Below, piece after piece: positions 1 to 64,000 of a stretch of DNA of 64,000 bases; positions within the stretch are counted from its first letter, which is position 1; each line of letters opens with the position of its first letter. The translations under genes were made by a program, and so were the position numbers. The notes beneath the pieces are model-generated. The model saw only the letters and a program-made list of their open reading frames with translations. It was not told where the DNA came from and did no database searches. The stretch spans positions 1 to 64,000 of the forward strand of contig MVRN01000036.1 in the NCBI GenBank assembly GCA_002067965.1, read 5' to 3'. This stretch comes from Pelotomaculum sp. PtaU1.Bin035 (GTDB taxonomy: Bacteria; Bacillota; Desulfotomaculia; Desulfotomaculales; Pelotomaculaceae).

Positions 1-1
1 C

Positions 2-94
2 AGAATGAAGCGTGACCACGGTAAAAATGACGTTTCTTCCCATGTACTGTCTTTTCATGAGGCTCTTTTGAAAAACGAGGAGGGTGGTAAATGA
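2..94 (+). CDS. 3' end of an upstream gene, probably the transposase partner of the ATPase (partial)
   Basis: An open frame enters from the left edge and ends at TGA 92-94, overlapping the ATG at 91 of the next gene, so the two are translationally coupled. Only 30 residues are visible, ending in HEALLKNEEGGK, too few to assign a family. The downstream gene is an ExeA/TnsC-like ATPase of the sort encoded directly after a DDE transposase in two-gene transposable elements, so a transposase C-terminus is the natural inference. The five bases before the start at 91 are the end of this gene, which also carries its ribosome binding site. Confidence 0.5.
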   Translation, partial: RMKRDHGKNDVSSHVLSFHEALLKNEEGGK

Positions 95-894
95 TGTTTA
101 CCGCCTTCTACTCCCTGGCTGCCAGACCTTTTTCGAAAGATATCAAAGCAGAGGAGATGTACTTGTCATCTTCCCACCAGGAACTTCTGGCCCGGCTAAA
201 TTATCTAAAAGACAGCCGGGGCATTGGTATGGTGGTGGGCGAACCCGGTTCCGGTAAGACTTCCGGTCTGCGTGCCTTTGTGGTTTCACTTAATCCCTCT
301 CTCTACCGGGTGGCCTACTTCCCGCTTTCTACGGTTACTGTTACGGATTTCTACAGAGGGCTGGCTTTTAGCCTGGGTCTTGAACCTACTTTTCGCAAAG
401 TGGATCTATTCAATCAGATTCAGGAGGCTATTCAAAACAGCTATTCCGGCAAGAAAGTTGTGCCGGTTATTATTTTGGATGAATTACAGTTGGCCAGTAC
501 GGAATTTTTCAGCGACCTCCATTTGTTATTTAATTTTTCGATGGACTCTGAAAATCCGTTTGTCTTGGTACTCTGCGGGATGCCTGCTCTGGCGATTAAA
601 ATGTCGTTGACTCATAACCAACCTTTAAATCAAAGGTTAATTATGCGTTACAAGATGGCGCCTTTGTCAAAAGAAGAAACAAGAAATTATCTGGAGCACC
701 ATATGCGCAGAGCCGGCGCCAACTACCCGATCTTTTCAGATGCTGCCGTGGAAGCGATTGTTACAGTAAGTCGGGGTTGGCCCCGTTTGGTTAACAATCT
801 CTTTACAACCAGCTTAATTTATGGTTGCCAGAAGGGGCTTAAGTATATTGATGAGGAGGCCGTGAGGCAGGCTGCTGTTGAATTAGGCATGTAA
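91..894 (+). CDS. ExeA/TnsC-like AAA ATPase, transposition helper
   Basis: A 267-residue AAA+ ATPase. Walker A is GEPGSGKT at residues 50-57 and Walker B is IILDE at about 127-131, followed by a C-terminal helical lid. The family (ExeA, TnsC, MuB/IstB-like) uses ATP to help a DDE transposase choose or activate target DNA. The start ATGATG overlaps the upstream stop and has a GAGGAGGGTGG ribosome binding site. A terminator follows at once, and then AT-rich DNA with repeated TGCAA motifs that look like a transposon end. A role in secretion (the literal ExeA annotation) is unlikely here because no secretion genes are nearby. The gene appears intact. Confidence 0.8.
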   Translation: MMFTAFYSLAARPFSKDIKAEEMYLSSSHQELLARLNYLKDSRGIGMVVGEPGSGKTSGLRAFVVSLNPSLYRVAYFPLSTVTVTDFYRGLAFSLGLEPTFRKVDLFNQIQEAIQNSYSGKKVVPVIILDELQLASTEFFSDLHLLFNFSMDSENPFVLVLCGMPALAIKMSLTHNQPLNQRLIMRYKMAPLSKEETRNYLEHHMRRAGANYPIFSDAAVEAIVTVSRGWPRLVNNLFTTSLIYGCQKGLKYIDEEAVRQAAVELGM

Positions 895-910
895 TCTTTA
901 TTCTGGTCAG

Positions 911-940
911 GGTCGGTCGTTGGCCGGCCTTTTTCTTTTT
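911..940 (+). terminator. Intrinsic terminator after the transposition ATPase
   Basis: GGTCGG pairs with CCGGCC (one T-G wobble) around a short loop, followed by TTTTTCTTTTT. It sits 17 bases after the ATPase stop codon. Confidence 0.75.
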
Positions 941-950
941 AACCCATCAA

Positions 951-1080
951 TTCTGCAAAACATGTAATCTGCAATTCTTAAATTATGCTGGACATATACT
1001 GTGCAAATTTTGCTATTTGAATAGAAATTTTAAATCCAATTATCATGCAAATGGCTGGGACAAAGATTCTGCAAAATTAC
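951..1080 (+). repeat. Cluster of TGCAA repeats, probable transposon right end
   Basis: Five copies of a YTGCAA-type motif occur in the same orientation at about 951-960, 967-976, 1000-1010, 1045-1052 and 1067-1080. The first and last are the best matched (TTCTGCAAAA followed by a TTAC or GTAAT tail). Reiterated transposase binding sites are typical of the ends of Mu/Tn7/Tn552-like elements that use a MuB/TnsC-type ATPase. The left end lies outside the window, so this is inferred and no target-site duplication could be checked. Confidence 0.4.
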
Positions 1081-1119
1081 AGGATGGTTTTCGTCAAAGC
1101 GATTATTACTTTAATGTGC

Positions 1120-1190
1120 TTGATTTTTATGTAATAACATATATAATTACTAATATAATAAATTATATTAATATACTAATATAATTTTAG
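1120..1190 (+). promoter_or_regulatory. Candidate sigma-A promoter and AT-rich operator-like repeats before the nitrogenase-like genes
   Basis: TTGATT at 1120-1125 and TATAAT at 1142-1147 are 16 bases apart. Directly downstream, ACTAATATAAT occurs twice (1149-1159 and 1175-1185), and AATATAAT-AA-ATTATATT forms a perfect inverted repeat at 1152-1169. The layout suggests a regulated promoter for the operon that begins at 1327. AT-rich sequence makes chance matches easy, so the call is tentative. Confidence 0.4.
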
Positions 1191-1256
1191 AGGTAGCGAT
1201 TGTTAAGAAATGGGTTTAGAAAAATAGATTTTTTTAATAGTTAATTAATGAACAAG

Positions 1257-1286
1257 GTTGACCGGAGAAACTGGAGGCCAAGTAAT
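1257..1286 (+). repeat. Short sequence shared with 10105-10134 (possible transposase-gene remnant)
   Basis: The segment beginning GTTGACC and containing CTGGAGGC and AAGTA closely matches 10105-10134 in the same orientation. The second copy is the 3' end of a decayed minus-strand transposase gene. Read on the minus strand, both copies encode YLASSF. Copy one is probably a relic of the same insertion sequence, so the nitrogenase-like module lies between two related remnants. A shared RNA leader motif is the alternative. Confidence 0.4.
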
Positions 1287-1310
1287 ATACTTACTGGCCT
1301 TTTTATTATT
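1276..1310 (+). terminator. Terminator- or attenuator-like hairpin upstream of the nitrogenase-like operon
   Basis: GGCCAAGTAA pairs with TTACTGGCC with one bulged A, and the stem is followed by TTTTTATTATT. It lies between the candidate promoter and the start codon at 1327, so it could attenuate the operon or be an inherited terminator. Confidence 0.5.
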
Positions 1311-1326
1311 CTATCAGAGGTGAACT

Positions 1327-2808
1327 ATGACCATGATTAATCTCAAAGAACCTGAGGTTCAAATTAGGGAAGTCCGTTTAAAGTCCATTACCGGATTTGC
1401 GGGGACTGCCGGAGAACTGATTCAATGCGTGTATGCAGGTAAGCTCAAAGACAGGACGCGGAGTTTCAGCCAGAGCATGCAATGCAGTTCCGCTTCGGCC
1501 CTTTGTCAGCTTTCCATGATCCTGGATGCTGCCGTAGTAAATCATGCGCCCGTGGGTTGTGCGGGGGATTTCTCCTCTTTCCATTTTACTTACCGGGCAG
1601 GTCAGATGGAAAGAAATTTGCCTTACCTTGTGGGACGTTATTTCAGTACTAATATAGAGGAAACGGATACAATTTTTGGAGCCGTGCAAAAACTTGAGGA
1701 TACCATCCGGGAGGCTTATCGCCGAGTCCGGCCCAAGGCCATTTTTGTTACGACATCCTGCGCTTCGGGAATTATCGGTGACGATGTGGAAAGTGCAACC
1801 GAAGACTTATCGAAGGAGCTGGGGATTCCGGTGGTTTCATGTTTTTGCGAGGGTTTCAAATCAAAAGTCTGGACCTCCGGATTTGATTCGGCTTACCATT
1901 CCGTTGTCAGAAAAATTGTGAAGCCGCCGCGCCAGAAGAACAACAAAGTGAATATCGTCAATTTTTTTGGTACGCATGTTTTTGATGATTTATTGCAAAA
2001 ACTGGGATACGAACCGAATTATATCGTTCCGTTCTCCACGATTGCCGGGCTGGAGTATACTTCGGAAGCGGCAGCCACCATTCAGATTTGCCCCACGCTG
2101 GGGAGTTATATCGGCGCGGCGCTGGAAGAAGTCTACGGAGTGCCGGAAATCAAATCTCCGCCGGCCTATGGCATTGCCGGAACAGACAGTTGGATGAGAG
2201 AACTGGGAAAGGTGCTGGACAGAGAGGAAGAGATAGAAAAAATTATTGCCGGCGAACATGAGCGGATCCTGCCCAAACTCAATGAATACAGGGAAAAATT
2301 TAGGGGTAAAACCGCTTACCTGACCGCGGGCGCGGCGCATGGACACGCCATTATCGCTCTATTACGGGAGCTGGGATTTGAGGTGAAGGGCGCCGCTATT
2401 TTCCATCATGATCCGCTCTACGATAACGGAGATCCTGCCTCAGACGCGCTGGCCCACGATGTAAGAACCTACGGAGACGTTTCCAACTACTACGTTTGCA
2501 ACAAGCAATCCTACGAAATTGTCAATCTGCTAAACCGGCACCGGCCCGACCTGCTGGTAGCCAGACATACCGGGATGGCGCATTGGGGAGGAAAATTAGG
2601 CATTCCTTCTTTCCTGCTGGATGACGAGCAGTTCGGGTTTGGCTACCAGGGGATCTTAAACTATGGGGAAAGGATTGAGGATACCATCAACAACCGGGAA
2701 TATCTGGAGAATTTTGCCCGGCACAGCACCACGCCGTATACGAAGTGGTGGCTGGAACAGGAGCCGTTTACTTTTTGGGGAGGTGGCGCGTGTGGCGAAG
2801 CTTATTGA
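1327..2808 (+). CDS. Nitrogenase-like component 1, alpha (NifD-type) subunit
   Basis: A 493-residue member of the NifD/NifE/BchN/MarD superfamily. Three cysteines lie where NifD holds its P-cluster: C53, C78 (in HAPVGC) and C145 (in TTSC). C255 matches the cofactor cysteine region (NifD C275). The NifD cofactor histidine H442 appears replaced by phenylalanine at about F438 in GFGYQG. Together this indicates an electron-transferring iron-sulfur enzyme that is probably not a classical N2 reductase. The ATG is preceded by AGAGGTGA. The beta-like gene overlaps the 3' end by 17 bases, and ABC transporter genes follow. No NifH-like reductase, NifB or NifEN is visible. The substrate is unknown; reduction of an organosulfur compound, as in MarBHDK, is one possibility. 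Confidence 0.8.
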   Translation: MTMINLKEPEVQIREVRLKSITGFAGTAGELIQCVYAGKLKDRTRSFSQSMQCSSASALCQLSMILDAAVVNHAPVGCAGDFSSFHFTYRAGQMERNLPYLVGRYFSTNIEETDTIFGAVQKLEDTIREAYRRVRPKAIFVTTSCASGIIGDDVESATEDLSKELGIPVVSCFCEGFKSKVWTSGFDSAYHSVVRKIVKPPRQKNNKVNIVNFFGTHVFDDLLQKLGYEPNYIVPFSTIAGLEYTSEAAATIQICPTLGSYIGAALEEVYGVPEIKSPPAYGIAGTDSWMRELGKVLDREEEIEKIIAGEHERILPKLNEYREKFRGKTAYLTAGAAHGHAIIALLRELGFEVKGAAIFHHDPLYDNGDPASDALAHDVRTYGDVSNYYVCNKQSYEIVNLLNRHRPDLLVARHTGMAHWGGKLGIPSFLLDDEQFGFGYQGILNYGERIEDTINNREYLENFARHSTTPYTKWWLEQEPFTFWGGGACGEAY

Positions 2809-3598
2809 GCAGCCTAGATATTCCTGCGCCTTGGGGGTACAGCAGTCTGTGGTGGCCATCAAAAGAGCAGTGCCGGTTCTGCACGCCGGGCCGGGCTGCA
2901 GCACAAAAATCGCCGCCCTGCTCGGGCAGGGTGAGGGCTATGCCGGAGGCAATACCATCCCCTGCACCAATACCGGTGAACCGGAAGTGGTTTACGGGGG
3001 CGAGGAAAAGCTCAAGAGTGTGATTGAAGGGTCTTTTAAAGTAATCGACGCCGATCTCTATGTGGTGCTCACAGGCTGCACGTCGGATATCGTGGGGGAC
3101 GACATCGGCAGAGTCGCGGCGGATTTTCAGGAACAGGGCCGGCCGCTTGTTTACGCGGAAACCGGCGGCTTTAGGGGCAGCAATTATGCAAGCCATGAAA
3201 TTGTGGTGAAAGCCATTATTGATCAGTATGTGGATAAACTACGGCGGAACAAAAGGGTTGTAAAAGGGCTGGCCAATGTTTTTGCCACCATCCCGTACCA
3301 GGATCCTTTCTGGAACGGAAATTTGGAAGAAATCAAGAGAATATTGGAAGGGATTGGTCTGCAAGTCAATATTCTCTTTGGGGAAGATTCCGGTGGCGTC
3401 GAAGAATGGCAAACCATTCCCGACGCAGAGTTTAATATTGTGGTAAGCGCCTGGGCGGGACTGGAGATAGCGGAGCATCTTCAGGAAAAGTACCAAACTC
3501 CTTATTTCCACTTTCCCTATTTGCCGGTGGGCGGGCGGGAGACCTCCGTATTTTTAAGACAGGTCGCTGATTTTGCCGGCCTGCAGCAGGCCAAGTAG
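2792..3598 (+). CDS. Nitrogenase-like component 1, beta (NifK-type) subunit, N-terminal part of a split gene
   Basis: The GTG start at 2792 follows GGGGAGG. The 268 residues carry C12, C36 (in AGPGC) and C96 (in LTGC), spaced like the NifK P-cluster ligands C70/C95/C153, so with the alpha chain the full set of six P-cluster cysteines is present. The frame stops at TAG 3596-3598, just after QQAK. The homologous protein continues without a gap in the -1 frame from 3595 (VEAFIKKEEEK and onward) to 4107. A single missing base near 3593-3598 would restore one protein of about 440 residues. This could be a real inactivating mutation, a sequencing error, or less likely programmed frameshifting. Confidence 0.7.
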   Translation: MAKLIEQPRYSCALGVQQSVVAIKRAVPVLHAGPGCSTKIAALLGQGEGYAGGNTIPCTNTGEPEVVYGGEEKLKSVIEGSFKVIDADLYVVLTGCTSDIVGDDIGRVAADFQEQGRPLVYAETGGFRGSNYASHEIVVKAIIDQYVDKLRRNKRVVKGLANVFATIPYQDPFWNGNLEEIKRILEGIGLQVNILFGEDSGGVEEWQTIPDAEFNIVVSAWAGLEIAEHLQEKYQTPYFHFPYLPVGGRETSVFLRQVADFAGLQQAK

Positions 3599-4107
3599 AA
3601 GCTTTTATTAAGAAAGAAGAAGAAAAATTTTACAATTATCTGGATATAACCATGGATTTTCTGCTGGAGTTCAGGTATGGACTGCCCAGGAGATTCTATA
3701 CCCTTTTGGATGCCTCCTACGCTGTCGGGTTTTCCAAGTTTTTGCTGCATGAGTTGGGCATTATTCCGGCCAAGCAATTTATTGTCGATAACACGCCCGG
3801 AAAATTCCAGGGAGCAATCAGCGAGCAGTTTGCCCATATATCGGCGTTAAGGTCGGCGGAAGTAGCCTTCCTGACGGATGGTGGTGCCATCCAGGAAGAA
3901 ATCCGGGCGGATGAAAACAAAAATAGAGCGTTGATTCTTGGTAGCGCCTGGGAAAGAGAGCTTGCCAAAAACCTGGGTGCCGATCTTTTGATTTTGAGTG
4001 TACCGGTGACTTATAGACTGGTGCTAAGTTGCGCCTATGCCGGCTACAGGGGAGGGATCCGGGCGATCGAAGATATTTATGGCCGTGTACTGGACACGTA
4101 TCGATAA
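3595..4107 (+). pseudogene. Nitrogenase-like component 1, beta subunit, C-terminal part (frame-shifted)
   Basis: This continues the beta-like chain in the -1 frame: VEAFIKKEEEKFYNYLDI, then the segment from M at 3652, ending in GGIRAIEDIYGRVLDTYR, which resembles the NifK C-terminal GGIRLIEDI region. The ATG at 3652 has no ribosome binding site, so independent translation is doubtful. With the preceding part it makes a normal-length subunit. The next gene starts about 45 bases later. I read the two pieces as one gene carrying a one-base frame change. Confidence 0.65.
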
Positions 4108-4153
4108 AAAATAGATGAGTAATTTGAATTTTGGAAGAATGGAGGGGTTACGC

Positions 4154-4942
4154 TTGAAAAAGGCATTACTTAACATTCATAATCGAATGATCAGTCTATA
4201 TATCATTATCGTATTTTTTGTTCTTTGGCAACTAATCCCCTACACAGGGCTTGTGAACCCCCATTTTCTTCCGCCACTGTCGAAGGTGATTGCCGAGACA
4301 TTCAAACTAAGCCTGGGAAACATTGTTCTGGATATTGTGCATAGCCTGAGGAGGATTATCATCGGCTTTTTTGTGGCAACGGCAGTAGCCTTGCCACTCG
4401 GATTTGTGCTGGCAGGTGCTCTGCCCAAGCTGGGTAAGTTGCTGAATCCTCTAATGATGTTTTTATCCCAAATTCCTCCTTTTATCCTTTTTCCTGTTTT
4501 CGTAATTATTTTTGGTATAGGGGAAGGAGGGATCCTCACAGTGATTTTTTGGTCGGCACTCTGGCCGATTCTGTTCAACACGATTGCCGGAACCCAGATG
4601 GTGGATCCGCTTCTTATTAAAAGTGCGCGCTCCATGGGATCGAGTCAGTTGACAATTTTTTTAAAAGTCATTCTTCCCGGCACCCTTTCATCCATTATGA
4701 CCGGTATGCGCGCCGCGATGACTTTTTGCTTCATGATGCTCATTGGGGCCGAAACCATGGGCGCCAATTCCGGATTAGGCTGGGAGATCAACATGTCCCA
4801 AAGGATGGCGGTTATCCCACGCATTTATCTTGTGGTGATGATCGTGGCGATAGTGGGCCTGGCGATAAACTATCTGTTTGAATGGTTTGAGCGTAATACC
4901 ATCATTTGGAGAGAGGATGCGCCTTCAGGACCGGCTGATTGA
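4154..4942 (+). CDS. ABC transporter permease, SsuC/TauC type
   Basis: A 262-residue inner-membrane permease with about six hydrophobic segments and the EAA-type coupling loop (IKSARSMGSSQLTIFLKV) that docks the ATPase. The family imports sulfonates, taurine, nitrate or pyrimidine precursors. I chose TTG 4154 because GGAGGGG lies seven bases upstream; the in-frame ATG at 4115 has no such site. The gene follows the nitrogenase-like pair and precedes a second, similar permease and a binding protein, so the transporter probably serves the nitrogenase-like enzyme. The substrate cannot be read from the sequence. Confidence 0.8.
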   Translation: MKKALLNIHNRMISLYIIIVFFVLWQLIPYTGLVNPHFLPPLSKVIAETFKLSLGNIVLDIVHSLRRIIIGFFVATAVALPLGFVLAGALPKLGKLLNPLMMFLSQIPPFILFPVFVIIFGIGEGGILTVIFWSALWPILFNTIAGTQMVDPLLIKSARSMGSSQLTIFLKVILPGTLSSIMTGMRAAMTFCFMMLIGAETMGANSGLGWEINMSQRMAVIPRIYLVVMIVAIVGLAINYLFEWFERNTIIWREDAPSGPAD

Positions 4943-5047
4943 GGAAGTACGGTATAAGAAGGGAGTGATCGCATATTGCAAAACATAAGAAGAGAATAAC
5001 CTAATTTAAACCTTATGGAATGTACACGATTGTGAGGGGGTGTTTGC

Positions 5048-5824
5048 ATCAAACCTGTTATTGATAAAATAAAGAGCATAACTTATGCCTCTCTTGCTTT
5101 AGTTGCCTTCTTTGCCATTTGGCAGTTTGCATCAACAAAAGAAATTGTACCGAGCGCGGTTATTCCAACGCCTGTGACAGTGGCGGGAGCAGTTATCGAT
5201 TCTCTCAAATCCGGCCAGTTAATCAGGCAAACAGCCTTAAGTCTTGTGAATGTAGGGATTGGATTTCTGCTGGCAATTTTTATTTGTATCCCTTTCGGCT
5301 TGGTTATCGGAACCTATTATAAAATTTTTGAAAAGAGCCTGATGCCTTTTTTGCGAATGTGTGAAAAAATTAATCCTTTCGCCCTTTTCCCGGTTTTTAT
5401 GATATTGTTTGGCATCGGCCATCTCGAAAAGGTGATGGTGGTGTTATGGGTATCGCAGTGGCCGTTGCTTTTTAACACCATAGACGGGGTAAGAAATCTG
5501 GACGTAACAATCATTAAGTCCGCACGTTCCATGGGTGCCAGGAAGGGGAACTTTCTTTTGAAAGTCATTGTACCGATGACGCTTCCGTATATCTTTACCG
5601 GTGTCAAACAAAGTGTGCAGCTTGCTTTTTTCATGATTATAGCCTCGGAGATGGTGGGGGCGAACGAGGGCTTGGGATGGCAGTTCTTCTCTGCAAACAT
5701 GGCTTATAATGTGCCGATGATGTTTGGCATCATTATTTATGTTACAGTCTTGGCCATTATTATCAACGTTCTGTTCACTAAAATCGAGAAGTGGTTTTCA
5801 GTGTGGAAACAATCCACATTTTAG
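5048..5824 (+). CDS. ABC transporter permease, SsuC/TauC type, with a non-standard start
   Basis: A second permease with the coupling loop IKSARSMGARKGNFLLKV. Its first membrane helix (ASLALVAFFAIWQFA) is in frame upstream of the first GTG at 5174, yet no ATG, GTG or TTG exists between the in-frame stop at 5033-5035 and that helix. GAGGGGG at 5034-5040 is well placed for ATC 5048, giving an N-terminus KPVIDKIKS that aligns with LKKALLNIHN of the first permease. The gene either starts at ATC or carries a point change or frameshift. Together with 4154-4942 it forms a heterodimeric channel. Confidence 0.7.
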   Translation: MKPVIDKIKSITYASLALVAFFAIWQFASTKEIVPSAVIPTPVTVAGAVIDSLKSGQLIRQTALSLVNVGIGFLLAIFICIPFGLVIGTYYKIFEKSLMPFLRMCEKINPFALFPVFMILFGIGHLEKVMVVLWVSQWPLLFNTIDGVRNLDVTIIKSARSMGARKGNFLLKVIVPMTLPYIFTGVKQSVQLAFFMIIASEMVGANEGLGWQFFSANMAYNVPMMFGIIIYVTVLAIIINVLFTKIEKWFSVWKQSTF

Positions 5825-5874
5825 GATGAAGCATATTTGCAGATATGAAAAAACATAAGGAGGAGAGAACGATC

Positions 5875-6927
5875 ATGGCAATAACAAGAAATACAAAATT
5901 AATTATAGGCGGCATCGTTGTGCTGGCAGTGATTGTGGGCATCGGTGTTGATTTTTTGTCGGGGCAAAAGGGGCAGCCCAGTTCGACAACAGCTGGCGGG
6001 AGTAAGGAACTGGCCGAGATTCGCACTTATACACGTACCGACTGCGGGATCACTCCCTATCTCGTTGCCGATCAGAAGGGCTTTTTCGCCGAAGAGGGCC
6101 TTAAATTGGTTTATACTGGCACTGTAGCCTATCCTCAACAGTTGGCATCCGTCCTGAATGGAAACAACGATATCGGAGATGCGCATCCAAATGAATTGGC
6201 CATGTTTATCAAAGGTGGCGCCAAAGTGAAAGGCGTTAGCCGTGATGACCTTGAACCTATTGATGAAGTCAATGCCGAATACCGTCACATGAAATATTTT
6301 GTGAGTAAAGATTCAGCGATAAAATCCTGGAAGGATATCCAAAACTATAAAGTAGGGCAGCAGATCCTGATCAATGGCACGATTCCAAGCTGCACAACTT
6401 TTGTCCCGTCCAACATTTTTGATAGATATAACCTTGACCGGAATAGGCTCAAGTTTGTAACTTTTGATTCCGATCAGCAGGCTCTTCAGGCTGTCACGCA
6501 AGGTGATATCGATATTGCTCAAGTGCATCCTCCCTATTATAATCTAGCGAAAGAAATAGGTCTTGTGCAAATTGGAGATTCTTTTGATGCCGGCCTGGGT
6601 GCGGCAACCGGCGTTGCTTTGTATTATTTCCCTGATAAGTATATCGCCGAACATCCTGACCGGGTGCAGGCCTTTGTCCGGGCGATCACTAAGGCGCAGA
6701 TTTGGGCGAATCAAAGCCAAAACCGCAAGGAAGCGGCTGAGATAACTGCAAAAGCATTGAATGTGAACTCAACCGGCACCCATTATTATGCCTTTGATAC
6801 TTCCATTCCGGAAGAGCAGATTCAGCCATGGCTTGACGACCTGGTATACGGCGGTTTCCTTAAAGAAGGAGAACTTGCGGTGGCGGATATCATAACCCAT
6901 CAATTTGAGGATCCGTCGGTAAAGTAG
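5875..6927 (+). CDS. ABC transporter substrate-binding protein, SsuA/NMT1 type
   Basis: A 350-residue extracytoplasmic binding protein with a hydrophobic N-terminal segment (residues about 10-30) and the two-lobe NMT1/SsuA fold, recognisable from VADQKGFFAEEGL and the GDIDIAQVHPPY region. The ATG at 5875 follows AAGGAGGAGAG; an earlier in-frame ATG at 5845 has no site. Unlike most Firmicute binding proteins there is no lipobox cysteine after the hydrophobic stretch, so it may stay anchored by the uncleaved helix or be secreted. It follows the two permeases; the matching ATPase lies about 4 kb away at 10918. The ligand is unknown. Confidence 0.8.
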   Translation: MAITRNTKLIIGGIVVLAVIVGIGVDFLSGQKGQPSSTTAGGSKELAEIRTYTRTDCGITPYLVADQKGFFAEEGLKLVYTGTVAYPQQLASVLNGNNDIGDAHPNELAMFIKGGAKVKGVSRDDLEPIDEVNAEYRHMKYFVSKDSAIKSWKDIQNYKVGQQILINGTIPSCTTFVPSNIFDRYNLDRNRLKFVTFDSDQQALQAVTQGDIDIAQVHPPYYNLAKEIGLVQIGDSFDAGLGAATGVALYYFPDKYIAEHPDRVQAFVRAITKAQIWANQSQNRKEAAEITAKALNVNSTGTHYYAFDTSIPEEQIQPWLDDLVYGGFLKEGELAVADIITHQFEDPSVK

Positions 6928-7001
6928 AAATCAGATCAGTTCCCCCATGCGATTTGTACTTGACGGGATATTTTATTAATTAGTTTTTGGAGTGGTATGG
7001 G

Positions 7002-9287
7002 ATGACTCAGTCCGCGACGCTGAATGTGTATGGGATGACTTGCACTTTATGTTCCGCTGTTATAGAAGCAAGTCTGGAAAAAATGGATGGTGTCATTAAG
7101 GTAAAAGTGAATTATGCGACGGAGAAAGTGTTTCTTGAATATGAAGAAAGCATGTTAAACGTGGAGGACGCCACCAGAGTTATTGAAAAGCTCGGGTTTT
7201 CCGTCGTCGAGAAAAACACGGAAAGCGCTCAGGAAACAGATTATGCTGCTGTTGAGCAACGCAAGTTGTTCCGGTGGCTGATCTTATCCCTTGCTTTGAG
7301 CGCGCCGCTCTTTCTATGTATGGTATCTGAGGCTGCGGGCTTTTGCCATAAAGTATTGGACCCGAATACTACGACGAAATGGGGCTATATGCTGGAAGTA
7401 ATTCGTTACCGACTGTATGGTTTGCACGATTGGCGACTGCAGATTGCGATTGCCACGCCCGTTCAGTTTATTGTCGGCTACCGGTTCTACCTCAATTCCT
7501 ACCGCTCGCTGGGAGTGGGCAAAGCCACAATGGACATCCTGGTGGCGTTAGGATCCAGCGCGGCTTATTTTTACAGTGTATATATTTGTATTTTCCAAAG
7601 GGCGGCTTATAATTTGGGGATAAAAAGTCTGTATTTTGAAGCATCCGCTACAATCATCACCCTTGTACTTTTGGGCAAGTATCTTGAATTGCTTGTCAAG
7701 GGCAGAGTGTCCCAAGCAATCAAGACACTGATTGAACTTTCACCGCAAAATGCCCGGTTGCTGAAAGAAGGGCAAGAGACCTACGTGAACATTGCCGATG
7801 TCCACGTAGGGGATGTTGTTGTTGTCAAGCCCGGTGAAAAAATACCTGTTGACGGCGTCGTAACAGAAGGCTATTCCCTGGTGGACGAGTCGATGTTGAC
7901 CGGCGAGAATCTTCCTGTTGACAAAAAGGCAGGTGATTTTGTCACGGGGGCCTCGATGAACAAGTATGGCACATTCAAGTTAAAAGCTGCCAAAGTTGGA
8001 AATGAAACCAGGCTTGCTGAAATCATCCGGTTTGTGGAGAATGCCCAGAGCAGCACGGCCCCAATTCAAAGAATAGCCGATAAAGTGGCGGGATACTTTA
8101 TTCCCTGTATTTTAGCCGTCTCGGCAATTACGTTTTTGATCTGGTATTTTGTCATTTTAGATCAGACGGCTTATGTAATTGATGTAGCTATTATCAATGC
8201 CGTTGCCGTATTGGTGATTGCTTGCCCTTGCTCCTTAGGCCTGGCAACGCCGGCGGCCGTTATGGTAGGGCTCGGCAAGGGTGCTGAAAACGGCATATTG
8301 GTTAAGAATGGAAATGTACTGGAAAAGGCTTGTAAGATCGATACCATTGTTCTGGATAAAACCGGTACCATCACGACGGGAAAACCACAGGTTACACAAG
8401 TGGTGTTGCTGGATGCCAGCCTAACCCAAATTGACGAAAAAGAGATTCTAACCGTTGCCGCCACTGTGGAAAAGAATTCGACGCACCCCCTTGGCCGGGC
8501 GATTTATGATAAAGGGTTGGAGCTTTCCGGTGCAGTGCCGGGGGATCCGGACGAATTTGTGGAAATGCCGGGGAAGGGCATTAAAGCAAGAATTGCCGGC
8601 AAGAACGTGCTTATCGGTAATTCTGAGTACCTGTCTGAAAACGGTATAGAACTCGCAAAAAGCGAATCCCTGTGGAATCCCCTTTATAACAGAGGAGAAA
8701 CTGTTGTGTTCATTGCCGTGAATGGTGTACTGACTGCTCTGATCGGCCTCTCCGATACCATTAAAGAAAATACCGGGGAGCAGATTGAAAGATTGGAAAA
8801 GATGGGCATCACGGTATATATGATCACTGGTGACAATATAAAAGCCGCCCAGGCCGTTGCGGACGCCACAGGCATAAAAAATGTACTGGCTGAAGTTTTG
8901 CCGGAACATAAGGCGTACCAGGTTGAACTGCTGAAATCTAAAGGACATGTCGTCGGCATGGTCGGGGACGGAATCAACGATGCCCCTGCGCTGGCCTCCG
9001 CGGATGTCGGCTTTGCCATCGGTAGCGGAACGGATGTTGCAATAGAAACAGGCGGCATTGTGTTGATTAAGCATGATCTGTCGGCTTTACCGGCTGCCGT
9101 AAAGTTGGCTAGAATGACGATGGTCAAAATCAAGCAAAATCTTTTCTGGGCCTTTATTTATAACGTGATCGCCATACCGATTGCCGCAACCGGCCATCTG
9201 AGCCCTACGGTTGGAGCTGCTGCCATGGCTTTGAGTTCTGTGTCGGTACTGTTAAATTCCCTGAATCTAAAAAGACTGAAGCTGTAA
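7002..9287 (+). CDS. copA: P1B-type heavy-metal ATPase, CopA-like
   Basis: A 761-residue metal-transporting P-type ATPase. One N-terminal HMA domain has GMTCTLC (C14, C17). The membrane metal site is the CPC motif in [12 protein letters not shown], the phosphorylation motif is DKTGT, and HPLGRAI and [11 protein letters not shown] complete the nucleotide and hinge domains. CPC with YN in helix 7 and [13 protein letters not shown] in helix 8 is the pattern of Cu(I) exporters. ATG 7002 follows GGAGTGG. It sits in the accessory module between the binding protein and a flavin-type protein. Whether it exports copper or loads metal for the nearby metalloenzyme is open. Confidence 0.85.
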
Positions 9288-9334
9288 ATCGGTCTGGGGG
9301 TGATAGACGCTTTAGTATCAAGAGGAGCCAGCCA

Positions 9335-9433
9335 TATGTACTCATTCTTCCGGCATGGAAACCGGCGAAGTCTGGAGTGCGGCGGCACATATTTAAAATA
9401 TTATATAAGGAAGTGTGATCATGAGTATTGTTG
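9335..9433 (+). CDS. Possible 32-residue small ORF
   Basis: ATG 9335 follows AGAGGAG and the frame runs to a TGA at 9431-9433, overlapping the next gene's start by 13 bases. The peptide is rich in Arg, Tyr and Cys and I do not recognise it. The decent ribosome binding site is the only support. Confidence 0.2.
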
Positions 9434-9897
9434 AAAATAAGGTTCTTGAGTATCTCAGTCAAACCAAGCTGATTATCCTGGCGACAGTAAATGAAGATAA
9501 AGAACCGGTACTACGGGTGCTGGGCGCTTTTGCCGTTGATGGATTGGTTACTTATTTTTCGACTAACAAAAACACCGCCAAGGTAAAACAAATACAATCA
9601 AACCCCACTGTTTCGGTTTTTTACCAGCATGAGAATCAAGAGGCGCCGTTCTTTGTAAACGTGGCTGTGACGGGAAAGGCAAGTGAAGTTACGGAAAAGG
9701 AAGAACTGGATAAGGTAATTAAATTAATATCTGACCGGAGTCCAAATTTTAAAAGTAGAGTCGAGAATAACGAGATAATTGACACTATATTCTTCCGGGT
9801 GGATCCCAAGGAAGTGAAGGTGCTGGATTTCAGTAAAGGCGCCGGTCCAAACGCCGTTCAAGTAATATCGGTGAGGAACCAGCCAAGTGTAGATTGA
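9421..9897 (+). CDS. Pyridoxamine-5'-phosphate-oxidase-like FMN-binding split-barrel protein
   Basis: A 158-residue protein of the PNPOx-like split beta-barrel family, seen in ILATVNEDKEPVLRVLGAF and the strand pair around FFVNVAVTGKA. Such proteins bind FMN, F420 or heme and often act as small oxidoreductases. ATG 9421 follows AAGGAAGTG. It lies downstream of the CopA-like ATPase and immediately upstream of a scrap of another nitrogenase-family gene, so it belongs physically to the accessory module. Its substrate is not predictable. Confidence 0.65.
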   Translation: MSIVENKVLEYLSQTKLIILATVNEDKEPVLRVLGAFAVDGLVTYFSTNKNTAKVKQIQSNPTVSVFYQHENQEAPFFVNVAVTGKASEVTEKEELDKVIKLISDRSPNFKSRVENNEIIDTIFFRVDPKEVKVLDFSKGAGPNAVQVISVRNQPSVD

Positions 9898-10018
9898 CCT
9901 GTTGAAGATAGAATGGGCGGGTATTGTTAATGATTTAGACCTGCGGCGATGTGGAATAGGCGACAGCAACTACAGTTACGCTTTGACCAGATTTATTGCA
10001 GATGACCTGGGAATGTAA
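9893..10018 (+). pseudogene. Remnant of a second nitrogenase-family component-1 gene
   Basis: An open stretch of about 41 codons without a start ends in GDSNYSYALTRFIADDLGM followed by TAA. This resembles the central segment of NifK/NifN/BchB-type proteins, where a cluster of the form GDSNYxxALTRFLxxELG precedes the second Rossmann-like domain. The intact genes at 1327 and 2792 do not contain it, so it derives from a different paralogue. Nothing recognisable continues after the stop. The family call rests on one short motif. Confidence 0.4.
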
Positions 10019-10101
10019 TGTATTTGTTAATAATACCAGCTTAATATAAGAGCGGGGTGGTTCGGAAATACGGAATAAAAATGAAACTGGGTAGCTATCA
10101 G

Positions 10102-10800
10102 TTAGTTGACCAGAAAGCTGGAGGCTAAGTAGTTTGTTCCAAAGGGGCAGGCTGCCAGTGGCAAGTATTGCTCCAGCAGCTCAAAAAAGTTAAATCCAGA
10201 AACATTGAGCCTGGCATCAAGATGAATATTTATGGAATGGAGCATCACCCATCATGGCCAGCGCTTTTTACCACGGGCAAGCGCCTGTTCCAAGTGGTAA
10301 TCATTAAGAGTACGCTTGTTTACCCGTTCAGAGGAGGTTCGTTTTTTCATTTCTGATTTTCACTCGCGACTATTACGGGGGATCGGGGTAAATAACCGGA
10401 GATCCCATTCGGGCTTAGTATAGAAAGTCCGGCCATAAGAAGAAGACGAACACAAGTTCTTGTGAGAGCATGATTTAATTTTACCCATAGCTAAAGGACA
10501 CCTCCACTTAATACGGCAGCGATCCTTAAGGAATCCATTATATATCATAGGAATTCCTTCCGAACAGATGGGTACACCGTTTTCGCTAATGGTCATGGAA
10601 CCAGGAAATTTAACGTTGCCTTAATTCTTGGTATTGAGAGCAATCACAGCTTGGATAGGACATCAGCATACTGGGAGACTCTCTTCTTATCCGATAGGTA
10701 AATAAGGAGTAGGTTATCAACCAAGAATTCTTGATACTCCGAATGGGTACGCCACAAGCCGAGCAAAGGAATCACCTCAAAACCCGGGAATTGTGGTAAT
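10102..10800 (-). pseudogene. Decayed IS transposase (zinc-ribbon DDE type)
   Basis: Pieces of one transposase lie in different minus-strand frames. About 10670-10790 encodes VIPLLGLWRTHSEYQEFLVD. 10360-10596 encodes a Cys-bearing segment ending YTKPEWDLRLFTPIPRNS. About 10270-10355 encodes KRTSSERVNKRTLNDYHLEQ, and 10102-10260 encodes INIHLDARLNVSGFNFFELL ending at a stop. The order N to C is preserved but stops and frame changes separate the pieces, so the gene is dead. It splits the ABC ATPase gene at 10918 from its permeases and binding protein. Confidence 0.7.
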
Positions 10801-10917
10801 AAATACCAGATGATTCAATTTTGGGAGGAAATGAAAAACCCCCGAGTCCTGGAATCCAGTCATTCCGGACATCGGAGTTTCCGAAAATACTCTGTTTTGT
10901 AAAGGAGGGTTCCTTGA

Positions 10918-11820
10918 ATGTCAAAAAAGAGCAGCGAAGCATTGGGAAAAGTTAAGTATTCCACCGAGCAGCAGGGAAAAATTGAAATAAAGAATATTAG
11001 CCGCATTTTTACAATCAGACGCAAAAATAATGAAGAAAAAAAAGATTTTATCGCAATTGAAAATGTAAACCTTACTGTCTACAAAGGTGAATTTTTAGCG
11101 ATTGTAGGTCCCAGCGGCTGCGGTAAATCAACATTGCTGGACATTATCGCGGGACTGTCCAAGCCTGATTCCGGTGAAATTCACATTGACAATAAACTGA
11201 TTACAAAACCAGATCTTGACCGCGGTATTGTCATGCAGGGATATGCCCTGTTTCCATGGAGGACTGTAAGGAAAAACGTTGAATTCGGTCTGGAGATAAA
11301 AAAGGTTCCCAAAAACCAAAGAAAGGATATTATTGATAAGTATATAAATTTGGTAGGTTTGAATGAATTTAAAGATCGGTATCCTTACGAACTGTCCGGT
11401 GGAATGAAGCAAAGAGTGGCAATCGCCCGTGCTTTAGCCTACGATCCGGAAGTGCTTCTCATGGACGAACCCTTTGCGGCTGTTGATGCGCAGACAAGAG
11501 AAACTCTTCAGGATGAATTGCTGAGAATATGGGATGAGACCAGTAAAACAATTATTTTTGTTACCCACAGTATTGATGAGGCAGTGGCATTAGCGGACAG
11601 GGTTGCTGTTATGTCTACTAATCCGGGGACAATCAAAGAAATTATTGAAGTAAAGCTTCCCAGGCCGAGACGTGTGAGTGATGTGATTTCTTCCGCCGAC
11701 TTCAGCTGGATTAGGCATAAGATATGGGAATTACTCCAGAATGAAGAAAAAGAGAGTAGAAAGATTGTCAAGCCGGAAAAAGATTTGGCCGAAGAAATTT
11801 CAACATATGCACAATTATGA
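10918..11820 (+). CDS. ABC transporter ATP-binding protein, SsuB/TauB type
   Basis: A 300-residue ATPase: Walker A GPSGCGKST (64-72), Q-loop region QGYALFPWRTV, signature LSGGMKQRVAIARAL, Walker B LLMDEPFAAVD and switch His in FVTHSIDEA. It is the SsuB/TauB/NrtD type that energises import by SsuC-like permeases, and it supplies the subunit missing from the permease/binding-protein cluster at 4.1-6.9 kb. ATG 10918 follows AAGGAGGG. The about 4 kb separation, with an insertion remnant between, suggests an originally contiguous operon broken up by insertions. Confidence 0.85.
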   Translation: MSKKSSEALGKVKYSTEQQGKIEIKNISRIFTIRRKNNEEKKDFIAIENVNLTVYKGEFLAIVGPSGCGKSTLLDIIAGLSKPDSGEIHIDNKLITKPDLDRGIVMQGYALFPWRTVRKNVEFGLEIKKVPKNQRKDIIDKYINLVGLNEFKDRYPYELSGGMKQRVAIARALAYDPEVLLMDEPFAAVDAQTRETLQDELLRIWDETSKTIIFVTHSIDEAVALADRVAVMSTNPGTIKEIIEVKLPRPRRVSDVISSADFSWIRHKIWELLQNEEKESRKIVKPEKDLAEEISTYAQL

Positions 11821-11850
11821 TTTTTAGTAATTGGACGAGGGGCTGTTATT

Positions 11851-11934
11851 ATGAAATTTACTACACGAACGCAGTACGGGCTGCGCATCATGGTAGATCT
11901 GGCGCAAAAATATGAGCAATACAATAGGGATTGA
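11851..11934 (+). pseudogene. Truncated Rrf2-family regulator
   Basis: ATG 11851 begins MKFTTRTQYGLRIMVDLAQK, the N-terminal helix-turn-helix start of Rrf2/IscR/CymR regulators, but the frame ends after 27 residues. The 3' tail of a group II intron follows directly, so insertion probably cut the gene. It is 30 bases behind the ABC ATPase gene and may once have regulated the module; Rrf2 proteins commonly sense Fe-S clusters or cysteine metabolism. Confidence 0.6.
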
Positions 11935-11940
11935 TTTTGA

Positions 11941-12180
11941 CTGTATGAGGAAAGGGCGTGGATGTGGGCAAATACAAGAAAAGGCTACTGGCGAACCGCC
12001 CATAGCCCAATCTTGTTAAGAGCCCTATCCAACGAGAGGTTCAAACGTGCCGGATACCTCAGCCTGATGGAATGTTACTCTGCGAAATAATGTGTAAACT
12101 TTGGAAGCGCCGTATACCGAACGGTACGTACGGTGCTGTGGGAGGTCGGCTACTTAATTAATGGGTAGCCTCCTACCCGA
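11941..12180 (+). mobile_element. Group II intron 3' remnant (maturase C-terminus, domains V and VI)
   Basis: 11941-12090 encodes the C-terminus of an intron-encoded protein (WMWANTRKGYWRTAHSPILL to stop). It is followed by a structure resembling domain V at about 12104-12138, where CGCCGTA and TACGGTGC flank a paired ACCG/CGGT stem, and then a domain VI-like stem at 12140-12180 (GGTCGGCTAC with GGGTAGCCTCC). The reverse transcriptase domains and the 5' half are absent, so it cannot move by itself. Confidence 0.65.
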
Positions 12181-12202
12181 TTAATAAGTTGTATCCTTAT
12201 AT

Positions 12203-12270
12203 AGTGTTATAGTAAACATCATTTTACTGATTACACATATAATGTTATATAAAGCATTTATTATAACACT
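12203..12270 (+). promoter_or_regulatory. Inverted repeat upstream of yhbH
   Basis: AGTGTTATAGTAA (12203-12215) and TTATTATAACACT (12258-12270) are inverted copies with one mismatch, in an AT-rich block just before the yhbH ribosome binding site (AAGGGGGAG). The arms could be an operator pair. CATATAAT at about 12236 between them resembles a sporulation sigma factor -10 box, but I cannot place a convincing -35. Confidence 0.4.
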
Positions 12271-12288
12271 AAAAAAGGGGGAGTTGCC

Positions 12289-13443
12289 GTGTCCGGATCA
12301 AAATTTGTGATCTCCCGGGAAGACTGGTCGCTTCACCGTAAGGGGGAGATCGACCGGGAGCGGCACCGGGAGAAAGTAAGGGAAGCTATTAAGAAGAACC
12401 TCGCCGATATTGTCAGCGAGGAAAGTATTATAATGCATGATGGACGCAAGGTGGTCAAAGTGCCCATCCGTTCCCTGGATGAATTCCACTTTCGTTTCGA
12501 CTACGGCAAGCAAAAGCATGGAGGTCAGGGGGAGGGCAACAGCAAAAAGGGCGATGTGATCAATACCGACCCTCAACAGGGCCAGGGTAAGGGCAAGGGG
12601 GCCGGCGAAGAGCCGGGAATCGATTACTATGAGGCTGATATAACAGTTGATGAATTGGCGGAGATGATCTTTGAAGATCTTGGCCTGCCCAACTTGGAGC
12701 AGAAAAAGAAACCTGAGCTTGCTTCGGAATCGTTAGAGTTCAAGGATGTGCGGAAAAAGGGGGTAGCGAGCAACATTGACCGCAAACGTACTATCATGGA
12801 AGTTATTAAGCGGAATGCCTTGACAGGTAACCCGGGGCTGCACGGGATCATTCCTGAAGACCTGCGCTTTAAAACATGGGAAACAACTTTTAAATTTGAA
12901 TCAAATGCCATAGTCCTTGCTATGATGGATACTTCCGGGTCAATGGGTCCTTTTGAAAAGTATATAGCCCGCAGTTTTTTTTTCTGGATGGTACGCTTCC
13001 TTCGTACAAAGTATAACAATGTCCAGATTGCATTCCTGGCCCACCACACTGAAGCCAAGGAAACAACCGAAGAGGAATTCTTTACTAAGGGGGCCAGCGG
13101 TGGCACCCGCTGCTCTTCGGTATACAAATTGGCCCTGGATATCATAGAAAAGCGGTACAGTCCTCAAGATTATAATATTTATGCTTTTCATTTCTCTGAC
13201 GGCGATAACCTGGTTTCTGACAATGAAAACTGTGTCAAGCTGATTAACGAACTTCTGACAGTCTGTAATATGGTCGGGTATGGTGAGATTGAAGGTTCAT
13301 ATTATTATACAAGTACTTTAAGAACAGCTTATAAACGTATTAATAATCCGAAGTTTACCAGCGTTAACATCAAAGACAAGAGCGGGGTTTACCCTGCGTT
13401 GAAAAAATTTTTTAATCAAACACCGGCTCAGGGAACAAATTAA
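12289..13443 (+). CDS. yhbH: Sporulation protein YhbH / YeaH family (DUF444)
   Basis: A 384-residue protein of the DUF444 family with a von Willebrand A-like domain in its second half; the metal-site motif is MDTSGSM at about residues 209-215. The N-terminal third is charged and carries a Gly/Lys/Gln-rich linker. In Bacillus yhbH is a sigma-E-dependent sporulation gene, and in enterobacteria yeaH travels with the kinase yeaG/prkA and the spoVR homologue ycgB. Here spoVR follows directly but prkA is not upstream; a group II intron relic is there instead. GTG 12289 follows AAGGGGGAG. Confidence 0.85.
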   Translation: MSGSKFVISREDWSLHRKGEIDRERHREKVREAIKKNLADIVSEESIIMHDGRKVVKVPIRSLDEFHFRFDYGKQKHGGQGEGNSKKGDVINTDPQQGQGKGKGAGEEPGIDYYEADITVDELAEMIFEDLGLPNLEQKKKPELASESLEFKDVRKKGVASNIDRKRTIMEVIKRNALTGNPGLHGIIPEDLRFKTWETTFKFESNAIVLAMMDTSGSMGPFEKYIARSFFFWMVRFLRTKYNNVQIAFLAHHTEAKETTEEEFFTKGASGGTRCSSVYKLALDIIEKRYSPQDYNIYAFHFSDGDNLVSDNENCVKLINELLTVCNMVGYGEIEGSYYYTSTLRTAYKRINNPKFTSVNIKDKSGVYPALKKFFNQTPAQGTN

Positions 13444-13523
13444 GGTAATTTTGGCCAGTATACCCTAGAGTGGGGAAAGGGGCCGCGGGCGAAAGTCCGC
13501 GGCTTTGTATAGGAGGTATGAAT

Positions 13524-14957
13524 ATGAACCCCAAGGATGAACTAATGCTGTTAGAAGATGAATTGGTAAAAATCACTGCAAAGGCTAAAGAATTTGGTCT
13601 GGACTTTTACGATATGCATTTTGAAATTTGCCCTGCCGAAATTATTTATACTTTTGGCGCCTATGGTATGCCTACTCGTTTTTCTCACTGGACTTTCGGC
13701 AAGGCCTATCATAAAATGAAAACACAGTACGATTACAACCTTGGCCGCATTTACGAAATGGTAATAAACTCTAACCCCTGCTATGCCTTCCTGCTGGAAG
13801 GAAACAGCTTCATTCAGAACAAACTGGTCATGGCCCATGTCCTGGGACATTGTGATTTCTTTAAAAACAACGCTTTTTTTAAAGCCACCTCGCGTGATAT
13901 GGTGGAATCCATGGCCGCTGCGGCTGAACGGTTTCGTGAATATGAGTTCGAATACGGCAGGACCGTAGTTGAATCCTTTATTGACGCCGCTATTTCCATT
14001 CAGGAGCATATTGAACCGAGAGCGCTGGTCAAAAGAGGAAAGGCTACAAAGAAAGACGGTCAGAAAGGAAAAAAACACAATTGTCATTCTGAACGTCCGG
14101 AAACACCTTATGATGACTTGTGGGATCTTGAAGGGATCCCAGAATGTGAATGCGGCAGTTGTAAAAAAGTAAAAAAATTTCCGCCGGAGCCTGAAAAAGA
14201 TCTGATGCTGTTTATTACCCAGCACAGTATGGAATTAGAAAACTGGCAGCGTGATATTATGTCGGTGATCAGGCAGGAAATGCTCTACTTCTGGCCTCAG
14301 ATGGAAACAAAAATTATGAACGAAGGGTGGGCTTCTTACTGGCACCTCCGCATTATGCGTGAAATAGAGCTGGATGGATCTGAAACTATTGAGTTTGCCA
14401 AGATGCACTCCGGTATCATCCAGACCTCCCGCACCCGTCTCAATCCGTATACTCTGGGTCTGAAGATCTTCGAGGATATCGAAAAACGTTGGGATAAGCC
14501 AACGCCTGAGGAAAAAGATAAGTACGGCCGGCCCGGCGGTGAAGGAAAACAAAAAATCTTTGAGGTCCGGGCCACTGAAAATGATATATCTTTTTTACGT
14601 AATTATCTGACAAAAGAATTAATTGAAAATATGGATCTTTACCTATATAAAAAAATTGGTCATGAATGGAAGGTTGTTGACAAGGAATGGGAAAGAGTCC
14701 GGGATGGCCTTGTTTCTAGCCTTACAAATTGTGGCCACCCTTATATTACCGTTCAGGATGGGGACTTTAACAAACGCGGGGAGCTTTATCTGAAACATCA
14801 TTATGAAGGAACAGAACTGGATGTTTTCTACATGGAAAAGACGATTCCATACTTATATAAGCTTTGGGGACGTCCGGTACACATGGAAACCGTCCTGGAT
14901 AACAAAGCGGTCCTTTTCTCGTATAATGGAGAAAAGGGGAGCAAGAAGTTTTTGTAA
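13524..14957 (+). CDS. spoVR: SpoVR family protein
   Basis: A 477-residue SpoVR protein, full length for the family (about 470-510). Recognisable blocks are [20 protein letters not shown], the [15 protein letters not shown] segment and [12 protein letters not shown]. The family is needed for normal spore cortex in Bacillus, but its biochemical role is unknown. ATG 13524 follows AGGAGGT with proper spacing; the ATG at 13518 abuts the site. It is the second gene after yhbH, a conserved pairing. The CxC-x2-C segment at about residues 209-214 (ECECGSCKK) is worth noting as a possible metal site. Confidence 0.85.
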
Positions 14958-14964
14958 AGATATA

Positions 14965-15411
14965 ATGTTTTTGGGGGTATTGAAAATACAGGAAGTATAC
15001 AGGGTAATGGACGCTAATTTTAACAGGGCAAGAGAAGGCTTGAGGGTATTGGAGGAAATTTCCCGTTTTGTCCTTGAAGATAAAGATCTGTCCGGCACAA
15101 TTAAAGATTTACGCCATAAGCTGGCTAAAACAATAAAAGAGCTGCCCGGTGGAATGCTTGAACTGGTCCAGGCAAGGGACGCGGCGGGGGATGTGGGAGC
15201 CGGTTCCTGGACACTGGGCGAAAGGACCAGGAGCGACTTATTTGCTCTTGCCGTGGCGAATTTTAAGCGGGTCCAGGAGGCCGCGCGCGTACTAGAGGAG
15301 TTTAGTAAACTAATAACGCCGGGAGTGGAAGGTTTTAAGAAGATACGTTTTGAGACTTACGTTCTTGAACAGGAAATGCTTATAAAAATAGCCTTGAGAG
15401 AACCTTCATAA
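14965..15411 (+). CDS. thiD2: ThiD2-type hydroxymethylpyrimidine-phosphate kinase domain protein
   Basis: About 148 residues beginning near YRVMDANFNRAREGLRVLEE, the hallmark of the domain fused N-terminally to ThiE in cyanobacteria and others and shown to be an HMP-P kinase (ThiD2). A second, similar helical repeat (NFKRVQEAARVLEEFSKL) follows. Here it stands alone. The start is uncertain: ATG 14965 has a weak site, while TTG 14980 follows GGGGG. It trails spoVR by seven bases and lies about 1 kb upstream of the thi operon, outside the riboswitch control. It would supply HMP-PP for the ThiE reaction. Confidence 0.7.
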   Translation: MFLGVLKIQEVYRVMDANFNRAREGLRVLEEISRFVLEDKDLSGTIKDLRHKLAKTIKELPGGMLELVQARDAAGDVGAGSWTLGERTRSDLFALAVANFKRVQEAARVLEEFSKLITPGVEGFKKIRFETYVLEQEMLIKIALREPS

Positions 15412-15528
15412 ATTAATCAAAATGATTCGGCTTGTTGTCTTTCTAATCTCGAATTTACATTAACAAACCGATCAATGTATCGTTCGTAAGTTGGTTCAGG
15501 TACTATTATGGAACTTAGTAACTATAGA

Positions 15529-15570
15529 TAACCCCCGGCCCCCGGTATAGGTAAGGCCAGGGGTTTCATT
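15529..15570 (+). terminator. Hairpin terminator after thiD2
   Basis: AACCCCCGGCC pairs with GGCCAGGGGTT across a short loop, followed by TTCATTATT. It lies about 120 bases after the thiD2 stop. Confidence 0.6.
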
Positions 15571-15689
15571 ATTAAAAATAGTTTTGCAATGTTTTATCTG
15601 CATGTTTTTTATAAATAATAGCATTTACATAAATTTGGTTGTATTTTTATCGGAGAAAAAGATGATGTATTTTTATTGACCGTTAACAG

Positions 15690-15726
15690 CTGTTTGGTAT
15701 GGCAAAGGCAAGGCTGCACCAAACAG
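15690..15726 (-). terminator. Hairpin 3' of the small membrane protein gene
   Basis: CTGTTTGGT and ACCAAACAG form a perfect 9-bp stem just beyond the 3' end of the minus-strand gene at 15737. No strong U-run follows on either strand, so it is a weak terminator candidate. Confidence 0.4.
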
Positions 15727-15736
15727 ACTATTTAAT

Positions 15737-15946
15737 TTACAAAGTATGGAATATAATAGTTATTAACTTGCCCATAACACTTACTACAAGTAAAACTAAG
15801 CCTAGTATAAATAACATAGCTCCAAAGATTTTAGTAATTTTAGTTAAATTTTTACCTTGCTCCTCAATAAAATAGCTAGATATAATTAGCAAAATTCCGA
15901 CACCTGAACTTAATAAATAAAAAACAATCTCTTTCAATAATTCCAC
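15737..15946 (-). CDS. Small two-helix membrane protein
   Basis: A 69-residue protein with two hydrophobic segments (about residues 8-26 and 40-62) joined by a charged loop (EEQGKNLTKITK). GTG at 15946 is preceded on the minus strand by AAAGGAG at good spacing. I do not recognise the family. It is the only minus-strand gene in this part of the window, isolated between thiD2 and the thi operon, with a hairpin 3' of it. Confidence 0.55.
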   Translation of the reverse strand: MELLKEIVFYLLSSGVGILLIISSYFIEEQGKNLTKITKIFGAMLFILGLVLLVVSVMGKLITIIFHTL

Positions 15947-15989
15947 TTACAAGCTCCTTTCATAGAATAATCGGTTTGAAATAGCCTCA

Positions 15990-16150
15990 GTTTTGTCTAA
16001 AGGTCCACCTAAATTCAACTAAGGCAGGTCAATGGGCAGTACCGCACTGTCAATATTCTATGTAGATAGCGACAGCGAGTGGCATTTCCCCCGTGGATTA
16101 GTGGCTTCCATTCTCCGCAATGGCTGACTCTGACATATCGGGATATACAC
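15990..16150. other. GC-richer island of unknown nature between the small membrane gene and the thi promoter
   Basis: This stretch is clearly richer in G and C than its flanks and holds small hairpins (CCATT-CTCCGC-AATGG at about 16109-16124, CAGT-ACCGC-ACTG at about 16036-16048) and a repeated AGTGGC. Both strands are interrupted by stops. It could be a structured RNA or a gene relic. It does not match the TPP, SAM, cobalamin or c-di-GMP riboswitch cores I know. Confidence 0.25.
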
Positions 16151-16250
16151 CTTATTTTGTTTATTAATAAATAATATCATTTTAATTTATATTTTCAATT
16201 AAAAAAATATTTTAAAAAATATTGGTCAACCAAATAGTCTTGCTCTTTCA

Positions 16251-16279
16251 TTGACAACAGCTTGTATATGAACTATAAT
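16251..16279 (+). promoter_or_regulatory. Sigma-A promoter of the thi operon
   Basis: TTGACA (16251-16256) and TATAAT (16274-16279) are both perfect consensus and 17 bases apart. Transcription would start at about 16286, just before the TPP riboswitch. Confidence 0.85.
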
Positions 16280-16302
16280 CTACTAAAATTCTAAAACTAA
16301 AT

Positions 16303-16392
16303 AGTTGGCTAGGGGTGCCGTAAGGCTGAGAGAGAATAATCTCAACCCTCTGAACCTGACGCGGGTAATACCGCCGTAGGGAAGCAGAAGCT
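16303..16392 (+). promoter_or_regulatory. TPP riboswitch (THI element)
   Basis: The conserved THI-box blocks occur in order: GGGGTGC, GGCTGAGA, AACCCT with GAACCTGA, and GGGTAATACCG ending in AGGGAA. It lies between a consensus promoter and thiS. A terminator hairpin 37 bases downstream is the likely expression platform, so thiamine pyrophosphate should lower expression of thiS-G-H-E-C. Confidence 0.95.
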
Positions 16393-16428
16393 GTGTGTTG
16401 TTATTTGTACCCGCAGTTTCAAAAAAAT

Positions 16429-16455
16429 AAGCTTACCTCCGGGGTAGGCTTTTTT
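16429..16455 (+). terminator. Riboswitch-controlled intrinsic terminator before thiS
   Basis: AAGCTTACC pairs with GGTAGGCTT (one wobble) around TCCGG, followed by a U-run. It lies between the TPP aptamer and the thiS start at 16472. Confidence 0.8.
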
Positions 16456-16471
16456 ATGGGGGTGGCAGGCC

Positions 16472-16672
16472 GTGAGAATCACCTTGAACGGGAAGGAAAC
16501 CGGTTTACCGGAAGGTGTTACAGTGGCAGGGTTGATTGCTTTAAAAAAACTTAATCCCAAAACTGTTATTGTGGAATATAACCACGAGCTTGTAAAAGAA
16601 GAAACCTGGGCGGACATCGTTATCAAAGAAAATGACAAACTTGAGGTTTTGAGATTCGTGGGAGGAGGCTGA
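16472..16672 (+). CDS. thiS: Sulfur carrier protein ThiS
   Basis: A 66-residue ubiquitin-like protein ending in the Gly-Gly needed for thiocarboxylation; it delivers sulfur to ThiG in thiazole synthesis. GTG 16472 follows GGGGGTGG. First gene of a riboswitch-controlled operon; thiG begins four bases after its stop. No thiF adenylyltransferase is in this operon, so ThiS must be activated by an enzyme encoded elsewhere. Confidence 0.93.
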
Positions 16673-16676
16673 CCAA

Positions 16677-17447
16677 ATGGAGGACAAATTAATAATTGGT
16701 GGACAGGAGATAACCAGCAGGCTGTTTCTCGGGACCGGCAAGTTTTCTCCAAACAGATTAATCAAAGAAGCCGTCCGGTCGTCGGGTGTGCAAGTGGTTA
16801 CGGTGGCGCTCAGGCGGGTCGATCTGGAATACGAAGAGGAAAACATTGCCTCCTTTGTGCCTAAAGACTGCATCCTGATGCCCAATACTTCCGGGGCCAG
16901 AAACGCCGGGGAAGCGGTGCGGATAGCCAGGCTGGCCCGGGCGGCGGGGTTGGGCCACTGGGTAAAGATCGAAGTGGTTACCGACAACAGGTACCTGCTG
17001 CCGGATAACTTTGAAACCATAAAGGCTACCGAGATCCTGTCTGCCGAAGGGTTTGTGGTCCTCCCGTACATGAGCCCGGACCTGATTGTGGCAAAGAAAC
17101 TGCTGGAGGCGGGAGCGGCGGCAGTGATGCCCCTGGGCGCTCCTATCGGCAGCAACCGCGGTTTTAAAACCAGAGAACTGGTGCGGATATTAATTGATGA
17201 GATTCCCCTGCCAATTATTGTGGACGCCGGTATCGGCCGTCCGTCAGAGGCGGCGGAGGCGATGGAAGCAGGGGCGGCGGCGGTATTGGTTAACACGGCG
17301 ATTGCCACGGCCGGCGACCCGGTGGCTATGGCCCGTGCCTTTGGCCTGGCGGTTGAGGCCGGGCGCGCGGCTTACATATCCGGGTTCGGGGCGACTCAGG
17401 TGTATGCCAGCGCTTCATCACCCCTAACGGGTTTTTTGAGTGATTAA
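16677..17447 (+). CDS. thiG: Thiazole synthase ThiG
   Basis: A 256-residue TIM-barrel enzyme that condenses deoxyxylulose phosphate, dehydroglycine and ThiS-thiocarboxylate into the thiamine thiazole. The Schiff-base lysine is K97 in WVKIEV. Other typical blocks are [18 protein letters not shown] and [11 protein letters not shown]. Length is normal. It lies four bases after thiS and 15 before thiH. Confidence 0.95.
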
Positions 17448-17462
17448 GAAAAGAGATGGCTT

Positions 17463-18557
17463 ATGAGTTTTTACATAGAACGTAAGAACTACGAAAAATT
17501 TGATTTTTATAATTTTTTTGAGCGGGTTGATGATGCAGATATCGAAAGAGTTATCGCCAAGGACCGCTTGTCGGAACTTGATTATCTTACTTTATTATCT
17601 CCAAGGGCGGAAGGGTATTTAGAAGCTATGGCCCAAAAATCCCTCCTTCTTACAATCCGGCACTTCGGAAGGGTAATACTGCTTTATACTCCGCTGTACC
17701 TGGCGAATTATTGTGTCAACCATTGTGTTTACTGTGGTTTTCAGGTAAGAAACAGGCTGAGCAGGAAAAAACTTTCGGTGGATGAAGTTGAGGCGGAGGC
17801 TAAAATTATAGCTGCTACCGGGCTGAAGCATATCCTTATACTTACTGGCGAGTCGAGAAAGAAGTCGCCGGTATCGTATATTAAAGAGTGTATTGAAGTA
17901 CTGAAGAGATATTTTACCTCAATCAGCATTGAAATATATCCGTTGGAAGAGTACGAATACGCTGCTTTGATTTCTGCCGGGGTAGACGGGCTAACCATTT
18001 ACCAGGAGGTCTATAATGAGGAAGTGTACGCTGACCTGCACCCGGCCGGGCCGAAGCGGAACTACCGTTTCCGGCTGGAAGCTCCGGAGCGCGCATGCCG
18101 GGCCGGGATCAGAACAGTAAATGTAGGAGCTCTTCTGGGATTGCATGACTGGCGTTCGGAGGCTTTTTTCACAGGTTTGCACGCCAATTATCTCCAAAAC
18201 CTGTTTCCTGAGGTCGATGTCAGCGTCTCTCCGCCACGAATACGGCCACAACTTGGCGGATACCGGCCTGATATCGAGGTAAGCGATAAGAACCTGGTCC
18301 AGTATATGCTGGCTTTCAGGCTGTTTATGCCTAGAGGGGGAATTACTGTATCCACCAGGGAACGGGCAGAGCTGCGGGACCACCTGGTCAAGCTGGGAGC
18401 GACTAAAATGTCTGCCGGTTCCAGCACTGCTGTAGGTGGCCGCTCCAACGGCGGAGCTACCGGTCAATTTGAGATATCGGACGGGCGCAGTGTTGCCGAG
18501 ATGGCTGCCATGCTGTATTCTATGGGCTACCAGCCTGTGTATAAAGACTGGCAGTAA
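17463..18557 (+). CDS. thiH: 2-iminoacetate synthase ThiH (radical SAM)
   Basis: A 364-residue radical SAM tyrosine lyase that makes dehydroglycine for ThiG, the anaerobic route (aerobes use ThiO). The cluster motif C-x3-C-x2-C is C84-VNH-C88-VY-C91. Length and the C-terminal GGAT-QFEISD block fit the family. ATG 17463 follows AAGAGATGG. Using ThiH fits a strict anaerobe. Confidence 0.93.
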
Positions 18558-18623
18558 AGTTTCCGTTATTGCCGGGAAGTTTTAAAGCTTATATTCCGGG
18601 ATATCCGGGAAAGGGGGGATAAG

Positions 18624-19280
18624 GTGGCGATTAAGCGTGGTTTGGCCACTCTAATGAAGGCTGATATCTACGGGATAACCGCTGAGGAATATTCCCTGGG
18701 CAGGAGTAATATCGAAGTGGCAGGTCTGATGATCGCATCCGGTATTAAAGTAATCCAATACCGGGAAAAGGAAAAGAAGCTCCGGCAGAAGTACGATGAG
18801 TGTCTGGTGATCAGGAAAATGACCAGAGTAGCCGGAGTTACCTTTATAATAAACGATCATGTCGACCTGGCCCTCCTGGTGGATGCCGACGGCGTACATC
18901 TCGGGCAGGACGACTTGCCCCCCTTAAAAGTACGGGAACTGGCCGGCGAGGAAATGCTCATCGGTCTCTCCACTCATTCGCCTGTTCAGGCGGAAGCCGC
19001 TGTAAAGTCCGGGGTCGATTACATCGGAGTGGGCCCGATCTTTGCCACGCAGACCAAGAAGGACGTGTGTGAGCCGGTGGGCCTGGAATACCTGGAATAT
19101 GCGGCAAAGAATATTAAGCTGCCTTTTGTGGCCATTGGCGGGATCAAGGAGCATAACCTTGCCGAAGTAAGCCGCAGGGGAGCTGCTTGTGTCGCCCTAG
19201 TAACTGAAATAGTAGGTGCTGAGGATATTGCCGCCAAGGTGTGCGCTCTCAAGGCAATACTCAGCCGGAAGGAGGTTTGA
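18624..19280 (+). CDS. thiE: Thiamine-phosphate synthase ThiE
   Basis: A 218-residue TIM-barrel enzyme that joins HMP-PP and thiazole phosphate. Visible motifs are [40 protein letters not shown] and AIGGI. The GTG start follows AAAGGGGGGA. The 66-base gap after thiH is the largest in the operon. The thiD2 domain often fused to ThiE is encoded separately upstream. Confidence 0.93.
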
Positions 19281-19284
19281 GCGT

Positions 19285-20577
19285 TTGAATTTCACCACCC
19301 AGATGGATGCCGCCCGTAAAGGAATTATTACAAGGGAAATGGCGGTGGTAGCTCGCAAGGAGTGCGTGGAGGCTGCATCTTTACGCGGACTGGTTGCCGA
19401 AGGGAAGGTGGTCATCCCGGCCAACAAGAACCACACCTCGCTCGACCCGTGCGGTATCGGCCAGGGACTCAAGACCAAGATAAATGTCAACCTTGGCGTA
19501 TCCAAGGACTGCTATAATATTGAAGCCGAGTTGGAGAAAGTGAGGTGTGCCGTAGAACTACAGGCTGACGCCATTATGGACTTGAGTTGTTACGGAAAAA
19601 CCGCAGAATTCAGGCGTAAATTGCTTGAAGTTTCCCCTGCGGCCATCGGTACCGTACCGGTTTATGACGCAATAGGCTTGTACGATAAAGAACTGGAAGC
19701 GATTACAGCCGAAGAATTCCTTGAAGTGGTCGAGCAGCATGCTAAAGATGGTGTGGATTTTATGACTATTCACGCCGGGATCAATAGGGAGACCGTTGCC
19801 AGATTTGAGAAAAACAAGAGGCTAATCAATATTGTCTCCAGGGGAGGCTCCCTTCTCTATGCCTGGATGAAATTGAATGACCGTGAAAATCCCTTTTATA
19901 TGTATTACGATGTGCTTCTTGATATATTCAGGAAATATGATGTAACGATCAGCCTCGGTGACGCCTGCCGCCCCGGCAGTCTAAAGGATGCCACCGATGC
20001 CTCGCAAGTCCAGGAATTAATTGTCCTCGGCGAACTGACCAGGGCGGCTTGGGAAAAGGACGTCCAGGTGATGATTGAGGGTCCGGGCCATATGTCATTA
20101 AATGAAATTATTCCGAACATGCTTCTTGAGAAAAAATTATGTCACGGTGCGCCATTTTATGTGCTGGGACCGCTGGTCACCGATATTGCTCCAGGCTACG
20201 ACCATATCACGGGCGCTATCGGCGGGGCCATCGCCGCCGCCAACGGGGCCGACTTCCTCTGCTATGTCACGCCGGCGGAGCACCTGCGCCTGCCGACACT
20301 GGAAGATATGAAGGAAGGCATCATCGCCTCCCGTATCGCCGCCCACGCTGCCGACGTAGCCAAAGGCATACTAGGGGCGCGGCGGTGGGATGACGCAATG
20401 AGTGAGGCCAGGCGCGACCTGGATTGGGAGCGGATGTTTGAACTCGCCTTGGATCCGGAAAAGGCCAGGCGTTACCGGGCTGAGTCCCAACCCGAAAACG
20501 AGGACACCTGTACCATGTGCGGCAAATTGTGCGCTGTGCGTAATATGAATAAAGTGATCAGCAATGTAATAATTTAA
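19285..20577 (+). CDS. thiC: Phosphomethylpyrimidine synthase ThiC
   Basis: A 430-residue enzyme that rearranges aminoimidazole ribotide to HMP-P by radical SAM chemistry. The C-terminal Fe-S motif reads CTMCGKLC (C-x2-C-x3-C as seen here), close to the family's C-terminal cluster. This is the shorter clostridial/archaeal-length form. TTG 19285 follows GGAAGGAGG and lies four bases after thiE; upstream in-frame codons fall inside thiE. It closes the riboswitch operon. Confidence 0.92.
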
Positions 20578-20659
20578 TTTATATATTTCCATTATTTGTA
20601 CTATTTGTCCACCCCGTTTCATAGAGTAACAATATAACTTTGCGTGCGGAGGTGGCGAT

Positions 20660-21253
20660 ATGGTTAATCTTGTCTGGCTTGGCATGATTGTTATGGGAAT
20701 TTTAGTGTCCGGGGTGAAGGGCAATATAGAAGTAGTTACCAAGGTGGCGTTGGACAGCGCCAACGACGCGGTTAAAATTTCAATTAGTCTTATTGCCATA
20801 ATGACTTTTTGGCTGGGGATTATTAAGCTGGCCGAAGAGGCGGGGCTGATTCGAGCGCTAGCCTGGCTGGTACGGCCGGTGATGCGCTTTCTTTTTCCGA
20901 GTGTGCCTAAGGATCATCCGGCTATGGGTGCGATTGTCATGAATCTTAGCGCCAATATCCTGGGTCTTGGCAACGCGGCAACGCCGATGGGCCTGATTGC
21001 CATGCGGGAGCTTCAGAAACTGAACAACGGCCGGGAGGACACCGCATCAGACGCCATGTGCACTTTTCTAGCCTTGAATACTTCCTGTGTCACGCTGATT
21101 CCAACCACGATTATTGGCATCCGCCTTATATACGGCTCGGTCGACCCGACAGATATCGTAGGGCCGACAATCATGGCCACTGCTGTCAGTATGGCCGCGG
21201 CAATTATAGTGGACCGGCTGCTGCGCTTTTTTTACACGGACAGGAGGAGATAG
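20660..21253 (+). CDS. spmA: Spore maturation protein A
   Basis: A 197-residue membrane protein of the nucleoside-recognition/Gate family. Blocks such as ILGLGNAATPMGLIAMREL and LNTSCVTLIPTTIIGIR are typical of SpmA, which is required for core dehydration of spores together with SpmB. ATG 20660 follows GCGGAGGTGG. spmB begins four bases later. Confidence 0.93.
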   Translation: MVNLVWLGMIVMGILVSGVKGNIEVVTKVALDSANDAVKISISLIAIMTFWLGIIKLAEEAGLIRALAWLVRPVMRFLFPSVPKDHPAMGAIVMNLSANILGLGNAATPMGLIAMRELQKLNNGREDTASDAMCTFLALNTSCVTLIPTTIIGIRLIYGSVDPTDIVGPTIMATAVSMAAAIIVDRLLRFFYTDRRR

Positions 21254-21257
21254 AGGG

Positions 21258-21788
21258 ATGCTTGAAATAATCTCCGAGTTGTCCCGCTGGGCCATCCCCG
21301 TGGTCCTCCTGGTAGTGCCCTTAATTGCCGCCCTGCGCAAGGTAAAAGTATATGAAACCTTTGTAGACGGAGCTGAAGCCGGGTTTGCCACAGCGATCAA
21401 GACTATTCCCTACCTCGTGGCAATGCTGGTGGCGATAGGCATCTTTCGTGCGTCGGGAGCTATGGAAGTACTGGTAAAGACACTGTCCCCGGCACTCAAT
21501 ATTATCGGCCTGCCGACTGAGGTCCTGCCGCATGCCATCATGCGCCCTCTTTCGGGCGGGGCGGCGCTGGGTATAGCTTCAGACATCATTAAAACTTACG
21601 GTCCGGACAGCTTTCTTGGGCGGCTGGTATCTACCATGCAGGGAAGCTGCGATACAACTTTTTATGTTCTGACCCTTTATTTCGGGTCGGTAGGCATAAG
21701 GAAATACCGTTATTCGGTCATTTTAGGCCTGGTTTCCGATTTGACTACCCTTGTTGCATCAGTATTAATCGTGCGAACTATTTTTTAG
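21258..21788 (+). CDS. spmB: Spore maturation protein B
   Basis: A 176-residue Gate-domain membrane protein. AIKTIPYLVAMLVAIGIFRASGA, MRPLSGGAALG and the MQGSCDTTFYVLTLYFGSVG block identify SpmB, partner of SpmA. Start ATG follows GGAGGAGA. No terminator is obvious before rluB. Confidence 0.93.
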   Translation: MLEIISELSRWAIPVVLLVVPLIAALRKVKVYETFVDGAEAGFATAIKTIPYLVAMLVAIGIFRASGAMEVLVKTLSPALNIIGLPTEVLPHAIMRPLSGGAALGIASDIIKTYGPDSFLGRLVSTMQGSCDTTFYVLTLYFGSVGIRKYRYSVILGLVSDLTTLVASVLIVRTIF

Positions 21789-21930
21789 GATAACATTATG
21801 TCCTGTTTCACATTTATCTTTATGGTTATGCTCCGTTTTATTTGACAATATTTTATTAATTATATAAACTCATTCAAAAGGACGTTCTGGATGTCCTTGT
21901 TTTATTAATGGTATATTGGACGGTGAACAT

Positions 21931-22653
21931 ATGGAGCGCTTACAAAAAGTAATGGCCCGGGCCGGAGTTGCCTCCCGGCGGCGCTGCGAGGAAATGATCA
22001 CTGCCGGTATGGTTAAAGTCAACGGAAAGGTGATCACTGAATTGGGGACCAAAGTTGATCCGGAAAGGGATAAGATCGTAGTTGGCGATGAAACGCTTTT
22101 CCTTTCCGATAAAAAGTATTATTTGGCGTTATACAAGCTGCGGGGCTACATTAGCACGTTGCACGATGAAAAGGGCAGGAAAAAAGTAATCGATTTGCTA
22201 AAAGGCGTTGACGGACGTGTCTATCCGGTGGGGAGGCTGGATTATGACAGCGAAGGCCTGCTCCTGCTTACCAACGATGGCGACTTGACATATGCTATGA
22301 CTCATCCCAAGCGCCAGATAAAAAAGACTTACCTGGCACGGGTACAGGGAGTGCCTGCGCCGGCCAGGTTGGCTCAAATGGCTGACGGGCTCATCCTTGA
22401 AGATGGGCCGACAGCACCGGCCCGGGTTCGTCTTGTTAGTGAAAGGGAGGGAAATGCCCTCCTGGAAATAACTATCAATGAAGGCCGCAACCGCCAGGTA
22501 AGGCGCATGTGCGAGTACATCGGTCACCCGGTTCTGAGGCTTCAGCGCACCCGCATGGGAAATATCAGTCTTGATGCTTTGCGTCCCGGACAGTACCGCC
22601 ATCTGGCCGAAGAAGAGCTGAAAAGGCTAAAAGAATTGGCAGGTGTGGACTAG
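21931..22653 (+). CDS. rluB: 23S rRNA pseudouridine synthase, RluB type
   Basis: A 240-residue RsuA/RluB-family enzyme with an N-terminal S4 RNA-binding domain (ERLQKVMARAGVASRRRCEE) and the catalytic Asp in GRLDYDSEG (D104). Clostridial RluB modifies the 23S rRNA helix 80 region. The ATG at 21931 matches the family N-terminus; an in-frame TTG lies 15 bases upstream. spmA-spmB-rluB is a conserved order in this group. Confidence 0.88.
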   Translation: MERLQKVMARAGVASRRRCEEMITAGMVKVNGKVITELGTKVDPERDKIVVGDETLFLSDKKYYLALYKLRGYISTLHDEKGRKKVIDLLKGVDGRVYPVGRLDYDSEGLLLLTNDGDLTYAMTHPKRQIKKTYLARVQGVPAPARLAQMADGLILEDGPTAPARVRLVSEREGNALLEITINEGRNRQVRRMCEYIGHPVLRLQRTRMGNISLDALRPGQYRHLAEEELKRLKELAGVD

Positions 22654-22749
22654 CGAGTAACAAAGATTGGCCGGACAGAGCAGGATTTTATTTGTGGGAG
22701 TAGAATAATCTATACCATTGGCACCCAAAGATAGTAGGAGGAGATTTTT

Positions 22750-23217
22750 TTGTCAAATATTCAGGGTGGGGACGGCCTAAGTGACAGAAATGGAATTCTT
22801 GCCAAGGTCCGCCTTGATTTTAGGGGCGCCGGAAAGCCTGGACGCTTTCTGTTCGGAGGCAAGTCAACCGATAAAGCGGCTGAGGAGGCCAGGGAGCAGC
22901 AAGTTGCCGTCTTTCGTAATGTGCCCATTCAGGGTATTCAAATAATTGACATTGATGTCAGCACAGAGGTTTACACTGTTTACGATGATATCGCCAATGC
23001 CGAAATAGCATATGCCCCTCTGGTACTGACAGTGAAAGCCGACGGTCTGGAAAACATAATTCAGTTTGTTGCCAGGGAGGACTTCAGGAAAATTGAAATA
23101 CTTGATCCAGCTTCCATATCGCAAAGCCATAGTGAAATAGAAAGGCTTTTCTTTAAAATACACGAGGAAATGAAAGAGTTTCGTTCGTGGCTGGAAAGAA
23201 AATATAATTTAAAATAG
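22750..23217 (+). CDS. Hypothetical protein, 155 residues
   Basis: TTG 22750 follows TAGGAGGAGA. The protein is soluble and mixed alpha/beta, beginning with a Gly-rich acidic stretch and ending in a helical segment that finishes FRSWLERKYNLK. I do not recognise the family. The middle (QGIQIIDIDVSTEVYTVYDD, then a parallel strand region) looks like a compact domain. It is followed, 87 bases later, by another unrecognised gene that has one membrane helix; the two may form a unit. Confidence 0.55.
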   Translation: MSNIQGGDGLSDRNGILAKVRLDFRGAGKPGRFLFGGKSTDKAAEEAREQQVAVFRNVPIQGIQIIDIDVSTEVYTVYDDIANAEIAYAPLVLTVKADGLENIIQFVAREDFRKIEILDPASISQSHSEIERLFFKIHEEMKEFRSWLERKYNLK

Positions 23218-23303
23218 TTGGTATAATGTTATACCTCCCCCAAGAATATTTTTCCAGGGATGTTCATAGATTTTTATTGGATGTAATTTGGGGGGGAATC
23301 ATA

Positions 23304-23777
23304 TTGAAGGTACCTGTGCGAAGGCAATGGAGGGATAGGCTGGAACAGGGTTTGATCAGGCTGGTGGCCGCAGCCGCCGGGCTGCTGGTTATCGTTCAGG
23401 CTCTAATGGTCAATGGCCCTTTGAAACAAGTATCGTTTCCACTGGCCTTTCAGGTATGGCGTCAGTCCGACTTAATAAATCCGCCGGGAGTACTGCATAG
23501 CCCGTTAGTGACCTTGCAAATTAATAATTTCTCATCCCTTCCGCTGGCCAGGGTGCTGGTAAATGGCGAGCCCCGCGGGGAATTTTACAACCGTTACGTT
23601 ACTGTATTTGTGCGGGGCGGAGATATTTTGGAAGTGGACGGCGCGCGTTGCAACCAGCCGTTCAATATCGAAGTGTTGAATGTCTCAGAAGAAGTTGGTT
23701 TCCCTGTTTGCGGCATGGAAATCAAGGTTGATAGACACGTTGGCCGGTTGGGTAAGGTCCAGCTGAAAGATAAATGA
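23304..23777 (+). CDS. Hypothetical protein with one N-terminal membrane helix
   Basis: TTG 23304 follows GGGGGGAA and yields 157 residues. Residues about 15-37 form a hydrophobic helix (LIRLVAAAAGLLVIVQALMV), and the rest looks extracellular and beta-rich (VTLQINNFSSLPLARVLVNG). Two cysteines (RCNQP and VCGME) could pair outside the cell. I do not recognise it. Confidence 0.55.
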   Translation: MKVPVRRQWRDRLEQGLIRLVAAAAGLLVIVQALMVNGPLKQVSFPLAFQVWRQSDLINPPGVLHSPLVTLQINNFSSLPLARVLVNGEPRGEFYNRYVTVFVRGGDILEVDGARCNQPFNIEVLNVSEEVGFPVCGMEIKVDRHVGRLGKVQLKDK

Positions 23778-23845
23778 GCAAATTATTTTCTAATTAGTAT
23801 ATTGCCTACCCCGGCAATCTTTGCATTGGACAGGAGTGATCTGCT

Positions 23846-24271
23846 ATTCACCTTCAAGGAAGCCGTAAAATAGCGCGGGTTGCGATTGAAATGGCGATGA
23901 CTGAAAGCAGGGAACAAGAAAAGGAATATAAATCACGTTTCTTCAATGAAGGAATCAGAACTGCGGCTGTTGATTGCGGGGGGGATTTTGTATCATCGTT
24001 AAACAAGATGATTGAGCGGGCTGTGGTGGCGTCCAAACGTGAGGGTGTGATCAAGGAGGTGCACTCTGATGAAGGCGCGATAGCAGGGGCGACCAGAGAA
24101 GCTCTATCCCAGTTGATACCTAAGGCTGTCGGTTTTAATGTCGGCGGTAAAATTGGAATCGCCCGGAAGGACGACCACATCAGCGTGGCCGTATTTTTTG
24201 GCGTAGGTCTCCTGCACCTGGACGAGGTGGCCGTTGGCCTTGGACATAGGGCGGTTTCAGGTATAAAATAA
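23846..24271 (+). CDS. HutP-family protein
   Basis: The family signature is clear from about 23990: KREGVIKEVHSDEGAIAGATREAL, then HISVAVFFGVGLLHLDEVAVGLGHR, which match HutP, the His- and Mg-dependent RNA-binding antiterminator. The frame is open from 23840, and homologous sequence (GSRKIARVAIEMA) begins before the first ATG at 23891. AGGAG at 23832-23836 sits nine bases before ATT 23846, so ATT may be the start. No hut operon is near; the next gene is aroH, and the trp leader lies 0.6 kb downstream. Its RNA target is unknown. Confidence 0.6.
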   Translation: MHLQGSRKIARVAIEMAMTESREQEKEYKSRFFNEGIRTAAVDCGGDFVSSLNKMIERAVVASKREGVIKEVHSDEGAIAGATREALSQLIPKAVGFNVGGKIGIARKDDHISVAVFFGVGLLHLDEVAVGLGHRAVSGIK

Positions 24272-24310
24272 GTGCTGAGCAAAGGTATCTCAAATAAGGA
24301 GGACGGCAGC

Positions 24311-24685
24311 ATGGGTAATATTGTTACAAGAGGAATCCGCGGGGCGATCACAGTAGCACGGAACACCCCGGAAGAGATACTTGCAGCTACCAGGGAACTA
24401 TTGGAAGCAATTATTAAAGAAAATGATTTGGATCCCGAAGATATAGCCAGCGCGTTTTTCACCACTACCGCAGATCTGGATGCTGAGTTCCCTGCCTCGG
24501 CAGCACGTGAGATGGGGTGGAAGTATGTACCCTTGATTTGCGCGACCGAGATAAATGTTCCCGGCAGGCTTGATAAATGTGTCAGGATCCTGGTACACGT
24601 AAATACGGAAAAATCCCAGCGAGAATTAAAACATGTCTACATTGGGGAAGCTGCCAAACTCAGGGTGGATCTGCTGCCCCAGTGA
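24311..24685 (+). CDS. aroH: Chorismate mutase AroH
   Basis: A 124-residue AroH-type chorismate mutase (small trimeric Bacillus kind) that makes prephenate. VTRGIRGAITV, SAFFTTTADLDAEFPA and the RILVHVNT block match the family. ATG 24311 follows AAGGAGG; earlier in-frame codons have no such site. It supplies prephenate for tyrA downstream. Confidence 0.93.
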   Translation: MGNIVTRGIRGAITVARNTPEEILAATRELLEAIIKENDLDPEDIASAFFTTTADLDAEFPASAAREMGWKYVPLICATEINVPGRLDKCVRILVHVNTEKSQRELKHVYIGEAAKLRVDLLPQ

Positions 24686-24819
24686 GCATGCCGGAAAAAT
24701 CTTGAGGTTTTGGGGGAGTGGCTTTTTCCCCGCGAAACTCGAAAAAACGGTGTCGGTTATCTGAGATAATAGCATATATTAATATCGATATCGAAATAAA
24801 TGAGATGAGTAAAAAATGC

Positions 24820-24849
24820 TTGACACCTTTATGTCCGTTATGCTATTTT
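24820..24849 (+). promoter_or_regulatory. trp operon promoter
   Basis: TTGACA (24820-24825) and TATTTT (24844-24849) are 18 bases apart, and the -10 box is preceded by TGC as in extended -10 promoters. It lies directly ahead of the periodic GAG leader. Confidence 0.7.
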
Positions 24850-24865
24850 AATTCTAGGTTTTAAA

Positions 24866-24913
24866 GAGCAGAGTTAGCTGAGAAGAGTAGAAGATGAGCT
24901 GAGGTGAGTTGCG
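24866..24913 (+). promoter_or_regulatory. TRAP (MtrB) binding site in the trp leader
   Basis: GAG or TAG triplets recur with a period of mostly five bases: 24866, 24871, 24875, 24880, 24885, 24888, 24896, 24901 and 24906, with GAT at 24893 and GCG at 24911 filling two further positions. The 11-subunit TRAP protein binds (G/U)AG repeats spaced by two to three bases when tryptophan is high. TGAGTTGCGGGTT at 24905-24917 can pair with AACCGGTACTCA at 24933-24944 as an antiterminator, so TRAP binding would free the terminator arm. No mtrB lies in the window. Confidence 0.75.
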
Positions 24914-24932
24914 GGTTTACATTTGAGAAATT

Positions 24933-24969
24933 AACCGGTACTCATTTGAGTGCCGGTTTTTGTCTTTTT
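24933..24969 (+). terminator. trp leader attenuator terminator
   Basis: AACCGGTACTC pairs with GAGTGCCGGTT around ATTT (one mismatch), followed by TTTTTGTCTTTTT. It lies before trpE, and its 5' arm is complementary to part of the TRAP site. Confidence 0.8.
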
Positions 24970-24981
24970 AAGGGGGGGGAG

Positions 24982-26445
24982 ATGAATTTGAGCATTCCGA
25001 GCAGGCAGGAATACCTGTTGTTAAGCAAAAAATACGACCTGATCCCGGTTTGCCGTGAGATTAATGCCGATATGGACACGCCCATCAGCATCTTTAAGAA
25101 AATTTCCCCGCGGGGACCGGCCTATCTGCTGGAAAGTGTTGAGGGCGGTGAAAGCCTTGCCCGCTATTCATTTATCGGGTTTGATCCTTTTCTTAATTTT
25201 ACTTCTAAGGGGGAGGAGTCACGGATATCCGGCGGAGGAGGCAGTAAAGTTGTTTCCGGATCGCCTTTGGAAAACCTGGCAAAGCTTATTTCAGGTTTTC
25301 ATGTCTACAATGGGGAAGAATTACCCCGCTTTTTCGGAGGTGCTGTGGGATATCTCGGCTACGGAGCAGTCCGGTTCTTTGAAAGAATTAATATTTCAAG
25401 AAAAAACATTCCCGATTTGCCGGACAGCAACTTTATTTTTGCCGGCACTGTGCTGATTTTTGACCATGTTAAGCATAGTTTGAAAATTGTCATTAACAGC
25501 TTTCCAGGAGAGAATCCGGAAAGTTCATATGATAATGTTGAATACCGGTTTCAGAAGGTTATTGAGTCAATCAATAGGACTGTTGCGCTTGAATACGGCA
25601 ACCCGGGCCACGGGGCCTTCGCTCCTGTTGAAACAAATATGACCAGGGAAAATTTTATCAAGCAGGTTGAACGGGCCAAGGAGTACATTAAGGCGGGAGA
25701 TATCCTTCAAGTGGTTCTGTCGCAGCGTTTCCGGACACCTTTCCAGGGAGAACCGTTTAATGTTTACCGGAGATTGAGGGCGCTAAACCCTTCACCCTAT
25801 CTTTATTACCTTGACTTCGGCACAGCTCAAGTGGTAGGTTCTTCGCCCGAGATGCTGGTAAGGGTTGTCGGCGATACTGCCGAAACCTGCCCCATAGCCG
25901 GTACCCGGCCCCGCGGCAAAAATTTGGAAGCAGACAGGCGTATGGCGGAAGAGTTGTTGGAAGACGCCAAGGAAAGGGCTGAGCACCTGATGTTGGTGGA
26001 TCTCGGCCGTAATGATCTGGGAAAAGTTTGTGAGCCGGGCAGCATAAAAGTGAGCCGTTTTATGGAAATCGAAAGATTTTCTCATGTTATGCACTTGGTT
26101 TCAAATGTTAAGGGCCGGATGTCTTCGGGAAGGGACAGTTCCGATGCCCTGCGGGCCTGTTTCCCGGCCGGAACAGTCACGGGAGCCCCAAAGGTGCGCG
26201 CTATGGAGATTATTGATGAATTGGAGCCTGACGGAAGAGGCGTTTACGCCGGTGCTATCGGATATTTTGGATTTACTGGGAACCTGGATACCGCGATAGC
26301 AATCAGGACTGTGATAATACGGGAAGGCAATGCTTATGTTCAGGCCGGGGCGGGGATAGTGGCCGACTCCGACCCTGAAAGGGAATATGAGGAAACGATA
26401 AACAAGGCCCGCGCGCTGTTAAATACCATTGGGGAGGCTGGGTAG
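24982..26445 (+). CDS. trpE: Anthranilate synthase component I
   Basis: A 487-residue TrpE that makes anthranilate from chorismate with TrpG. Blocks include an N-terminal Trp-binding [14 protein letters not shown], the PIAGTRPRG segment, [14 protein letters not shown] and [17 protein letters not shown] 24982 abuts a run of G; TTG 24988 is the alternative start with better spacing. It lies directly after the leader attenuator and two bases before trpG. First gene of the trp operon. Confidence 0.93.
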
Positions 26446-26447
26446 AA

Positions 26448-27026
26448 TTGGTATTAATGATCGATAATTATGACTCGTTTACTTATAACCTTGTGCAGTA
26501 TCTGGGTGAACTGGGTGAGGATGTGCGGGTTTTTCGCAATGATCAGATTACTTGTGATGAAATCGAAAAGATGGATCCCTCGCACATTATCATCTCCCCG
26601 GGCCCCTGTTCCCCCAATGAGGCCGGTGTATCTCTGTCTGTTATTGAACGCTTTGCAGGTATTGTTCCTATTTTAGGGGTATGCCTGGGGCACCAGGCCA
26701 TCGGTCATGCCTTTGGAGGCAAGGTTGTCCGGGCGGACCGGCTGATGCACGGCAAAACCTCACCTATCCACCACTGTGACGGTGGTTCGGTTTTCCACGA
26801 CATACCATCACCTTTTATTGCTACCAGGTACCATTCACTGATTGTTGACAGGGAAAGCTTGCCGGAATGTCTTGAGCTTACTGCATGGACTGAAGAAGGT
26901 GAGGTTATGGGAATTCGCCACCGGAAATATGCTGTGGAAGGGGTCCAGTTTCATCCCGAATCAATCCTAACTGAACATGGCCACAAAATACTGCATAATT
27001 TTTTGACACGTAATGGAGTTGTATAA
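26448..27026 (+). CDS. trpG: Anthranilate synthase component II (glutamine amidotransferase)
   Basis: A 192-residue class I amidotransferase supplying ammonia to TrpE. The nucleophile is C79 in GVCLGHQ and the His/Glu pair is in VQFHPES. Start TTG 26448 gives [11 protein letters not shown], the usual N-terminus. It lies two bases after trpE. Confidence 0.93.
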
Positions 27027-27070
27027 ATAAAGGCAGGATTATATGGAAATAAACAATTAAAATAAAAAAA

Positions 27071-27093
27071 TAGCTGAGGGGAGTAGAGAACAG
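27071..27093 (+). promoter_or_regulatory. Second TRAP-like repeat cluster over the trpD ribosome binding site
   Basis: TAG, GAG, GAG, GAG and CAG occur at 27071, 27076, 27081, 27086 and 27091, exactly five bases apart, covering the trpD Shine-Dalgarno region. In Bacillus, TRAP blocks trpG, trpP and ycbK translation by such overlap. Only four to five repeats are seen here, fewer than TRAP usually uses, and purine-rich Shine-Dalgarno sequence favours chance hits. Confidence 0.35.
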
Positions 27094-28130
27094 TGATGAA
27101 AGAAGCGATCAAAAAGGTAGTAGCCGGCAAGCATCTGAGTGAGGGAGATGCCAGTGCGGTTATGGAGCAAATTATGGATGGGAAAGCCAGCCCCGCTCAG
27201 ATTGCTTCACTCCTTACCGCAATGCATTTAAAAGGTGAAACTGTTGATGAAATAACCGGTTTTGCCAGGGTGATGAGACAGAAATCCACCCTGGTGAATT
27301 CAACCCATCCGTTGCTGGTGGATACCTGCGGCACTGGCGGAGACGGGGCCGGCACTATAAATATTTCAACTACTGCCGCGTTTGTGGTGGCCGGCGCGGG
27401 GTTACCGGTGGCCAAACACGGCAACCGTTCGGTTTCCAGTAAATGCGGCAGCGCTGACGTATTGGAAGAATTGGGAGTAGCGGTTGACCTTGAACGGGAA
27501 GCGATGGAAGATTGTTTGGACCAGGTGGGGATGGCCTTTCTTTTTGCGCCGTTGCTGCACAAGTCGATGGGGCATGCTGCGGTGCCCCGGCGTGAAATTG
27601 GCATTCGTACTGTTTTTAATATCCTTGGCCCTTTGACCAACCCAGCGGGAGCTAAAGCCCAGGTACTGGGTGTTTATAGCTCTTCATTGACAGAGACTTT
27701 GGCTAAAGTGCTTGCCCGCCTCGGATCGTCACGGGCTTTTGTGGTCCACGGCGCGGGTGGCCTTGATGAAATTTCCCTGGCAGGCGTTTCTGTCTTGTGT
27801 GAAGTAAAAGATGGATCGGTTCGCAAGGGGACGCTTGATCCGGCCAAATTTGGTTTTGCCCTTGCCCCTATTAGTACCCTGGCGGGAGGTTCACCAAAAG
27901 AGAATGCGGCTATTACCCGTTTGATCCTGGAGGGTGAAAAGGGTCCCCGGCGCGACGCTGTTATTCTGAACGCCGCTCTGGGGCTGGTTGCCGGAGGCAA
28001 GGCCCATGGGATAAATGAAGGGATAAGTGCCGCCGCGGCTAGCATAGATTCAGGTTCCGCCCTGGCAAAGCTCAATGAGTTGGTGGATTTTACCCGGCGT
28101 CACGCGCCGAAAAAGGCGGCTGTTCAATGA
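27093..28130 (+). CDS. trpD: Anthranilate phosphoribosyltransferase
   Basis: A 345-residue enzyme that adds PRPP to anthranilate. The PRPP loop is DTCGTGGDGAGT, and KHGNRSVSSKCGSADVLE is the anthranilate-site block. Start GTG 27093 or ATG 27096 (GTG ATG) lies behind GAGGGGAG. It overlaps trpC by four bases (ATGA). The gap of 66 bases after trpG is AT-rich and then carries the TRAP-like repeats. Confidence 0.92.
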   Translation: MMKEAIKKVVAGKHLSEGDASAVMEQIMDGKASPAQIASLLTAMHLKGETVDEITGFARVMRQKSTLVNSTHPLLVDTCGTGGDGAGTINISTTAAFVVAGAGLPVAKHGNRSVSSKCGSADVLEELGVAVDLEREAMEDCLDQVGMAFLFAPLLHKSMGHAAVPRREIGIRTVFNILGPLTNPAGAKAQVLGVYSSSLTETLAKVLARLGSSRAFVVHGAGGLDEISLAGVSVLCEVKDGSVRKGTLDPAKFGFALAPISTLAGGSPKENAAITRLILEGEKGPRRDAVILNAALGLVAGGKAHGINEGISAAAASIDSGSALAKLNELVDFTRRHAPKKAAVQ

Positions 28131-28936
28131 TTTTATCGAAAATTATTGCCAACAAGATGCTGGAGTTGTCAATACAAAAGGAAAAAGTGCCGCAGGAAGC
28201 ACTGGAATCTGAAATACCGGGTCTTTCCCCGCCTCGCCCGCTGGGCCTTGCTTTGCGCTTGCCGGGGCAAGTTGCGATAATAGCCGAGGCTAAAAAAGCC
28301 TCACCGTCGAAAGGTATTATTTGCCATGAGTATGAACCTGAACAGCTTGCCCGGACATATGAGCTTGGTGGAGCTGCCGCTGTATCTGTGTTGACCGAAG
28401 AAAAGTTTTTTCTTGGGCATCCATCCCACCTTACCGGAGTGAAAAACGTAACTAACCTTCCTGTTTTGAGAAAAGACTTTATCATTGATCCATATCAGAT
28501 TTATCAATCCCGCGTTTTGGGCGCGGACGCGATTCTCCTGATCGCTTCGGCTCTTACAAGGGAGCAACTGGTTGAGTTCCAGAAACTGGCCGCCGGGCTG
28601 GGGTTGTCCTGCCTGGTGGAGGTGCATACGGAACCTGAGCTAATTTCTGTCCTTTCGGCCGGTGCAACTATAATTGGCATCAATAACCGCGACCTCCGGA
28701 CTTTTAATACTGACATTAACACTACTTTTAACCTGAGAGGCCTGATCAAGGACGACCGGATCACTGTTGTTTCTGAAAGTGGTATCAAAAGCCGCCAGGA
28801 CATATTAAAGCTGCGGGAAAATGGGGTTCACGCCGCGCTGGTGGGCGAAGCCCTGGTTGGATATAAGGATCCTGGCGCAGCCCTGAATGAACTAAGAGCG
28901 ACGGCTGCTAAGCGTGAAAAAGGAGGTTCTTTGTAA
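28127..28936 (+). CDS. trpC: Indole-3-glycerol phosphate synthase
   Basis: A 269-residue TIM-barrel enzyme; [30 protein letters not shown] and VSESGIKS are the catalytic and phosphate-binding blocks. It overlaps trpD by ATGA, and trpB follows two bases after its stop. The trpF that usually lies between trpC and trpB is absent, and TrpC is not fused to it (length is that of TrpC alone). Confidence 0.93.
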
Positions 28937-28938
28937 GA

Positions 28939-30162
28939 ATGAAAGACTTATCGGATATAACAGGCAAGGGTACTTCCATGCCGGATGAAAGGGGGTATTT
29001 CGGTTCTTACGGGGGCCGTTTTATACCGGAGGTATTAATGCCGGCGCTGGAAGATTTGGAAGAAGCTTACCGGTTTGCCAGGGATGACCCGGAATTTTAC
29101 GAGGAACTGGGGAATTATCTTAAACATTATGTGGGCCGTCCTTCTCCCCTCTATTTTGCCGAAGGTCTGACCAGGCATTGCGGTGGCGGAAGGATATATC
29201 TTAAAAGAGAGGATTTAAACCACACTGGCGCCCACAAAATAAATAACACAATCGGCCAGATTCTCCTTGCCCGCCGTATGGGCAAGAAAAGAGTAATAGC
29301 CGAAACAGGCGCCGGCCAGCACGGGGTGGCTACGGCTACGGCTGCGGCTTTGTTCGGTTTTGAATGTGCAATATATATGGGTGAAGAAGATATCGTCCGT
29401 CAAAGCCCCAACGTTTTTCGAATGCGCCTGTTGGGTGCGGAAGTTATTCCGGTAACAAGCGGGAGCAAGACATTGAAGGACGCGATGAACGAAACCATCC
29501 GGGATTGGGTGACAAATGTGCGGGATACTTATTACCTGATTGGCTCGGTGGCCGGCCCGCACCCCTACCCGCAGATGGTCAGGGATTTCCAATCTGTTAT
29601 TGGAGAGGAAGCAAAGCGGCAGGTGATTGAGCATGCCGGACGGTTGCCTGATTACATCCTGGCCTGCGTCGGCGGCGGGAGCAATGCGATGGGCATATTC
29701 TATCCCTTCCTGGCTGACCATGAGGTAAAGCTGATAGGGGTGGAAGCTGCAGGGCGCGGGTTAGATACTGGAGAGCACTCCGCTACCCTTGGCCGGGGCA
29801 GCCCCGGAGTGCTGCACGGGTCATTAAGCTATATTTTGCAGAGTGAAGACGGCCAGATCAATATAGCTCATTCGATTGCTGCCGGACTTGATTATCCCGG
29901 TGTTGGTCCGGAGCACGCATACCTCAAGGACTCTGGACGGGTAAAATATACTTCGGTTACTGATCCGGAAGCCTTGGCAGCTTTTCAGTTGCTTTGCCGT
30001 ACTGACGGGATCATTCCGGCACTTGAAAGTTCGCATGCCCTGGCTGAAGCCATCAAGCTGGCGCCGGCTCTTTCAACTGAAAGAATAATAGTGGTTAATC
30101 TCTCCGGGCGGGGAGACAAAGATATACCCGCGGTAGCGGGCGAACCGGGGGTGAATATATGA
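28939..30162 (+). CDS. trpB: Tryptophan synthase beta chain
   Basis: A 407-residue PLP enzyme; the PLP lysine lies in TGAHKINN, the phosphate cup is GGGSNAMG, and [14 protein letters not shown] marks the N-terminus. It is the TrpB1 type with a 13-residue N-terminal extension before [12 protein letters not shown] follows AAAAGGAGG. It overlaps trpA by four bases. Confidence 0.95.
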
Positions 30163-30962
30163 ACAACCGCAGCTTGATTGAAGAGTGCTTAAATAAACTA
30201 CGGTTTGCCGGTAAGAAGGGTTTGATTACATATATTACAGCCGGGGATCCCGACCTGTCCGGCACGGTCGATCTGGCGCTTCGGATGGATGCGGCCGGCG
30301 CGGATATAATTGAATTGGGTGTACCGTTTTCCGATCCCCTGGCAGACGGGTCGGTGATCCAGCAGGCTTCCGGCCGGGCGTTGGCAGCCGGGACGACATT
30401 AGCCAAAATCTTGGAGGCAGTAATAGAGATCAAAAGAAATTGCCGGGCGCCCTTGATTTTGATGGGTTATTACAATCCTTTTTTGCAATACGGCCTTGAG
30501 CGGCTTACAGCTAAAGCGTCTTCAGCAGGGATAAGCGGCCTGATTGTGCCTGACTTGCCTTTGGAAGAATCTGTTCCATTGATGAGACTGGCCTCAAAGG
30601 CAGGGTTGGACATAGTTCCTCTTGTGTCACCCGTAACTACCGACCGTAGAATCAAAGGTATTGCTGCAAAGGCGCAGGGTTTTGTTTATTGTGTATCTGT
30701 TACGGGGGTTACCGGCGTCAGGAAGGAAATAGGCACAGAAATAGAGAGCTTTACCAATAGAGTTCGCCATTATACATCACTGCCGCTGGCCATAGGCTTT
30801 GGCATAGCTGACCCGGATCAGGCCGCCCGTATGTCAAGATACTGCGATGCGGTTGTTGTGGGAAGCGCGATTGTAAAAATAATCGCCGACAACGGAAATA
30901 CCCGTTCTGCCGGGCCGGCTGTAGAGCGCTTGACGAGGAATTTAAAAGCGGCGCTGGATTAA
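30159..30962 (+). CDS. trpA: Tryptophan synthase alpha chain
   Basis: A 267-residue TIM-barrel subunit that cleaves indole-glycerol phosphate. Catalytic Glu is in [11 protein letters not shown] and catalytic Asp in the LIVPDLP segment; GYYNP and GFGI are family blocks. ATG overlaps the trpB stop by four bases. A perfect hairpin follows at 30971. Confidence 0.95.
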
Positions 30963-30970
30963 CATCGGAT

Positions 30971-31001
30971 TAAATAATGTGTCGCTTTTGCACATTATTT
31001 A
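30971..31001 (+). terminator. Perfect hairpin after trpA
   Basis: TAAATAATGTG and CACATTATTTA form an 11-bp perfect stem with a 9-base loop, nine bases after the trpA stop. There is no U-run, so it may be a processing or stability element, or a weak terminator. Confidence 0.45.
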
Positions 31002-31339
31002 AGGAAATACTGCAGCGGTGTTATTAGAATCTATATCTGTAGGCAGAAATTCTGTTGCGGTAATGAGATCAATGTGCTAGTATAAAAAATATTTCGTAGT
31101 ACAGTTTTTATGGTAGGAAGGTTTTTCTCTGGCGAACATATCGCAGTGGGTGCAAAGAAGTACGGTAGGACGGTAGAGGAGGCGGTAAGAAATGCTCTTA
31201 TGGTCTGGTTAAGCATTCCTTTCCGGAAGTGCTTTATCTTTTTATATTTGGGTCATTTATAACTAAATTATGGAGATTATTATGTAGAAGTGGAATATTT
31301 AGAAAAACATTAGGAGAGGTATTAAGAGGAGGCATATAA
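31002..31339. other. Intergenic region between trpA and aroF
   Basis: The region is AT-rich and has no strong gene. One 50-codon frame (ATG 31110 to TAA 31260-31262) reads VGRFFSGEHIAVGAKKYGRT and then turns hydrophobic; it looks protein-like but has no ribosome binding site and may be a gene relic. GTATAAAAA at about 31078-31087 could be a -10 region, without a clear -35. Confidence 0.3.
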
Positions 31340-32356
31340 ATGATTATCATAATGGATCATCACGCTAGTGATGATAGTATAGAAGCAGTGTTAACCCGGC
31401 TGGATATGGCAGGTTTTCAGATTCATCTTTCCCAAGGCGTCGAGCGTACTATTATCGGGGCTATTGGGGATAAAACCCGCCTTGGAGGCCTCGGATTGGA
31501 GGCTATGCCGGGCGTGGAAAAAGTGATTCCTATTCTCCAGCCGTATAAGCTGGCCAGCAGGACTTTTCATGAGGAAGGCACTATAATTAAAGTAGGCGAC
31601 CAAGAAATAGGCGGCGATACCATTCATGTTATGGCCGGTCCTTGTGCGGTGGAAAACCGGGAACAGGTCATGGAAACGGCGGAAATTGTTAAAAAAGCCG
31701 GCGCTACCATACTGAGGGGGGGCGCCTTTAAGCCAAGGACATCGCCATATTCCTTTCAGGGCATGGAGGAGGAAGGCTTGAAGCTCCTGGCCGAAGCCCG
31801 GGAGGCAACCGGCCTGTTGGTTGTGACCGAAGTGATGGATGTGCGTGCCGTGCCTATGGTTGCCGAATACGCCGATATTATACAAATAGGCGCCCGCAAT
31901 ATGCAGAATTTTTTCCTATTGCGGGAATTAGCAAAAGTAGATAAACCTGTGTTGCTGAAGAGAGGTCCAGCAGCCACCGTTGAAGATTGGCTGATGGCTG
32001 CCGAGTATATTATGTCCGGTGGCAACTATAACGTAATCCTGTGTGAGCGCGGCATTCGCAGCTTTGAGAACTATACCAGAAACACGCTCGATCTGACGGC
32101 AGTTCCTGTAGTAAAGTATCTTTCTCACCTTCCGGTGATAGTGGATCCTAGCCATGCCATCGGTAAATGGCGCTTTGTTCCCGCGATGTCCAAAGCAGCT
32201 ATTGCTGCTGGAGCTGACGGGCTGCTGATTGAAATACATCCGAATCCTCAGGAGGCGCTGTGCGACGGTCCTCAATCGCTTACCCCGGCAAATTTTTGCT
32301 CGATGATGACTGAGTTAAAGCAAATAGCTGCGGCGGTCGGGAGGAGGATGGATTGA
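31340..32356 (+). CDS. aroF: 3-Deoxy-7-phosphoheptulonate synthase (AroF/AroA-Ibeta type)
   Basis: A 338-residue enzyme joining PEP and erythrose-4-phosphate, first step of the shikimate pathway. An N-terminal ferredoxin-like regulatory domain of about 70 residues precedes the barrel, which starts near HVMAGPCAVEN; RGGAFKPRTSP, LLKRGPAATVEDWL and VIVDPSHAIG are typical. ATG follows GAGGAGGC. It overlaps tyrA by four bases, so aroF-tyrA-aroA form an operon. Confidence 0.93.
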   Translation: MIIIMDHHASDDSIEAVLTRLDMAGFQIHLSQGVERTIIGAIGDKTRLGGLGLEAMPGVEKVIPILQPYKLASRTFHEEGTIIKVGDQEIGGDTIHVMAGPCAVENREQVMETAEIVKKAGATILRGGAFKPRTSPYSFQGMEEEGLKLLAEAREATGLLVVTEVMDVRAVPMVAEYADIIQIGARNMQNFFLLRELAKVDKPVLLKRGPAATVEDWLMAAEYIMSGGNYNVILCERGIRSFENYTRNTLDLTAVPVVKYLSHLPVIVDPSHAIGKWRFVPAMSKAAIAAGADGLLIEIHPNPQEALCDGPQSLTPANFCSMMTELKQIAAAVGRRMD

Positions 32357-33456
32357 ACCCTGAGTTTAACCGGGTGGCAATCATCGGTGTCGGTCTGATC
32401 GGGGGTTCCCTAGGTATGGCTCTATGCGCGCGAGGCTTGGCCAGGGAAGTGGTCGGCTCAGGTTCGCGGGTGGAAAATTTACGTCTGGCAGCCGAACTGG
32501 GCGCCATTCACCGTTTTGCCGGTTCAGTCGCGGAGGGAGTGGCCGGGGCTGAATTGGTAATTATCGCTACACCAGTTAGCGCGACGATACTGGTATTAAA
32601 GGAGATTTTGCCTTACCTTTCCCCGGGGTCAGTAGTTACTGATGTGGGAAGCACAAAAGCATCAATTGTGAGTGCAGCCGGGGAACTTTTACCGCCCGGG
32701 ATAAGCTTTGCGGGCGGCCACCCAATGGCCGGCTCAGAACGGGCCGGTGTTCGGGAAGCCGACCAATATTTGTTTGAGAACGCTTTTTATATTGTTACTC
32801 CTACTCCCGAAACTCCGCCTGCAGCAGTTGATACGGTTAGTAAGCTGGCCGACGGGGTGGGTGCGAGGTTAATCAAGATGGAACCTGAGCAACACGACCT
32901 TGCGGTTGCCGCAGTAAGTCACCTGCCCTATATAATTGCAGCTTCATTGGTTAATACTGTGGCGCGGATACCTGAAAGTGAGAAAATTTTGCCTCTTGCC
33001 GCGGGGGGGTTTCGGGATACCACCAGGATAGCATCAAGCAGTACGGTTATGTGGCGGGACATTTTACGGGCTAACAGGGAGCAGGTGCTTTCCATGATCC
33101 GGTGTTTCCGGTTGGAGCTTGACGTGTTTGAAAGTGTAATTGCCGCCGGCGAAAATGAAGCTATACAAAAGAACCTGGAAAGTGCTAGGGAGGTCCGTTC
33201 TTTACTCCCGGCCAAAGCCAGCAGGTTTCATTCCAACCTCTACGAAATTGTAGTTACTGTACCCGACCAGCCTGGTGTGATTGCGTCATTTGCCGCCCAC
33301 CTGGCGAATGCCGGTATCAATATCTGTGACATTGAAATTATGCGGGTGCGTGAAGGGGAAGGCGGTACCATCCGGGTGGGTTTCACTACTTACAAAGAAC
33401 AGGACGAGGCAATCCGGACACTCAAGAATAAAGGATATACTGTAAGAAAAAGGTAA
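32353..33456 (+). CDS. tyrA: Prephenate dehydrogenase with ACT domain
   Basis: A 367-residue enzyme. NAD fold motif [10 protein letters not shown] is near the N-terminus; [12 protein letters not shown] and the AAVSHLPY block are catalytic. An ACT domain ([20 protein letters not shown]) from about residue 297 probably gives tyrosine feedback. TTG 32353 follows GGGAGGAGG and overlaps the aroF stop. aroA follows 17 bases later. Confidence 0.92.
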
Positions 33457-33473
33457 ATCGGCGGGAGGAGCAA

Positions 33474-34772
33474 ATGACCGACACAATTGACTTACATGTT
33501 TTACCTGCGGAAACGCTGAGAGGCACAGCAGCAGTACCCGGTGACAAGTCCATCTCCCACCGGGCGGTAATGCTGGGGGCCCTGGCAGAAGGGGATACTA
33601 TAGTAGAAAATTTTCTACCGGGCGAGGATTGTCTTTCTACGATTGACTGCTTCAGAAAGTTGGGTGTAGAGATTGAAGGCCCGGATAACTGCATGGTAAA
33701 AGTGCATGGGCGGGGCCCGGGCGGTTTGACCGAACCTGAAGACGTTCTAAACGCTGGCAATTCCGGTACCACTATGCGGTTGTTGCTGGGTATTTTGGCC
33801 GGCCAGTCATTTTTCAGTGTAATTACTGGTGATGTCTCACTGCGGAGCCGGCCCATGGCCCGGGTCATCGGGCCGCTTGAACAAATGGGGGCCAGGATCG
33901 GTGGCAGGCAAGGCGGTAATTTTGCTCCTTTAGCTGTGCGAGGCGGCCAATTAAAACCATTTATTTATAGTAGTCCAGTTGCCAGTGCCCAAGTTAAATC
34001 TTCAGTGCTTTTGGCAGGTCTCTTTGCGGACGGTGTAACCGCGGTAATTGAGCCGCATCGCTCCAGGGACCATACAGAAAGAATGCTGAAGCACTTCGGC
34101 GCCGCGGTGGAAATTTCCGGCAATACTGTTCAAGTGAGTGGTCACCCCCGTCTAAAGGGGCAAAGAGTAATTGTTCCTGGAGATATTTCGTCGGCAGCCT
34201 TCTTTATTGTAGCGGCTTCTATAGTACCCGGCTCGGATATTACCTTGCCGGGGGTCGGAGTAAACCAGACCAGGAGCGGGATCCTGGACGTGCTATTAGA
34301 GATGGGTGCCGGAATTGAACTGCTTAACCAGCGGGTTGAGGGGGGAGAGCCGGTAGCTGATATTAGGGTGCGTTACAATGGAAGACTTACCGGTGTGACA
34401 GTCGAAGGGGATACGATTCCCCGCTTGATCGATGAAGTGCCTGTCTTGGCTGTAGCCGCTGCAACGGCTGAAGGTGTTACCAAAATAAGAAACGCTGCTG
34501 AGTTAAGAGTCAAAGAGAGCGACCGTATTGCTACTGTTGCAGCAATGCTGGGCAAGTTCGGGGCCGATGTGGAGGAGCTCCCCGACGGTTTGCTTTTGCG
34601 GGGGGGGCGGCCCTTAGAGGGCGTTATATGTGAAAGCCACGGCGACCACCGTATTGCGATGGCAGCGGCGGTCGCAGGTTTGATCGCTTATGGAGAAACA
34701 GTGGTACGTGGGGCGGAGTGCATAGATATATCCTTCCCCGGATTTGCCAGTGTATTAAAAATATTAAGGTAG
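33474..34772 (+). CDS. aroA: 3-Phosphoshikimate 1-carboxyvinyltransferase (EPSP synthase)
   Basis: A 432-residue two-domain enzyme. [35 protein letters not shown] and LRVKESDRI are the substrate-binding blocks. Length is normal. ATG 33474 follows CGGGAGGAG. It is the last gene of the aromatic operon before a 146-base gap. Confidence 0.95.
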
Positions 34773-34872
34773 AATAATATAGTCTGATGTAAATGATTTT
34801 GTTATATAAAAGGAAAAATGTTTATTGTGTAGAATTAAACAAAACATGTATATTATAATATAGAGTATTAAA

Positions 34873-34904
34873 AGCGATGGCAATAACCAGTTTTTGCCAT
34901 CGCT
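34873..34904 (+). terminator. Hairpin between aroA and cmk
   Basis: AGCGATGGCA and TGCCATCGCT form a perfect 10-bp stem 15 bases before the cmk start. No U-run follows. It may act on cmk translation or mRNA stability as much as on termination. Confidence 0.4.
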
Positions 34905-34918
34905 TCATGGGGTATAGT

Positions 34919-35593
34919 ATGAATTTAAAACCAAATATTGCAATAGATGGGCCGGCGGGAGCCGGTAAAAGCACTGTTGCAAAAATGGTGGCAAAAAAAC
35001 TCGGCTTTTTATACATAGATACGGGTGCGATGTACCGGGCGGTCACTTTAAAGGCGTACCGTGACGGAGTTAATCTGGATGATACGAAGGCGCTTGGTGA
35101 GATGGCGGCAGCCGCTTCGGTGGAACTTGTGGCAGGGCATGATCAAAGCACGAAAGTATTTTTAAACGGTGAAGATGTTACCGAAGAAATTCGCAGCCCG
35201 GACATATCCAGACTCGTTTCTCTAGTTGCCAGGGTACCTGAAGTGAGGAAACGCCTGGCCGAGCTGCAACGGGCCATGGCTAAGCAAGGCGGGGTTGTAA
35301 TGGAAGGGCGGGATATCGGGACTGTAGTACTGCCTGACGCTCGAATCAAGATTTTTCTTACCGCTTTACCAGAGGAAAGGGCCAGAAGGCGCCGGATAGA
35401 ACTGGCGGCAAAGGGCTACTATATTAATCAACGCCAGATGGAAAAGGAAATTTTAGAGCGGGACAGGATCGATACTTCCAGGGAAACGGATCCGCTGGTT
35501 TCTGCTCCCGATGCCGAAATAATTGACAACTCTTCGTATTCCGTTGAAGAAGTGGTTGGGATTATTATTAACCGGGTCTTGGCGGGGGGGTAG
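34919..35593 (+). CDS. cmk: Cytidylate kinase
   Basis: A 224-residue nucleoside monophosphate kinase; P-loop IDGPAGAGKSTVAK, then YIDTGAMYRAVTL and MEGRDIGTVVLPDA. ATG 34919 with GGGG nearby matches the family N-terminus; an upstream in-frame ATG lies in the hairpin. cmk-plsC-ispH/rpsA is a conserved clostridial order. Confidence 0.93.
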   Translation: MNLKPNIAIDGPAGAGKSTVAKMVAKKLGFLYIDTGAMYRAVTLKAYRDGVNLDDTKALGEMAAAASVELVAGHDQSTKVFLNGEDVTEEIRSPDISRLVSLVARVPEVRKRLAELQRAMAKQGGVVMEGRDIGTVVLPDARIKIFLTALPEERARRRRIELAAKGYYINQRQMEKEILERDRIDTSRETDPLVSAPDAEIIDNSSYSVEEVVGIIINRVLAGG

Positions 35594-35600
35594 AAATATT

Positions 35601-36188
35601 ATGTTCTACTGCTTTGCCAGGTTTATTTGCAGGGTGATTTTAGCTGTCTTCAGGCGATGGGAAGTACGGGGGGCAATGAATATCCCGGCGGAAGGCGGGT
35701 TGATCCTGGTTGTAAACCATATAAGCTACTGGGATCCGGTTGTGGTCGGCTGCGCCATTGACCGGAAAGTTCATTTTATGGCTAAATCAGAACTTTTTAA
35801 TGTTCCCCTTCTAGGACCGGTAATACTTGCTCTGGGTACCTTTCCGGTCCGGCGGGACAAGTCGGATCGCACGGCGGTCCGTACTGCAATTAAGCTTCTG
35901 GAAGAAGGGCATGTCGTAGGGGTTTTCCCCGAGGGCACCAGAAGCCGTACCGGGGAATTGTTAAAGCCGCACCGGGGCGCGGCTATGCTTGCCATGAAAG
36001 CGGGTGTGCCAATGTTGCCGGTTGCGGTTAGCGGTACCAAGGGATTTTTCAGCAAAATTATAGTAAATATGGGCAAGCCATTGCTATATGGAAAACGCGA
36101 AAGGGTCTCACGGAATGAATTGGAAAACGCCGGTGTTCATGTTATGACCCTAATAGCTGGTTTACTTGAAGAAGCTGCCGGGAGATAA
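35601..36188 (+). CDS. plsC: 1-Acyl-sn-glycerol-3-phosphate acyltransferase
   Basis: A 195-residue PlsC with the acyltransferase motifs NHISYWDP (HX4D) and VFPEGTRS, plus an N-terminal hydrophobic stretch. It makes phosphatidic acid from lysophosphatidic acid. ATG 35601 follows GGGGGG, seven bases after cmk. Phospholipid enzymes PlsY and GpsA also lie in this window. Confidence 0.9.
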   Translation: MFYCFARFICRVILAVFRRWEVRGAMNIPAEGGLILVVNHISYWDPVVVGCAIDRKVHFMAKSELFNVPLLGPVILALGTFPVRRDKSDRTAVRTAIKLLEEGHVVGVFPEGTRSRTGELLKPHRGAAMLAMKAGVPMLPVAVSGTKGFFSKIIVNMGKPLLYGKRERVSRNELENAGVHVMTLIAGLLEEAAGR

Positions 36189-36275
36189 CTTTATAATTAA
36201 TATTAATATATTGAAGGAAATTTAAGGCTATATAGAGAATATTCATGATATAATTAGACGGTGGTAATGTGTTAT

Positions 36276-38276
36276 ATGGAAGTGCGGGTGGCCGGAAAAG
36301 CCGGGTTTTGTTTCGGTGTAAACAGAGCGATTAAAATGGCGCAGGCTACGGTGAATGAGGCGGTTGGCCCCATTTACTGCCTGGGCTCTCTAATTCACAA
36401 CCCGCAGGTAGTGGCTTATCTGAATGAAATGGGCATAAGGGAAATTTCGAATCTGGAAAAGGTGAACGGCGGCACATTGTTGATCAGGTCCCACGGCGTT
36501 GAACCGGCTGTTCTGGATGCAGCGCGGGCTCGAGGTTTAAATATTGTTGACGCTACATGCCCATTTGTCCGCAGGGCGCAGATTCTCGCCCGGGACCTCA
36601 CTGACGAAGGTTTTCAGGTAGTGGTTGTGGGAGACAAATGCCATCCGGAAATACGCGGAATAATTGGTTGGACCGGCAATGTGGCGCTTGTTGTTGAAAA
36701 CCCCGGCGAAGCAGGTCTGATTAAAGCCGGCAAGCTCGGGATAGTTGCTCAGACCACGCAACTCCTGGAAAACTACAATTCAGTTATTGAGGCTATCAGC
36801 AAGACTGGTGCGGAGCTAAAGGCGTTTAATACGATTTGCAACGCTACAACCGAGCGGCAGCAAGCCGCCCTGGATCTTGCCCGTCAGGTTGACGTCATGA
36901 TCGTGGTCGGAGGCAAAAATAGCGCCAACACCAGGAAGTTGGCAAGCATCTGCCGCGAATCAGGGACAACTACTTATCACGTTGAAACCGCCGGTGAACT
37001 TGACCCGGCTTGGTTTCGAGGAGTGAAAATAGCAGGGTTAACAGCGGGTGCATCTACACCTGACTGGATTATAGAGGAGGTTAAGAGACGAATGAGCGAC
37101 AATGAAGAAATGAACGGTTCTGAAGAGGGAATGAAGGACGCGGTGGAGGTCAAGGCGCTCCGGCACGGTGAAATCGTAAAAGGAGTGGTTGTTCACGTAA
37201 GCCAGGATGAAGTAATGGTTGACGTGGGCGCGAAATCGGAAGGAGTTATTCCCATCAGGGAACTGTCCTGCTGTGAAATTACTTCCCCCCAGGATATTGT
37301 CAAGGTGGGTGATGAAATAGAAGTGTGTGTTTTGAAGGCAGAGGACAACGAAGGGAAGCTAATCCTATCCAAAGAGAAAGCCGATGCTGAAAAGGCTTGG
37401 ACAGTTTTGGAAGAAGCTTTAAATACTCAGGAACCTGTTGAGGGGACGGTCCGTGAAGTAGTAAAAGGCGGGCTTCTTGTGGATGTGGGAGCGCGTGCGT
37501 TTTTACCAGCTTCTCTGGTTGAAAGAGGCTATGTTGAAGACCTTTCCAAATACCTTGGACAGGTGATTGTTGCCCGTGTTATTGAAATTAACCGGGGTAG
37601 AAAGAAAGTAATTCTGTCCCGCAAAGCGGTGTTGGAAGAAGATTTTGCGCGTTTGCGCCAGGAAATGCTTGAGAACTTGCAGGAGGGTCAGATTGTTAAA
37701 GGTATTGTGCGCCGCCTGACCCAGTTTGGGGCTTTTGTCGATATCGGCGGAGTGGACGGCTTGCTGCATATATCCGAAATGTCCTGGCACAGGATCAGCC
37801 ATCCCTCGGAATTAGTAAAAGTGGGCGATGAGATTGATGTGATGGTGCTGAAAGTTGACCGCGAAAATGAAAAGATATCTCTGGGCTTAAAACAGGTGCT
37901 TCCGAACCCATGGGATAATGTCGAAGAAAAATACCCCGTGGGCGGTATCGTCGTGGCAAAAGTGGTCCGCATTGCTCCGTTCGGCGCCTTTGTTCAACTG
38001 GAGCCTGGTGTGGAAGGTCTGGTCCATATCTCTCATCTGGCCGACCGTCATGTTGCCAAGCCAGATGAAGTGGTGACAGAAGGTGAAGAAGTAAACGTCA
38101 AGGTCCTTAGTGTAGACAAGGCGGAGAAGCGCATACGGCTCTCAATCAGGGACGTAGTAAAAGAAAAGCAGGACAGGGACTTCCGGGATTTTCACGGTAA
38201 CGCGGGGCAGGATACCGGGAGTGAGGTTATTACTATTGGTGACATGGTTGGTGATGTATTTGATAAGAAAGAATAA
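36276..38276 (+). CDS. ispH: IspH (HMB-PP reductase) - ribosomal protein S1 fusion
   Basis: A 666-residue bifunctional protein. Residues 1 to about 275 are IspH, the 4Fe-4S enzyme that makes IPP and DMAPP; cluster cysteines are in AGFCFGV (C12), DATCPFV and NTICNATTERQ. An acidic linker (DNEEMNGSEEGM) leads to four S1 RNA-binding domains, starting near GEIVKGVVVHVSQ, GTVREVVKGGLLVD, GQIVKGIVRRLTQFGAFVD and GGIVVAKVVRIAPFGAFVQ. Such fusions are known in Clostridia. The start is ATG 36276; GTG 36261 and ATG 36267 are alternatives. Confidence 0.93.
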   Translation: MEVRVAGKAGFCFGVNRAIKMAQATVNEAVGPIYCLGSLIHNPQVVAYLNEMGIREISNLEKVNGGTLLIRSHGVEPAVLDAARARGLNIVDATCPFVRRAQILARDLTDEGFQVVVVGDKCHPEIRGIIGWTGNVALVVENPGEAGLIKAGKLGIVAQTTQLLENYNSVIEAISKTGAELKAFNTICNATTERQQAALDLARQVDVMIVVGGKNSANTRKLASICRESGTTTYHVETAGELDPAWFRGVKIAGLTAGASTPDWIIEEVKRRMSDNEEMNGSEEGMKDAVEVKALRHGEIVKGVVVHVSQDEVMVDVGAKSEGVIPIRELSCCEITSPQDIVKVGDEIEVCVLKAEDNEGKLILSKEKADAEKAWTVLEEALNTQEPVEGTVREVVKGGLLVDVGARAFLPASLVERGYVEDLSKYLGQVIVARVIEINRGRKKVILSRKAVLEEDFARLRQEMLENLQEGQIVKGIVRRLTQFGAFVDIGGVDGLLHISEMSWHRISHPSELVKVGDEIDVMVLKVDRENEKISLGLKQVLPNPWDNVEEKYPVGGIVVAKVVRIAPFGAFVQLEPGVEGLVHISHLADRHVAKPDEVVTEGEEVNVKVLSVDKAEKRIRLSIRDVVKEKQDRDFRDFHGNAGQDTGSEVITIGDMVGDVFDKKE

Positions 38277-38448
38277 AAATTTATTACTTTTCTAATTGAA
38301 CCTTGATGTAGATAGGTTTTTGCTGAATATTTGTGAAACTCCGGAAAGTGTTTTATATCTGTCTGATTAAATCAGGGTGGTATTGATAACCGTTACGGTA
38401 TACTGTTGTTGAAAGAACCGGGAGGGAATAGGCTGCAGCAATGGTGTT

Positions 38449-38481
38449 AACCAGCGCTTCTTTTATAGGCGCTGGTTTTTT
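38449..38481 (+). terminator. Intrinsic terminator upstream of the DUF1614 gene
   Basis: AACCAGCGC pairs perfectly with GCGCTGGTT, followed by TTTTTT. The 336-base gap (38277-38612) also holds CTGATTAAATCAG and ACCGTTACGGT palindromes near 38365-38400 but no gene. The terminator may close the ispH transcript or be part of a leader for the next genes. Confidence 0.8.
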
Positions 38482-38612
38482 GGTTGGGCCGGTTATGAGC
38501 ATCTTCAGGTTTAAATAAAAATATAGGTGAAATATCACTATTATTTGTATATTTTTAGGGTAAACGGGAAATCTAATATTTGTTATTTTTAATTATTGGG
38601 AGGCTGATTTGT

Positions 38613-39404
38613 GTGGAGCGGTTTCCGGTTGGTATTATCTTTTTACTGCTTGCATCAGTAATTATTTACCTTGGGCTGGCCCAACGGGCTCTTGACCGGA
38701 TGAGACTGTCAGACCGGGGCGCGCTGGTCATCATTGCTGCGATCATTATCGGCAGTTTTATCAATATTCCCGTACCGTTTGTTCCTTTCAACACGTCTAT
38801 AAATGTGGGAGGCGCTTTGGTGCCGGTAGGGCTGGCTATATACCTTCTTTCCAAGGCCGGCACTGAGAAGGAATGGGGCAGAGCGATCATAGGCGCGGTA
38901 GCAACGGCGGTAATTGTCTATGTTATCGGCTCGCTGGTGAACTCCGGTGCCACAGTTGAGCCGGCCGGGCGTTATGCTGTGTTAGATGCGATTTACCTAT
39001 ATCCCCTGGTAGGAGGAATCGTAGCTTACATTTTTGGCAGATCCCGCCGGGCGGCTTTTATCTCCGCCACTTTAGGCGTATTACTGGTTGATATCTACCA
39101 TTATTTTTGGCTTCTCAGGAACGGTGCGCCGGGCAGCTACACTGTGGCCATCGGCGGTGGCGGGGCTTTCGATACAATTATTTTAGCCGGTATTGTGGCT
39201 ATTCTCCTGTCTGAGGTTATCGGCGAGTCTTTCGAGAGATTGTCAGGTGGCCCAAGTGTTGAAGGACGTTCGGCAGAACTGTTGGAAGGGTTGAAAAGAC
39301 CGGGGGCAGATGCTGCCGGTATAGCAGACAAGCATGTGGGAACAGATCCTGCGACGTTAAATGATGGCCGGGGAAAGGTGGATATAGACGAACATGAAGA
39401 GTAA
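38613..39404 (+). CDS. DUF1614 family membrane protein
   Basis: A 263-residue integral membrane protein with about seven hydrophobic segments and a charged C-terminal tail. LGLAQRALDRMRLSDRGAL, INVGGALVPVGLAIYLL and IYLYPLVGGIVAYIFGRSRRAAFISA match DUF1614, found mainly in spore formers and of unknown function. GTG 38613 follows GGGAGG. It overlaps spoIIP by 11 bases, so the two are likely co-expressed. Confidence 0.75.
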   Translation: MERFPVGIIFLLLASVIIYLGLAQRALDRMRLSDRGALVIIAAIIIGSFINIPVPFVPFNTSINVGGALVPVGLAIYLLSKAGTEKEWGRAIIGAVATAVIVYVIGSLVNSGATVEPAGRYAVLDAIYLYPLVGGIVAYIFGRSRRAAFISATLGVLLVDIYHYFWLLRNGAPGSYTVAIGGGGAFDTIILAGIVAILLSEVIGESFERLSGGPSVEGRSAELLEGLKRPGADAAGIADKHVGTDPATLNDGRGKVDIDEHEE

Positions 39405-40671
39405 GGGCAAATTCATCATTTTATTAGGCGCTTTGGTTGTGCTGGCGGGAGCATCCCTGATATATTACAAAGCCGGCTATTTACATTTGAAACCTGCTTT
39501 CACGACGGCAGGAATTTTTGATAAAGGAACTCCTGACCACTTGACCGGCAAATACACCACTATCGTTGATGATCAGGGGAATACAATCAGCATGATGGCC
39601 AGGTTAACTTCACCAGGTGATGAGATATATACCTCGGAAGGCAGACGCTACCGGGTTGAACGGGTTCAAGGCGACCAGGCCGAAGCAAAATTCTTGGGGA
39701 TGGACTCCCAGATTGTAGCTTACAATGAATTTTATGCCGGGCAAAGTATTTCCGTGGCTAAGGACCTGGCTGAGAAGAATCCAAGCACTTTTGCAGTCTA
39801 CCACACCCATACCGACGAATCTTATGTGCCTTCGGACGGCACCGAAGCAATTCCTTTTAAGGGCGGTATTTATCAGGTCGGCAAATCACTGGTGGACCGT
39901 CTTCAAGGAAAAGGTTTTCAGGTCAACTACGACCAAACGCCCCATGACCCGCACGATAACAATGCCTATACCCGCTCCCGCCGGACAGCGGCTAGTTTAA
40001 TGAAGGCAAACCCGGCGGCTATGTTTGACGTTCACCGCGACGGAGTGCCGGACCCCGGCTATTACCGGGCAACTGTTGATGGTAGATATGTAGCCAAGCT
40101 TCGCCTGGTAATCGGCCAGGAAAACCCGAGGATGTCTGCCAATATGGACTTCGCCAAGAAGATGATGGCTTCGGCCAATAACCTCCACCCGAAAATAGTA
40201 AAAGAAATATTCGTAGGGAAAGGCGATTATAATCAGGATTTGATGCCAACGGCGCTCCTTATCGAAGCTGGCACTCATACCAATACTAAAGAAGAAGCTG
40301 AGTTAGGTGTGTCGATGTTCGCGGAAGCTATTCCTACAGTGCTCGGAGCATCTCCGTCTGCGCCTGCACCGGCGCCTGCGGCGCCTACTGTCAATAGACC
40401 AGCCGGGACAACCGCCGGATCATGGAAAGCGCTGGGTTGGATCCTGGGACTGACGATCATCGGAGGTCTGGGCTTTTTGTTAATCAGTTCCGGTAGTCTG
40501 TCCAACGCCGGGAAAAGGCTGGCCGGTTTCGGGAAGGAGTTTTACAGCTTCCTGGGGCCCCGTCCGGCTGCCCGCAAGACCGGAGAACCGGATACCAACC
40601 ATAATAAAGGCAAAGCTGCTTCAGCAAGGAAATCATTTAAGGACAGAAAAGATGAACTGACAAAAGACTGA
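39394..40671 (+). CDS. spoIIP: Stage II sporulation protein P (SpoIIP) family
   Basis: A 425-residue SpoIIP: N-terminal membrane helix (residues 7-25), then the amidase/endopeptidase domain with YHTHTDESY and DVHRDG (zinc- and substrate-binding), ending at about residue 330. A Pro/Ala linker, a second hydrophobic segment (about 352-372) and a basic tail follow. SpoIIP degrades septal peptidoglycan during engulfment with SpoIID. The C-terminal membrane segment is unusual against Bacillus SpoIIP. It may be one of several paralogues. Confidence 0.85.
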   Translation: MKSKGKFIILLGALVVLAGASLIYYKAGYLHLKPAFTTAGIFDKGTPDHLTGKYTTIVDDQGNTISMMARLTSPGDEIYTSEGRRYRVERVQGDQAEAKFLGMDSQIVAYNEFYAGQSISVAKDLAEKNPSTFAVYHTHTDESYVPSDGTEAIPFKGGIYQVGKSLVDRLQGKGFQVNYDQTPHDPHDNNAYTRSRRTAASLMKANPAAMFDVHRDGVPDPGYYRATVDGRYVAKLRLVIGQENPRMSANMDFAKKMMASANNLHPKIVKEIFVGKGDYNQDLMPTALLIEAGTHTNTKEEAELGVSMFAEAIPTVLGASPSAPAPAPAAPTVNRPAGTTAGSWKALGWILGLTIIGGLGFLLISSGSLSNAGKRLAGFGKEFYSFLGPRPAARKTGEPDTNHNKGKAASARKSFKDRKDELTKD

Positions 40672-40784
40672 TCTTTGTTCTAGAGTAACATGGCGGGATA
40701 AACCAGGTAGTTATATTTATAAAGCGAGGAGAGGCTGTTTTTTTACCCTCCTTGCCGCATTATTGCTGAAATGTGGGTGATGGT

Positions 40785-41699
40785 ATGCCCGGCTTTCAAC
40801 TTGATTATTTGAAGGTCATTTTGATCGGTGTCTTGGCCGGTACTGCCACCAGAATAAATTTGCTTCGCATCGATTACCGGCAGTATCCTGGCTATCCACA
40901 CGGCTACCTGGCGCATGCAGCCCTCGGCTTTATCGCCTCGGCACTGGGCGCTGTCGCGGTACCAGCGATAGCAAAGCCCGATTATGTTGCGGTGACTTTC
41001 CTGGCCCTGGCGGCGCAACAGTTCCGGGAAATCAGGAATATTGAGCGCCGGACGCTGGAAAGTCTTGAGAAAACCGAACTGGTTAAGAGGGGTATGGATT
41101 ATATCGAAGGAATAGCGAGGACGTTTGAAGCCAGAAATTATCTTGTGATGGGGACATCTTTTGTCACTGCTCTGGCCGCCCATTTAAGCGGTCTGCCCGC
41201 TGCCGGTGTCACAGCTTTCCTGGCGCTGCTCGCCAGCCGTTATTTTATGTCCGGCGGGGTTATCGGCGATATTTGCGACGTGGTTCCGGCGCGGCTAAAT
41301 TTCGAGTATGCTATCTTGAAAGTAAACGAAATCGGGATTATAAACATAGGTCTAAAATCTATGCGGGAAAAAATATTGCGGGACGGGCTGGCTGTTATGA
41401 TTAAGCCCAGGGACGGGAACGCCAGGGCTACCGTTCACGATATCGGCCAGCGCATGGCCATTGCTTTTACCGCATCAGTAATTTTAGGAACGAAAAAAGA
41501 TATAGACATAGCCGAGTTTACGCCTATAGCCAGGAAGAATCCGGACACCGGCGAGGTAGGGCTTTATATCATGCCGGTTGAGAAAGATATCGAAAAGCTT
41601 ATTGCGGCGGTTAAGCTTACGCCGGTGCTGGAAAGCGCCAGGAGCAAGCCGTTAAACGCCGTTTCCAATGTTAAGGCCGTCGAGGAGAAGGTGGTTTAG
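40785..41699 (+). CDS. YIEGIA family membrane protein
   Basis: A 304-residue protein containing the signature DYIEGIARTFEARNYLV, the family's namesake, with an N-terminal membrane helix and hydrophobic segments at about 45-75 and 125-160. The function is unknown; it is restricted largely to spore formers. The small gene that follows (41701) is its usual partner. ATG 40785 was preferred over GTG 40773. Confidence 0.8.
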   Translation: MPGFQLDYLKVILIGVLAGTATRINLLRIDYRQYPGYPHGYLAHAALGFIASALGAVAVPAIAKPDYVAVTFLALAAQQFREIRNIERRTLESLEKTELVKRGMDYIEGIARTFEARNYLVMGTSFVTALAAHLSGLPAAGVTAFLALLASRYFMSGGVIGDICDVVPARLNFEYAILKVNEIGIINIGLKSMREKILRDGLAVMIKPRDGNARATVHDIGQRMAIAFTASVILGTKKDIDIAEFTPIARKNPDTGEVGLYIMPVEKDIEKLIAAVKLTPVLESARSKPLNAVSNVKAVEEKVV

Positions 41700-41700
41700 G

Positions 41701-41892
41701 TTGAATGGAATGCCTTCAGGCACAATTCTAGCTGTAATCACCCTTCAAATGGAGAAGGTTAGCGGGGGCGCGCCCATTTTTTTTGCCCGGGATGAGGAAG
41801 AACAGGAGAAGATCGCTCTCTATCTTTCAAAAATACTGGACGCGATGGTACATGATCTGGAGAATGGGACTTATGTAGTTGTCCGGCACTAG
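41701..41892 (+). CDS. Small YIEGIA-associated protein (capping subunit type)
   Basis: A 63-residue soluble protein: two strands (TILAVITLQMEKV) then a helical part rich in Glu (DEEEQEKIALYLSKIL). It follows the YIEGIA gene by one base, as its partner usually does; the family is annotated as a capping complex subunit for YIEGIA. TTG 41701 follows AAGGTGG. Confidence 0.65.
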   Translation: MNGMPSGTILAVITLQMEKVSGGAPIFFARDEEEQEKIALYLSKILDAMVHDLENGTYVVVRH

Positions 41893-41999
41893 CCTTATTT
41901 AAAGCGCGCAGCTATGATATAAAATCCTGGTATATGAATATTTAAATGAGTATTTAGTGCAGGAACTTTTATGTGGCTGCACTTGAGGAGTAAGGCTTG

Positions 42000-42608
42000 A
42001 TGAAAATAATCTATCATTGTTACGGCGGCGCCCATTCTTCAGTTACAGCCGCCTCTGTCCACCTGGGATTGTTACCCGTGGATCGGGTCCCCGGCCGGGA
42101 GATGTTCTGGGATATAACCTTCTACGACCGGCAGGAAAACGATGAACACGGGCATATATTTTTCATGGGTCGGGATGAAAACGGGAACGAAGTTTATTTC
42201 TCGGCGCGGCGGAGCAAGCCGGATGTTTTAGAAAACATTTTTAAAGACCTGGCCGGTATTTTTGATATCCCGCCGGATAGATACCTGCTGGTTAACGTCA
42301 TGCATAATGTGAACTGGATAATGAAGTTGGGCGGGTGTCTTTCCCGGCGGTGGGGGTTAATCAAAATCGGGCGGCCTATAGTTACCATGGGGACACAGAT
42401 AGCCTATTTCGGGATTGTTGGTTTGGTGCGGCAAATAAAAAACAAGGCGGGGAGGAATTGTGAAGAAAATACTGTATTTCAGCGACAGCAAGTTTCCCCT
42501 GGCTGGTTTAGCCGGTGCGATACGCACGGGGCGCCTGCAGGCAGAAGGGTTACGGGTCGGCAGAGAGCTATTGGATCTCCCGCTTTTAAACTTAATAAAG
42601 AGCAGTAG
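42000..42608 (+). CDS. DUF3189 family protein
   Basis: A 202-residue frame. The DUF3189 part runs from MKIIYHCYGGAHSSVTAASVHL to about residue 155. The last about 47 residues overlap the next gene by 149 bases and look like out-of-frame sequence (GWFSRCDTHGAPAGRRVTGR), so the true stop may have been lost by a frame change near 42450. ATG 42000 follows GAGGAGTAAGG. Function unknown; DUF3189 genes cluster with sporulation genes. Confidence 0.7.
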   Translation: MKIIYHCYGGAHSSVTAASVHLGLLPVDRVPGREMFWDITFYDRQENDEHGHIFFMGRDENGNEVYFSARRSKPDVLENIFKDLAGIFDIPPDRYLLVNVMHNVNWIMKLGGCLSRRWGLIKIGRPIVTMGTQIAYFGIVGLVRQIKNKAGRNCEENTVFQRQQVSPGWFSRCDTHGAPAGRRVTGRQRAIGSPAFKLNKEQ

Positions 42609-42906
42609 AGGTAATATAATCTCACTCGGAGACGACGGGCAGGGAAATAAAATATATACTCTTTCGGTTAAAGGTGACCGGGAGATGATCTATCGCTTGA
42701 TTCACAGTTTTTTAAGTATTTATAGTTTGCCGGCGAACGCCCTCTGCCTGGTTGATATTGATGTTAGTGAGAACGGCTTCTTGATCGCGGGAGGGCTATT
42801 ATGCCGTTCCGCTATGCTTGCACCCCTGGGGAGGCTGCTAGTTATTGCCGGAATCAGAAAAATATATAGTTTCTTATTGCTCCGGGTGGGCGATAATAAA
42901 ACCTGA
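42460..42906 (+). CDS. DUF3189 family protein (second copy)
   Basis: A 148-residue protein resembling the gene before it: KKILYFSDSKFPLAGLAGAIRTG, then ...GNIISLGDDGQGNKIYTL... and a hydrophobic C-terminal half. GTG 42460 follows GGGGAGGA. The tandem copies probably arose by duplication and may act as a heteromer. Function unknown. Confidence 0.65.
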   Translation: MKKILYFSDSKFPLAGLAGAIRTGRLQAEGLRVGRELLDLPLLNLIKSSRGNIISLGDDGQGNKIYTLSVKGDREMIYRLIHSFLSIYSLPANALCLVDIDVSENGFLIAGGLLCRSAMLAPLGRLLVIAGIRKIYSFLLLRVGDNKT

Positions 42907-42980
42907 TAGGAAAACTCCCTTGACTATATTCTGGAATTTATAGATAATGGTTTGAGAGCAGAGGCGGGGAGGTTTGCCCT

Positions 42981-44306
42981 GTGCAACGGGGGCTGGAAAT
43001 ATTTCAGGTGGAGCCGGGCAGTATTGCCGGCCAGTTGGGGCTGGAGCCGGGTGACCGGATAGTCCGGATCAACGGTGAACCGGTGCGGGACTTGATTGAC
43101 TTTAGTTTTCTGGAAGCTGACGAAAACTTGAGCGTCGAAGTAAAAAAACTGGACGGCGCTTATTGGGAGTTGGATGTCGAAAAAGATTATGATGAACACT
43201 TGGGCTTAAATTTTGGCCGGAATGGGTTCGGGCGTGCTGTTCATTGCTCCAACAAATGTCTTTTTTGCTTTGTGGATCAAATGCCTTTTGATATGAGAAA
43301 GTCGCTTTATATTAAGGACGACGATTACCGGCTCTCTTTCTGGAGCGGAAATTTTATCACTCTCACCAACCTCGGATATGATGAATTACATAGGATAGCC
43401 CGGCAGCGACTCAGCCCCCTGTATATCTCCGTCCATACTACAAATCCGGTGTTAAGGGCGCGAATGCTTGGAAACAAGAGGGCGGGGCTAATCATGGAGC
43501 AGTTGAATTACTTGGCCGCCGCGGGTATTGAAATGCATATTCAGGTGGTACTTTGCCCCGGGTTAAACGATGGAAAAGAGCTCGAAAGGACTGTAGCCGA
43601 CCTGGCCGGCCTGTGGCCGTCGGTCAACTCCATGGCAGTGGTGCCGGTGGGGCTGACCAGGTATAGACAAAGCTGTTATCCGTTGCGAGTGTTTAACGGC
43701 GGCGAAGCCGCTAAGCTCGTGCGGTGGGTAGCTCTGAAGCAGGAAGATTGTCTGTTTCGCCTGGGAGCCCCGTTTGTATATGCTTCAGACGAATTTTACA
43801 TTTTATCCGGTGAGCGGGTGCCGCCTGCGGAAAGGTACGTTAACTTTCCCCAGGTGGAAAATGGAGTGGGCCTTGTCCGTCTTTTTATTGATGAATGGGA
43901 GAATGTAAAAACCGGGCTGCCGGCTAAGGTACCCTCGCTAAAGGCTACTTTAGCCACTGGAATGCTGGGGGAGAGTGTTCTTAAACCGGTGGTTTCGCGG
44001 CTGAACGCTGTGGAAGGGCTGGATGTATTTGTAAAAACTGTTAAGAACCGTTTTTTCGGTGAGCAGATTACCGTGGCTGGGTTAATTACTGGCGGAGATT
44101 TAATTGACCAGATTGACACTGAAAATATTGGCGATTTGCTTGTAATCCCTTCGGTAATGCTAAAAAAAGAAGAAGCGGTTTTCCTTGATGACCTGACTCT
44201 GGAAGATCTGACCCGGCATCTTAAGACCCCGGTTGCCGTTGTAGACGGTCCAAGGCAGTTAGTTGAAGTACTGACTTCAAGATTTAATTTAGGAGGCGCA
44301 GGCTGA
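42981..44306 (+). CDS. DUF512 protein with PDZ and radical-SAM-like domains
   Basis: A 441-residue protein. The N-terminal PDZ domain ([21 protein letters not shown]) occupies residues 1-70. A radical SAM-like core follows with C-x3-C-x2-C (CSNKCLFC) at about 90-97, and the DUF512 domain is C-terminal ([13 protein letters not shown]...[12 protein letters not shown]). The family is conserved in clostridia next to der, as here; its reaction is unknown. GTG 42981 follows GGGGAGG. The stop overlaps der by one base. Confidence 0.85.
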
Positions 44307-45631
44307 TGCCCAAACCGGTAGTTGCTATAGTGGGGCGGCCCAATGTGGGCAAATCAACCCTTTTTAACCGGATCGTAGGCAGCCGGTTGGCTATTGTCGA
44401 GGATGAGCCCGGCGTTACCAGGGACCGGCTCTATCAGGACGCCGAATGGGCCGGCCGCAGCTTTACTCTAGTGGATACAGGCGGGCTGGATTTTCAAGGA
44501 GACGGGGAAATCACCAGAGGAGTACGGCGCCAAATCGAACTGGCCATACAGGAAGCTGATGTCGTCCTGTTTGTGGTTGATGTCAGGGCGGGCTTGAATC
44601 CTGACGACGAGGACGCGGCCGTGATCGTCCGGCGGTCAGAAAAACCGGTAGTGCTTGCCGCCAATAAAGTTGAAAGATTTGATGCCAATGCACTGGTATA
44701 TGAATTTTACCGGTTGGGTCTGGGGGAGCCGATCCCGGTTTCTGCGGCGGAAGGCCTTAATACCGGCGACTTGCTGGACCGGTTGGTTGAATTATTGCCG
44801 CCGGAAGAAAAAGATGACTACCCTGCCGATACTGTCAAGATAGCTGTAATCGGCCGCCCCAATGTCGGCAAATCTTCCCTGGTCAACGTTATTCTTGGTG
44901 AGGATAGGGTAATCGTAAGTAAAATACCCGGTACCACCCGTGACGCCATCGACACACCTTTTGAGCGGGAACGCAAGCTTTATGTCATAATTGATACGGC
45001 GGGAATACGGCGAAAAAGCAAGGTCGAAGGGCTTACTGAAAAGTATAGTACAATCAGATCGCTGCGGGCAGTAGACCGGAGCGATGTGGCGTTGATTGTG
45101 CTGGACGCTTTTGAAGGAGTTACCGAACAGGACAAGCGTATTGCCGGTTATGCTCACGAAGCGGGCAAGGCGTCGGTGATAGTGGTGAACAAATGGGATC
45201 TGGTCAAAAAAGACGGCCGTACCATGAACCGCTTTACCGAGAGCATCCGTCAGGAATTAGCCTTTATGCAGTATGCGCCTCTTGTCTTTATCTCGGCTCT
45301 GACCGGGCAGCGCGTGCCGAAGGTGTTGGCGTTGGTTGATTTTGTCGCAGAGCAACACTCCGCCCGGATCAGCACTCCGGATATAAACGTGCTGGTCAAA
45401 GAAGCTGTTATGCAAAATCCTCCGCCGGGTGACAAAACCAGGCGGTTGAAGATTATGTATGCTACTCAGGGCGGGGTCAGGCCACCTAAATTTATCCTAT
45501 TTGTGAATGACCCTGAACTTATGCATTTTTCTTACAGGCGCTACCTGGAAAACCAGATCCGCTCGGCCTATGGATTTGAAGGAACCCCGATATGGTTTGG
45601 CCTGCGCAAGCGTTCAAAAGAGCAACAGTAA
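44306..45631 (+). CDS. der: Ribosome-associated GTPase Der (EngA)
   Basis: A 441-residue protein with tandem G domains: [12 protein letters not shown] at residues 9-20 and [12 protein letters not shown] at about 184-195, each with DTxG (DTGG, DTAG) and NKxx (NKVE, NKWD) motifs, plus a C-terminal KH-like domain. It helps 50S assembly. ATG overlaps the DUF512 stop by one base. Confidence 0.95.
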
Positions 45632-45711
45632 AGCGGCATATAAGCATAATTAAAAAGCTGGCGTATAAAGCAAAATTATTGACTACTATGACCGGAAGGA
45701 AGAAGATTGCC

Positions 45712-46290
45712 TTGTCACATTTATGGGTTGTGTTGGTTAGCTATTTGGTTGGTTCCATTCCTGTCAGTTACCTTGTCGCCCGTTATTGGAAAGGGGTTGA
45801 TATCCGCATCATGGGGAGCGGTAATGTGGGAACCACTAATGTCTGGCGTAACGCCGGGCCGGTGGCCGGTATGATCGCCCTGGCGGGAGACCTCGGCAAA
45901 GGAGTATTGGCAGTTTTACTGGCAAAGCATTTCAGTGGGCCGCTACTGGTGGCTCTCTCCGGCATGGCGGCGCTGGCCGGGCATAGCTGGCCAGTATTTT
46001 TGGGTTTTAAAGGAGGGAAGCTGGTGGCCACCGGTGTTGGGGTTATTGCCGCCGTTTCTCTGCCTGTCGGCGCGTTGGCGGCTGTTATCTGGCTTGCCGC
46101 TGTGGGTATTACCAGGTACGTATCTGTCGGATCTTTGCTGGCGGTATCCTCGATCCCCCTTCTGATGCTGGCTTTTCACCTGGAGCGGCCGTACCTTGCG
46201 TTAGGAGTATTTGTCACCATCTTTGCCGTATATAAACATGTTCCTAATATAAAAAGGTTGCTGGCTGGAACCGAACCAAAAGTCAAGTAG
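45712..46290 (+). CDS. plsY: Acyl-phosphate:glycerol-3-phosphate acyltransferase PlsY
   Basis: A 192-residue membrane enzyme with about five helices. GSIPVSYLVAR, MGSGNVGTTNVWRN and the GHSWPVFLGFKGGK block mark PlsY, which acylates G3P from acyl-phosphate. TTG 45712 follows GGAAGGAAG and gives the usual short N-terminus; ATG 45688 is an alternative. It precedes gpsA, which supplies G3P. Confidence 0.92.
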   Translation: MSHLWVVLVSYLVGSIPVSYLVARYWKGVDIRIMGSGNVGTTNVWRNAGPVAGMIALAGDLGKGVLAVLLAKHFSGPLLVALSGMAALAGHSWPVFLGFKGGKLVATGVGVIAAVSLPVGALAAVIWLAAVGITRYVSVGSLLAVSSIPLLMLAFHLERPYLALGVFVTIFAVYKHVPNIKRLLAGTEPKVK

Positions 46291-46384
46291 AAAAAGGTAA
46301 TATATTTATGTACGAGTATAATTATATGAAGACAAGGGTGGAGATCATTATTTAAGTAAAAGATGATTTACTGGAGGTGGGACG

Positions 46385-47431
46385 GTGAGCAGGGTCATTG
46401 GGGTTATCGGTGCCGGGAGTTGGGCTACAGCCTTGGCGGTGCTTCTGGCAAAAAAAGGTTGCTCGGTCAAAATGTGGGCCCGCCGGTCGGCTCTGGCGGA
46501 TGAAATAAATACAACCAGGGCAAACAGCAGTTACCTGCCTGGTGTGGCGGTTCCACCTAATATCGAAGTTACGGTAGACCAGGAACGGGTTTTTTGGGGT
46601 GCGGAGGCCGTAATTTTTGGCGTGCCGTCCCACGCTTTCCGGGAAACTGTACGCAACACCCTTCCGTTTTTCACACGAGACGCTGTATTTATCAACACCG
46701 CCAAGGGTATCGAAGAAACAAGCCTTTGCCGCCTGTCTGCTGCTTTTGCTGAAGAAGCCGGCCCGGAAATGCTCGAACGGTATGTGATCCTGTCCGGTCC
46801 CAGCCATGCCGAGGAAGTTGGCCGCGAACTTCCCACCGCGGTGGTGGCGGCGTCCCAGCGTGCGGAAAGCGCAGAGCAAGTCCAGGATTTATTTATGGGT
46901 GAGCGTTTTAGAGTTTATACTAACCCTGATCTGGCTGGAGTGGAACTGGGTGGCGCATTAAAAAATATAATTGCTCTGGGGACCGGTATCGCCGAGGGGC
47001 TCGGCTTCGGTGACAATGCCAAGGCAGCCCTGATGACGCGGGGTATGGCCGAGATCACCCGCCTGGGCATAACTTTAGGCGCTAACCCGCTCACTTTTGC
47101 CGGACTGGCGGGAGTAGGCGACCTGATTGTTACCTGCACAAGTATACACAGCCGCAACCGGCGTGCCGGGATCGCCATCGGCGAGGGAAGTTCCCCGGAA
47201 GAAGCCTTGGCCCGGGTTAAAATGGTCGTGGAAGGTGTCCGTACCACCCGCGCTGTATACCAGCTTTCCTCCCGGTGTACTGTTGAGATGCCCATTACCG
47301 ATCAGATTTATAAAGTGCTCTTCGAAGGGCTTTCCCCGGAAACTGCTGTAAACAACTTGATGAACAGAGGCCGCACGCGTGAGATGGAAGAAGTGGCCCG
47401 GATGACCGTAAAGGTGCTGACAAATATTTAA
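46385..47431 (+). CDS. gpsA: Glycerol-3-phosphate dehydrogenase (NAD(P)+)
   Basis: A 348-residue enzyme making G3P from DHAP. NAD fold [11 protein letters not shown] is near the N-terminus, and the catalytic lysine region is [26 protein letters not shown] and the [11 protein letters not shown] block are typical. GTG 46385 follows TGGAGGTGGG. A terminator ends the operon at 47448. Confidence 0.94.
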
Positions 47432-47447
47432 TAAATTTAACTGACGG

Positions 47448-47483
47448 GCCCCCGGCTAGCTAATAAACAAAGCCGGGGGCTTT
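47448..47483 (+). terminator. Intrinsic terminator after gpsA
   Basis: GCCCCCGGCT pairs perfectly with AGCCGGGGGC, followed by TTTATAAT. It separates gpsA from spoIVA. The remaining 250 bases are AT-rich and hold the spoIVA promoter candidate. Confidence 0.85.
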
Positions 47484-47540
47484 ATAATATTTATGCAGAA
47501 AAATTTGGAATATTATTTTAAATTTTTAAATTAATAAGTT

Positions 47541-47566
47541 ATATTTACTTAAAAGGTTCATATATA
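47541..47566 (+). promoter_or_regulatory. Candidate sigma-E promoter for spoIVA
   Basis: ATATT (47541-47545) and CATATATA (47559-47566) are 13 bases apart, close to the sigma-E pattern of an ATATT-type -35 and a CATA-type -10. spoIVA in Bacillus is sigma-E dependent. The AT-rich context weakens the match. Confidence 0.45.
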
Positions 47567-47731
47567 TATATTGTTATTATATGCCATTGGAAAAAAATAG
47601 CCGTGGACTAGGCTTCACGACGGAATTTAATATTCTATTTTTTTCTTTTGTGGAGGAGGGATGCGCGCGCTTTACATGTATTTGCCTTTTAAATCTTTCT
47701 TTTTTAAATTTTTCATGGAGGGAGTGTGAAC

Positions 47732-49210
47732 ATGGAAAGGACAGATATCTTCCGCGATATTGCGGAGCGCACCGGGGGAGATCTGTATCTCGGTGTTGTT
47801 GGGGGCGTCCGCACCGGCAAATCCACGTTTATTAAACGTTTTATGGAGCTGATGGTGCTCCCCAATATGAAAAATGTTTATGACCGGGAGCGGGCCAAGG
47901 ACGAACTGCCCCAGAGCGCAGCGGGGCGGACCGTCATGACCACTGAGCCGAAATTTGTCCCAAATGAAGCTGTGGAAATACAAATCACACCTAATTTGAA
48001 TATTAAAATGCGGATGGTGGACTGTGTGGGATACCGGGTCGATGGAGCCCTGGGTTACGAGGAAGATAATGAGCCGCGAATGGTGTCGACTCCCTGGTTT
48101 GAGGATCCGGTTCCCTTCCAGGAAGCCGCCGAACTGGGCACCAGGAAAGTAATTTCCGAGCACTCGACTATGGGACTGGTGGTTACCACCGACGGCTCAA
48201 TAACCGATATCCCGAGGGAAAATTATATTGAAGCGGAGGAAAGGGTTATTGAGGAAATGAAGGAAATCAACCGGCCTTTTCTGGTGCTCTATAATTCCAC
48301 CGACCCGCATTCAGATGAAACTGTACAGGTGGCCGCGGAATTGAGCGAGAAATACGACGTGCCGGTAATCCCTGTTGACTGTTCTCAGATGTCTCAGGCA
48401 GATATACTTAATATACTCGAAAAGCTGCTCTATGAATTCCCTGTCAACGAGGTCAACATCAGCCTGCCGCCGTGGGTTGAATTATTGGAGCTAAAGCACT
48501 GGCTCCGCCAAAAGTTTGATGAGTCGATCCGGGAGACCGTTAAAAGCGTCCGCCGTTTGAGGGATGTAAACGGGGCTGTGGAATTCCTGGCAGATTACGA
48601 TTTTGTGGACCAGACCAGCCTGCGGAGCCTGGACATGGGGACCGGATCGGCTTCCATTGATATCACATCCACCCCGGAAATGTTCTATCAGGTGTTAAGC
48701 GAGGAGTCCGGCTTCCATATCGAAGGGGAGAAAGAATTGTTCCGGCTGGTTACGGAACTGAGCGTGGCGAAGCGGGAGTACGATAAGGTGGCTCAAGCCC
48801 TTGGCGAAGTCAGGGGGGCCGGCTACGGTGTAGTTACTCCAACTTTAGACGAGTTAATCCTGGAGGAGCCGGAACTAATCCGCCAGGGCAGCCGCTTTGG
48901 AGTAAGACTGAGGGCCAGCGCCCCGTCCCTGCACATGATCAAAGCCGATATAACTACTGAGATCACTCCGCTCATCGGCACTGAAAAACAGTGCGAAGAA
49001 CTGGTCCGCTATATGCTTAACGAGTTTGAGGAAAACCCGCAAAAAATTTGGAAGTCGGAAATATTCGGCAAATCGGTTCACGACCTGGTACGGGAAGGGA
49101 TCCAAAACAAGCTCCAGCGCATGCCGGAAAACGCCCAGCTTAAACTGCAGGAGACCCTCCAGCGCATCGTCAACGACGGCTCAGGCGGGCTGATTTGTAT
49201 CATTATCTAA
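47732..49210 (+). CDS. spoIVA: Stage IV sporulation protein A (coat morphogenetic ATPase)
   Basis: A 492-residue ATPase that polymerises as the basement layer of the spore coat. Walker A is GGVRTGKSTF at about residues 24-33, and TTEPKFVPN and LVVTTDGSI are conserved. The C-terminus GGLICIII is close to that of Bacillus SpoIVA. ATG 47732 follows GGAGGGAGTG. It has its own terminator and a sigma-E-like promoter, so it appears monocistronic. Confidence 0.96.
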   Translation: MERTDIFRDIAERTGGDLYLGVVGGVRTGKSTFIKRFMELMVLPNMKNVYDRERAKDELPQSAAGRTVMTTEPKFVPNEAVEIQITPNLNIKMRMVDCVGYRVDGALGYEEDNEPRMVSTPWFEDPVPFQEAAELGTRKVISEHSTMGLVVTTDGSITDIPRENYIEAEERVIEEMKEINRPFLVLYNSTDPHSDETVQVAAELSEKYDVPVIPVDCSQMSQADILNILEKLLYEFPVNEVNISLPPWVELLELKHWLRQKFDESIRETVKSVRRLRDVNGAVEFLADYDFVDQTSLRSLDMGTGSASIDITSTPEMFYQVLSEESGFHIEGEKELFRLVTELSVAKREYDKVAQALGEVRGAGYGVVTPTLDELILEEPELIRQGSRFGVRLRASAPSLHMIKADITTEITPLIGTEKQCEELVRYMLNEFEENPQKIWKSEIFGKSVHDLVREGIQNKLQRMPENAQLKLQETLQRIVNDGSGGLICIII

Positions 49211-49217
49211 CAGGTAT

Positions 49218-49246
49218 AACCGGTCGCCGGGCCGGTTTTATTTTTT
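49218..49246 (+). terminator. Terminator after spoIVA
   Basis: AACCGG pairs with CCGGTT around TCGCCGGG, followed by TTTTATTTTTT. It lies eight bases after the spoIVA stop and at the 3' end of the convergent FAD gene. Confidence 0.7.
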
Positions 49247-50339
49247 AGATTTTTAACCGGTCGTCAGGCCGGCTATTTTTAGCACGGACATATTGCATTA
49301 CATATGGATATAGAAGCCCGAGAATATCGATATTTGTATTATATATAGCCTGCTTGATCCCCGGCAGGGTTATCGCGCGGATCAGCCGGTCGAGACCGGT
49401 GTTGTCCATGGAGTTTAAGGCTTCTCTAAATGCAAACCGGCGTTTGACTTGTCTCGTAAGGTGGCTGACAAGCTGTTCGTAGTTCAGTCCCTCTGCGATA
49501 GCCTTGCCTGCGAGGGCTCCGCTGAGTATCCCTTCAAAGAGGCCCAGCCCGAGAAAGCTGTCGGTAAACCCGCCGCTGGCGCCGGCCAGCAGGATATTAT
49601 CCACCTGCTGCCGGGCGGTGAAGCCGCCGGTGTGGTGTAATTCAAACGTTTCAATGATTTCCGGACGAAAATTTTCTTGTTCCATGAACTTATTCCAACA
49701 TAAAGTTAGTTCACTATGGTCAATATAAGGCACGTGAAGCGCCAGCAGCGCCCGCTCCCGGCTGAACGGTATTATGCTGCCGAAGCCGTGTTTTGCATAA
49801 TCCATGTTGAAATAGACAGCTGCGGCCTCGGTATCGAACCGCCCCAGTACTATTGCCCCTTTGACCCAAGCGGTGATGGCAGTTTCCCATATCTTTAAGT
49901 CTTTAGCGGCAAGATGGTTTCCTTCGGCTACCACCACGTAGTCATATTCACTTGCCAGCGCCCGGTAACCGGCGTGGATATTGAATTTAATTTTTGAGCG
50001 TAATTGCCTGGCAAGCTGTGTTTCAACCGCGTCCCGGCTTTGACCCCGCTCCATCAGGTAGCCGAGATCCCCCTTGATTGAAACGTTGTGCGGCAACGAA
50101 TGTATGATATACCTGCGGATTTTGGCAAGGGGTTTTATTTTAAACCCGAAATGATCAAAGAGGTAGCGCAACTGATCCCGCTGCGGGCGCTGAAAAAGCT
50201 GCAGCAAAATATCCACCCTGGGAACGGTGAAACCCACTCTGCGCCCGCGCTCGAAGATATCTGGTTTAATACCCCGGCGCTCCAGCGCCAGGGCACAAAC
50301 CAGTCCGCTGGGACCGGCGCCGATAATAGCTACCCGCAA
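49245..50339 (-). CDS. FAD-dependent oxidoreductase (geranylgeranyl-reductase-like fold)
   Basis: A 364-residue flavoprotein. The Rossmann motif VAIIGAGPSGLVCALALE is at the N-terminus, and a second FAD block (ILLAGASGGFTDSFLG) lies at about residue 255. It is clearly related to the protein at 51125. TTG at 50339 is preceded by AAGGAGGG on the minus strand. Family members act on lipids, quinols or small organics; the substrate is unknown. Divergent from the membrane protein gene at 50407. Confidence 0.75.
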   Translation of the reverse strand: MRVAIIGAGPSGLVCALALERRGIKPDIFERGRRVGFTVPRVDILLQLFQRPQRDQLRYLFDHFGFKIKPLAKIRRYIIHSLPHNVSIKGDLGYLMERGQSRDAVETQLARQLRSKIKFNIHAGYRALASEYDYVVVAEGNHLAAKDLKIWETAITAWVKGAIVLGRFDTEAAAVYFNMDYAKHGFGSIIPFSRERALLALHVPYIDHSELTLCWNKFMEQENFRPEIIETFELHHTGGFTARQQVDNILLAGASGGFTDSFLGLGLFEGILSGALAGKAIAEGLNYEQLVSHLTRQVKRRFAFREALNSMDNTGLDRLIRAITLPGIKQAIYNTNIDILGLLYPYVMQYVRAKNSRPDDRLKI

Positions 50340-50406
50340 GGAAAACCCTCCTTTTCAAAAACAATAAATAACATATATTTTTTACCCGGCGGGGAAATAT
50401 TAATCA

Positions 50407-50931
50407 ATGCAGGAGATACTTCAAATATTTATAAATTCAACGGAAGGAATGACGCGGAATTTGCCTGAATACGCCTGGCCGATCAGCGCGGTTATTGCCT
50501 GGATCATCTTTTTCCTGCTGGTGGACTGGTCCCGGCTTAGATACACAATATGGGGCGGGGTATTTGCCTCAGCCCTGCAGATACTGGTGGATGATGCGGC
50601 AATGAAGATGAATTTGTATCAAGTGAAAACTTTGATCTCCGTCCTTGGTTCTTCTGTTTTTTTTACCTTCGGGGTGGTCTTTGCTATCGGCGTTTTGTTT
50701 GCCCAGTCCCTGCCGGTGTCACGCTGGCTGCAAGTTTTCAATATCTTGGTGGTAGTTGCCCTATTTTCTGTGGAAGAGTATCTTTATGTAAAAATCGGCG
50801 TTTTGAAGTATTTGAATTGGAACCACCCCGCCAGTATTTTTATCGACCTGCTCGTATTTACAAGCTTCACATGGCTGGTTGAGGCGCTTGGCTTAAACCA
50901 GGCTGGCTGTGTGGGAAGAGGGGGATTATAA
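50407..50931 (+). CDS. Multi-helix membrane protein (CBO0543-like)
   Basis: A 174-residue protein with about five hydrophobic segments, e.g. PISAVIAWIIFFLLVDW and WLQVFNILVVVALFSVEEY. The profile resembles CBO0543-type proteins of spore formers, a weak match. It lies between two paralogous flavoprotein genes. Confidence 0.55.
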   Translation: MQEILQIFINSTEGMTRNLPEYAWPISAVIAWIIFFLLVDWSRLRYTIWGGVFASALQILVDDAAMKMNLYQVKTLISVLGSSVFFTFGVVFAIGVLFAQSLPVSRWLQVFNILVVVALFSVEEYLYVKIGVLKYLNWNHPASIFIDLLVFTSFTWLVEALGLNQAGCVGRGGL

Positions 50932-50934
50932 TCA

Positions 50935-51021
50935 TTGAGCTTGCTGGTATTCACTTTTTATTCACTGGTAATCGGCCTATTAGTGTTTGCCTGGTTTAAA
51001 TTTTTATCCTTAACGCGATAA
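50935..51021 (+). CDS. 28-residue hydrophobic peptide
   Basis: TTG 50935 follows AAGAGGGGG nine bases upstream and encodes LLVFTFYSLVIGLLVFAWFK with a short basic tail, one membrane helix. It begins four bases after the previous stop. Small but well placed; could be a small membrane subunit or chance. Confidence 0.35.
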   Translation: MSLLVFTFYSLVIGLLVFAWFKFLSLTR

Positions 51022-51124
51022 GTCCGGCATAGTGATTTATATTTCAGTTAGAATAAAGCATATTTACGCCTGGCGTATTTGGTTGGTTTGGTGGAACAAC
51101 TGAATGTGGAAGGAGCTAAACTAA

Positions 51125-52168
51125 TTGAGGGTTGCCATCATTGGCGCCGGGCCCGGTGGACTGTCTTGCGCTCATGAACTGGAACGGCACGGAGTCAAGC
51201 CTGACATTTTCGAGCAGCGGCCTCGCACGGGGGATATTATTAGTCATGTTGGCGCAGTTTTGCAGCTCATGAACAGGCCGATAAAAGACCCGGTCGAGGA
51301 GATTAAGGAAAGCTGCCACATTTCCATTAAACCATTGAATTTACTCAAAAAGGTTATTATGCACGCTTCACGGGTCTCGGGTTCTGTTAGCGGGAACCTG
51401 GGTTACCTTTTTGAGAGAGGGCAGGCGGAAAAATCTGTTGAAAGTCAGCTTCTCGCGCAAATTAAAACCCCCGTTCAGTATAATATAAGGGCTGATTACG
51501 CGGTCCTTTCCAAGGAGTACGATTATGTGGTTGTAGCCACCGGCGCTTATGATATTGCAAAAATTTTAGGCTGCTGGGAGGACATTTTTAAAACCTGGCT
51601 GATGGGAGCTACAGTTTTAGGATCATTTGACCGGAACACTATGAATATGTGGCTGAATACAGAATACGCCGGGAACGGGTACGCTTACCTTGCACCGTTT
51701 AACCACAGGAGCGCCTCGCTGGTTTTAGTGGTGCAAAACGCTGATAGAAAAAATATAGCTCATTACTGGAAAAAATTCTGGCAAGTCGAAAACTTTACCT
51801 ATGAGGTAACCGCTCTTTGGGATTTGGAGCACGTGTCCGGGTTTGTTTATCCCCACCAGGTGGGCAATATTCTTTTTGTCGGCAACGCCGGGGGATTTTT
51901 AGAGGCACTATTAGGCTTTGCGCTGTTTGGAGCGGTTAGAAGCGGAGTATTTGCCGCCAGGTCAATAGTTGAAGGGAGGAATTATGAGGACTTTTTAGCT
52001 CATTTAAAAGAAAACATCATGGCTTCCATTAAGCTGAGAAAAGTGCTGAACCGTTTTACCAATAGAGATTACGACCACTTAATCGCTTTATTAACCACGC
52101 CTGGAATAAAACAGTTTGTCTACAATACCAACCTGGACGTTATTAAATATCTTGCGAGGATCATTTAA
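51125..52168 (+). CDS. FAD-dependent oxidoreductase, paralogue of 49245-50339
   Basis: A 347-residue flavoprotein with VAIIGAGPGGLSCAHELERH at its N-terminus and NILFVGNAGGFLEALLG as the second FAD block. Alignment with the 49245 protein is evident throughout (ERHGVKPDIFEQ against ERRGIKPDIFER; ITLPGIKQAIYNTNIDI against LTTPGIKQFVYNTNLDV). TTG 51125 follows AAGGAGC. The C-terminus is shorter by about 15 residues. Substrate unknown. Confidence 0.75.
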   Translation: MRVAIIGAGPGGLSCAHELERHGVKPDIFEQRPRTGDIISHVGAVLQLMNRPIKDPVEEIKESCHISIKPLNLLKKVIMHASRVSGSVSGNLGYLFERGQAEKSVESQLLAQIKTPVQYNIRADYAVLSKEYDYVVVATGAYDIAKILGCWEDIFKTWLMGATVLGSFDRNTMNMWLNTEYAGNGYAYLAPFNHRSASLVLVVQNADRKNIAHYWKKFWQVENFTYEVTALWDLEHVSGFVYPHQVGNILFVGNAGGFLEALLGFALFGAVRSGVFAARSIVEGRNYEDFLAHLKENIMASIKLRKVLNRFTNRDYDHLIALLTTPGIKQFVYNTNLDVIKYLARII

Positions 52169-52242
52169 CTAAAAGGCGCTGACGTAATAGTTAAAAAATT
52201 AAAACGTTTCATTCTTCGGCAGTCTGAAAACAGCTTATGGAG

Positions 52243-52467
52243 TCAGGCTTTTAACCTGGGGATGATTTTATTGAGCGGAAACGGCTTGGCCTCTATGGAG
52301 GCAATTTCCTTCTGGAGCACCTCAACATAGGCCATTTCTTCATCCCGCAGCCGGGTAAAAAGTTCCCGGGCTGCCGGGTTGGTCACCTTGACAGACAGTT
52401 CGTTATAATAAATCTGGCTGCTTGTTTTTTCATCAAGGGCCAGGTAAAGGTAATTCAAAGCGTCCAA
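52243..52467 (-). CDS. Small ferritin/rubrerythrin-like protein
   Basis: A 74-residue helical protein. TSSQIYYNELSVKVTNPAAREL and LRDEEMAYVEVLQKE resemble the second helix pair of rubrerythrin-like proteins, but the iron-ligand histidine after the Glu pair is absent (EEMAY). It is the second of two minus-strand genes 23 bases apart. TTG start with GGGTGA upstream. Iron binding is uncertain. Confidence 0.6.
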   Translation of the reverse strand: MDALNYLYLALDEKTSSQIYYNELSVKVTNPAARELFTRLRDEEMAYVEVLQKEIASIEAKPFPLNKIIPRLKA

Positions 52468-52490
52468 ATTGTTTTCACCCTTGTCAAGAT

Positions 52491-52700
52491 TTAAGGTTTG
52501 ATATTGAAATTATTCATTTCGCCGGTAAGCTGTTTAAAATGCTCCCGGCTGGATCTGGCAAGATCGTTGAACATCGCTTTGAGCCTGGTGTCCCTGACTG
52601 TTTTGGACAGGTGAGCAAACAGGGCCTCGCGCTGTTTTTCCCGGTGCGCGGCCTCTTTGAAAACGTTGTTCAGCAGTTCACCCTGAGTCAATTTCGGCAT
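52491..52700 (-). CDS. Small ferritin/rubrerythrin-like helical protein
   Basis: A 69-residue protein of two predicted helices (LLNNVFKEAAHREKQREALFAHL, then a LARSSREHFKQL segment with Glu-His). ATG is preceded by GAGGTGG on the minus strand. With 52243-52467 it forms a pair of half-ferritin-sized genes, which might assemble as one four-helix bundle. Confidence 0.55.
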   Translation of the reverse strand: MPKLTQGELLNNVFKEAAHREKQREALFAHLSKTVRDTRLKAMFNDLARSSREHFKQLTGEMNNFNIKP

Positions 52701-52874
52701 TGGACCACCTCACTTTTATTTTGCCCCCTTTTAATATAAAAAACCCGGAGCGCTAAAATCGGCCCGAAGAAAAATAGGAAACGGTAAGACTTATGTTTCT
52801 GGTAATTAATTACAGAATAGTGTATTCCAATCAGGGCAATATATTCACAAATAATTTAATATGGAAGGTACAGC

Positions 52875-54701
52875 ATGAGTATCCTGAATAACTTACTAAA
52901 AATGATAACTTATCAGGAAAACACCGATCGGGAAGGGTTTGTGCTGGAGGAAACGGCAGACGACGGTCATGCCGCCCGTCAAAGCGAGCCCTCCCCTGAG
53001 AGTGAAGCCGTTCCGCAGTATGGGGAAAAAGCGTCTGCCGGCCGCCGTGCATTTAAAAAACCTGTCCGCCCCGCAAATAAAGCCGGATGTAAACCGCGGC
53101 GGATAGAAGACGGCAGCGTGGCAGGGGAGGGCCGGCCGGACCAAGCTTCCTGTCAAGCGAAAAGTGAACAGCCGGCAAACAACCTGTCTGTAAGCGCTTC
53201 CCTTGAAGAAAACCGGGAGATTGTCGGGAAATTATACGGTCTGCCGGTTAACAGAGATATAGTAGTCAGGGACATTGTCATCGGGGCAAGCCCGGCTATT
53301 AACGGCTTTATCGTTTTTATAGACGGCCTGGTGGACAAGTCAGTCCAGGACTTGCTTATTCAGGCGTTGATGTTTTTTGCCGTCCGCCCTGCCCCGCCTG
53401 AGAAAGGCAAGCTGGCCGCATATGTTAAAGATAGGCTTTTGCCCGGCAACCAGGTTTCAGTCCAGTCACGGTTCCGCGATGTTCTGGACGCCGTGAATTA
53501 CGGCGATACGGCGTTATTTCTGGAAGGATGCGCCGAGGCGGTGCTGGTTGAAACTAAAGGCTGGGAGCATCGCAGTGTGGAAAGGCCCACGATCGAGCAA
53601 ATGGTGCGAGGGCCGCAGGAAGCTTTCGGAGAAACCCTGCGCTCAAACACGGCCTTAGTCCGGAAGCTGGTCAAAAATGAAAACCTGACCACCGAGTTTT
53701 TAAATGTCGGTGCCCGCAACCGGGTTAATGTGGCGGTTATGTATATGCGCGACCTGGCTGACCCCGCCCTGGTAGCGGAGGTGAAAAGGCGGGTCGGCAG
53801 CATTAAGACGGATTTCATTGTTGACAGCGGGATGCTAGAAGAGTTTATCCAGGAAAACCCCTATAATTTAAACCCGACGATAATGGCCACGGAACGCCCC
53901 GACCGCGTAGCGGCAAGCATTATTGATGGAAAAGTTGCCCTTGCCGTTGACGGCAGCCCCTTTGTCCTGATCATGCCAGTCACTATGTACGAAATGCTGC
54001 ACACAGGCGAAGAGATTTACAGCCGCTGGCAGTTCGGCACTTTCATCCGGTACCTGCGCGCCCTGGCCTTTTATCTCGCTTTTTTATTGCCGGGGTTCTA
54101 CCTGGCTGTTATACTGTTCCACCACGAAATGATCCCCACCGAATTGCTCCTCGCCATCGCCGGGAACCGCGAGAAAGTCCCGTTCCCCTCTCTGATCGAG
54201 GTGCTCTTAATGGAAATATCCTTTGAACTGATCCGGGAGGCGGGGCTGCGCATACCCGGTGTCATGGGTTCGACCATCGGTATCGTCGGCGCGCTGATTT
54301 TAGGACAGGCTGCCGTACAGGCCAACATTGTCAGTCCCATCCTAGTGATTCTGGTAGCCGTTACCGGGCTTTCCAGTTTTGCCATTCCATATTACTCCCT
54401 GGCTTTCGCGTTGCGGATCTACCGTTTTTTTTACATCATACTGGGAGCGACATTGGGCGTTTTCGGGATCGCCGCCGGCCTGTTTACCCAGGCCATTTTA
54501 ACAGCTAATTTAAAATCTTTCGGCGTGCCGTACCTCGCCCCAGCCGGGCCCAGGACTGTCGCCGGCGCGGACGTGGTCGCCCGGTTGCCGGTGTTTTTCC
54601 ACGAAAATCGGCCGGACTATCTGAACCCGCAGGATATCACCCGCCAGCCGGAAGTTTCAAGAGGCTGGCTGATAAGAAAGGACGGTGGCAAAGATAATTA
54701 A
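52875..54701 (+). CDS. Spore germination protein, GerA/GerKA family
   Basis: A 608-residue GerA-type receptor A subunit. Residues 1 to about 105 are a long polar linker (longer than usual). The soluble domain (GASPAINGFIVFIDGLVDKSV to MYMRDLADPALVAEVKRR) follows, then about five membrane helices from residue 400. It senses germinants with the B and C subunits. ATG 52875 has a weak GGAAGGTAC site. It overlaps the next gene by 17 bases. Confidence 0.9.
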   Translation: MSILNNLLKMITYQENTDREGFVLEETADDGHAARQSEPSPESEAVPQYGEKASAGRRAFKKPVRPANKAGCKPRRIEDGSVAGEGRPDQASCQAKSEQPANNLSVSASLEENREIVGKLYGLPVNRDIVVRDIVIGASPAINGFIVFIDGLVDKSVQDLLIQALMFFAVRPAPPEKGKLAAYVKDRLLPGNQVSVQSRFRDVLDAVNYGDTALFLEGCAEAVLVETKGWEHRSVERPTIEQMVRGPQEAFGETLRSNTALVRKLVKNENLTTEFLNVGARNRVNVAVMYMRDLADPALVAEVKRRVGSIKTDFIVDSGMLEEFIQENPYNLNPTIMATERPDRVAASIIDGKVALAVDGSPFVLIMPVTMYEMLHTGEEIYSRWQFGTFIRYLRALAFYLAFLLPGFYLAVILFHHEMIPTELLLAIAGNREKVPFPSLIEVLLMEISFELIREAGLRIPGVMGSTIGIVGALILGQAAVQANIVSPILVILVAVTGLSSFAIPYYSLAFALRIYRFFYIILGATLGVFGIAAGLFTQAILTANLKSFGVPYLAPAGPRTVAGADVVARLPVFFHENRPDYLNPQDITRQPEVSRGWLIRKDGGKDN

Positions 54702-55794
54702 AGAAGGCACATTCGGCCCGGGCGAGGCGATTGTTTTGCTGGCCATGAGCAACATGGCCAAGGATTTTATGCCCTACCCCAGGCAACTCTTGGAAATAGG
54801 CGGCCCGGCCGCCTGGATGACGCCGCTCGGGGGGCTGGTCGTCGCCCTGGCCGGGATATATTTGATGTCGCTGGTCCTAAAAAAAAGCCCCGGCAACACC
54901 ATAATCGAGGCTACCGAGCAGGCCTTCGGCCCGCTTGTAGGGACGGCCTTGAATATTCTTATAATAGTAAGTGTTTTAGAAATGACCGGCGCCCTATTTA
55001 TGAGAGAGTACAGCGATGCTATGCTAACAACCACCCTGCGCGGTGCGCCAATCAGCGTGGTGGGCGCTGTTTTTTTAGCAATGAGCGTGTTAGGGGCGTA
55101 CCTGGGGATAGAAGCGGTGGCGCGGGTTTCCCGCCTTTTTTATCTGTACGTGCTGGGCGGAATCCTTATTCTGATTCTTTCCTTAACGCCATATTGGAAC
55201 GTCCACAACTTTCTGCCAATTTTTGGGGAAGGACTGCCAAAAGTTATTTTTCAAGGCGCCTACAAAACTTCCACTATAACTGAGATAATTCTGGCCGCGG
55301 TGATAATCCAGGCTATGGGTGGTTCTGTAAAAAATTTCACCAAGATCGGATGTTATTCCATGCTAATTGGTTTTGGGATTCTCATTCTGATTTTGGCAAC
55401 CGTTGTTTTAACTTATACATGGCAGGTTGGCGAGGAGTTTACCTTGCCTTTATTAAGGTTGGCCAGGACCATTTACCTCGGACGTTTTTTTCAGCGGCTG
55501 GAAGCTATATATATTTTATTCTGGAGTATAGTAGGCGCCATAAAAATCTCTCTCTGTCTTTACGGGGCGGCGGCATCCCTGGCCAGGTCGCTGAAACTGC
55601 CCGACTACCGCCCCTTGCTCTGGCCTCTGGGCCTGGCTATGTATATTTTGTGTCTCCTGCCGCCTGACATGTCTGACGCCATCAGACTGGAAGATTTTTT
55701 AAGGACGTTATTGCTGATCCCCAATTATTTTTTGCCTTTGTTTATCCTCGCGGCATACTGGTTCAAGGGGGGGCTTCAGCGTGCGGGCAGCTAA
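54685..55794 (+). CDS. Spore germination protein, GerB/GerKB family permease
   Basis: A 369-residue protein with about ten membrane helices, the GerAB-type member of the APC superfamily that binds the germinant. The start GTG 54685 overlaps the A gene by 17 bases; the 3' end overlaps the C gene by 14. The A-B-C order is standard for gerA operons. Confidence 0.9.
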   Translation: MAKIIKEGTFGPGEAIVLLAMSNMAKDFMPYPRQLLEIGGPAAWMTPLGGLVVALAGIYLMSLVLKKSPGNTIIEATEQAFGPLVGTALNILIIVSVLEMTGALFMREYSDAMLTTTLRGAPISVVGAVFLAMSVLGAYLGIEAVARVSRLFYLYVLGGILILILSLTPYWNVHNFLPIFGEGLPKVIFQGAYKTSTITEIILAAVIIQAMGGSVKNFTKIGCYSMLIGFGILILILATVVLTYTWQVGEEFTLPLLRLARTIYLGRFFQRLEAIYILFWSIVGAIKISLCLYGAAASLARSLKLPDYRPLLWPLGLAMYILCLLPPDMSDAIRLEDFLRTLLLIPNYFLPLFILAAYWFKGGLQRAGS

Positions 55795-57052
55795 GTTTGG
55801 CGCTCTTTTTCTGACATCGCTGGCCTTTTTGCTTTTAACCGGCTGCTTTGGAAGCAGGGAGACTGACGAGACCGGCTATATCCTGGCCATGGGCATTGAC
55901 AAAGGGGAAAAAGACAATATGGTGGTTACTGTCAGTATCGCCAATACCAAAGCAATTGCCGGAATGACCGGGCCGGGAGGCGGTATAGGAGGGGCTAGAA
56001 ACACTCTGGTTCAAAGCGTGGAAACCTACGGCCCGCTTACCTCGCTTGAGCAATTTGATACGGCGGTAAGCAGGCACCTGTCGCTGCTGCATACGAAGGC
56101 TTACATTTTTTCTGAGGAATTTGCTAGAGAAGGCCTTGAAAGCTGGTTTGGCACCCTGAGCCGGTATTATGAACTGCGGGCAACGTCATATGTGTTTGTC
56201 TGCCGGGGCAAAGCGAAAGATTTTCTGGAAAAAAACCAGCCTCCTCTGGAAATAAGCCCGACTAAACAGTACGAGATTATCGGGAATCTGTATAAATCCC
56301 ACGGGCTGTATCAAAGCAACATGTTCAAAGACTTTTATCAGCATATTAAAAGTTGGACGACCGGTCCCAGTCTGCCGCTGGTGGCAATCCACGAAGGCGG
56401 GTTGGAAACGGCAAAGCCGGGATATAATAAGGGAGGCGAACTGGGAGGCGGCAAATATGTCGCGGGGGAAGTACCGATTTCCGGGGAAAATAAAGCCCAG
56501 TTTTGCGGTACCGCCGTTTTTCTGAGTGATAAAATGGTAGGCACTCTGAACGGCGAGGAGACTAGGTATTACCTGATGCTGCGTGGCGAATTCAATAATG
56601 GTTTCATCATTATATCATACCCGCTTGTGCCGGAGAATGCGTTGGGTTTGATCGTTCACCAGGCGCGCAGCCCAAAATATGCAACCACCATTAATGATGA
56701 CGGGACCGTGACAATTGATGTTGACATCTACCTGGAGGCTGATCTGGCGGGGACGTTAAGCAACGTCGATTTCGAAAGCACGGATGTCATACCAATCATT
56801 GAAGGAGCTTTCTCATCGCATGTCCAACAGGAGTGCCAGAGGTTGATAAATCGCACCCAGAAGGAGTTTAAATCCGATATATGCGGCTTTGGCGAACAGG
56901 TCAAGGGTCATTTTTGGACTGTGCAGCCCTGGCGTGAATTCAACTGGAATCAGAAGTATCCGGAGGCGGCGGTAAACGTTACGGCGCACACCAGGATCAG
57001 GAGAACCGGCCTCAAGTTGAAAACATCACCTGTTTGGGAAGGCGGGGAGTGA
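55781..57052 (+). CDS. Spore germination lipoprotein, GerC/GerKC family
   Basis: A 423-residue lipoprotein: signal sequence with lipobox LLTGC (Cys about 22), then the GerAC domains I-III. LSLLHTKAYIFSEEFAREGLE and VNVTAHTRIRRTGLK are family blocks. A Gly-rich insert (GGGIGG) lies in domain I. GTG 55781 overlaps the B gene. Confidence 0.9.
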   Translation: MRAAKFGALFLTSLAFLLLTGCFGSRETDETGYILAMGIDKGEKDNMVVTVSIANTKAIAGMTGPGGGIGGARNTLVQSVETYGPLTSLEQFDTAVSRHLSLLHTKAYIFSEEFAREGLESWFGTLSRYYELRATSYVFVCRGKAKDFLEKNQPPLEISPTKQYEIIGNLYKSHGLYQSNMFKDFYQHIKSWTTGPSLPLVAIHEGGLETAKPGYNKGGELGGGKYVAGEVPISGENKAQFCGTAVFLSDKMVGTLNGEETRYYLMLRGEFNNGFIIISYPLVPENALGLIVHQARSPKYATTINDDGTVTIDVDIYLEADLAGTLSNVDFESTDVIPIIEGAFSSHVQQECQRLINRTQKEFKSDICGFGEQVKGHFWTVQPWREFNWNQKYPEAAVNVTAHTRIRRTGLKLKTSPVWEGGE

Positions 57053-57054
57053 GT

Positions 57055-57225
57055 GTGAGTTGGCTGCTGTTGCTTGTTCCTCTGGCCGTTGCTTATTATA
57101 CCTGCACCTACGGCTGGTGGGCGCTCAAAAACGGGTACCGGCGCGGCGGGATCGGGGCCATCGCTCTCGCTGCTTTTGTCATGGCCTTGGCCGTGTATGG
57201 CCTGTTTCTCAATTCGGAATTTTAA
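57055..57225 (+). CDS. Small two-helix membrane protein in the germination operon
   Basis: A 56-residue protein with two hydrophobic helices (WLLLLVPLAVAYYTC and IGAIALAAFVMALAVYGLFL) separated by a basic loop (KNGYRRGG). GTG 57055 follows GGGGAG and lies two bases after the C-subunit stop. It may be a fourth, accessory subunit, like the small GerD/2C-type proteins in some gerA operons. Not recognised. Confidence 0.6.
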   Translation: MSWLLLLVPLAVAYYTCTYGWWALKNGYRRGGIGAIALAAFVMALAVYGLFLNSEF

Positions 57226-57454
57226 CGGGCGCTAATCATCATAACCATAAAGTTCTTTATTTAAATACTGCCTGATTTTATCGAACGCTCTGTTTTTGAT
57301 GTTCTCCAATGCATATATGTTAAATCTTCAGAGACACAGATCTTTATCTCCTCGTCAATTGATTCACCGGATTCTTTCAGTTGCTATGGCATAATCATTA
57401 TTAGAGCTATTTGAAGCCTGTAGATCCACTTCTTGAAATTTACTGAAGCATTGT
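57226..57454 (-). pseudogene. Probable minus-strand gene relic
   Basis: Minus-strand frames read YALENIKNRAFDKIRQYLNK, ending LYGYDD and a stop at about 57232, preceded in another frame by LKESGESIDEEIKICVSED. These look like parts of one helical protein broken by stops and frame changes. The family is not recognised. No other gene lies in this stretch. Confidence 0.35.
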
Positions 57455-57484
57455 TTGACACTTGGAAAAAAGAGACGGTATAAT
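57455..57484 (+). promoter_or_regulatory. Sigma-A promoter upstream of a small ORF and hom
   Basis: TTGACA (57455-57460) and TATAAT (57479-57484) are consensus and 18 bases apart. An AGGGGGTGA site and ATG 57505 follow, so it drives the small ORF and perhaps hom-thrB-lysC. Confidence 0.75.
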
Positions 57485-57504
57485 GTCACCAGGGGGTGAA
57501 TTCA

Positions 57505-57693
57505 ATGACCGTAGCAAACCCGCATATTAAATTTAACTACTGCTGGTCAACGCGGGAGCTCAAGCCGTCGAGGTATTCTCCCTGCTGGAAGGGGAGGAAA
57601 ACCCCCCCCCGCTTGTATGCCCGCGCCACTCGCCAACCATTGGTTTCACCCCTGCTGAACGGCTTGTCTATAAGCCTTGATCAAGTGTTTTGA
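57505..57693 (+). CDS. Small ORF with a poly-C tract
   Basis: ATG 57505 follows AGGGGGTGA and gives a 62-residue basic frame. A run of nine C at 57602-57610 lies inside. The 0-phase frame from 57537 reads LLLVNAGAQAVEVFSLLEGE, more protein-like than the frame that starts at 57505, so a frame change is likely. The region could be a leader ORF or a relic; I do not recognise it. Confidence 0.35.
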   Translation: MTVANPHIKFNYCWSTRELKPSRYSPCWKGRKTPPRLYARATRQPLVSPLLNGLSISLDQVF

Positions 57694-57822
57694 AATATTA
57701 TACTGTGTAATTTTTATTCGGCGGGAGTTTGAAAGTGCAATTGTCGGGAGCAGAGGAAGGCCCATTACGGGATAATCAGTCCCGCCGGGCTGCAACCTCG
57801 TTTAAGGAAAGAGGGAGTGAGA

Positions 57823-59112
57823 GTGTCTGACAAGGTGATTCGCGTTGGAATGATGGGCCTTGGTACTGTCGGCCGGGGCGTATACCGTATTCTTAAAGAG
57901 AATGGTGCGGGGATAGAGCAAAAAGTAGGCGCCCGGATTGAAATTAAAAAAATACTGGTGCGGGATCTCGAAAAAAACCGGGGCATCGATCCCGGGGAAG
58001 GTATACTGACCACCAATATCAGTGATCTTATTGAAAACCTCGGGATTGACCTGGTGGTAGAGGTCATGGGCGGGGTTGAGCCAGCTTTTGAATATTCGTT
58101 GCGGGCGCTGAACCAGGGTAAAAGCCTGGTTACCGCAAATAAGGATATGATCGCGTTGCATGGGAAAGAACTTTTTGAAGCCGCTGAGGCGAATGGCAGT
58201 GATGTCCTCTTTGAGGCAAGCGTCGCAGGGGGCATACCCATTATCAGGCCCTTGAAAGAGTGCCTGGCCGCCAACCGGATCCAGCAAGTAATTGGTATTA
58301 TCAATGGAACAACCAATTATATGCTGACAAGGATGCATGAGGAGAGCTTGGATTTTGATCAGGTTCTTAAGGAAGCGCAATCCCTGGGCTATGCCGAGGC
58401 CGATCCGGCCGCTGATGTGGAGGGGTATGACGCGGCGCGCAAGCTGGCTATCCTCAGCTCAATTGCTTTTAATACCAGGGTGGCGCTTAATCAAGTATAC
58501 GTAGAAGGAATTACCCATATTACCGCCGAAGATATAGCTTATGCCAATGAGCTTAATTATGTTATAAAATTACTCGGTATAACCAAGGAAACTGATGAAG
58601 GTATCGAGGTGCGGGTCCATCCGGCATTGTTGTCGAAAAAACATCCTCTTGCTTCTGTAAATGACGTTTACAACGCAATTTTTGTTCGTGGTGACGCGGT
58701 AGGGGACGTAATGTTTTACGGGAGGGGCGCCGGTGAAATGCCAACAGCCAGCGCTGTGGCCGCTGACGTGATGAGTGCCGCCCGCAACTTGCTAAGAAAT
58801 GTGCCGGGTATGATCAGTTGCACCTGTTTTGAAGTAAAACCGGTTAAGCCGATGGGCTCTACTTTAACTAATTATTACGTGCGCCTGAATGTCGCAGATA
58901 AACCCGGGGTATTGGCTGGAATTGCTTTTATCTTCGGCGATAATGAAGTAAGCCTGGCTTCGGTGATCCAAAGGCATACTGCCGGACATTCCGCAGAGAT
59001 AGTGCTGGTGACACACGAGGTACTGGAAAGGAATTTTCAGAAAGCTCTTGAGGCAATTAAAGAATTGCCTAATGTATACGAGATTACCAGCGTCATCCGT
59101 ACTGAAGGATAG
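57823..59112 (+). CDS. hom: Homoserine dehydrogenase
   Basis: A 429-residue enzyme with NAD(P) motif GLGTVGRGVYRIL, the catalytic-domain block TTNYMLTRM, and a C-terminal ACT domain (VADKPGVLAGIAFIF) for threonine feedback. GTG 57823 follows GAGGGAG; GTG 57817 is an alternative. It heads hom-thrB-lysC; no thrC is present in the window. Confidence 0.93.
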   Translation: MSDKVIRVGMMGLGTVGRGVYRILKENGAGIEQKVGARIEIKKILVRDLEKNRGIDPGEGILTTNISDLIENLGIDLVVEVMGGVEPAFEYSLRALNQGKSLVTANKDMIALHGKELFEAAEANGSDVLFEASVAGGIPIIRPLKECLAANRIQQVIGIINGTTNYMLTRMHEESLDFDQVLKEAQSLGYAEADPAADVEGYDAARKLAILSSIAFNTRVALNQVYVEGITHITAEDIAYANELNYVIKLLGITKETDEGIEVRVHPALLSKKHPLASVNDVYNAIFVRGDAVGDVMFYGRGAGEMPTASAVAADVMSAARNLLRNVPGMISCTCFEVKPVKPMGSTLTNYYVRLNVADKPGVLAGIAFIFGDNEVSLASVIQRHTAGHSAEIVLVTHEVLERNFQKALEAIKELPNVYEITSVIRTEG

Positions 59113-59140
59113 TAATGGGTGAGCACAGGAGGATATCCAT

Positions 59141-60043
59141 ATGATCCGTGTACAGGTGCCTGCCACCACAGCCAACCTGGGGCCGGGTTTTGACTGCCTG
59201 GGAATGGCCCTGGAATTATATAATATCGTGGAGATGTTGCCAACACCTGGTGGTTTGACCATAGAAGCAACGGGAGAGGGGGCGTCCGAAATCCAACGGG
59301 ACGGGAGCAACCTGGTTTATCAGGCTGCGCAGCGCGTTTTCCGCCAAGTGGATTATCATCCGGACGGTCTTAAGTTGCGCCTGATTAATCAGGTGCCTGT
59401 TGCCCGGGGGCTGGGCAGCAGTACCGCTGCTATTGTCGGTGGGGTTATCGCGGCAAATTTGCTTGCTGGCGGGCGGCTTTCATTAAAAGAGATTATTTCA
59501 CTGGCAAGTTCTGTTGAGGGTCATCCTGATAACATAGCGCCCGCGGTACTGGGCGGGATTGTGGTCTCAGTTCAGGCTGACGGAGACCTAAAGCACCTTA
59601 AAATACAGCCGCCCCCAGGCTTGAAATGTGTGGTGGCTGTACCTGATTTTCCCCTTGTTACCAAAGTTTCCAGGGATATTCTTCCTTCCCAGGTATCTTT
59701 TCAAGATGCCGTTTTTAATGTGGGCAGAGTCGCCTTGCTGGTAGCCGCACTGCAGCAAGGCGACCTCAGTATGCTGGGAACAGCGATGGAGGATCACCTC
59801 CACCAGTCCTTCCGTTCAGTCCTGGTACCAGGATTGAAAAAAGTCCTGGCGGCTGCCAAACTGGCCGGCGCCAGAGGTGTGACATTGAGCGGCGCAGGAC
59901 CTGCCGTAATCGCTTTTACTGACAGTAATTTTGATTTAATAGCCCAGGTTATGGGCGATACCTTCCGCCAAAACGGCGTAAAATCTAAAGTAATGGTTTT
60001 AAAACCTAGCCCAATAGGCGCCAGGGCATTAGAGATTAAATAA
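59141..60043 (+). CDS. thrB: Homoserine kinase
   Basis: A 300-residue GHMP kinase; ATP loop PVARGLGSSTAA, N-terminal TTANLGPGFDCLGMAL and C-terminal ARGVTLSGAGPAVIAF. ATG 59141 follows AGGAGGA. It makes O-phosphohomoserine for threonine synthesis. Confidence 0.94.
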   Translation: MIRVQVPATTANLGPGFDCLGMALELYNIVEMLPTPGGLTIEATGEGASEIQRDGSNLVYQAAQRVFRQVDYHPDGLKLRLINQVPVARGLGSSTAAIVGGVIAANLLAGGRLSLKEIISLASSVEGHPDNIAPAVLGGIVVSVQADGDLKHLKIQPPPGLKCVVAVPDFPLVTKVSRDILPSQVSFQDAVFNVGRVALLVAALQQGDLSMLGTAMEDHLHQSFRSVLVPGLKKVLAAAKLAGARGVTLSGAGPAVIAFTDSNFDLIAQVMGDTFRQNGVKSKVMVLKPSPIGARALEIK

Positions 60044-60110
60044 CTCCAATTTTATTATAATGATAAAGTCTGACTGCGCGTCCGACGACTAAAAAGGCAG
60101 GCGATTTATT

Positions 60111-61334
60111 ATGCTGATAGTACAGAAATATGGTGGCAGCTCAGTGGCCGATGCGGAACGAATCCGGCGGGTGGCCCGGCGGGTAGCTGATGCCCGCGCC
60201 GAAGGCAACGGGGTAATAGTGGTTGTTTCAGCGATGGGCGATACAACCGATGATTTAATCCACCTGGTTAAGGAAATAACGGACAACCCGCCCGAAAGGG
60301 AAATGGACGTAATCTTGTCTACGGGGGAGCAGGTTTCCATTGCCCTTCTGGCCATGGCTGTTAAGGAACTGGGAGTGCCGGTAATATCCCTTACCGGGGC
60401 TCAAGTGGGGATTGTAACCGATAATGTTCATACCAAGGCGAGAATATTAAATGTAGACACTGCCCGCCTGCGAAAAGAATTAGACGGTGGCAACATTGTA
60501 ATAGTGGCTGGTTTTCAAGGGGTCAATGATTGTAACGACATTACAACGCTGGGCCGGGGTGGTTCAGACACCACTGCCGTTGCCCTTGCTGCCGCGCTAA
60601 AGGCAGATCTATGTGAAATATATACCGACGTGGATGGAGTTTACACAACCGACCCAAGGGTAGTTGATGAAGCCCGGAAGCTAGATATGGTTTCGTATGA
60701 CGAAATGCTGGAGTTGGCCAACCTTGGGGCAGTGGTGCTGCATCCCCGTTCGGTGGAACTGGCCATGCAATACGGCATACCATTGCATGTGCGCTCCAGC
60801 TTCAATTATAACTTAGGCACAATAGTGAAGGAGGTAGACAGTATGGAAAGGTCTCTTGTGGTAACCGGTGTGGCGTACGACTTGGATGTTGCAAAAATTG
60901 GTCTGTACGACGTTTTTGATAAACCCGGCATTGCGTATAAGTTGTTTAAATCACTGGCTGACGAAAAAATAAATGTGGATATGATTATTCAGAGTGCGAC
61001 ACGAGACGAACGGAACGATATTTCCTTCACTTGTTCCCGGGGCGACTTAAAAAAAGCGTTGGCTGTTGTACAGGGACTTTTGCCTGAAATCGGGGCCAAT
61101 GGAGTCACCAGCAATGACAGCGTGGCCAAGGTTTCTATCGTAGGCGCCGGTATGGTCAGCAACCCCGGCGTTGCCGCTCTGATGTTTGAAGCGCTGGCAG
61201 GGGAAGGAATCAACCTGGAAATGATCAGCACATCTGAAATTAAAACATCCTGTATCATTAAAGCAGATCAGGCTGAAAAGGCCGTCCGGACACTCCATAA
61301 AAAATTTAACCTGGCAAAAAATATAATTTCCTAA
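60111..61334 (+). CDS. lysC: Aspartate kinase
   Basis: A 407-residue class I aspartokinase: KYGGSSVADAERI near the N-terminus, GRGGSDTTAVALAAAL, then two ACT domains (DVAKIGLYDVFDKPGIAYKLF and VSIVGAGMVSNPGVAALMFEAL) for Lys/Thr control. It shares the hom-thrB neighbourhood. A hairpin follows. Confidence 0.94.
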   Translation: MLIVQKYGGSSVADAERIRRVARRVADARAEGNGVIVVVSAMGDTTDDLIHLVKEITDNPPEREMDVILSTGEQVSIALLAMAVKELGVPVISLTGAQVGIVTDNVHTKARILNVDTARLRKELDGGNIVIVAGFQGVNDCNDITTLGRGGSDTTAVALAAALKADLCEIYTDVDGVYTTDPRVVDEARKLDMVSYDEMLELANLGAVVLHPRSVELAMQYGIPLHVRSSFNYNLGTIVKEVDSMERSLVVTGVAYDLDVAKIGLYDVFDKPGIAYKLFKSLADEKINVDMIIQSATRDERNDISFTCSRGDLKKALAVVQGLLPEIGANGVTSNDSVAKVSIVGAGMVSNPGVAALMFEALAGEGINLEMISTSEIKTSCIIKADQAEKAVRTLHKKFNLAKNIIS

Positions 61335-61376
61335 GATTATAAGCAAGGATTGAGTATTTTCGAACTGGTGGGAAAT

Positions 61377-61401
61377 ACGCCGCAGTAAATTACTGCGGCG
61401 T
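61377..61401 (+). terminator. Hairpin terminator after lysC
   Basis: ACGCCGCAGTAA and TTACTGCGGCGT form a perfect 12-bp stem separated by one base. Little U-run follows. It ends the threonine/lysine operon. Confidence 0.65.
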
Positions 61402-61550
61402 TATGCAATTAAGAATAACATTTTTTTATAATGTGATCAGAAAATGAGTTTGCGGGCTGCAGGTGAGGTTCAGGTCTGGAACGCTGCCGGGCTGGATATA
61501 CTTATAGTAAGTCAGACAAAGACCAACAAAGGCAGCTGGTGTGATACGTG

Positions 61551-62630
61551 ATGAAGTACTCTTATAAGAGTGTTCTTTTATTATCTACCATGGCATTGCT
61601 GTTGATGACGTCATGCCGGTTTTCAGCAGGGCCGGATTCCGGCCTGTCCGAAATTCCAGCCAGACCGGCGGCTCCTGTTGATACTACAGGGACTGACGCT
61701 ACAGCGACGGTTGACCCGTCCGGCGTTGCTTACGGCGCCGTTAACGAGCCGGTAACAGTGTTGTGGTCAAATCCCGGCCAATTACGTGACTATGACCGCC
61801 TTATTTTAAACAAACCCAGTAACCCGGCCGCCTGGGCCGGCGGTATGGATACTGATATGCGTTTGTGGCTGGTTGGTAAGGCGGAGACCCACGCTCTTTA
61901 TGGAGAGCCGGTGGTAATTCTTGAACGCCGCGGTGACTGGCTGAGAGTAGCGGCGACAAAGCAGCGGAGTACCTTGAACGAATACGGTTACCCTGGTTGG
62001 GTGCCGGCATCCCATATAGTGATTGACCAGACATATATAAATGAGTTGGAAAGCCTCCCCAGTGTTATAGTTGCGAAACCCTTGACAAATCTTTATTCAA
62101 ATAAAGAATTAACCGATATATCTATTGAAATAAGCTATCAGACAAGGCTGCCGGTGCTGGAAGAACAGGAACAGGTTGTTGCGGTCCGGCTTCCCGCAGG
62201 CAATACCGGATATCTTTCGCTTCATGATGTAAAAAAAGCAGGTGGATTAACCTTCTCACGGGGGGAAATGACTGCTGAGGCGAAGGACTTCCTTGGCTTG
62301 CGGTATATTTGGGCTGGAACATCGTCATACGGCTTTGATTGTTCCGGGTTTACGATGCGACTATACCAGTCACAGGGTGTATCCATTCCCAGGGACGCCG
62401 ATGAGCAGGCAAGGGAGGGTATAATGGTTGCCAAATCGGAACTTTTGCCCGGTGACTTGCTTTTTTTTGCGGCGAAAATGGGTCAGGGGCAAATCCACCA
62501 TGTTAGTATGTATATCGGAAATGGCATGATGATCCATTCCCCTGGCAGCAGCGCGTCCGTGCGGATAGATCCAATAGACAGCGGTATTTACAGGGAGGAG
62601 TTCTGGGGAGCGAAACGCTATGTTCCGTAA
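61551..62630 (+). CDS. NlpC/P60 peptidoglycan hydrolase (lipoprotein)
   Basis: A 359-residue lipoprotein: signal with LLLMTSC (Cys about 22), two SH3-type regions (about 60-140 and 155-225), and a C-terminal NlpC/P60 domain. The catalytic Cys is in FDCSGF and the His in HHVSMYIGN. It resembles YkfC-type gamma-D-Glu-L-diaminoacid endopeptidases. ATG 61551 and GTG 61548 are both possible. It overlaps the convergent HD-GYP gene by 13 bases. Confidence 0.85.
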   Translation: MKYSYKSVLLLSTMALLLMTSCRFSAGPDSGLSEIPARPAAPVDTTGTDATATVDPSGVAYGAVNEPVTVLWSNPGQLRDYDRLILNKPSNPAAWAGGMDTDMRLWLVGKAETHALYGEPVVILERRGDWLRVAATKQRSTLNEYGYPGWVPASHIVIDQTYINELESLPSVIVAKPLTNLYSNKELTDISIEISYQTRLPVLEEQEQVVAVRLPAGNTGYLSLHDVKKAGGLTFSRGEMTAEAKDFLGLRYIWAGTSSYGFDCSGFTMRLYQSQGVSIPRDADEQAREGIMVAKSELLPGDLLFFAAKMGQGQIHHVSMYIGNGMMIHSPGSSASVRIDPIDSGIYREEFWGAKRYVP

Positions 62631-63766
62631 TTCGGGTCAATTTGTCTTTGCTCCGTTATTTTGAGTTCCTCAATCTCTATATGATCTAAAACACTAATAA
62701 TTGTTAAAGTGCTGTTTTCCGACATATCAATATCTAGAGGGTTCATCAACCGGTTACCGTTTGCATCGAATATTATTTTTATTTTTGGATACAACGAAAG
62801 TCCTTTTGTTGTTTCGGTTACCATTGCGACTTCGTTTGAGCTAAGACGTACGAGTGAACCAGCAGGGTAAGCGGCAATGTTCGAAAGAAAAGCCAGGACA
62901 AGCTCATAATCAAATAAGTAATCCCCGGAGCCGGCTAGCATTTCATAAGCTTCGTTCGGCGGCTGGGCTTTCCGGTAAACCCGGTCAGCGGTCATGGCGT
63001 CGTATACGTCCGCTATCCCGGCGATCTGTGAAAAAACGTGTAATTGAGATTTTTTCTCACCTTTGAGACCTTGCGGATAACCGTCACCGTTAAAACGTTC
63101 ATGGTGCTGAAGGGCGATTAGGGCTGAAATTTTGTTGATGTATGGTTCATTATTGGATAAAATTGTATGGCCATATTCTGAATGTAGTTTAATTACATTG
63201 AATTCATCGGCTGTCAGCTGCCCCGGCTTGTTAAGCAACTGAGCCGGGATTAATGTCTTGCCTATATCGTGCATTAATGCGCCCATACCAAGGTTAATTA
63301 ATACAGGCTTATTATAGCCTAGTGATATCCCTGTGATTAACGATAGTACACAGACGTTTACCGAATGGTTGAAAAGATAGTCGTCAAAGCTCCGGATGTC
63401 TACCATATTCACCATCAAGTTTGGATTTTCTAAAAGTTGATCGATTATATTTATTATATTCATTTGTGCTTCCATTAATAAGGCTTTATTTAGTGGTGAT
63501 TTTGCAATGTCCGGGTTGCAGAGGATTTTTTTTGTTAATTGAATCGTCTGAATTCTAGTTCTTTCGTCAATTACATCATCCACGTAATAATCGGGCAGGC
63601 TTTCGTCCATAATGTAAATGGCAGGGATACCTAATTTCAATAAACTGTCAATATATTTTTTTTTAATAATAACGTTTTTATTTAACAGTGTTTCCCCGTT
63701 GCTGTTATAAATCGGGTGGCCTACTCTCATACCCGGCTGTAAAGCGATGGTGGGCACTCTGCGCAT
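62618..63766 (-). CDS. HD-GYP domain phosphodiesterase-like protein
   Basis: A 382-residue signalling protein. An N-terminal DUF3391-like part precedes the HD-GYP domain, with HDIGK, HHERFNGDGYP and DVYDAMTADR. The NGDGYP form fits HD-GYP enzymes that hydrolyse c-di-GMP. ATG at 63766 is preceded by GAGGTG on the minus strand. It has no transmembrane segment. A partner GGDEF gene is not in view. Confidence 0.85.
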   Translation of the reverse strand: MRRVPTIALQPGMRVGHPIYNSNGETLLNKNVIIKKKYIDSLLKLGIPAIYIMDESLPDYYVDDVIDERTRIQTIQLTKKILCNPDIAKSPLNKALLMEAQMNIINIIDQLLENPNLMVNMVDIRSFDDYLFNHSVNVCVLSLITGISLGYNKPVLINLGMGALMHDIGKTLIPAQLLNKPGQLTADEFNVIKLHSEYGHTILSNNEPYINKISALIALQHHERFNGDGYPQGLKGEKKSQLHVFSQIAGIADVYDAMTADRVYRKAQPPNEAYEMLAGSGDYLFDYELVLAFLSNIAAYPAGSLVRLSSNEVAMVTETTKGLSLYPKIKIIFDANGNRLMNPLDIDMSENSTLTIISVLDHIEIEELKITEQRQIDPNYGT

Positions 63767-64000
63767 GTTGAACACCTCTATATGATAATTACAATATAAA
63801 TGTCGGAATTCCTCCCGCCATACCAAAAAAACTGAAATATAGAGTCTAACAAGGCTGTATTGTAACTTATCGGAACTAGTTAAGCAATAACCTGTTCAGT
63901 TGTCCGTAACCGCGAGCTTAAGCGGCGAGTGATAGTGATCCAGGTGAAAGGTTGCATAATTAGAAAATCGCAAATTAATTATTAATTGAGTAGACAATAT
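63767..64000. other. Intergenic end of the window
   Basis: The last 234 bases upstream of the HD-GYP gene are AT-rich. I see no complete gene, riboswitch or tRNA here. Confidence 0.6.

Follow-up and report, generated by a model that had tools for sequence, protein, structure and literature searches.

A MarDK-related nitrogenase-like reductase encoded beside an ABC importer in Pelotomaculum sp. PtaU1.Bin035: a candidate module for organosulfur scavenging

Introduction

Research on nitrogenase-like enzymes that break C-S bonds by means of large Fe-S cofactors is still young: a structure is available for Mar, and one more function, that of Isr, has been established in vivo. In MarD of R. rubrum, His429 ligates and Arg428 contacts the [Fe8S9C] cluster, and both residues come from a Mar-specific loop (9fmg, 9d9u; PMC12552129). 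Among its three P-cluster cysteine positions IsrD retains only the Cys88 equivalent, and it has no counterpart of Cys275; in Rhodobacter capsulatus the isethionate reductase IsrBHDK and the importer SsuCAB are essential together (PMC11423573).

We here analyze a nitrogenase-like (nfl) locus of Pelotomaculum sp. PtaU1.Bin035 in a stretch of 64,000 nucleotides, referred to as the window (positions 1 to 64,000 of contig MVRN01000036.1, assembly GCA_002067965.1). All genes of the locus lie on the + strand. Relatives of the query alignment are encoded by 489 loci in approximately 85,000 genomes.

The reductase subunits

The alpha chain (NflD, 493 amino acids, 1327-2808) and the beta chain (NflK, 2795-4107) are both Oxidored_nitro proteins (PF00148), with profile-search E-values of 3.9e-80 for alpha and of 1.5e-44 and 1.3e-9 for beta, whose match is split over two frames. 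This agrees with the preliminary description, which had regarded the pair as a nitrogenase-like reductase with all six P-cluster cysteines. These are C53, C78 and C145 in the alpha chain, invariant across the clade, and the cysteines at YSCA, GPGC and TGCT in the beta sequence. The same description had the alpha chain lacking the cofactor histidine, which has to be corrected: His414 is present, aligned to MarD His429 and preceded by Arg413 (MarD Arg428), and C255 is equivalent to the third [Fe8S9C] contact, MarD Cys270. The Arg413-His414 pair is the loop-I hallmark of methylthio-alkane reductase, and all MarD cofactor ligands including this pair are kept in 82 out of 82 clade members. The best PDB match of the alpha chain is R. 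rubrum MarD (9fmg_A, E 1.6e-133), approximately 97 orders of magnitude ahead of the next (6e-37). The parallel to Mar drawn at the outset is supported.

Other families of nitrogenase-like enzymes were checked with their curated models. NifDK, VnfDK, AnfDK and NifEN are rejected by scores below the cut-off (nifD 130.9 against 653.6 bits, VNFD 81 against 823, ANFD 62 against 874, nifE 154 against 505), as are BchNB, BchYZ and CfbD (BchN 63 against 420, BchB 76 against 490, BchZ 25 against 529, CfbD-type 45 against 268 bits). Membership in Isr was rejected on the basis of C53, C145 and C255, which are present in the alpha chain.

In the alpha tree the window clade (support 99/98) is placed as sister to strict MarD (100/100) and outside of it (98/94); the K tree also separates strict MarK from the window clade, without fixing the branching order. 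Strict MarD sequences share 71-79% identity with R. rubrum MarD and are also present in clostridia, and in five loci (L049, L056, L082, L098, L125) they occur side by side with members of the window clade. A further difference concerns the proposed substrate site, where MarD His194 is replaced by V181, while Trp195 (W182) and His375 (H360) are kept. The His194 position is occupied by His in four out of four strict MarD sequences and by Ile, Val or Leu in nearly all clade members (77 out of 77 in the wider clade).

It is conceivable that the enzyme is a plain methylthio-alkane reductase acting on the substrates of R. rubrum MarDK (2-methylthioethanol, DMS, ethyl methyl sulfide), as was proposed for heliobacterial members. 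All cluster ligands are kept, heliobacterial NflDK5 (L055, L057; 71-72% identity) belongs to the same clade and was called MarDK (PMC9147875), and MetY-type enzymes that use methanethiol are encoded nearby. The separate clade in the tree, the replacement of His194 throughout and the coexistence of strict MarDK orthologues in the same loci argue otherwise, and we regard this possibility as rather unlikely. Judged by its sequence, the alpha/beta pair is a relative of MarDK on a separate branch rather than an entirely novel type of enzyme, and its preferred substrate probably differs from that of strict MarDK.

The beta gene carries a single -1 frameshift at approximately 3595-3598: frame 2 stops at TAG 3596, and homology resumes in frame 1 from approximately 3598. 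On both sides of the shift the sequence is 67-73% identical to intact homologues, and the gene is unbroken in the relatives examined. A programmed frameshift was rejected, as no slippery heptamer is evident at the shift and the homologues are unbroken. Unless the shift results from an error in the assembly, the enzyme encoded by this copy may be inactive.

The importer and neighboring genes

The transport genes of SsuA/SsuC type that had been noticed after the alpha/beta pair were confirmed as two BPD_transp_1 permeases (PF00528; permease 1, 4115-4942, 1.5e-21; permease 2, 5048-5824, 4.7e-22) and an extracytoplasmic NMT1/SsuA-like binding protein with an N-terminal membrane anchor (5845-6927; PF09084, 8.6e-14). 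Homology of permease 2 starts at approximately 5048 (ATC after GAGGGGG), the first in-frame GTG being at 5174, and no canonical start codon was found at the homologous place in an N-terminal comparison with permease 2 of L036. The matching SsuB-like ATPase, likewise as reported before, follows further on (10918-11820), parted from the importer block by CopA, PPOX and, between PPOX and the ATPase, approximately 1 kb without intact gene. It shares 82% identity with the nfl-linked ATPase of another genome (G097) and 59-62% with the ATPase that heads the D-K-permease-permease-binding protein block in L036, L044 and L046.

The predicted model of the binding protein (pLDDT 82.8) has the SsuA/TauA/Thi5 fold, its top matches including SsuA (2x26), TauA (6ssy), Thi5 and 3qsl with E-values of 1e-12 to 1e-15. 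This fold would suit a sulfonate reductase like IsrBHDK-SsuCAB, for which isethionate, taurine or a similar compound would be imported and sulfite released, and the logic of an enzyme with an SsuABC-type importer, essential together in R. capsulatus, is the same (PMC11423573). We nevertheless consider it quite improbable: the cysteines missing in IsrD, two of the P-cluster and the equivalent of Cys275, are all present here, and the models for SsuC, TauC and SsuA score far below their cut-offs (101 against 347, 96 against 342 and 57.8 against 163.5 bits).

In the nfl-linked binding proteins of the window type, H114, H148 and C183 are invariant and C67, M149 and H228 nearly so, and according to the residue table this set is absent from SsuA-like binding proteins. 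Cys, His and Met residues of this kind are odd for a binder of sulfonates or thioethers and speak against a scavenging role. The nearest described importer by model score is SaoAPX of the SAO system, reportedly described by Haft and Gwadz in 2023. SAO is an organometal system (reviewed in PMC13188914), and its models also remain below cut-off (SaoA 265 against 360 bits for the ATPase, SaoP 136 against 295 for permease 1, where it is the best NCBIfam model, SaoX 19 against 300). No SAO-like selenoprotein gene was recognised in the ORF list read with TGA as U, and SaoL was not recognised.

The gene at 6987-9287 encodes a CopA-type P1B-1 ATPase (TIGR01511, 564 bits, cut-off 397) with CTLC (the CxxC of an HMA domain) and CPC motifs. 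It is the second CopA of this genome and sister of the CopA in the nfl locus of G097, where it lies beside the ABC ATPase; a survey of the clade loci found no CopA next to any but these two. CopA was dropped as a core part, since 22 out of 25 genomes of the family possess one and this genome two. Given the sister relation of the two nfl-linked copies we keep it as a lineage-level association whose membership in the system is uncertain. While the gene listed in the preliminary description does exist, its linkage is weak and extends to one other genome. The FMN-type protein of that description was also found, as a PPOX-family protein (9415-9897; PF01243, 1.3e-14) with relatives adjoining nfl DK in L031 (51%), L054 (60%) and L062 (42%).

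These observations could be combined into a metal or organometal(loid) system, in which the Cys/His/Met set of the importer would capture a soft metal, metal-thiolate or methylated metal(loid). Demethylation would be carried out by the reductase, and the metal would leave the cell through the CopA-type ATPase, which is present in two loci. The proximity of the ABC models to SaoA and SaoP, even below cut-off, fits as well (PMC13188914). However, no other clade locus has a CopA, a selenoprotein gene was not recognised, and the relatives are equipped with methionine/cysteine riboswitches and genes, which makes such a system improbable.

Conserved linkage between reductase and importer was looked for in other genomes. 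The block ssuB-D-K-perm1-perm2-SBP recurs in relatives from Synergistota and Actinomycetota, so that the package is real. It is present in L036, L044 and L046, and also in L048, where ssuB has moved; identities are 44-73%. Within the order the binding protein occurs in 2 out of 113 genomes, both of which bear nfl genes. Among 399 genomes of the phylum it occurs in 8 and the alpha chain in 10, with 6 shared (P 3e-8 without the genome itself). The same type of importer also accompanies quite different nfl clades, and therefore need not carry the substrate of the enzyme.

Finally, the locus may be decaying and without function in this organism. The beta frameshift, the lack of a canonical start for permease 2 and the displacement of the ATPase by approximately 1 kb of gene-free DNA may mean decay and would speak against scavenging; moreover, another nfl beta gene of the genome (contig C50) is truncated beside a transposase-like ORF. 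On the other hand all else is open and well conserved, including the beta chain on either side of its single shift, and the source is a MAG-type assembly of 128 contigs, in which single-base errors occur. We regard decay as rather unlikely.

Partner genes and regulation

The preliminary description had no NifH partner in view. This holds for the window, which contains none, but not for the genome, where two NifH-type genes were found (contigs C118 and C57). Contig C50 encodes NifB-like (nflB), NifX-like and MetY proteins and a UroD-GS-nflD operon. The operon arrangement marB-marH-marD-marK is absent, the NifH-like gene being at C57 and the NifB-like gene at C50. In the window neither marB/marH nor a riboswitch or a Met/Cys gene lies beside the pair, which counts against a scavenging role.

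The alpha gene is preceded by a leader element (1260-1304, 67 nt before the start). The hairpin GA-CCGG-AGAAA-CTGG-AGG (1260-1277) runs straight into an intrinsic terminator (1276-1304). The same leader precedes nflH (C57:17708) as well as nflB and the UroD-GS-nflD operon (C50), and is common to all three nitrogenase-like loci of the genome. As the loose pattern matches at control level, a site was counted only if it shows pairing and is directly followed by a terminator. Counted in this way the leader is found at 50 sites, compared to 0.7 in shuffles, and many relatives have it before nfl, MetY and MetN genes. It matches no known RNA family in Rfam, and the Rfam search yielded no riboswitch before the alpha gene of the window.

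In 25 out of 31 non-redundant clade loci, MetNIQ, a MetY-family gene or CysK lies within 8 kb. A SAM riboswitch directly precedes metNIQ-D-K (L049, L093, L106) or D (L056), and a T-box with a TGC (cysteine) specifier precedes D in L062 and L063. The control of the relatives' clusters by methionine- or cysteine-sensing RNA points to sulfur scavenging.

Proposed function

We propose, as the probable reading, an anaerobic organosulfur-scavenging module that combines import with reductive C-S cleavage for sulfur assimilation. The membrane-anchored binding protein, the two permeases and the SsuB-like ATPase would import a small organosulfur compound. The alpha/beta pair, equipped like MarDK with a P-cluster and a cofactor of [Fe8S9C] type, would reductively cleave its C-S bond, with electrons from the NifH-type protein encoded at C57 and a cofactor made by the NifB-type protein encoded at C50. 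The freed thiol, sulfide or sulfite would then be fixed by MetY/CysK-type enzymes to yield methionine or cysteine.

As far as sequences can tell, the enzyme has Mar-type cluster ligands, a sister position to MarDK and a conserved importer block, and its predicted partners are encoded in trans under the same leader, with Met/Cys linkage and riboswitch control in relatives. The reaction, the substrate class and the action of transporter and enzyme on the same compound are what we infer. This is in agreement with the system suggested at first, in which a small sulfur compound is imported and reduced, and which the conserved block and the Met/Cys neighbors with their riboswitches support.

A more tentative and rather doubtful idea combines several of these aspects. 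The clade could be a Mar-type [Fe8S9C] branch with its own, non-MarDK substrate, whose importer holds a soft sulfur ligand, a metal-thiolate or an organometal in its Cys/His/Met site. SAM riboswitches and cysteine T-boxes would tie it to the supply of sulfur, together with a hairpin-terminator attenuator that is so far undescribed and common to many clusters of nitrogenase-like genes; the small protein DUF2292 possibly reads this attenuator.

A widespread sister clade of Mar that is controlled by riboswitches and has an importer of its own makes new C-S chemistry accessible to experiment. It also bears on the anaerobic origin of methanethiol, sulfide or hydrocarbons from bacteria of soil, rumen and gut, and on how the protein setting of the cofactor chooses substrates. 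Group IV-C genes annotated as MarDK represent at least two families, and the common leader element can be used to find the whole regulon.

Comparison with described systems

The SsuABC/TauABC importers share the families (PF00528, NMT1, ABC ATPase) and the SsuA/TauA/Thi5 fold of the binding protein with the present one, which differs by scores far below the SsuC, TauC and SsuA cut-offs, by two permease genes and by Cys/His/Met at the presumed ligand positions. For SaoAPX (PMC13188914), SaoA and SaoP are the NCBIfam models with the highest scores for the ATPase and the permease, whereas the genes here stay below all Sao cut-offs, and selenoproteins and SaoL were not recognised.

The suggestion that the set may be undescribed has to be restricted, as the enzyme clade had already been observed in heliobacteria under the name MarDK (PMC9147875), and isethionate provides a demonstrated case of an importer that works with a nitrogenase-like reductase (PMC11423573). 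Heliobacterial NflDK5, termed "group IV-C, MarDK" (PMC9147875), belongs to the same clade (L055, L057; alpha 71-72%), but our tree sets this clade apart from strict MarDK, and the window-type importer block is not directly beside NflDK5.

MarBHDK of R. rubrum (9fmg, 9d9u; PMC12552129) resembles the pair over its full length (alpha approximately 43%, beta approximately 36-40% identity), in the P-cluster cysteines and the equivalents of Cys270 and Arg428-His429, and in its sulfur-assimilation context. In contrast, the present pair belongs to a sister clade with Val/Ile instead of His194, has no adjoining marB/marH and is accompanied by a dedicated importer with two permeases.

IsrBHDK-SsuCAB (PMC11423573) is the closest published parallel. 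In IsrD the cofactor cysteine and two of the P-cluster cysteines are missing, there is one permease (SsuC), and isrB/H are part of the operon, unlike here; common to both is a nitrogenase-like reductase and an SsuABC-type importer, which in Isr act together.

Gene set and its conservation

The alpha gene (nflD, 1327-2808, + strand) is followed on the same strand by the beta gene (nflK, from 2795), two permease genes, a binding-protein gene (5845-6927), genes for a CopA-type ATPase and a PPOX protein, and an ABC ATPase gene (10918-11820), so that all genes listed in the preliminary description were found. Position 1 of the window is the first base of the contig, and there is therefore no readable upstream sequence. 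The beta gene is split by a frameshift: a TAG at 3596 ends frame 2, and PF00148 homology resumes in frame 1 from about 3598. Because the beta genes of relatives are uninterrupted at this position and no slippery heptamer was found at the frame break, the break is either a mutation (a −1 frameshift) or an error of the assembly. The ABC ATPase gene now sits behind those for CopA and PPOX and approximately 1 kb without an intact gene. The locus copy in this genome may be damaged. The stretch between PPOX and ABC ATPase (9900-10915) holds broken frames only and is perhaps a dead insertion. A group II intron domain (RF00029, 12105-12181) with no evident intron protein lies between the ABC ATPase and VWA/SpoVR-type genes, and an ordinary TPP riboswitch (16301-16399) precedes a thiamine synthesis operon.

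The closest relatives of the window (subclade support 100/100) are loci of a Synergistaceae MAG (L036) and of Coriobacteriales MAGs (L044, L046, L048). The linkage of alpha and beta to SsuABC-type genes, for which a neighbourhood survey had been proposed, recurs in all four, with the order ssuB-D-K-perm1-perm2-SBP (D-K, alpha/beta pair; SBP, binding protein) in L036, L044 and L046 and ssuB downstream of D-K in L048; the block proteins share 44-73% identity with those of the window. In G097, another genome of the window's family, the parts of the package surround three further D-K pairs, and its ssuB, 82% identical to the window ATPase, is followed by CopA. The link of CopA to the system, of which it had been regarded as part, is weak.

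Two of the 113 genomes of the order contain the binding protein, and both carry nitrogenase-like (nfl) loci. Across the phylum (399 genomes), 8 genomes have it, 10 have alpha and 6 have both (hypergeometric P 3e-8, own genome left out). Most binding-protein genes are located within a few kb of some nitrogenase-like D-K pair. Since these pairs belong to several clades (L119, L123, L126, L128, L129, L082, L071, L032), the importer type is tied to nitrogenase-like systems in general.

Relation to methylthio-alkane reductase

The top PDB match of alpha (Phmmer) is MarD of the R. rubrum methylthio-alkane reductase (MAR; 1.6e-133), the second molecule being a clostridial NifD (6.2e-37). The [Fe8S9C] cluster of MAR is ligated by Cys270 and His429, the latter on a Mar-specific loop beside Arg428 and overlooked by earlier sequence analyses because it is off the NifD position (PMC12552129). 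In our alignments C255, R413 and H414 of alpha correspond to Cys270, Arg428 and His429, C53, C78 and C145 occupy the P-cluster positions, and each of the 82 clade members inspected has the same six residues. The cofactor histidine, reported as missing in the preliminary description, is thus present as H414, and its omission repeats the error described in PMC12552129.

In a tree of 58 alpha-type chains, strict MarD (R. rubrum and clostridial proteins 71-79% identical to it, support 100/100) has the window clade (99/98) as its sister (98/94); the suggested phylogeny therefore places the window type next to MarDK and not inside it. The beta tree separates the window type from the strict MarK type and leaves their branching order unresolved. 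Heliobacterial NflDK5 (L055, L057), named MarDK in PMC9147875, falls in the window clade. Both types stand in shared loci (L049; L056, Clostridium algoriphilum; L082; L098, C. drakei; L125), sometimes joined by a third type (clade of L032), so that these are paralogues retained next to one another. L125-L126 (G283:C15) brings together three D-K pairs, one of each type, with importers, CysK and MetY.

MarD His194 is one of three residues around the proposed substrate sulfide (PMC12552129). The window alpha has V181 at this position, and its four nearest relatives have Ile (three) or Gly (one); the residue is His in 4/4 strict MarD and I/V/L in 77/77 of the wider clade. The equivalents of Trp195, Phe199, His375, Cys73 and Gln74 are retained in the window alpha. 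With His194 replaced and the remaining residues kept, the enzyme combines an unchanged Mar cofactor scaffold with a probably altered substrate. The system is real and conserved, a Mar-type reductase with an importer, and not categorically new.

The genome search for a NifH-like reductase was successful: besides the true nif cluster on contig C118, contig C57 encodes a second NifH. Its neighbours are a further D-K pair, which has an SsuABC-like importer of its own, and a protein of the UroD family. This NifH shares 82% identity with the one adjacent to a clade member in L122. Contig C50 carries NifB-like, NifX-like, MetY, UroD-family and glutamine-synthetase-like genes. Judged from this gene content, the Mar-type enzyme could be supplied in trans. 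The K next to the C50 D is shortened (L029:5538-6276, a fragment of ~79 aa beside a small transposase-like ORF), and on C57 the D-K pair is immediately followed by genes for a regulator of the ArsR type and for a second metal ATPase of the P type (L028:13987-16742).

A conserved leader element

The sequence GACCGGAGAAACTGGAGG, located 67 bases ahead of alpha, is joined to a terminator, and the element as a whole covers 1260-1304. Its form is GA, a 4-bp stem, an A-rich loop of 4-5 nt, AGG and the terminator. It was found at 50 sites in 1.87 Mb of nfl loci compared to 0.7 in shuffles, preceding nflD, K, H, B, MetY, MetN, MetQ, CysK, LysR, importer and PPOX genes. If sites are taken without requiring stem pairing (chance of all four pairs 2%), all four pairs form in 27/48 sites with a 4-nt loop and 15/39 with a 5-nt loop, compared to 4/31 with a 3-nt and 0/27 with a 6-nt loop. 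In the own genome copies lie ahead of the window pair, of nflH (C57:17708), of nflB and of the UroD operon (both C50), and at C29:6782; further sites include L029 (−)10381 and (−)12173, L063:9897, L093:1580, L106:7568, L056:8331 and L127:6570. This covarying hairpin with terminator is conserved across several phyla ahead of sulfur genes and nitrogenase-like genes. It had no match in Rfam, and our literature search found no description of it; we regard it as a candidate new attenuator and regulon marker. A small-protein ORF (DUF2292, PF10055) lies just upstream of several hairpins (L063 ~9500-9650, L070, L087, L114, L122, L029, L158:1284-1487, L186:1191-1451) and is a possible RNA-binding partner. 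In another genus (L186, L188, L190) DUF2292 is also encoded ahead of a gene resembling that of aldehyde ferredoxin oxidoreductase.

Potential function

The predicted binding-protein model (pLDDT 82.8, core mostly >90) has the SsuA/TauA/Thi5 fold. In nfl-linked binding proteins of the window type H114, H148 and C183 show no variation and C67, M149 and H228 almost none; SsuA-like binding proteins of other nfl loci are devoid of this set. In the model C67, H114, C183 and H228 appear to lie at the ends of strands or the starts of helices, the ligand-binding places of this fold, which suggests a soft ligand or metal. It is chiefly this Cys/His/Met set that keeps an organometal alive as a rival explanation. 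The set is found at the presumed ligand positions in the window protein (5845-6927), L046, L044, L119, L121, L130 and others. Similar binding proteins occur beside BcrAD/HGD-D (2-hydroxyacyl-CoA dehydratase-like), another type of ATP-driven reductase (L031:3034-6268, L120:8629).

The non-redundant set of clade loci numbers 31; 25 have MetNIQ, MetY-family or CysK genes within 8 kb, 22 have one of the listed importer types and 18 have NifH. A SAM riboswitch directly precedes metNIQ-D-K in L049, L093 (C. luticellarii) and L106, D in L056, and MetY-NifH-MarD in L049. A T-box lies 0.6 kb ahead of D in L062 and L063 (C. beijerinckii), its TGC specifier, read by eye, and TGGA/TGGG fitting tRNA-Cys. 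These elements indicate that the relatives are governed by methionine/SAM or cysteine supply. Because of this control and the Mar homology, reductive C-S cleavage for sulfur assimilation is the best reading. Import combined with cleavage by a nitrogenase-like enzyme has its published precedent in IsrBHDK-SsuCAB (PMC11423573), whose IsrD lacks cysteines that the window alpha possesses.

Follow-up and report, generated by a model that had tools for sequence, protein, structure and literature searches.

The trp operon and its leader

The window (the whole stretch of 64,000 nucleotides analysed) contains a tryptophan operon with the gene order chorismate mutase (aroH type), trpE, amidotransferase, trpD, trpC, trpB, trpA, DAHP synthase and prephenate dehydrogenase, and a leader between a promoter-like site and trpE (Table 1). 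No trpF stands between trpC and trpB (28127-30162) or elsewhere in the operon; a PRAI-family frame was found on a different contig (C118, locus L047). Elsewhere in the window, a TPP riboswitch (16301-16399) and a group II intron domain (12105-12181) both score above the Rfam gathering scores.

Table 1. Coordinates of the trp leader and operon in the window
Feature	Position	Strand	Details
Promoter-like site	24820-24849	+	TTGACA / 18-nt spacer / TATTTT with TG extension; 10 of 12 matches
TRAP-binding array (predicted)	24866-24913	+	8 (G/U)AG triplets plus near-cognate AAG and GCG; steps of 4-6 nt
Canonical triplets	GAG 24866, GAG 24871, UAG 24875, GAG 24880, GAG 24885, GAG 24896, GAG 24901, GAG 24906	+	
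Near-cognate triplets in register	AAG 24891, GCG 24911	+	
Antiterminator, 5' strand	24905-24917	+	overlaps the last GAG repeat and GCG
Antiterminator, 3' strand (= terminator 5' arm)	24933-24944	+	
Intrinsic terminator	24933-24968	+	11-bp stem 24933-24958, loop ATTT, U-rich tail
trpE (anthranilate synthase component I)	24982-26445	+	NCBIfam TIGR00564, 561.6 bits (cut-off 517.7)
Glutamine amidotransferase (trpG by position, directly 3' of trpE)	26448-27026	+	Pfam GATase
Candidate second TRAP site over the trpD ribosome-binding site	27071-27088	+	run of 4 (G/U)AG, every step exactly 5 nt
trpD	27093-28130	+	Pfam Glycos_transf_3 and N-terminal domain
trpC, trpB, trpA	28127-30962	+	

Promoter-like sites number two in the region (0.5 expected), and we infer a transcription start near 24856. 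The triplets of the array follow one another in steps of 5, 4, 5, 5, 6, 5, 5, 5 and 5 nt; where about 11 (G/U)AG (NAG) triplets spaced by 2-3 nt would be expected of such an array, the leader has 8 canonical triplets plus AAG and GCG, with one 1-nt spacer. A UAG at 24888 and a lone GAG at 24925 lie outside the register. Among the (G/U)AG chains on both strands of the 64-kb window, the array ranks first (score 7.2; runners-up 4.0 and 3.0), and its score is equalled in none of 1000 dinucleotide shuffles of the leader. The first-pass annotation had described GAG/TAG triplets with five-base periodicity: the array itself stands, but a strict period does not, since one step is of 4 nt and one of 6 nt, and two of the ten positions depart from (G/U)AG. 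A weak (G/U)AG cluster upstream of the DAHP synthase gene in the window (31300-31328) was judged to be due to chance.

The terminator stem (24933-24958, followed by a U tract) has a folding energy of -18.2 kcal/mol (z -7.7 relative to shuffles), which bears out the earlier description of a strong competing terminator. The antiterminator was recovered independently by duplex folding, with coordinates identical to those proposed at first reading (24905-24917 with 24933-24944), and the minimum-energy fold of an RNA that stops at 24944 includes it. The two hairpins have one strand in common and are thus mutually exclusive; the antiterminator overlaps the last repeats, while the terminator lies between the array and trpE. 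Relative to shuffles, the antiterminator fold is not unusually stable (z -0.18), and the case for it, as judged from the sequences, is comparative and not one of fold stability. At equilibrium the full leader prefers the terminator fold, so that read-through would depend on co-transcriptional folding.

Conservation of the leader and of TRAP in the family

Orthologues of trpE in ten family genomes (61-75% identity) are preceded by a TTGAC promoter, an array, an antiterminator and a near-identical terminator, and TTGAC occurs at the corresponding place in all 11 leaders (the window and its ten relatives). In seven of these leaders, that of the window among them, none of 1000 shuffles equals the array score; in the remaining four (L029, L030, L032 and L038), 19-104 of 1000 do. 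The antiterminator lies at or just 3' of the last repeats in nearly all 11 leaders, and its 5' strand includes at least one (G/U)AG in 10 of them. The terminator energies range from -15.6 to -21.1 kcal/mol. The terminator stem hardly varies between the leaders, and its covariation is accordingly modest: two pairs show compensatory changes, 94% of cells are paired, and 69 of 500 shuffles score as well.

The TRAP gene mtrB is present in the same assembly, on a contig other than that of the window (G000:C84:3513-3710). The search of the genome found it with 129.8 bits, and its product scores 130.5 bits against Pfam PF02081 (cut-off 21.3) and 133.6 bits against the NCBIfam equivalog NF009724 (cut-off 117), so the absence of mtrB, named beforehand as grounds for rejecting TRAP control, does not apply. 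By sequence, the protein matches solved TRAP structures and is 59% identical to B. subtilis TRAP, with conservation of SEKLD and AIKxRG (here AIKIRG). The RNA-contacting residues of TRAP are K37, K56 and R58 in B. subtilis numbering, and the equivalent Lys, Lys and Arg are present in the alignment. The assembly is a draft with 3.3% estimated contamination, and the family-wide presence of mtrB (24 of 25 genomes) is therefore the stronger evidence. Bacillus mtrB adjoins folE, whereas mtrB in this genome lies beside dnaE; across the family, a dnaE motif is nearby in most mtrB loci and pfkA in several, and none of the folE motifs tested was found near them. No mtrB was found in viral contigs. In the four genomes of genus g2 (G001-G004), mtrB is present and no trpE was detected; in one of them, G003, an array and terminator lie upstream of a TrpP-type transporter gene (L094). 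A search of the window's own genome for TrpP with an 88-aa query, a weak test, found no homologue.

No homologue of anti-TRAP (rtpA) was found with a query checked against 2bx9, matches at E<=0.1 being examined; with regard to the window's own genome, this is a difference from B. subtilis. The rtpA-like matches at that threshold lie inside frames of ~380 aa and were taken as DnaJ zinc fingers; the one candidate of 63 aa, in G004, falls within a transposase ORF. Since no anti-TRAP was found, free tryptophan is probably the only signal that the switch reads. TRAP residue 60, Glu in B. subtilis, has been linked to termination (PMC3913778). It is Arg or Lys in the 23 family TRAPs read, but Lys occurs in a solved TRAP too, and the residue is uninformative as a mechanistic clue.

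Three family genomes carry a divergent trpE (42-43% identity) with no leader of the window type directly upstream. It is preceded instead by an Rfam T-box in two of them (L039 and L040; 102 and 112 bits), with a specifier that reads as UGG, and by a similar sequence in the third. At L040 (G007:C94, reverse strand), an array (1069) and a TRAP-type terminator (1103-1127) directly precede the T-box (1144-1389) and trpE (1501). Such a leader, in this one draft genome, could possibly read both free tryptophan and tRNA charging.

Proposed mechanism and alternative readings

The region 24856-24968 very probably acts as a transcription attenuator through which TRAP controls the trpE-G-D-C-B-A operon. 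The proposal of a TRAP-type attenuator before trpE made at first reading is strengthened: mtrB is in the genome, the layout is kept in ten relatives, and leaders and arrays of this kind occur almost only in genomes with TRAP (see below). The likeness to the Bacillus trp leader plan also holds, as the anatomy of array, antiterminator and terminator fits the Bacillus model.

From the array, the mutually exclusive hairpins, the promoter-like site, the TRAP gene and the conservation in relatives, all seen directly, we infer the following response to tryptophan. When tryptophan is plentiful, the tryptophan-loaded TRAP ring would wrap the (G/U)AG array as the RNA emerges. With the last repeats held by TRAP, 24905-24917 could not pair with 24933-24944, the terminator would form, and transcription would stop before trpE. 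When tryptophan is scarce, TRAP would be empty, the antiterminator would form first, and RNA polymerase would read through into the operon. Translation within the operon may also be controlled, through a second and weaker TRAP site that covers the ribosome-binding site of trpD. In the 137 kb around the trp operons of the relatives and the window, every run of at least four triplets with exact 5-nt steps lies either at a TRAP-type leader or at the trpG-trpD junction (in the window and, at the same position, in L032, L033 and L038). The four triplets would probably bind weakly, and the site is a candidate only.

Control by a ribosome translating a leader peptide that contains Trp codons, the mechanism of E. 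coli trp, would share the layout of promoter, leader, terminator and trpE, but none of the frames of 24856-24931 contains TGG, a plausible leader ORF is lacking, and the (G/U)AG array would be left without a role; we regard this as extremely improbable. The same holds for a tRNA-sensing Trp T-box, for which the divergent trpE of three related genomes, preceded by a T-box in two and by a similar sequence in the third, sets a precedent: a covariance search finds no RF00230 match in the window, the region before trpE included, and the leader is too short. Ten T-boxes were detected in the window's own genome, none of them on the window's contig, and by our reading of the downstream frames none precedes an evident trp gene. 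A DAHP-synthase-like gene in this genome follows a T-box-like leader (L055, G000:C52) that scores 89 bits, just below the gathering score. The imperfect array, and a terminator strong enough to work alone, would also fit a constitutive terminator beside a chance purine-rich repeat, with TRAP playing no part; however, the array and antiterminator are kept across genera and co-occur almost exclusively with TRAP, which makes this very improbable.

The remaining alternative concerns only the last step, and is compatible with a TRAP attenuator: TRAP might act mainly by directly provoking termination by RNA polymerase, as has been proposed for B. subtilis, and not by blocking the antiterminator. The Bacillus attenuators are reported to be poor intrinsic terminators (-12.6 kcal/mol for B. 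subtilis), and TRAP itself to be able to provoke termination, TRAP-dependent termination having been shown without the attenuator (PMC3913778). The leader in the window has an AU-rich stretch 3' of the array, which counts in favour of direct action. Against it, the antiterminator is conserved and the terminator of the window is a good intrinsic one (-18.2 versus the quoted -12.6 kcal/mol), as are those of the 11 leaders together, which makes control by simple refolding more plausible, the energies being from different programs. We consider direct provocation unlikely as the main mode, and the strong terminators offer a natural test of RNA refolding versus action on RNA polymerase.

The mechanism of the TRAP attenuator proposed here is already known. 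The closest known system is the B. subtilis trp attenuator (Rfam RF02370, Trp_leader_2), in which the array likewise overlaps an antiterminator, a terminator ahead of trpE competes with that antiterminator, and the genome carries the TRAP gene. The window differs in that its array falls short of the 11 B. subtilis repeats in length and in perfection, its terminator is stronger than the published one (by energies from different programs), the amidotransferase gene is inside the operon, and no obvious hairpin covers the trpE Shine-Dalgarno. RF02370 matches a Bacillus-like trpE leader (L125, 127.6 bits), whereas the window leader gives no match at the gathering score or at E<=5. The leader thus belongs to a clade outside the coverage of Rfam's Bacillus model, and this leader class could be added to Rfam. 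The candidate trpD site resembles the translational TRAP sites over the starts of trpG, trpP and ycbK in B. subtilis (PMC11255114) in having (G/U)AG triplets over a ribosome-binding site, but its target is trpD inside the operon and it has only four canonical triplets. Trp T-box leaders also control trpE by tryptophan status through termination, but sense uncharged tRNA; none is present at the window, and in G007 (L040) the two types stand in series.

To our knowledge, TRAP has been studied experimentally almost entirely in Bacillus. No description of TRAP leaders in this clade was found among open-access texts, though an earlier mention in comparative reviews is possible; the member, the breadth and the combination of TRAP and T-box in cis appear to be new. 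The whole system, protein and RNA target, appears in anaerobic Bacillota, which predicts a wider regulon. Because the relatives that keep the operon have the same switch, the comparison suggests that TRAP control of tryptophan genes is far wider than the Bacillus examples.

TRAP-associated arrays across the Bacillota

The association was surveyed in 398 genomes, assigned to the Bacillota on the basis of their proteins, 200 with TRAP and 198 without. Arrays of six units occur in 101 of the 200 genomes with TRAP and in 8 of the 198 without (p 4e-28, by statistics that ignore kinship), though the count includes some simple tandem repeats (e.g. in G129 and G421). A covariance model built from the 11 leaders (R1) matches 56 of 199 genomes with TRAP (own genome excluded) and 1 of 198 without (Fisher p 1e-17, again ignoring kinship), the sole match without TRAP having an E value of 9.9e-4. 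Many families are represented in the association, and the R1 matches lie mostly upstream of trpE, DAHP-synthase or transporter genes. In a pattern scan of named genomes, many of the matches listed are simple tandem repeats.

The genes directly 3' of arrays include trpE, trpD (L133) and a TrpB-like PLP enzyme (L134 and similar loci). Arrays also lie directly upstream of trpB (L101 and L103, by sequence), the TrpP transporter (PF17099; L094, L148 and L154), DAHP synthase (L132; by sequence L282, L286, L308 and L310) and indolepyruvate oxidoreductase alpha (L137, partial sequence, TIGR03336 being the best family). The binding proteins encoded in this position are of the DctP type (L285) and TrpX-like (L296, scoring under the TrpX cut-off). 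A methyltransferase-like gene whose start is overlapped by arrays in Paenibacillus, Cohnella, Thermobacillus and two further genomes (L127, L128, L156, L174, L182, L183, L187 and L221) is a candidate new TRAP target.

A broader reading of these data is tentative, and we give it somewhat short of an even chance: in many Bacillota other than Bacillus, TRAP may be a broad tryptophan regulator that acts mostly via strong intrinsic terminators. Its regulon would comprise trpE, the internal trpD site, trpB or TrpB-like genes, DAHP synthase, indolepyruvate oxidoreductase and transporters of the TrpP, TrpX-like and DctP types. One lineage would combine TRAP control in cis with a Trp T-box, a single leader there reading free tryptophan and uncharged tRNA without anti-TRAP.

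Two further loci carry TRAP leaders in other settings. In G013, where no trpE was found, a TRAP leader precedes an apparent trpE remnant, followed directly by a DAHP synthase gene (L100, G013:C49). In G006, a TRAP leader of the trp type precedes ferredoxin-like and aldehyde ferredoxin oxidoreductase genes (L097, G006:C128), and is either an unexpected target or a transplanted leader.
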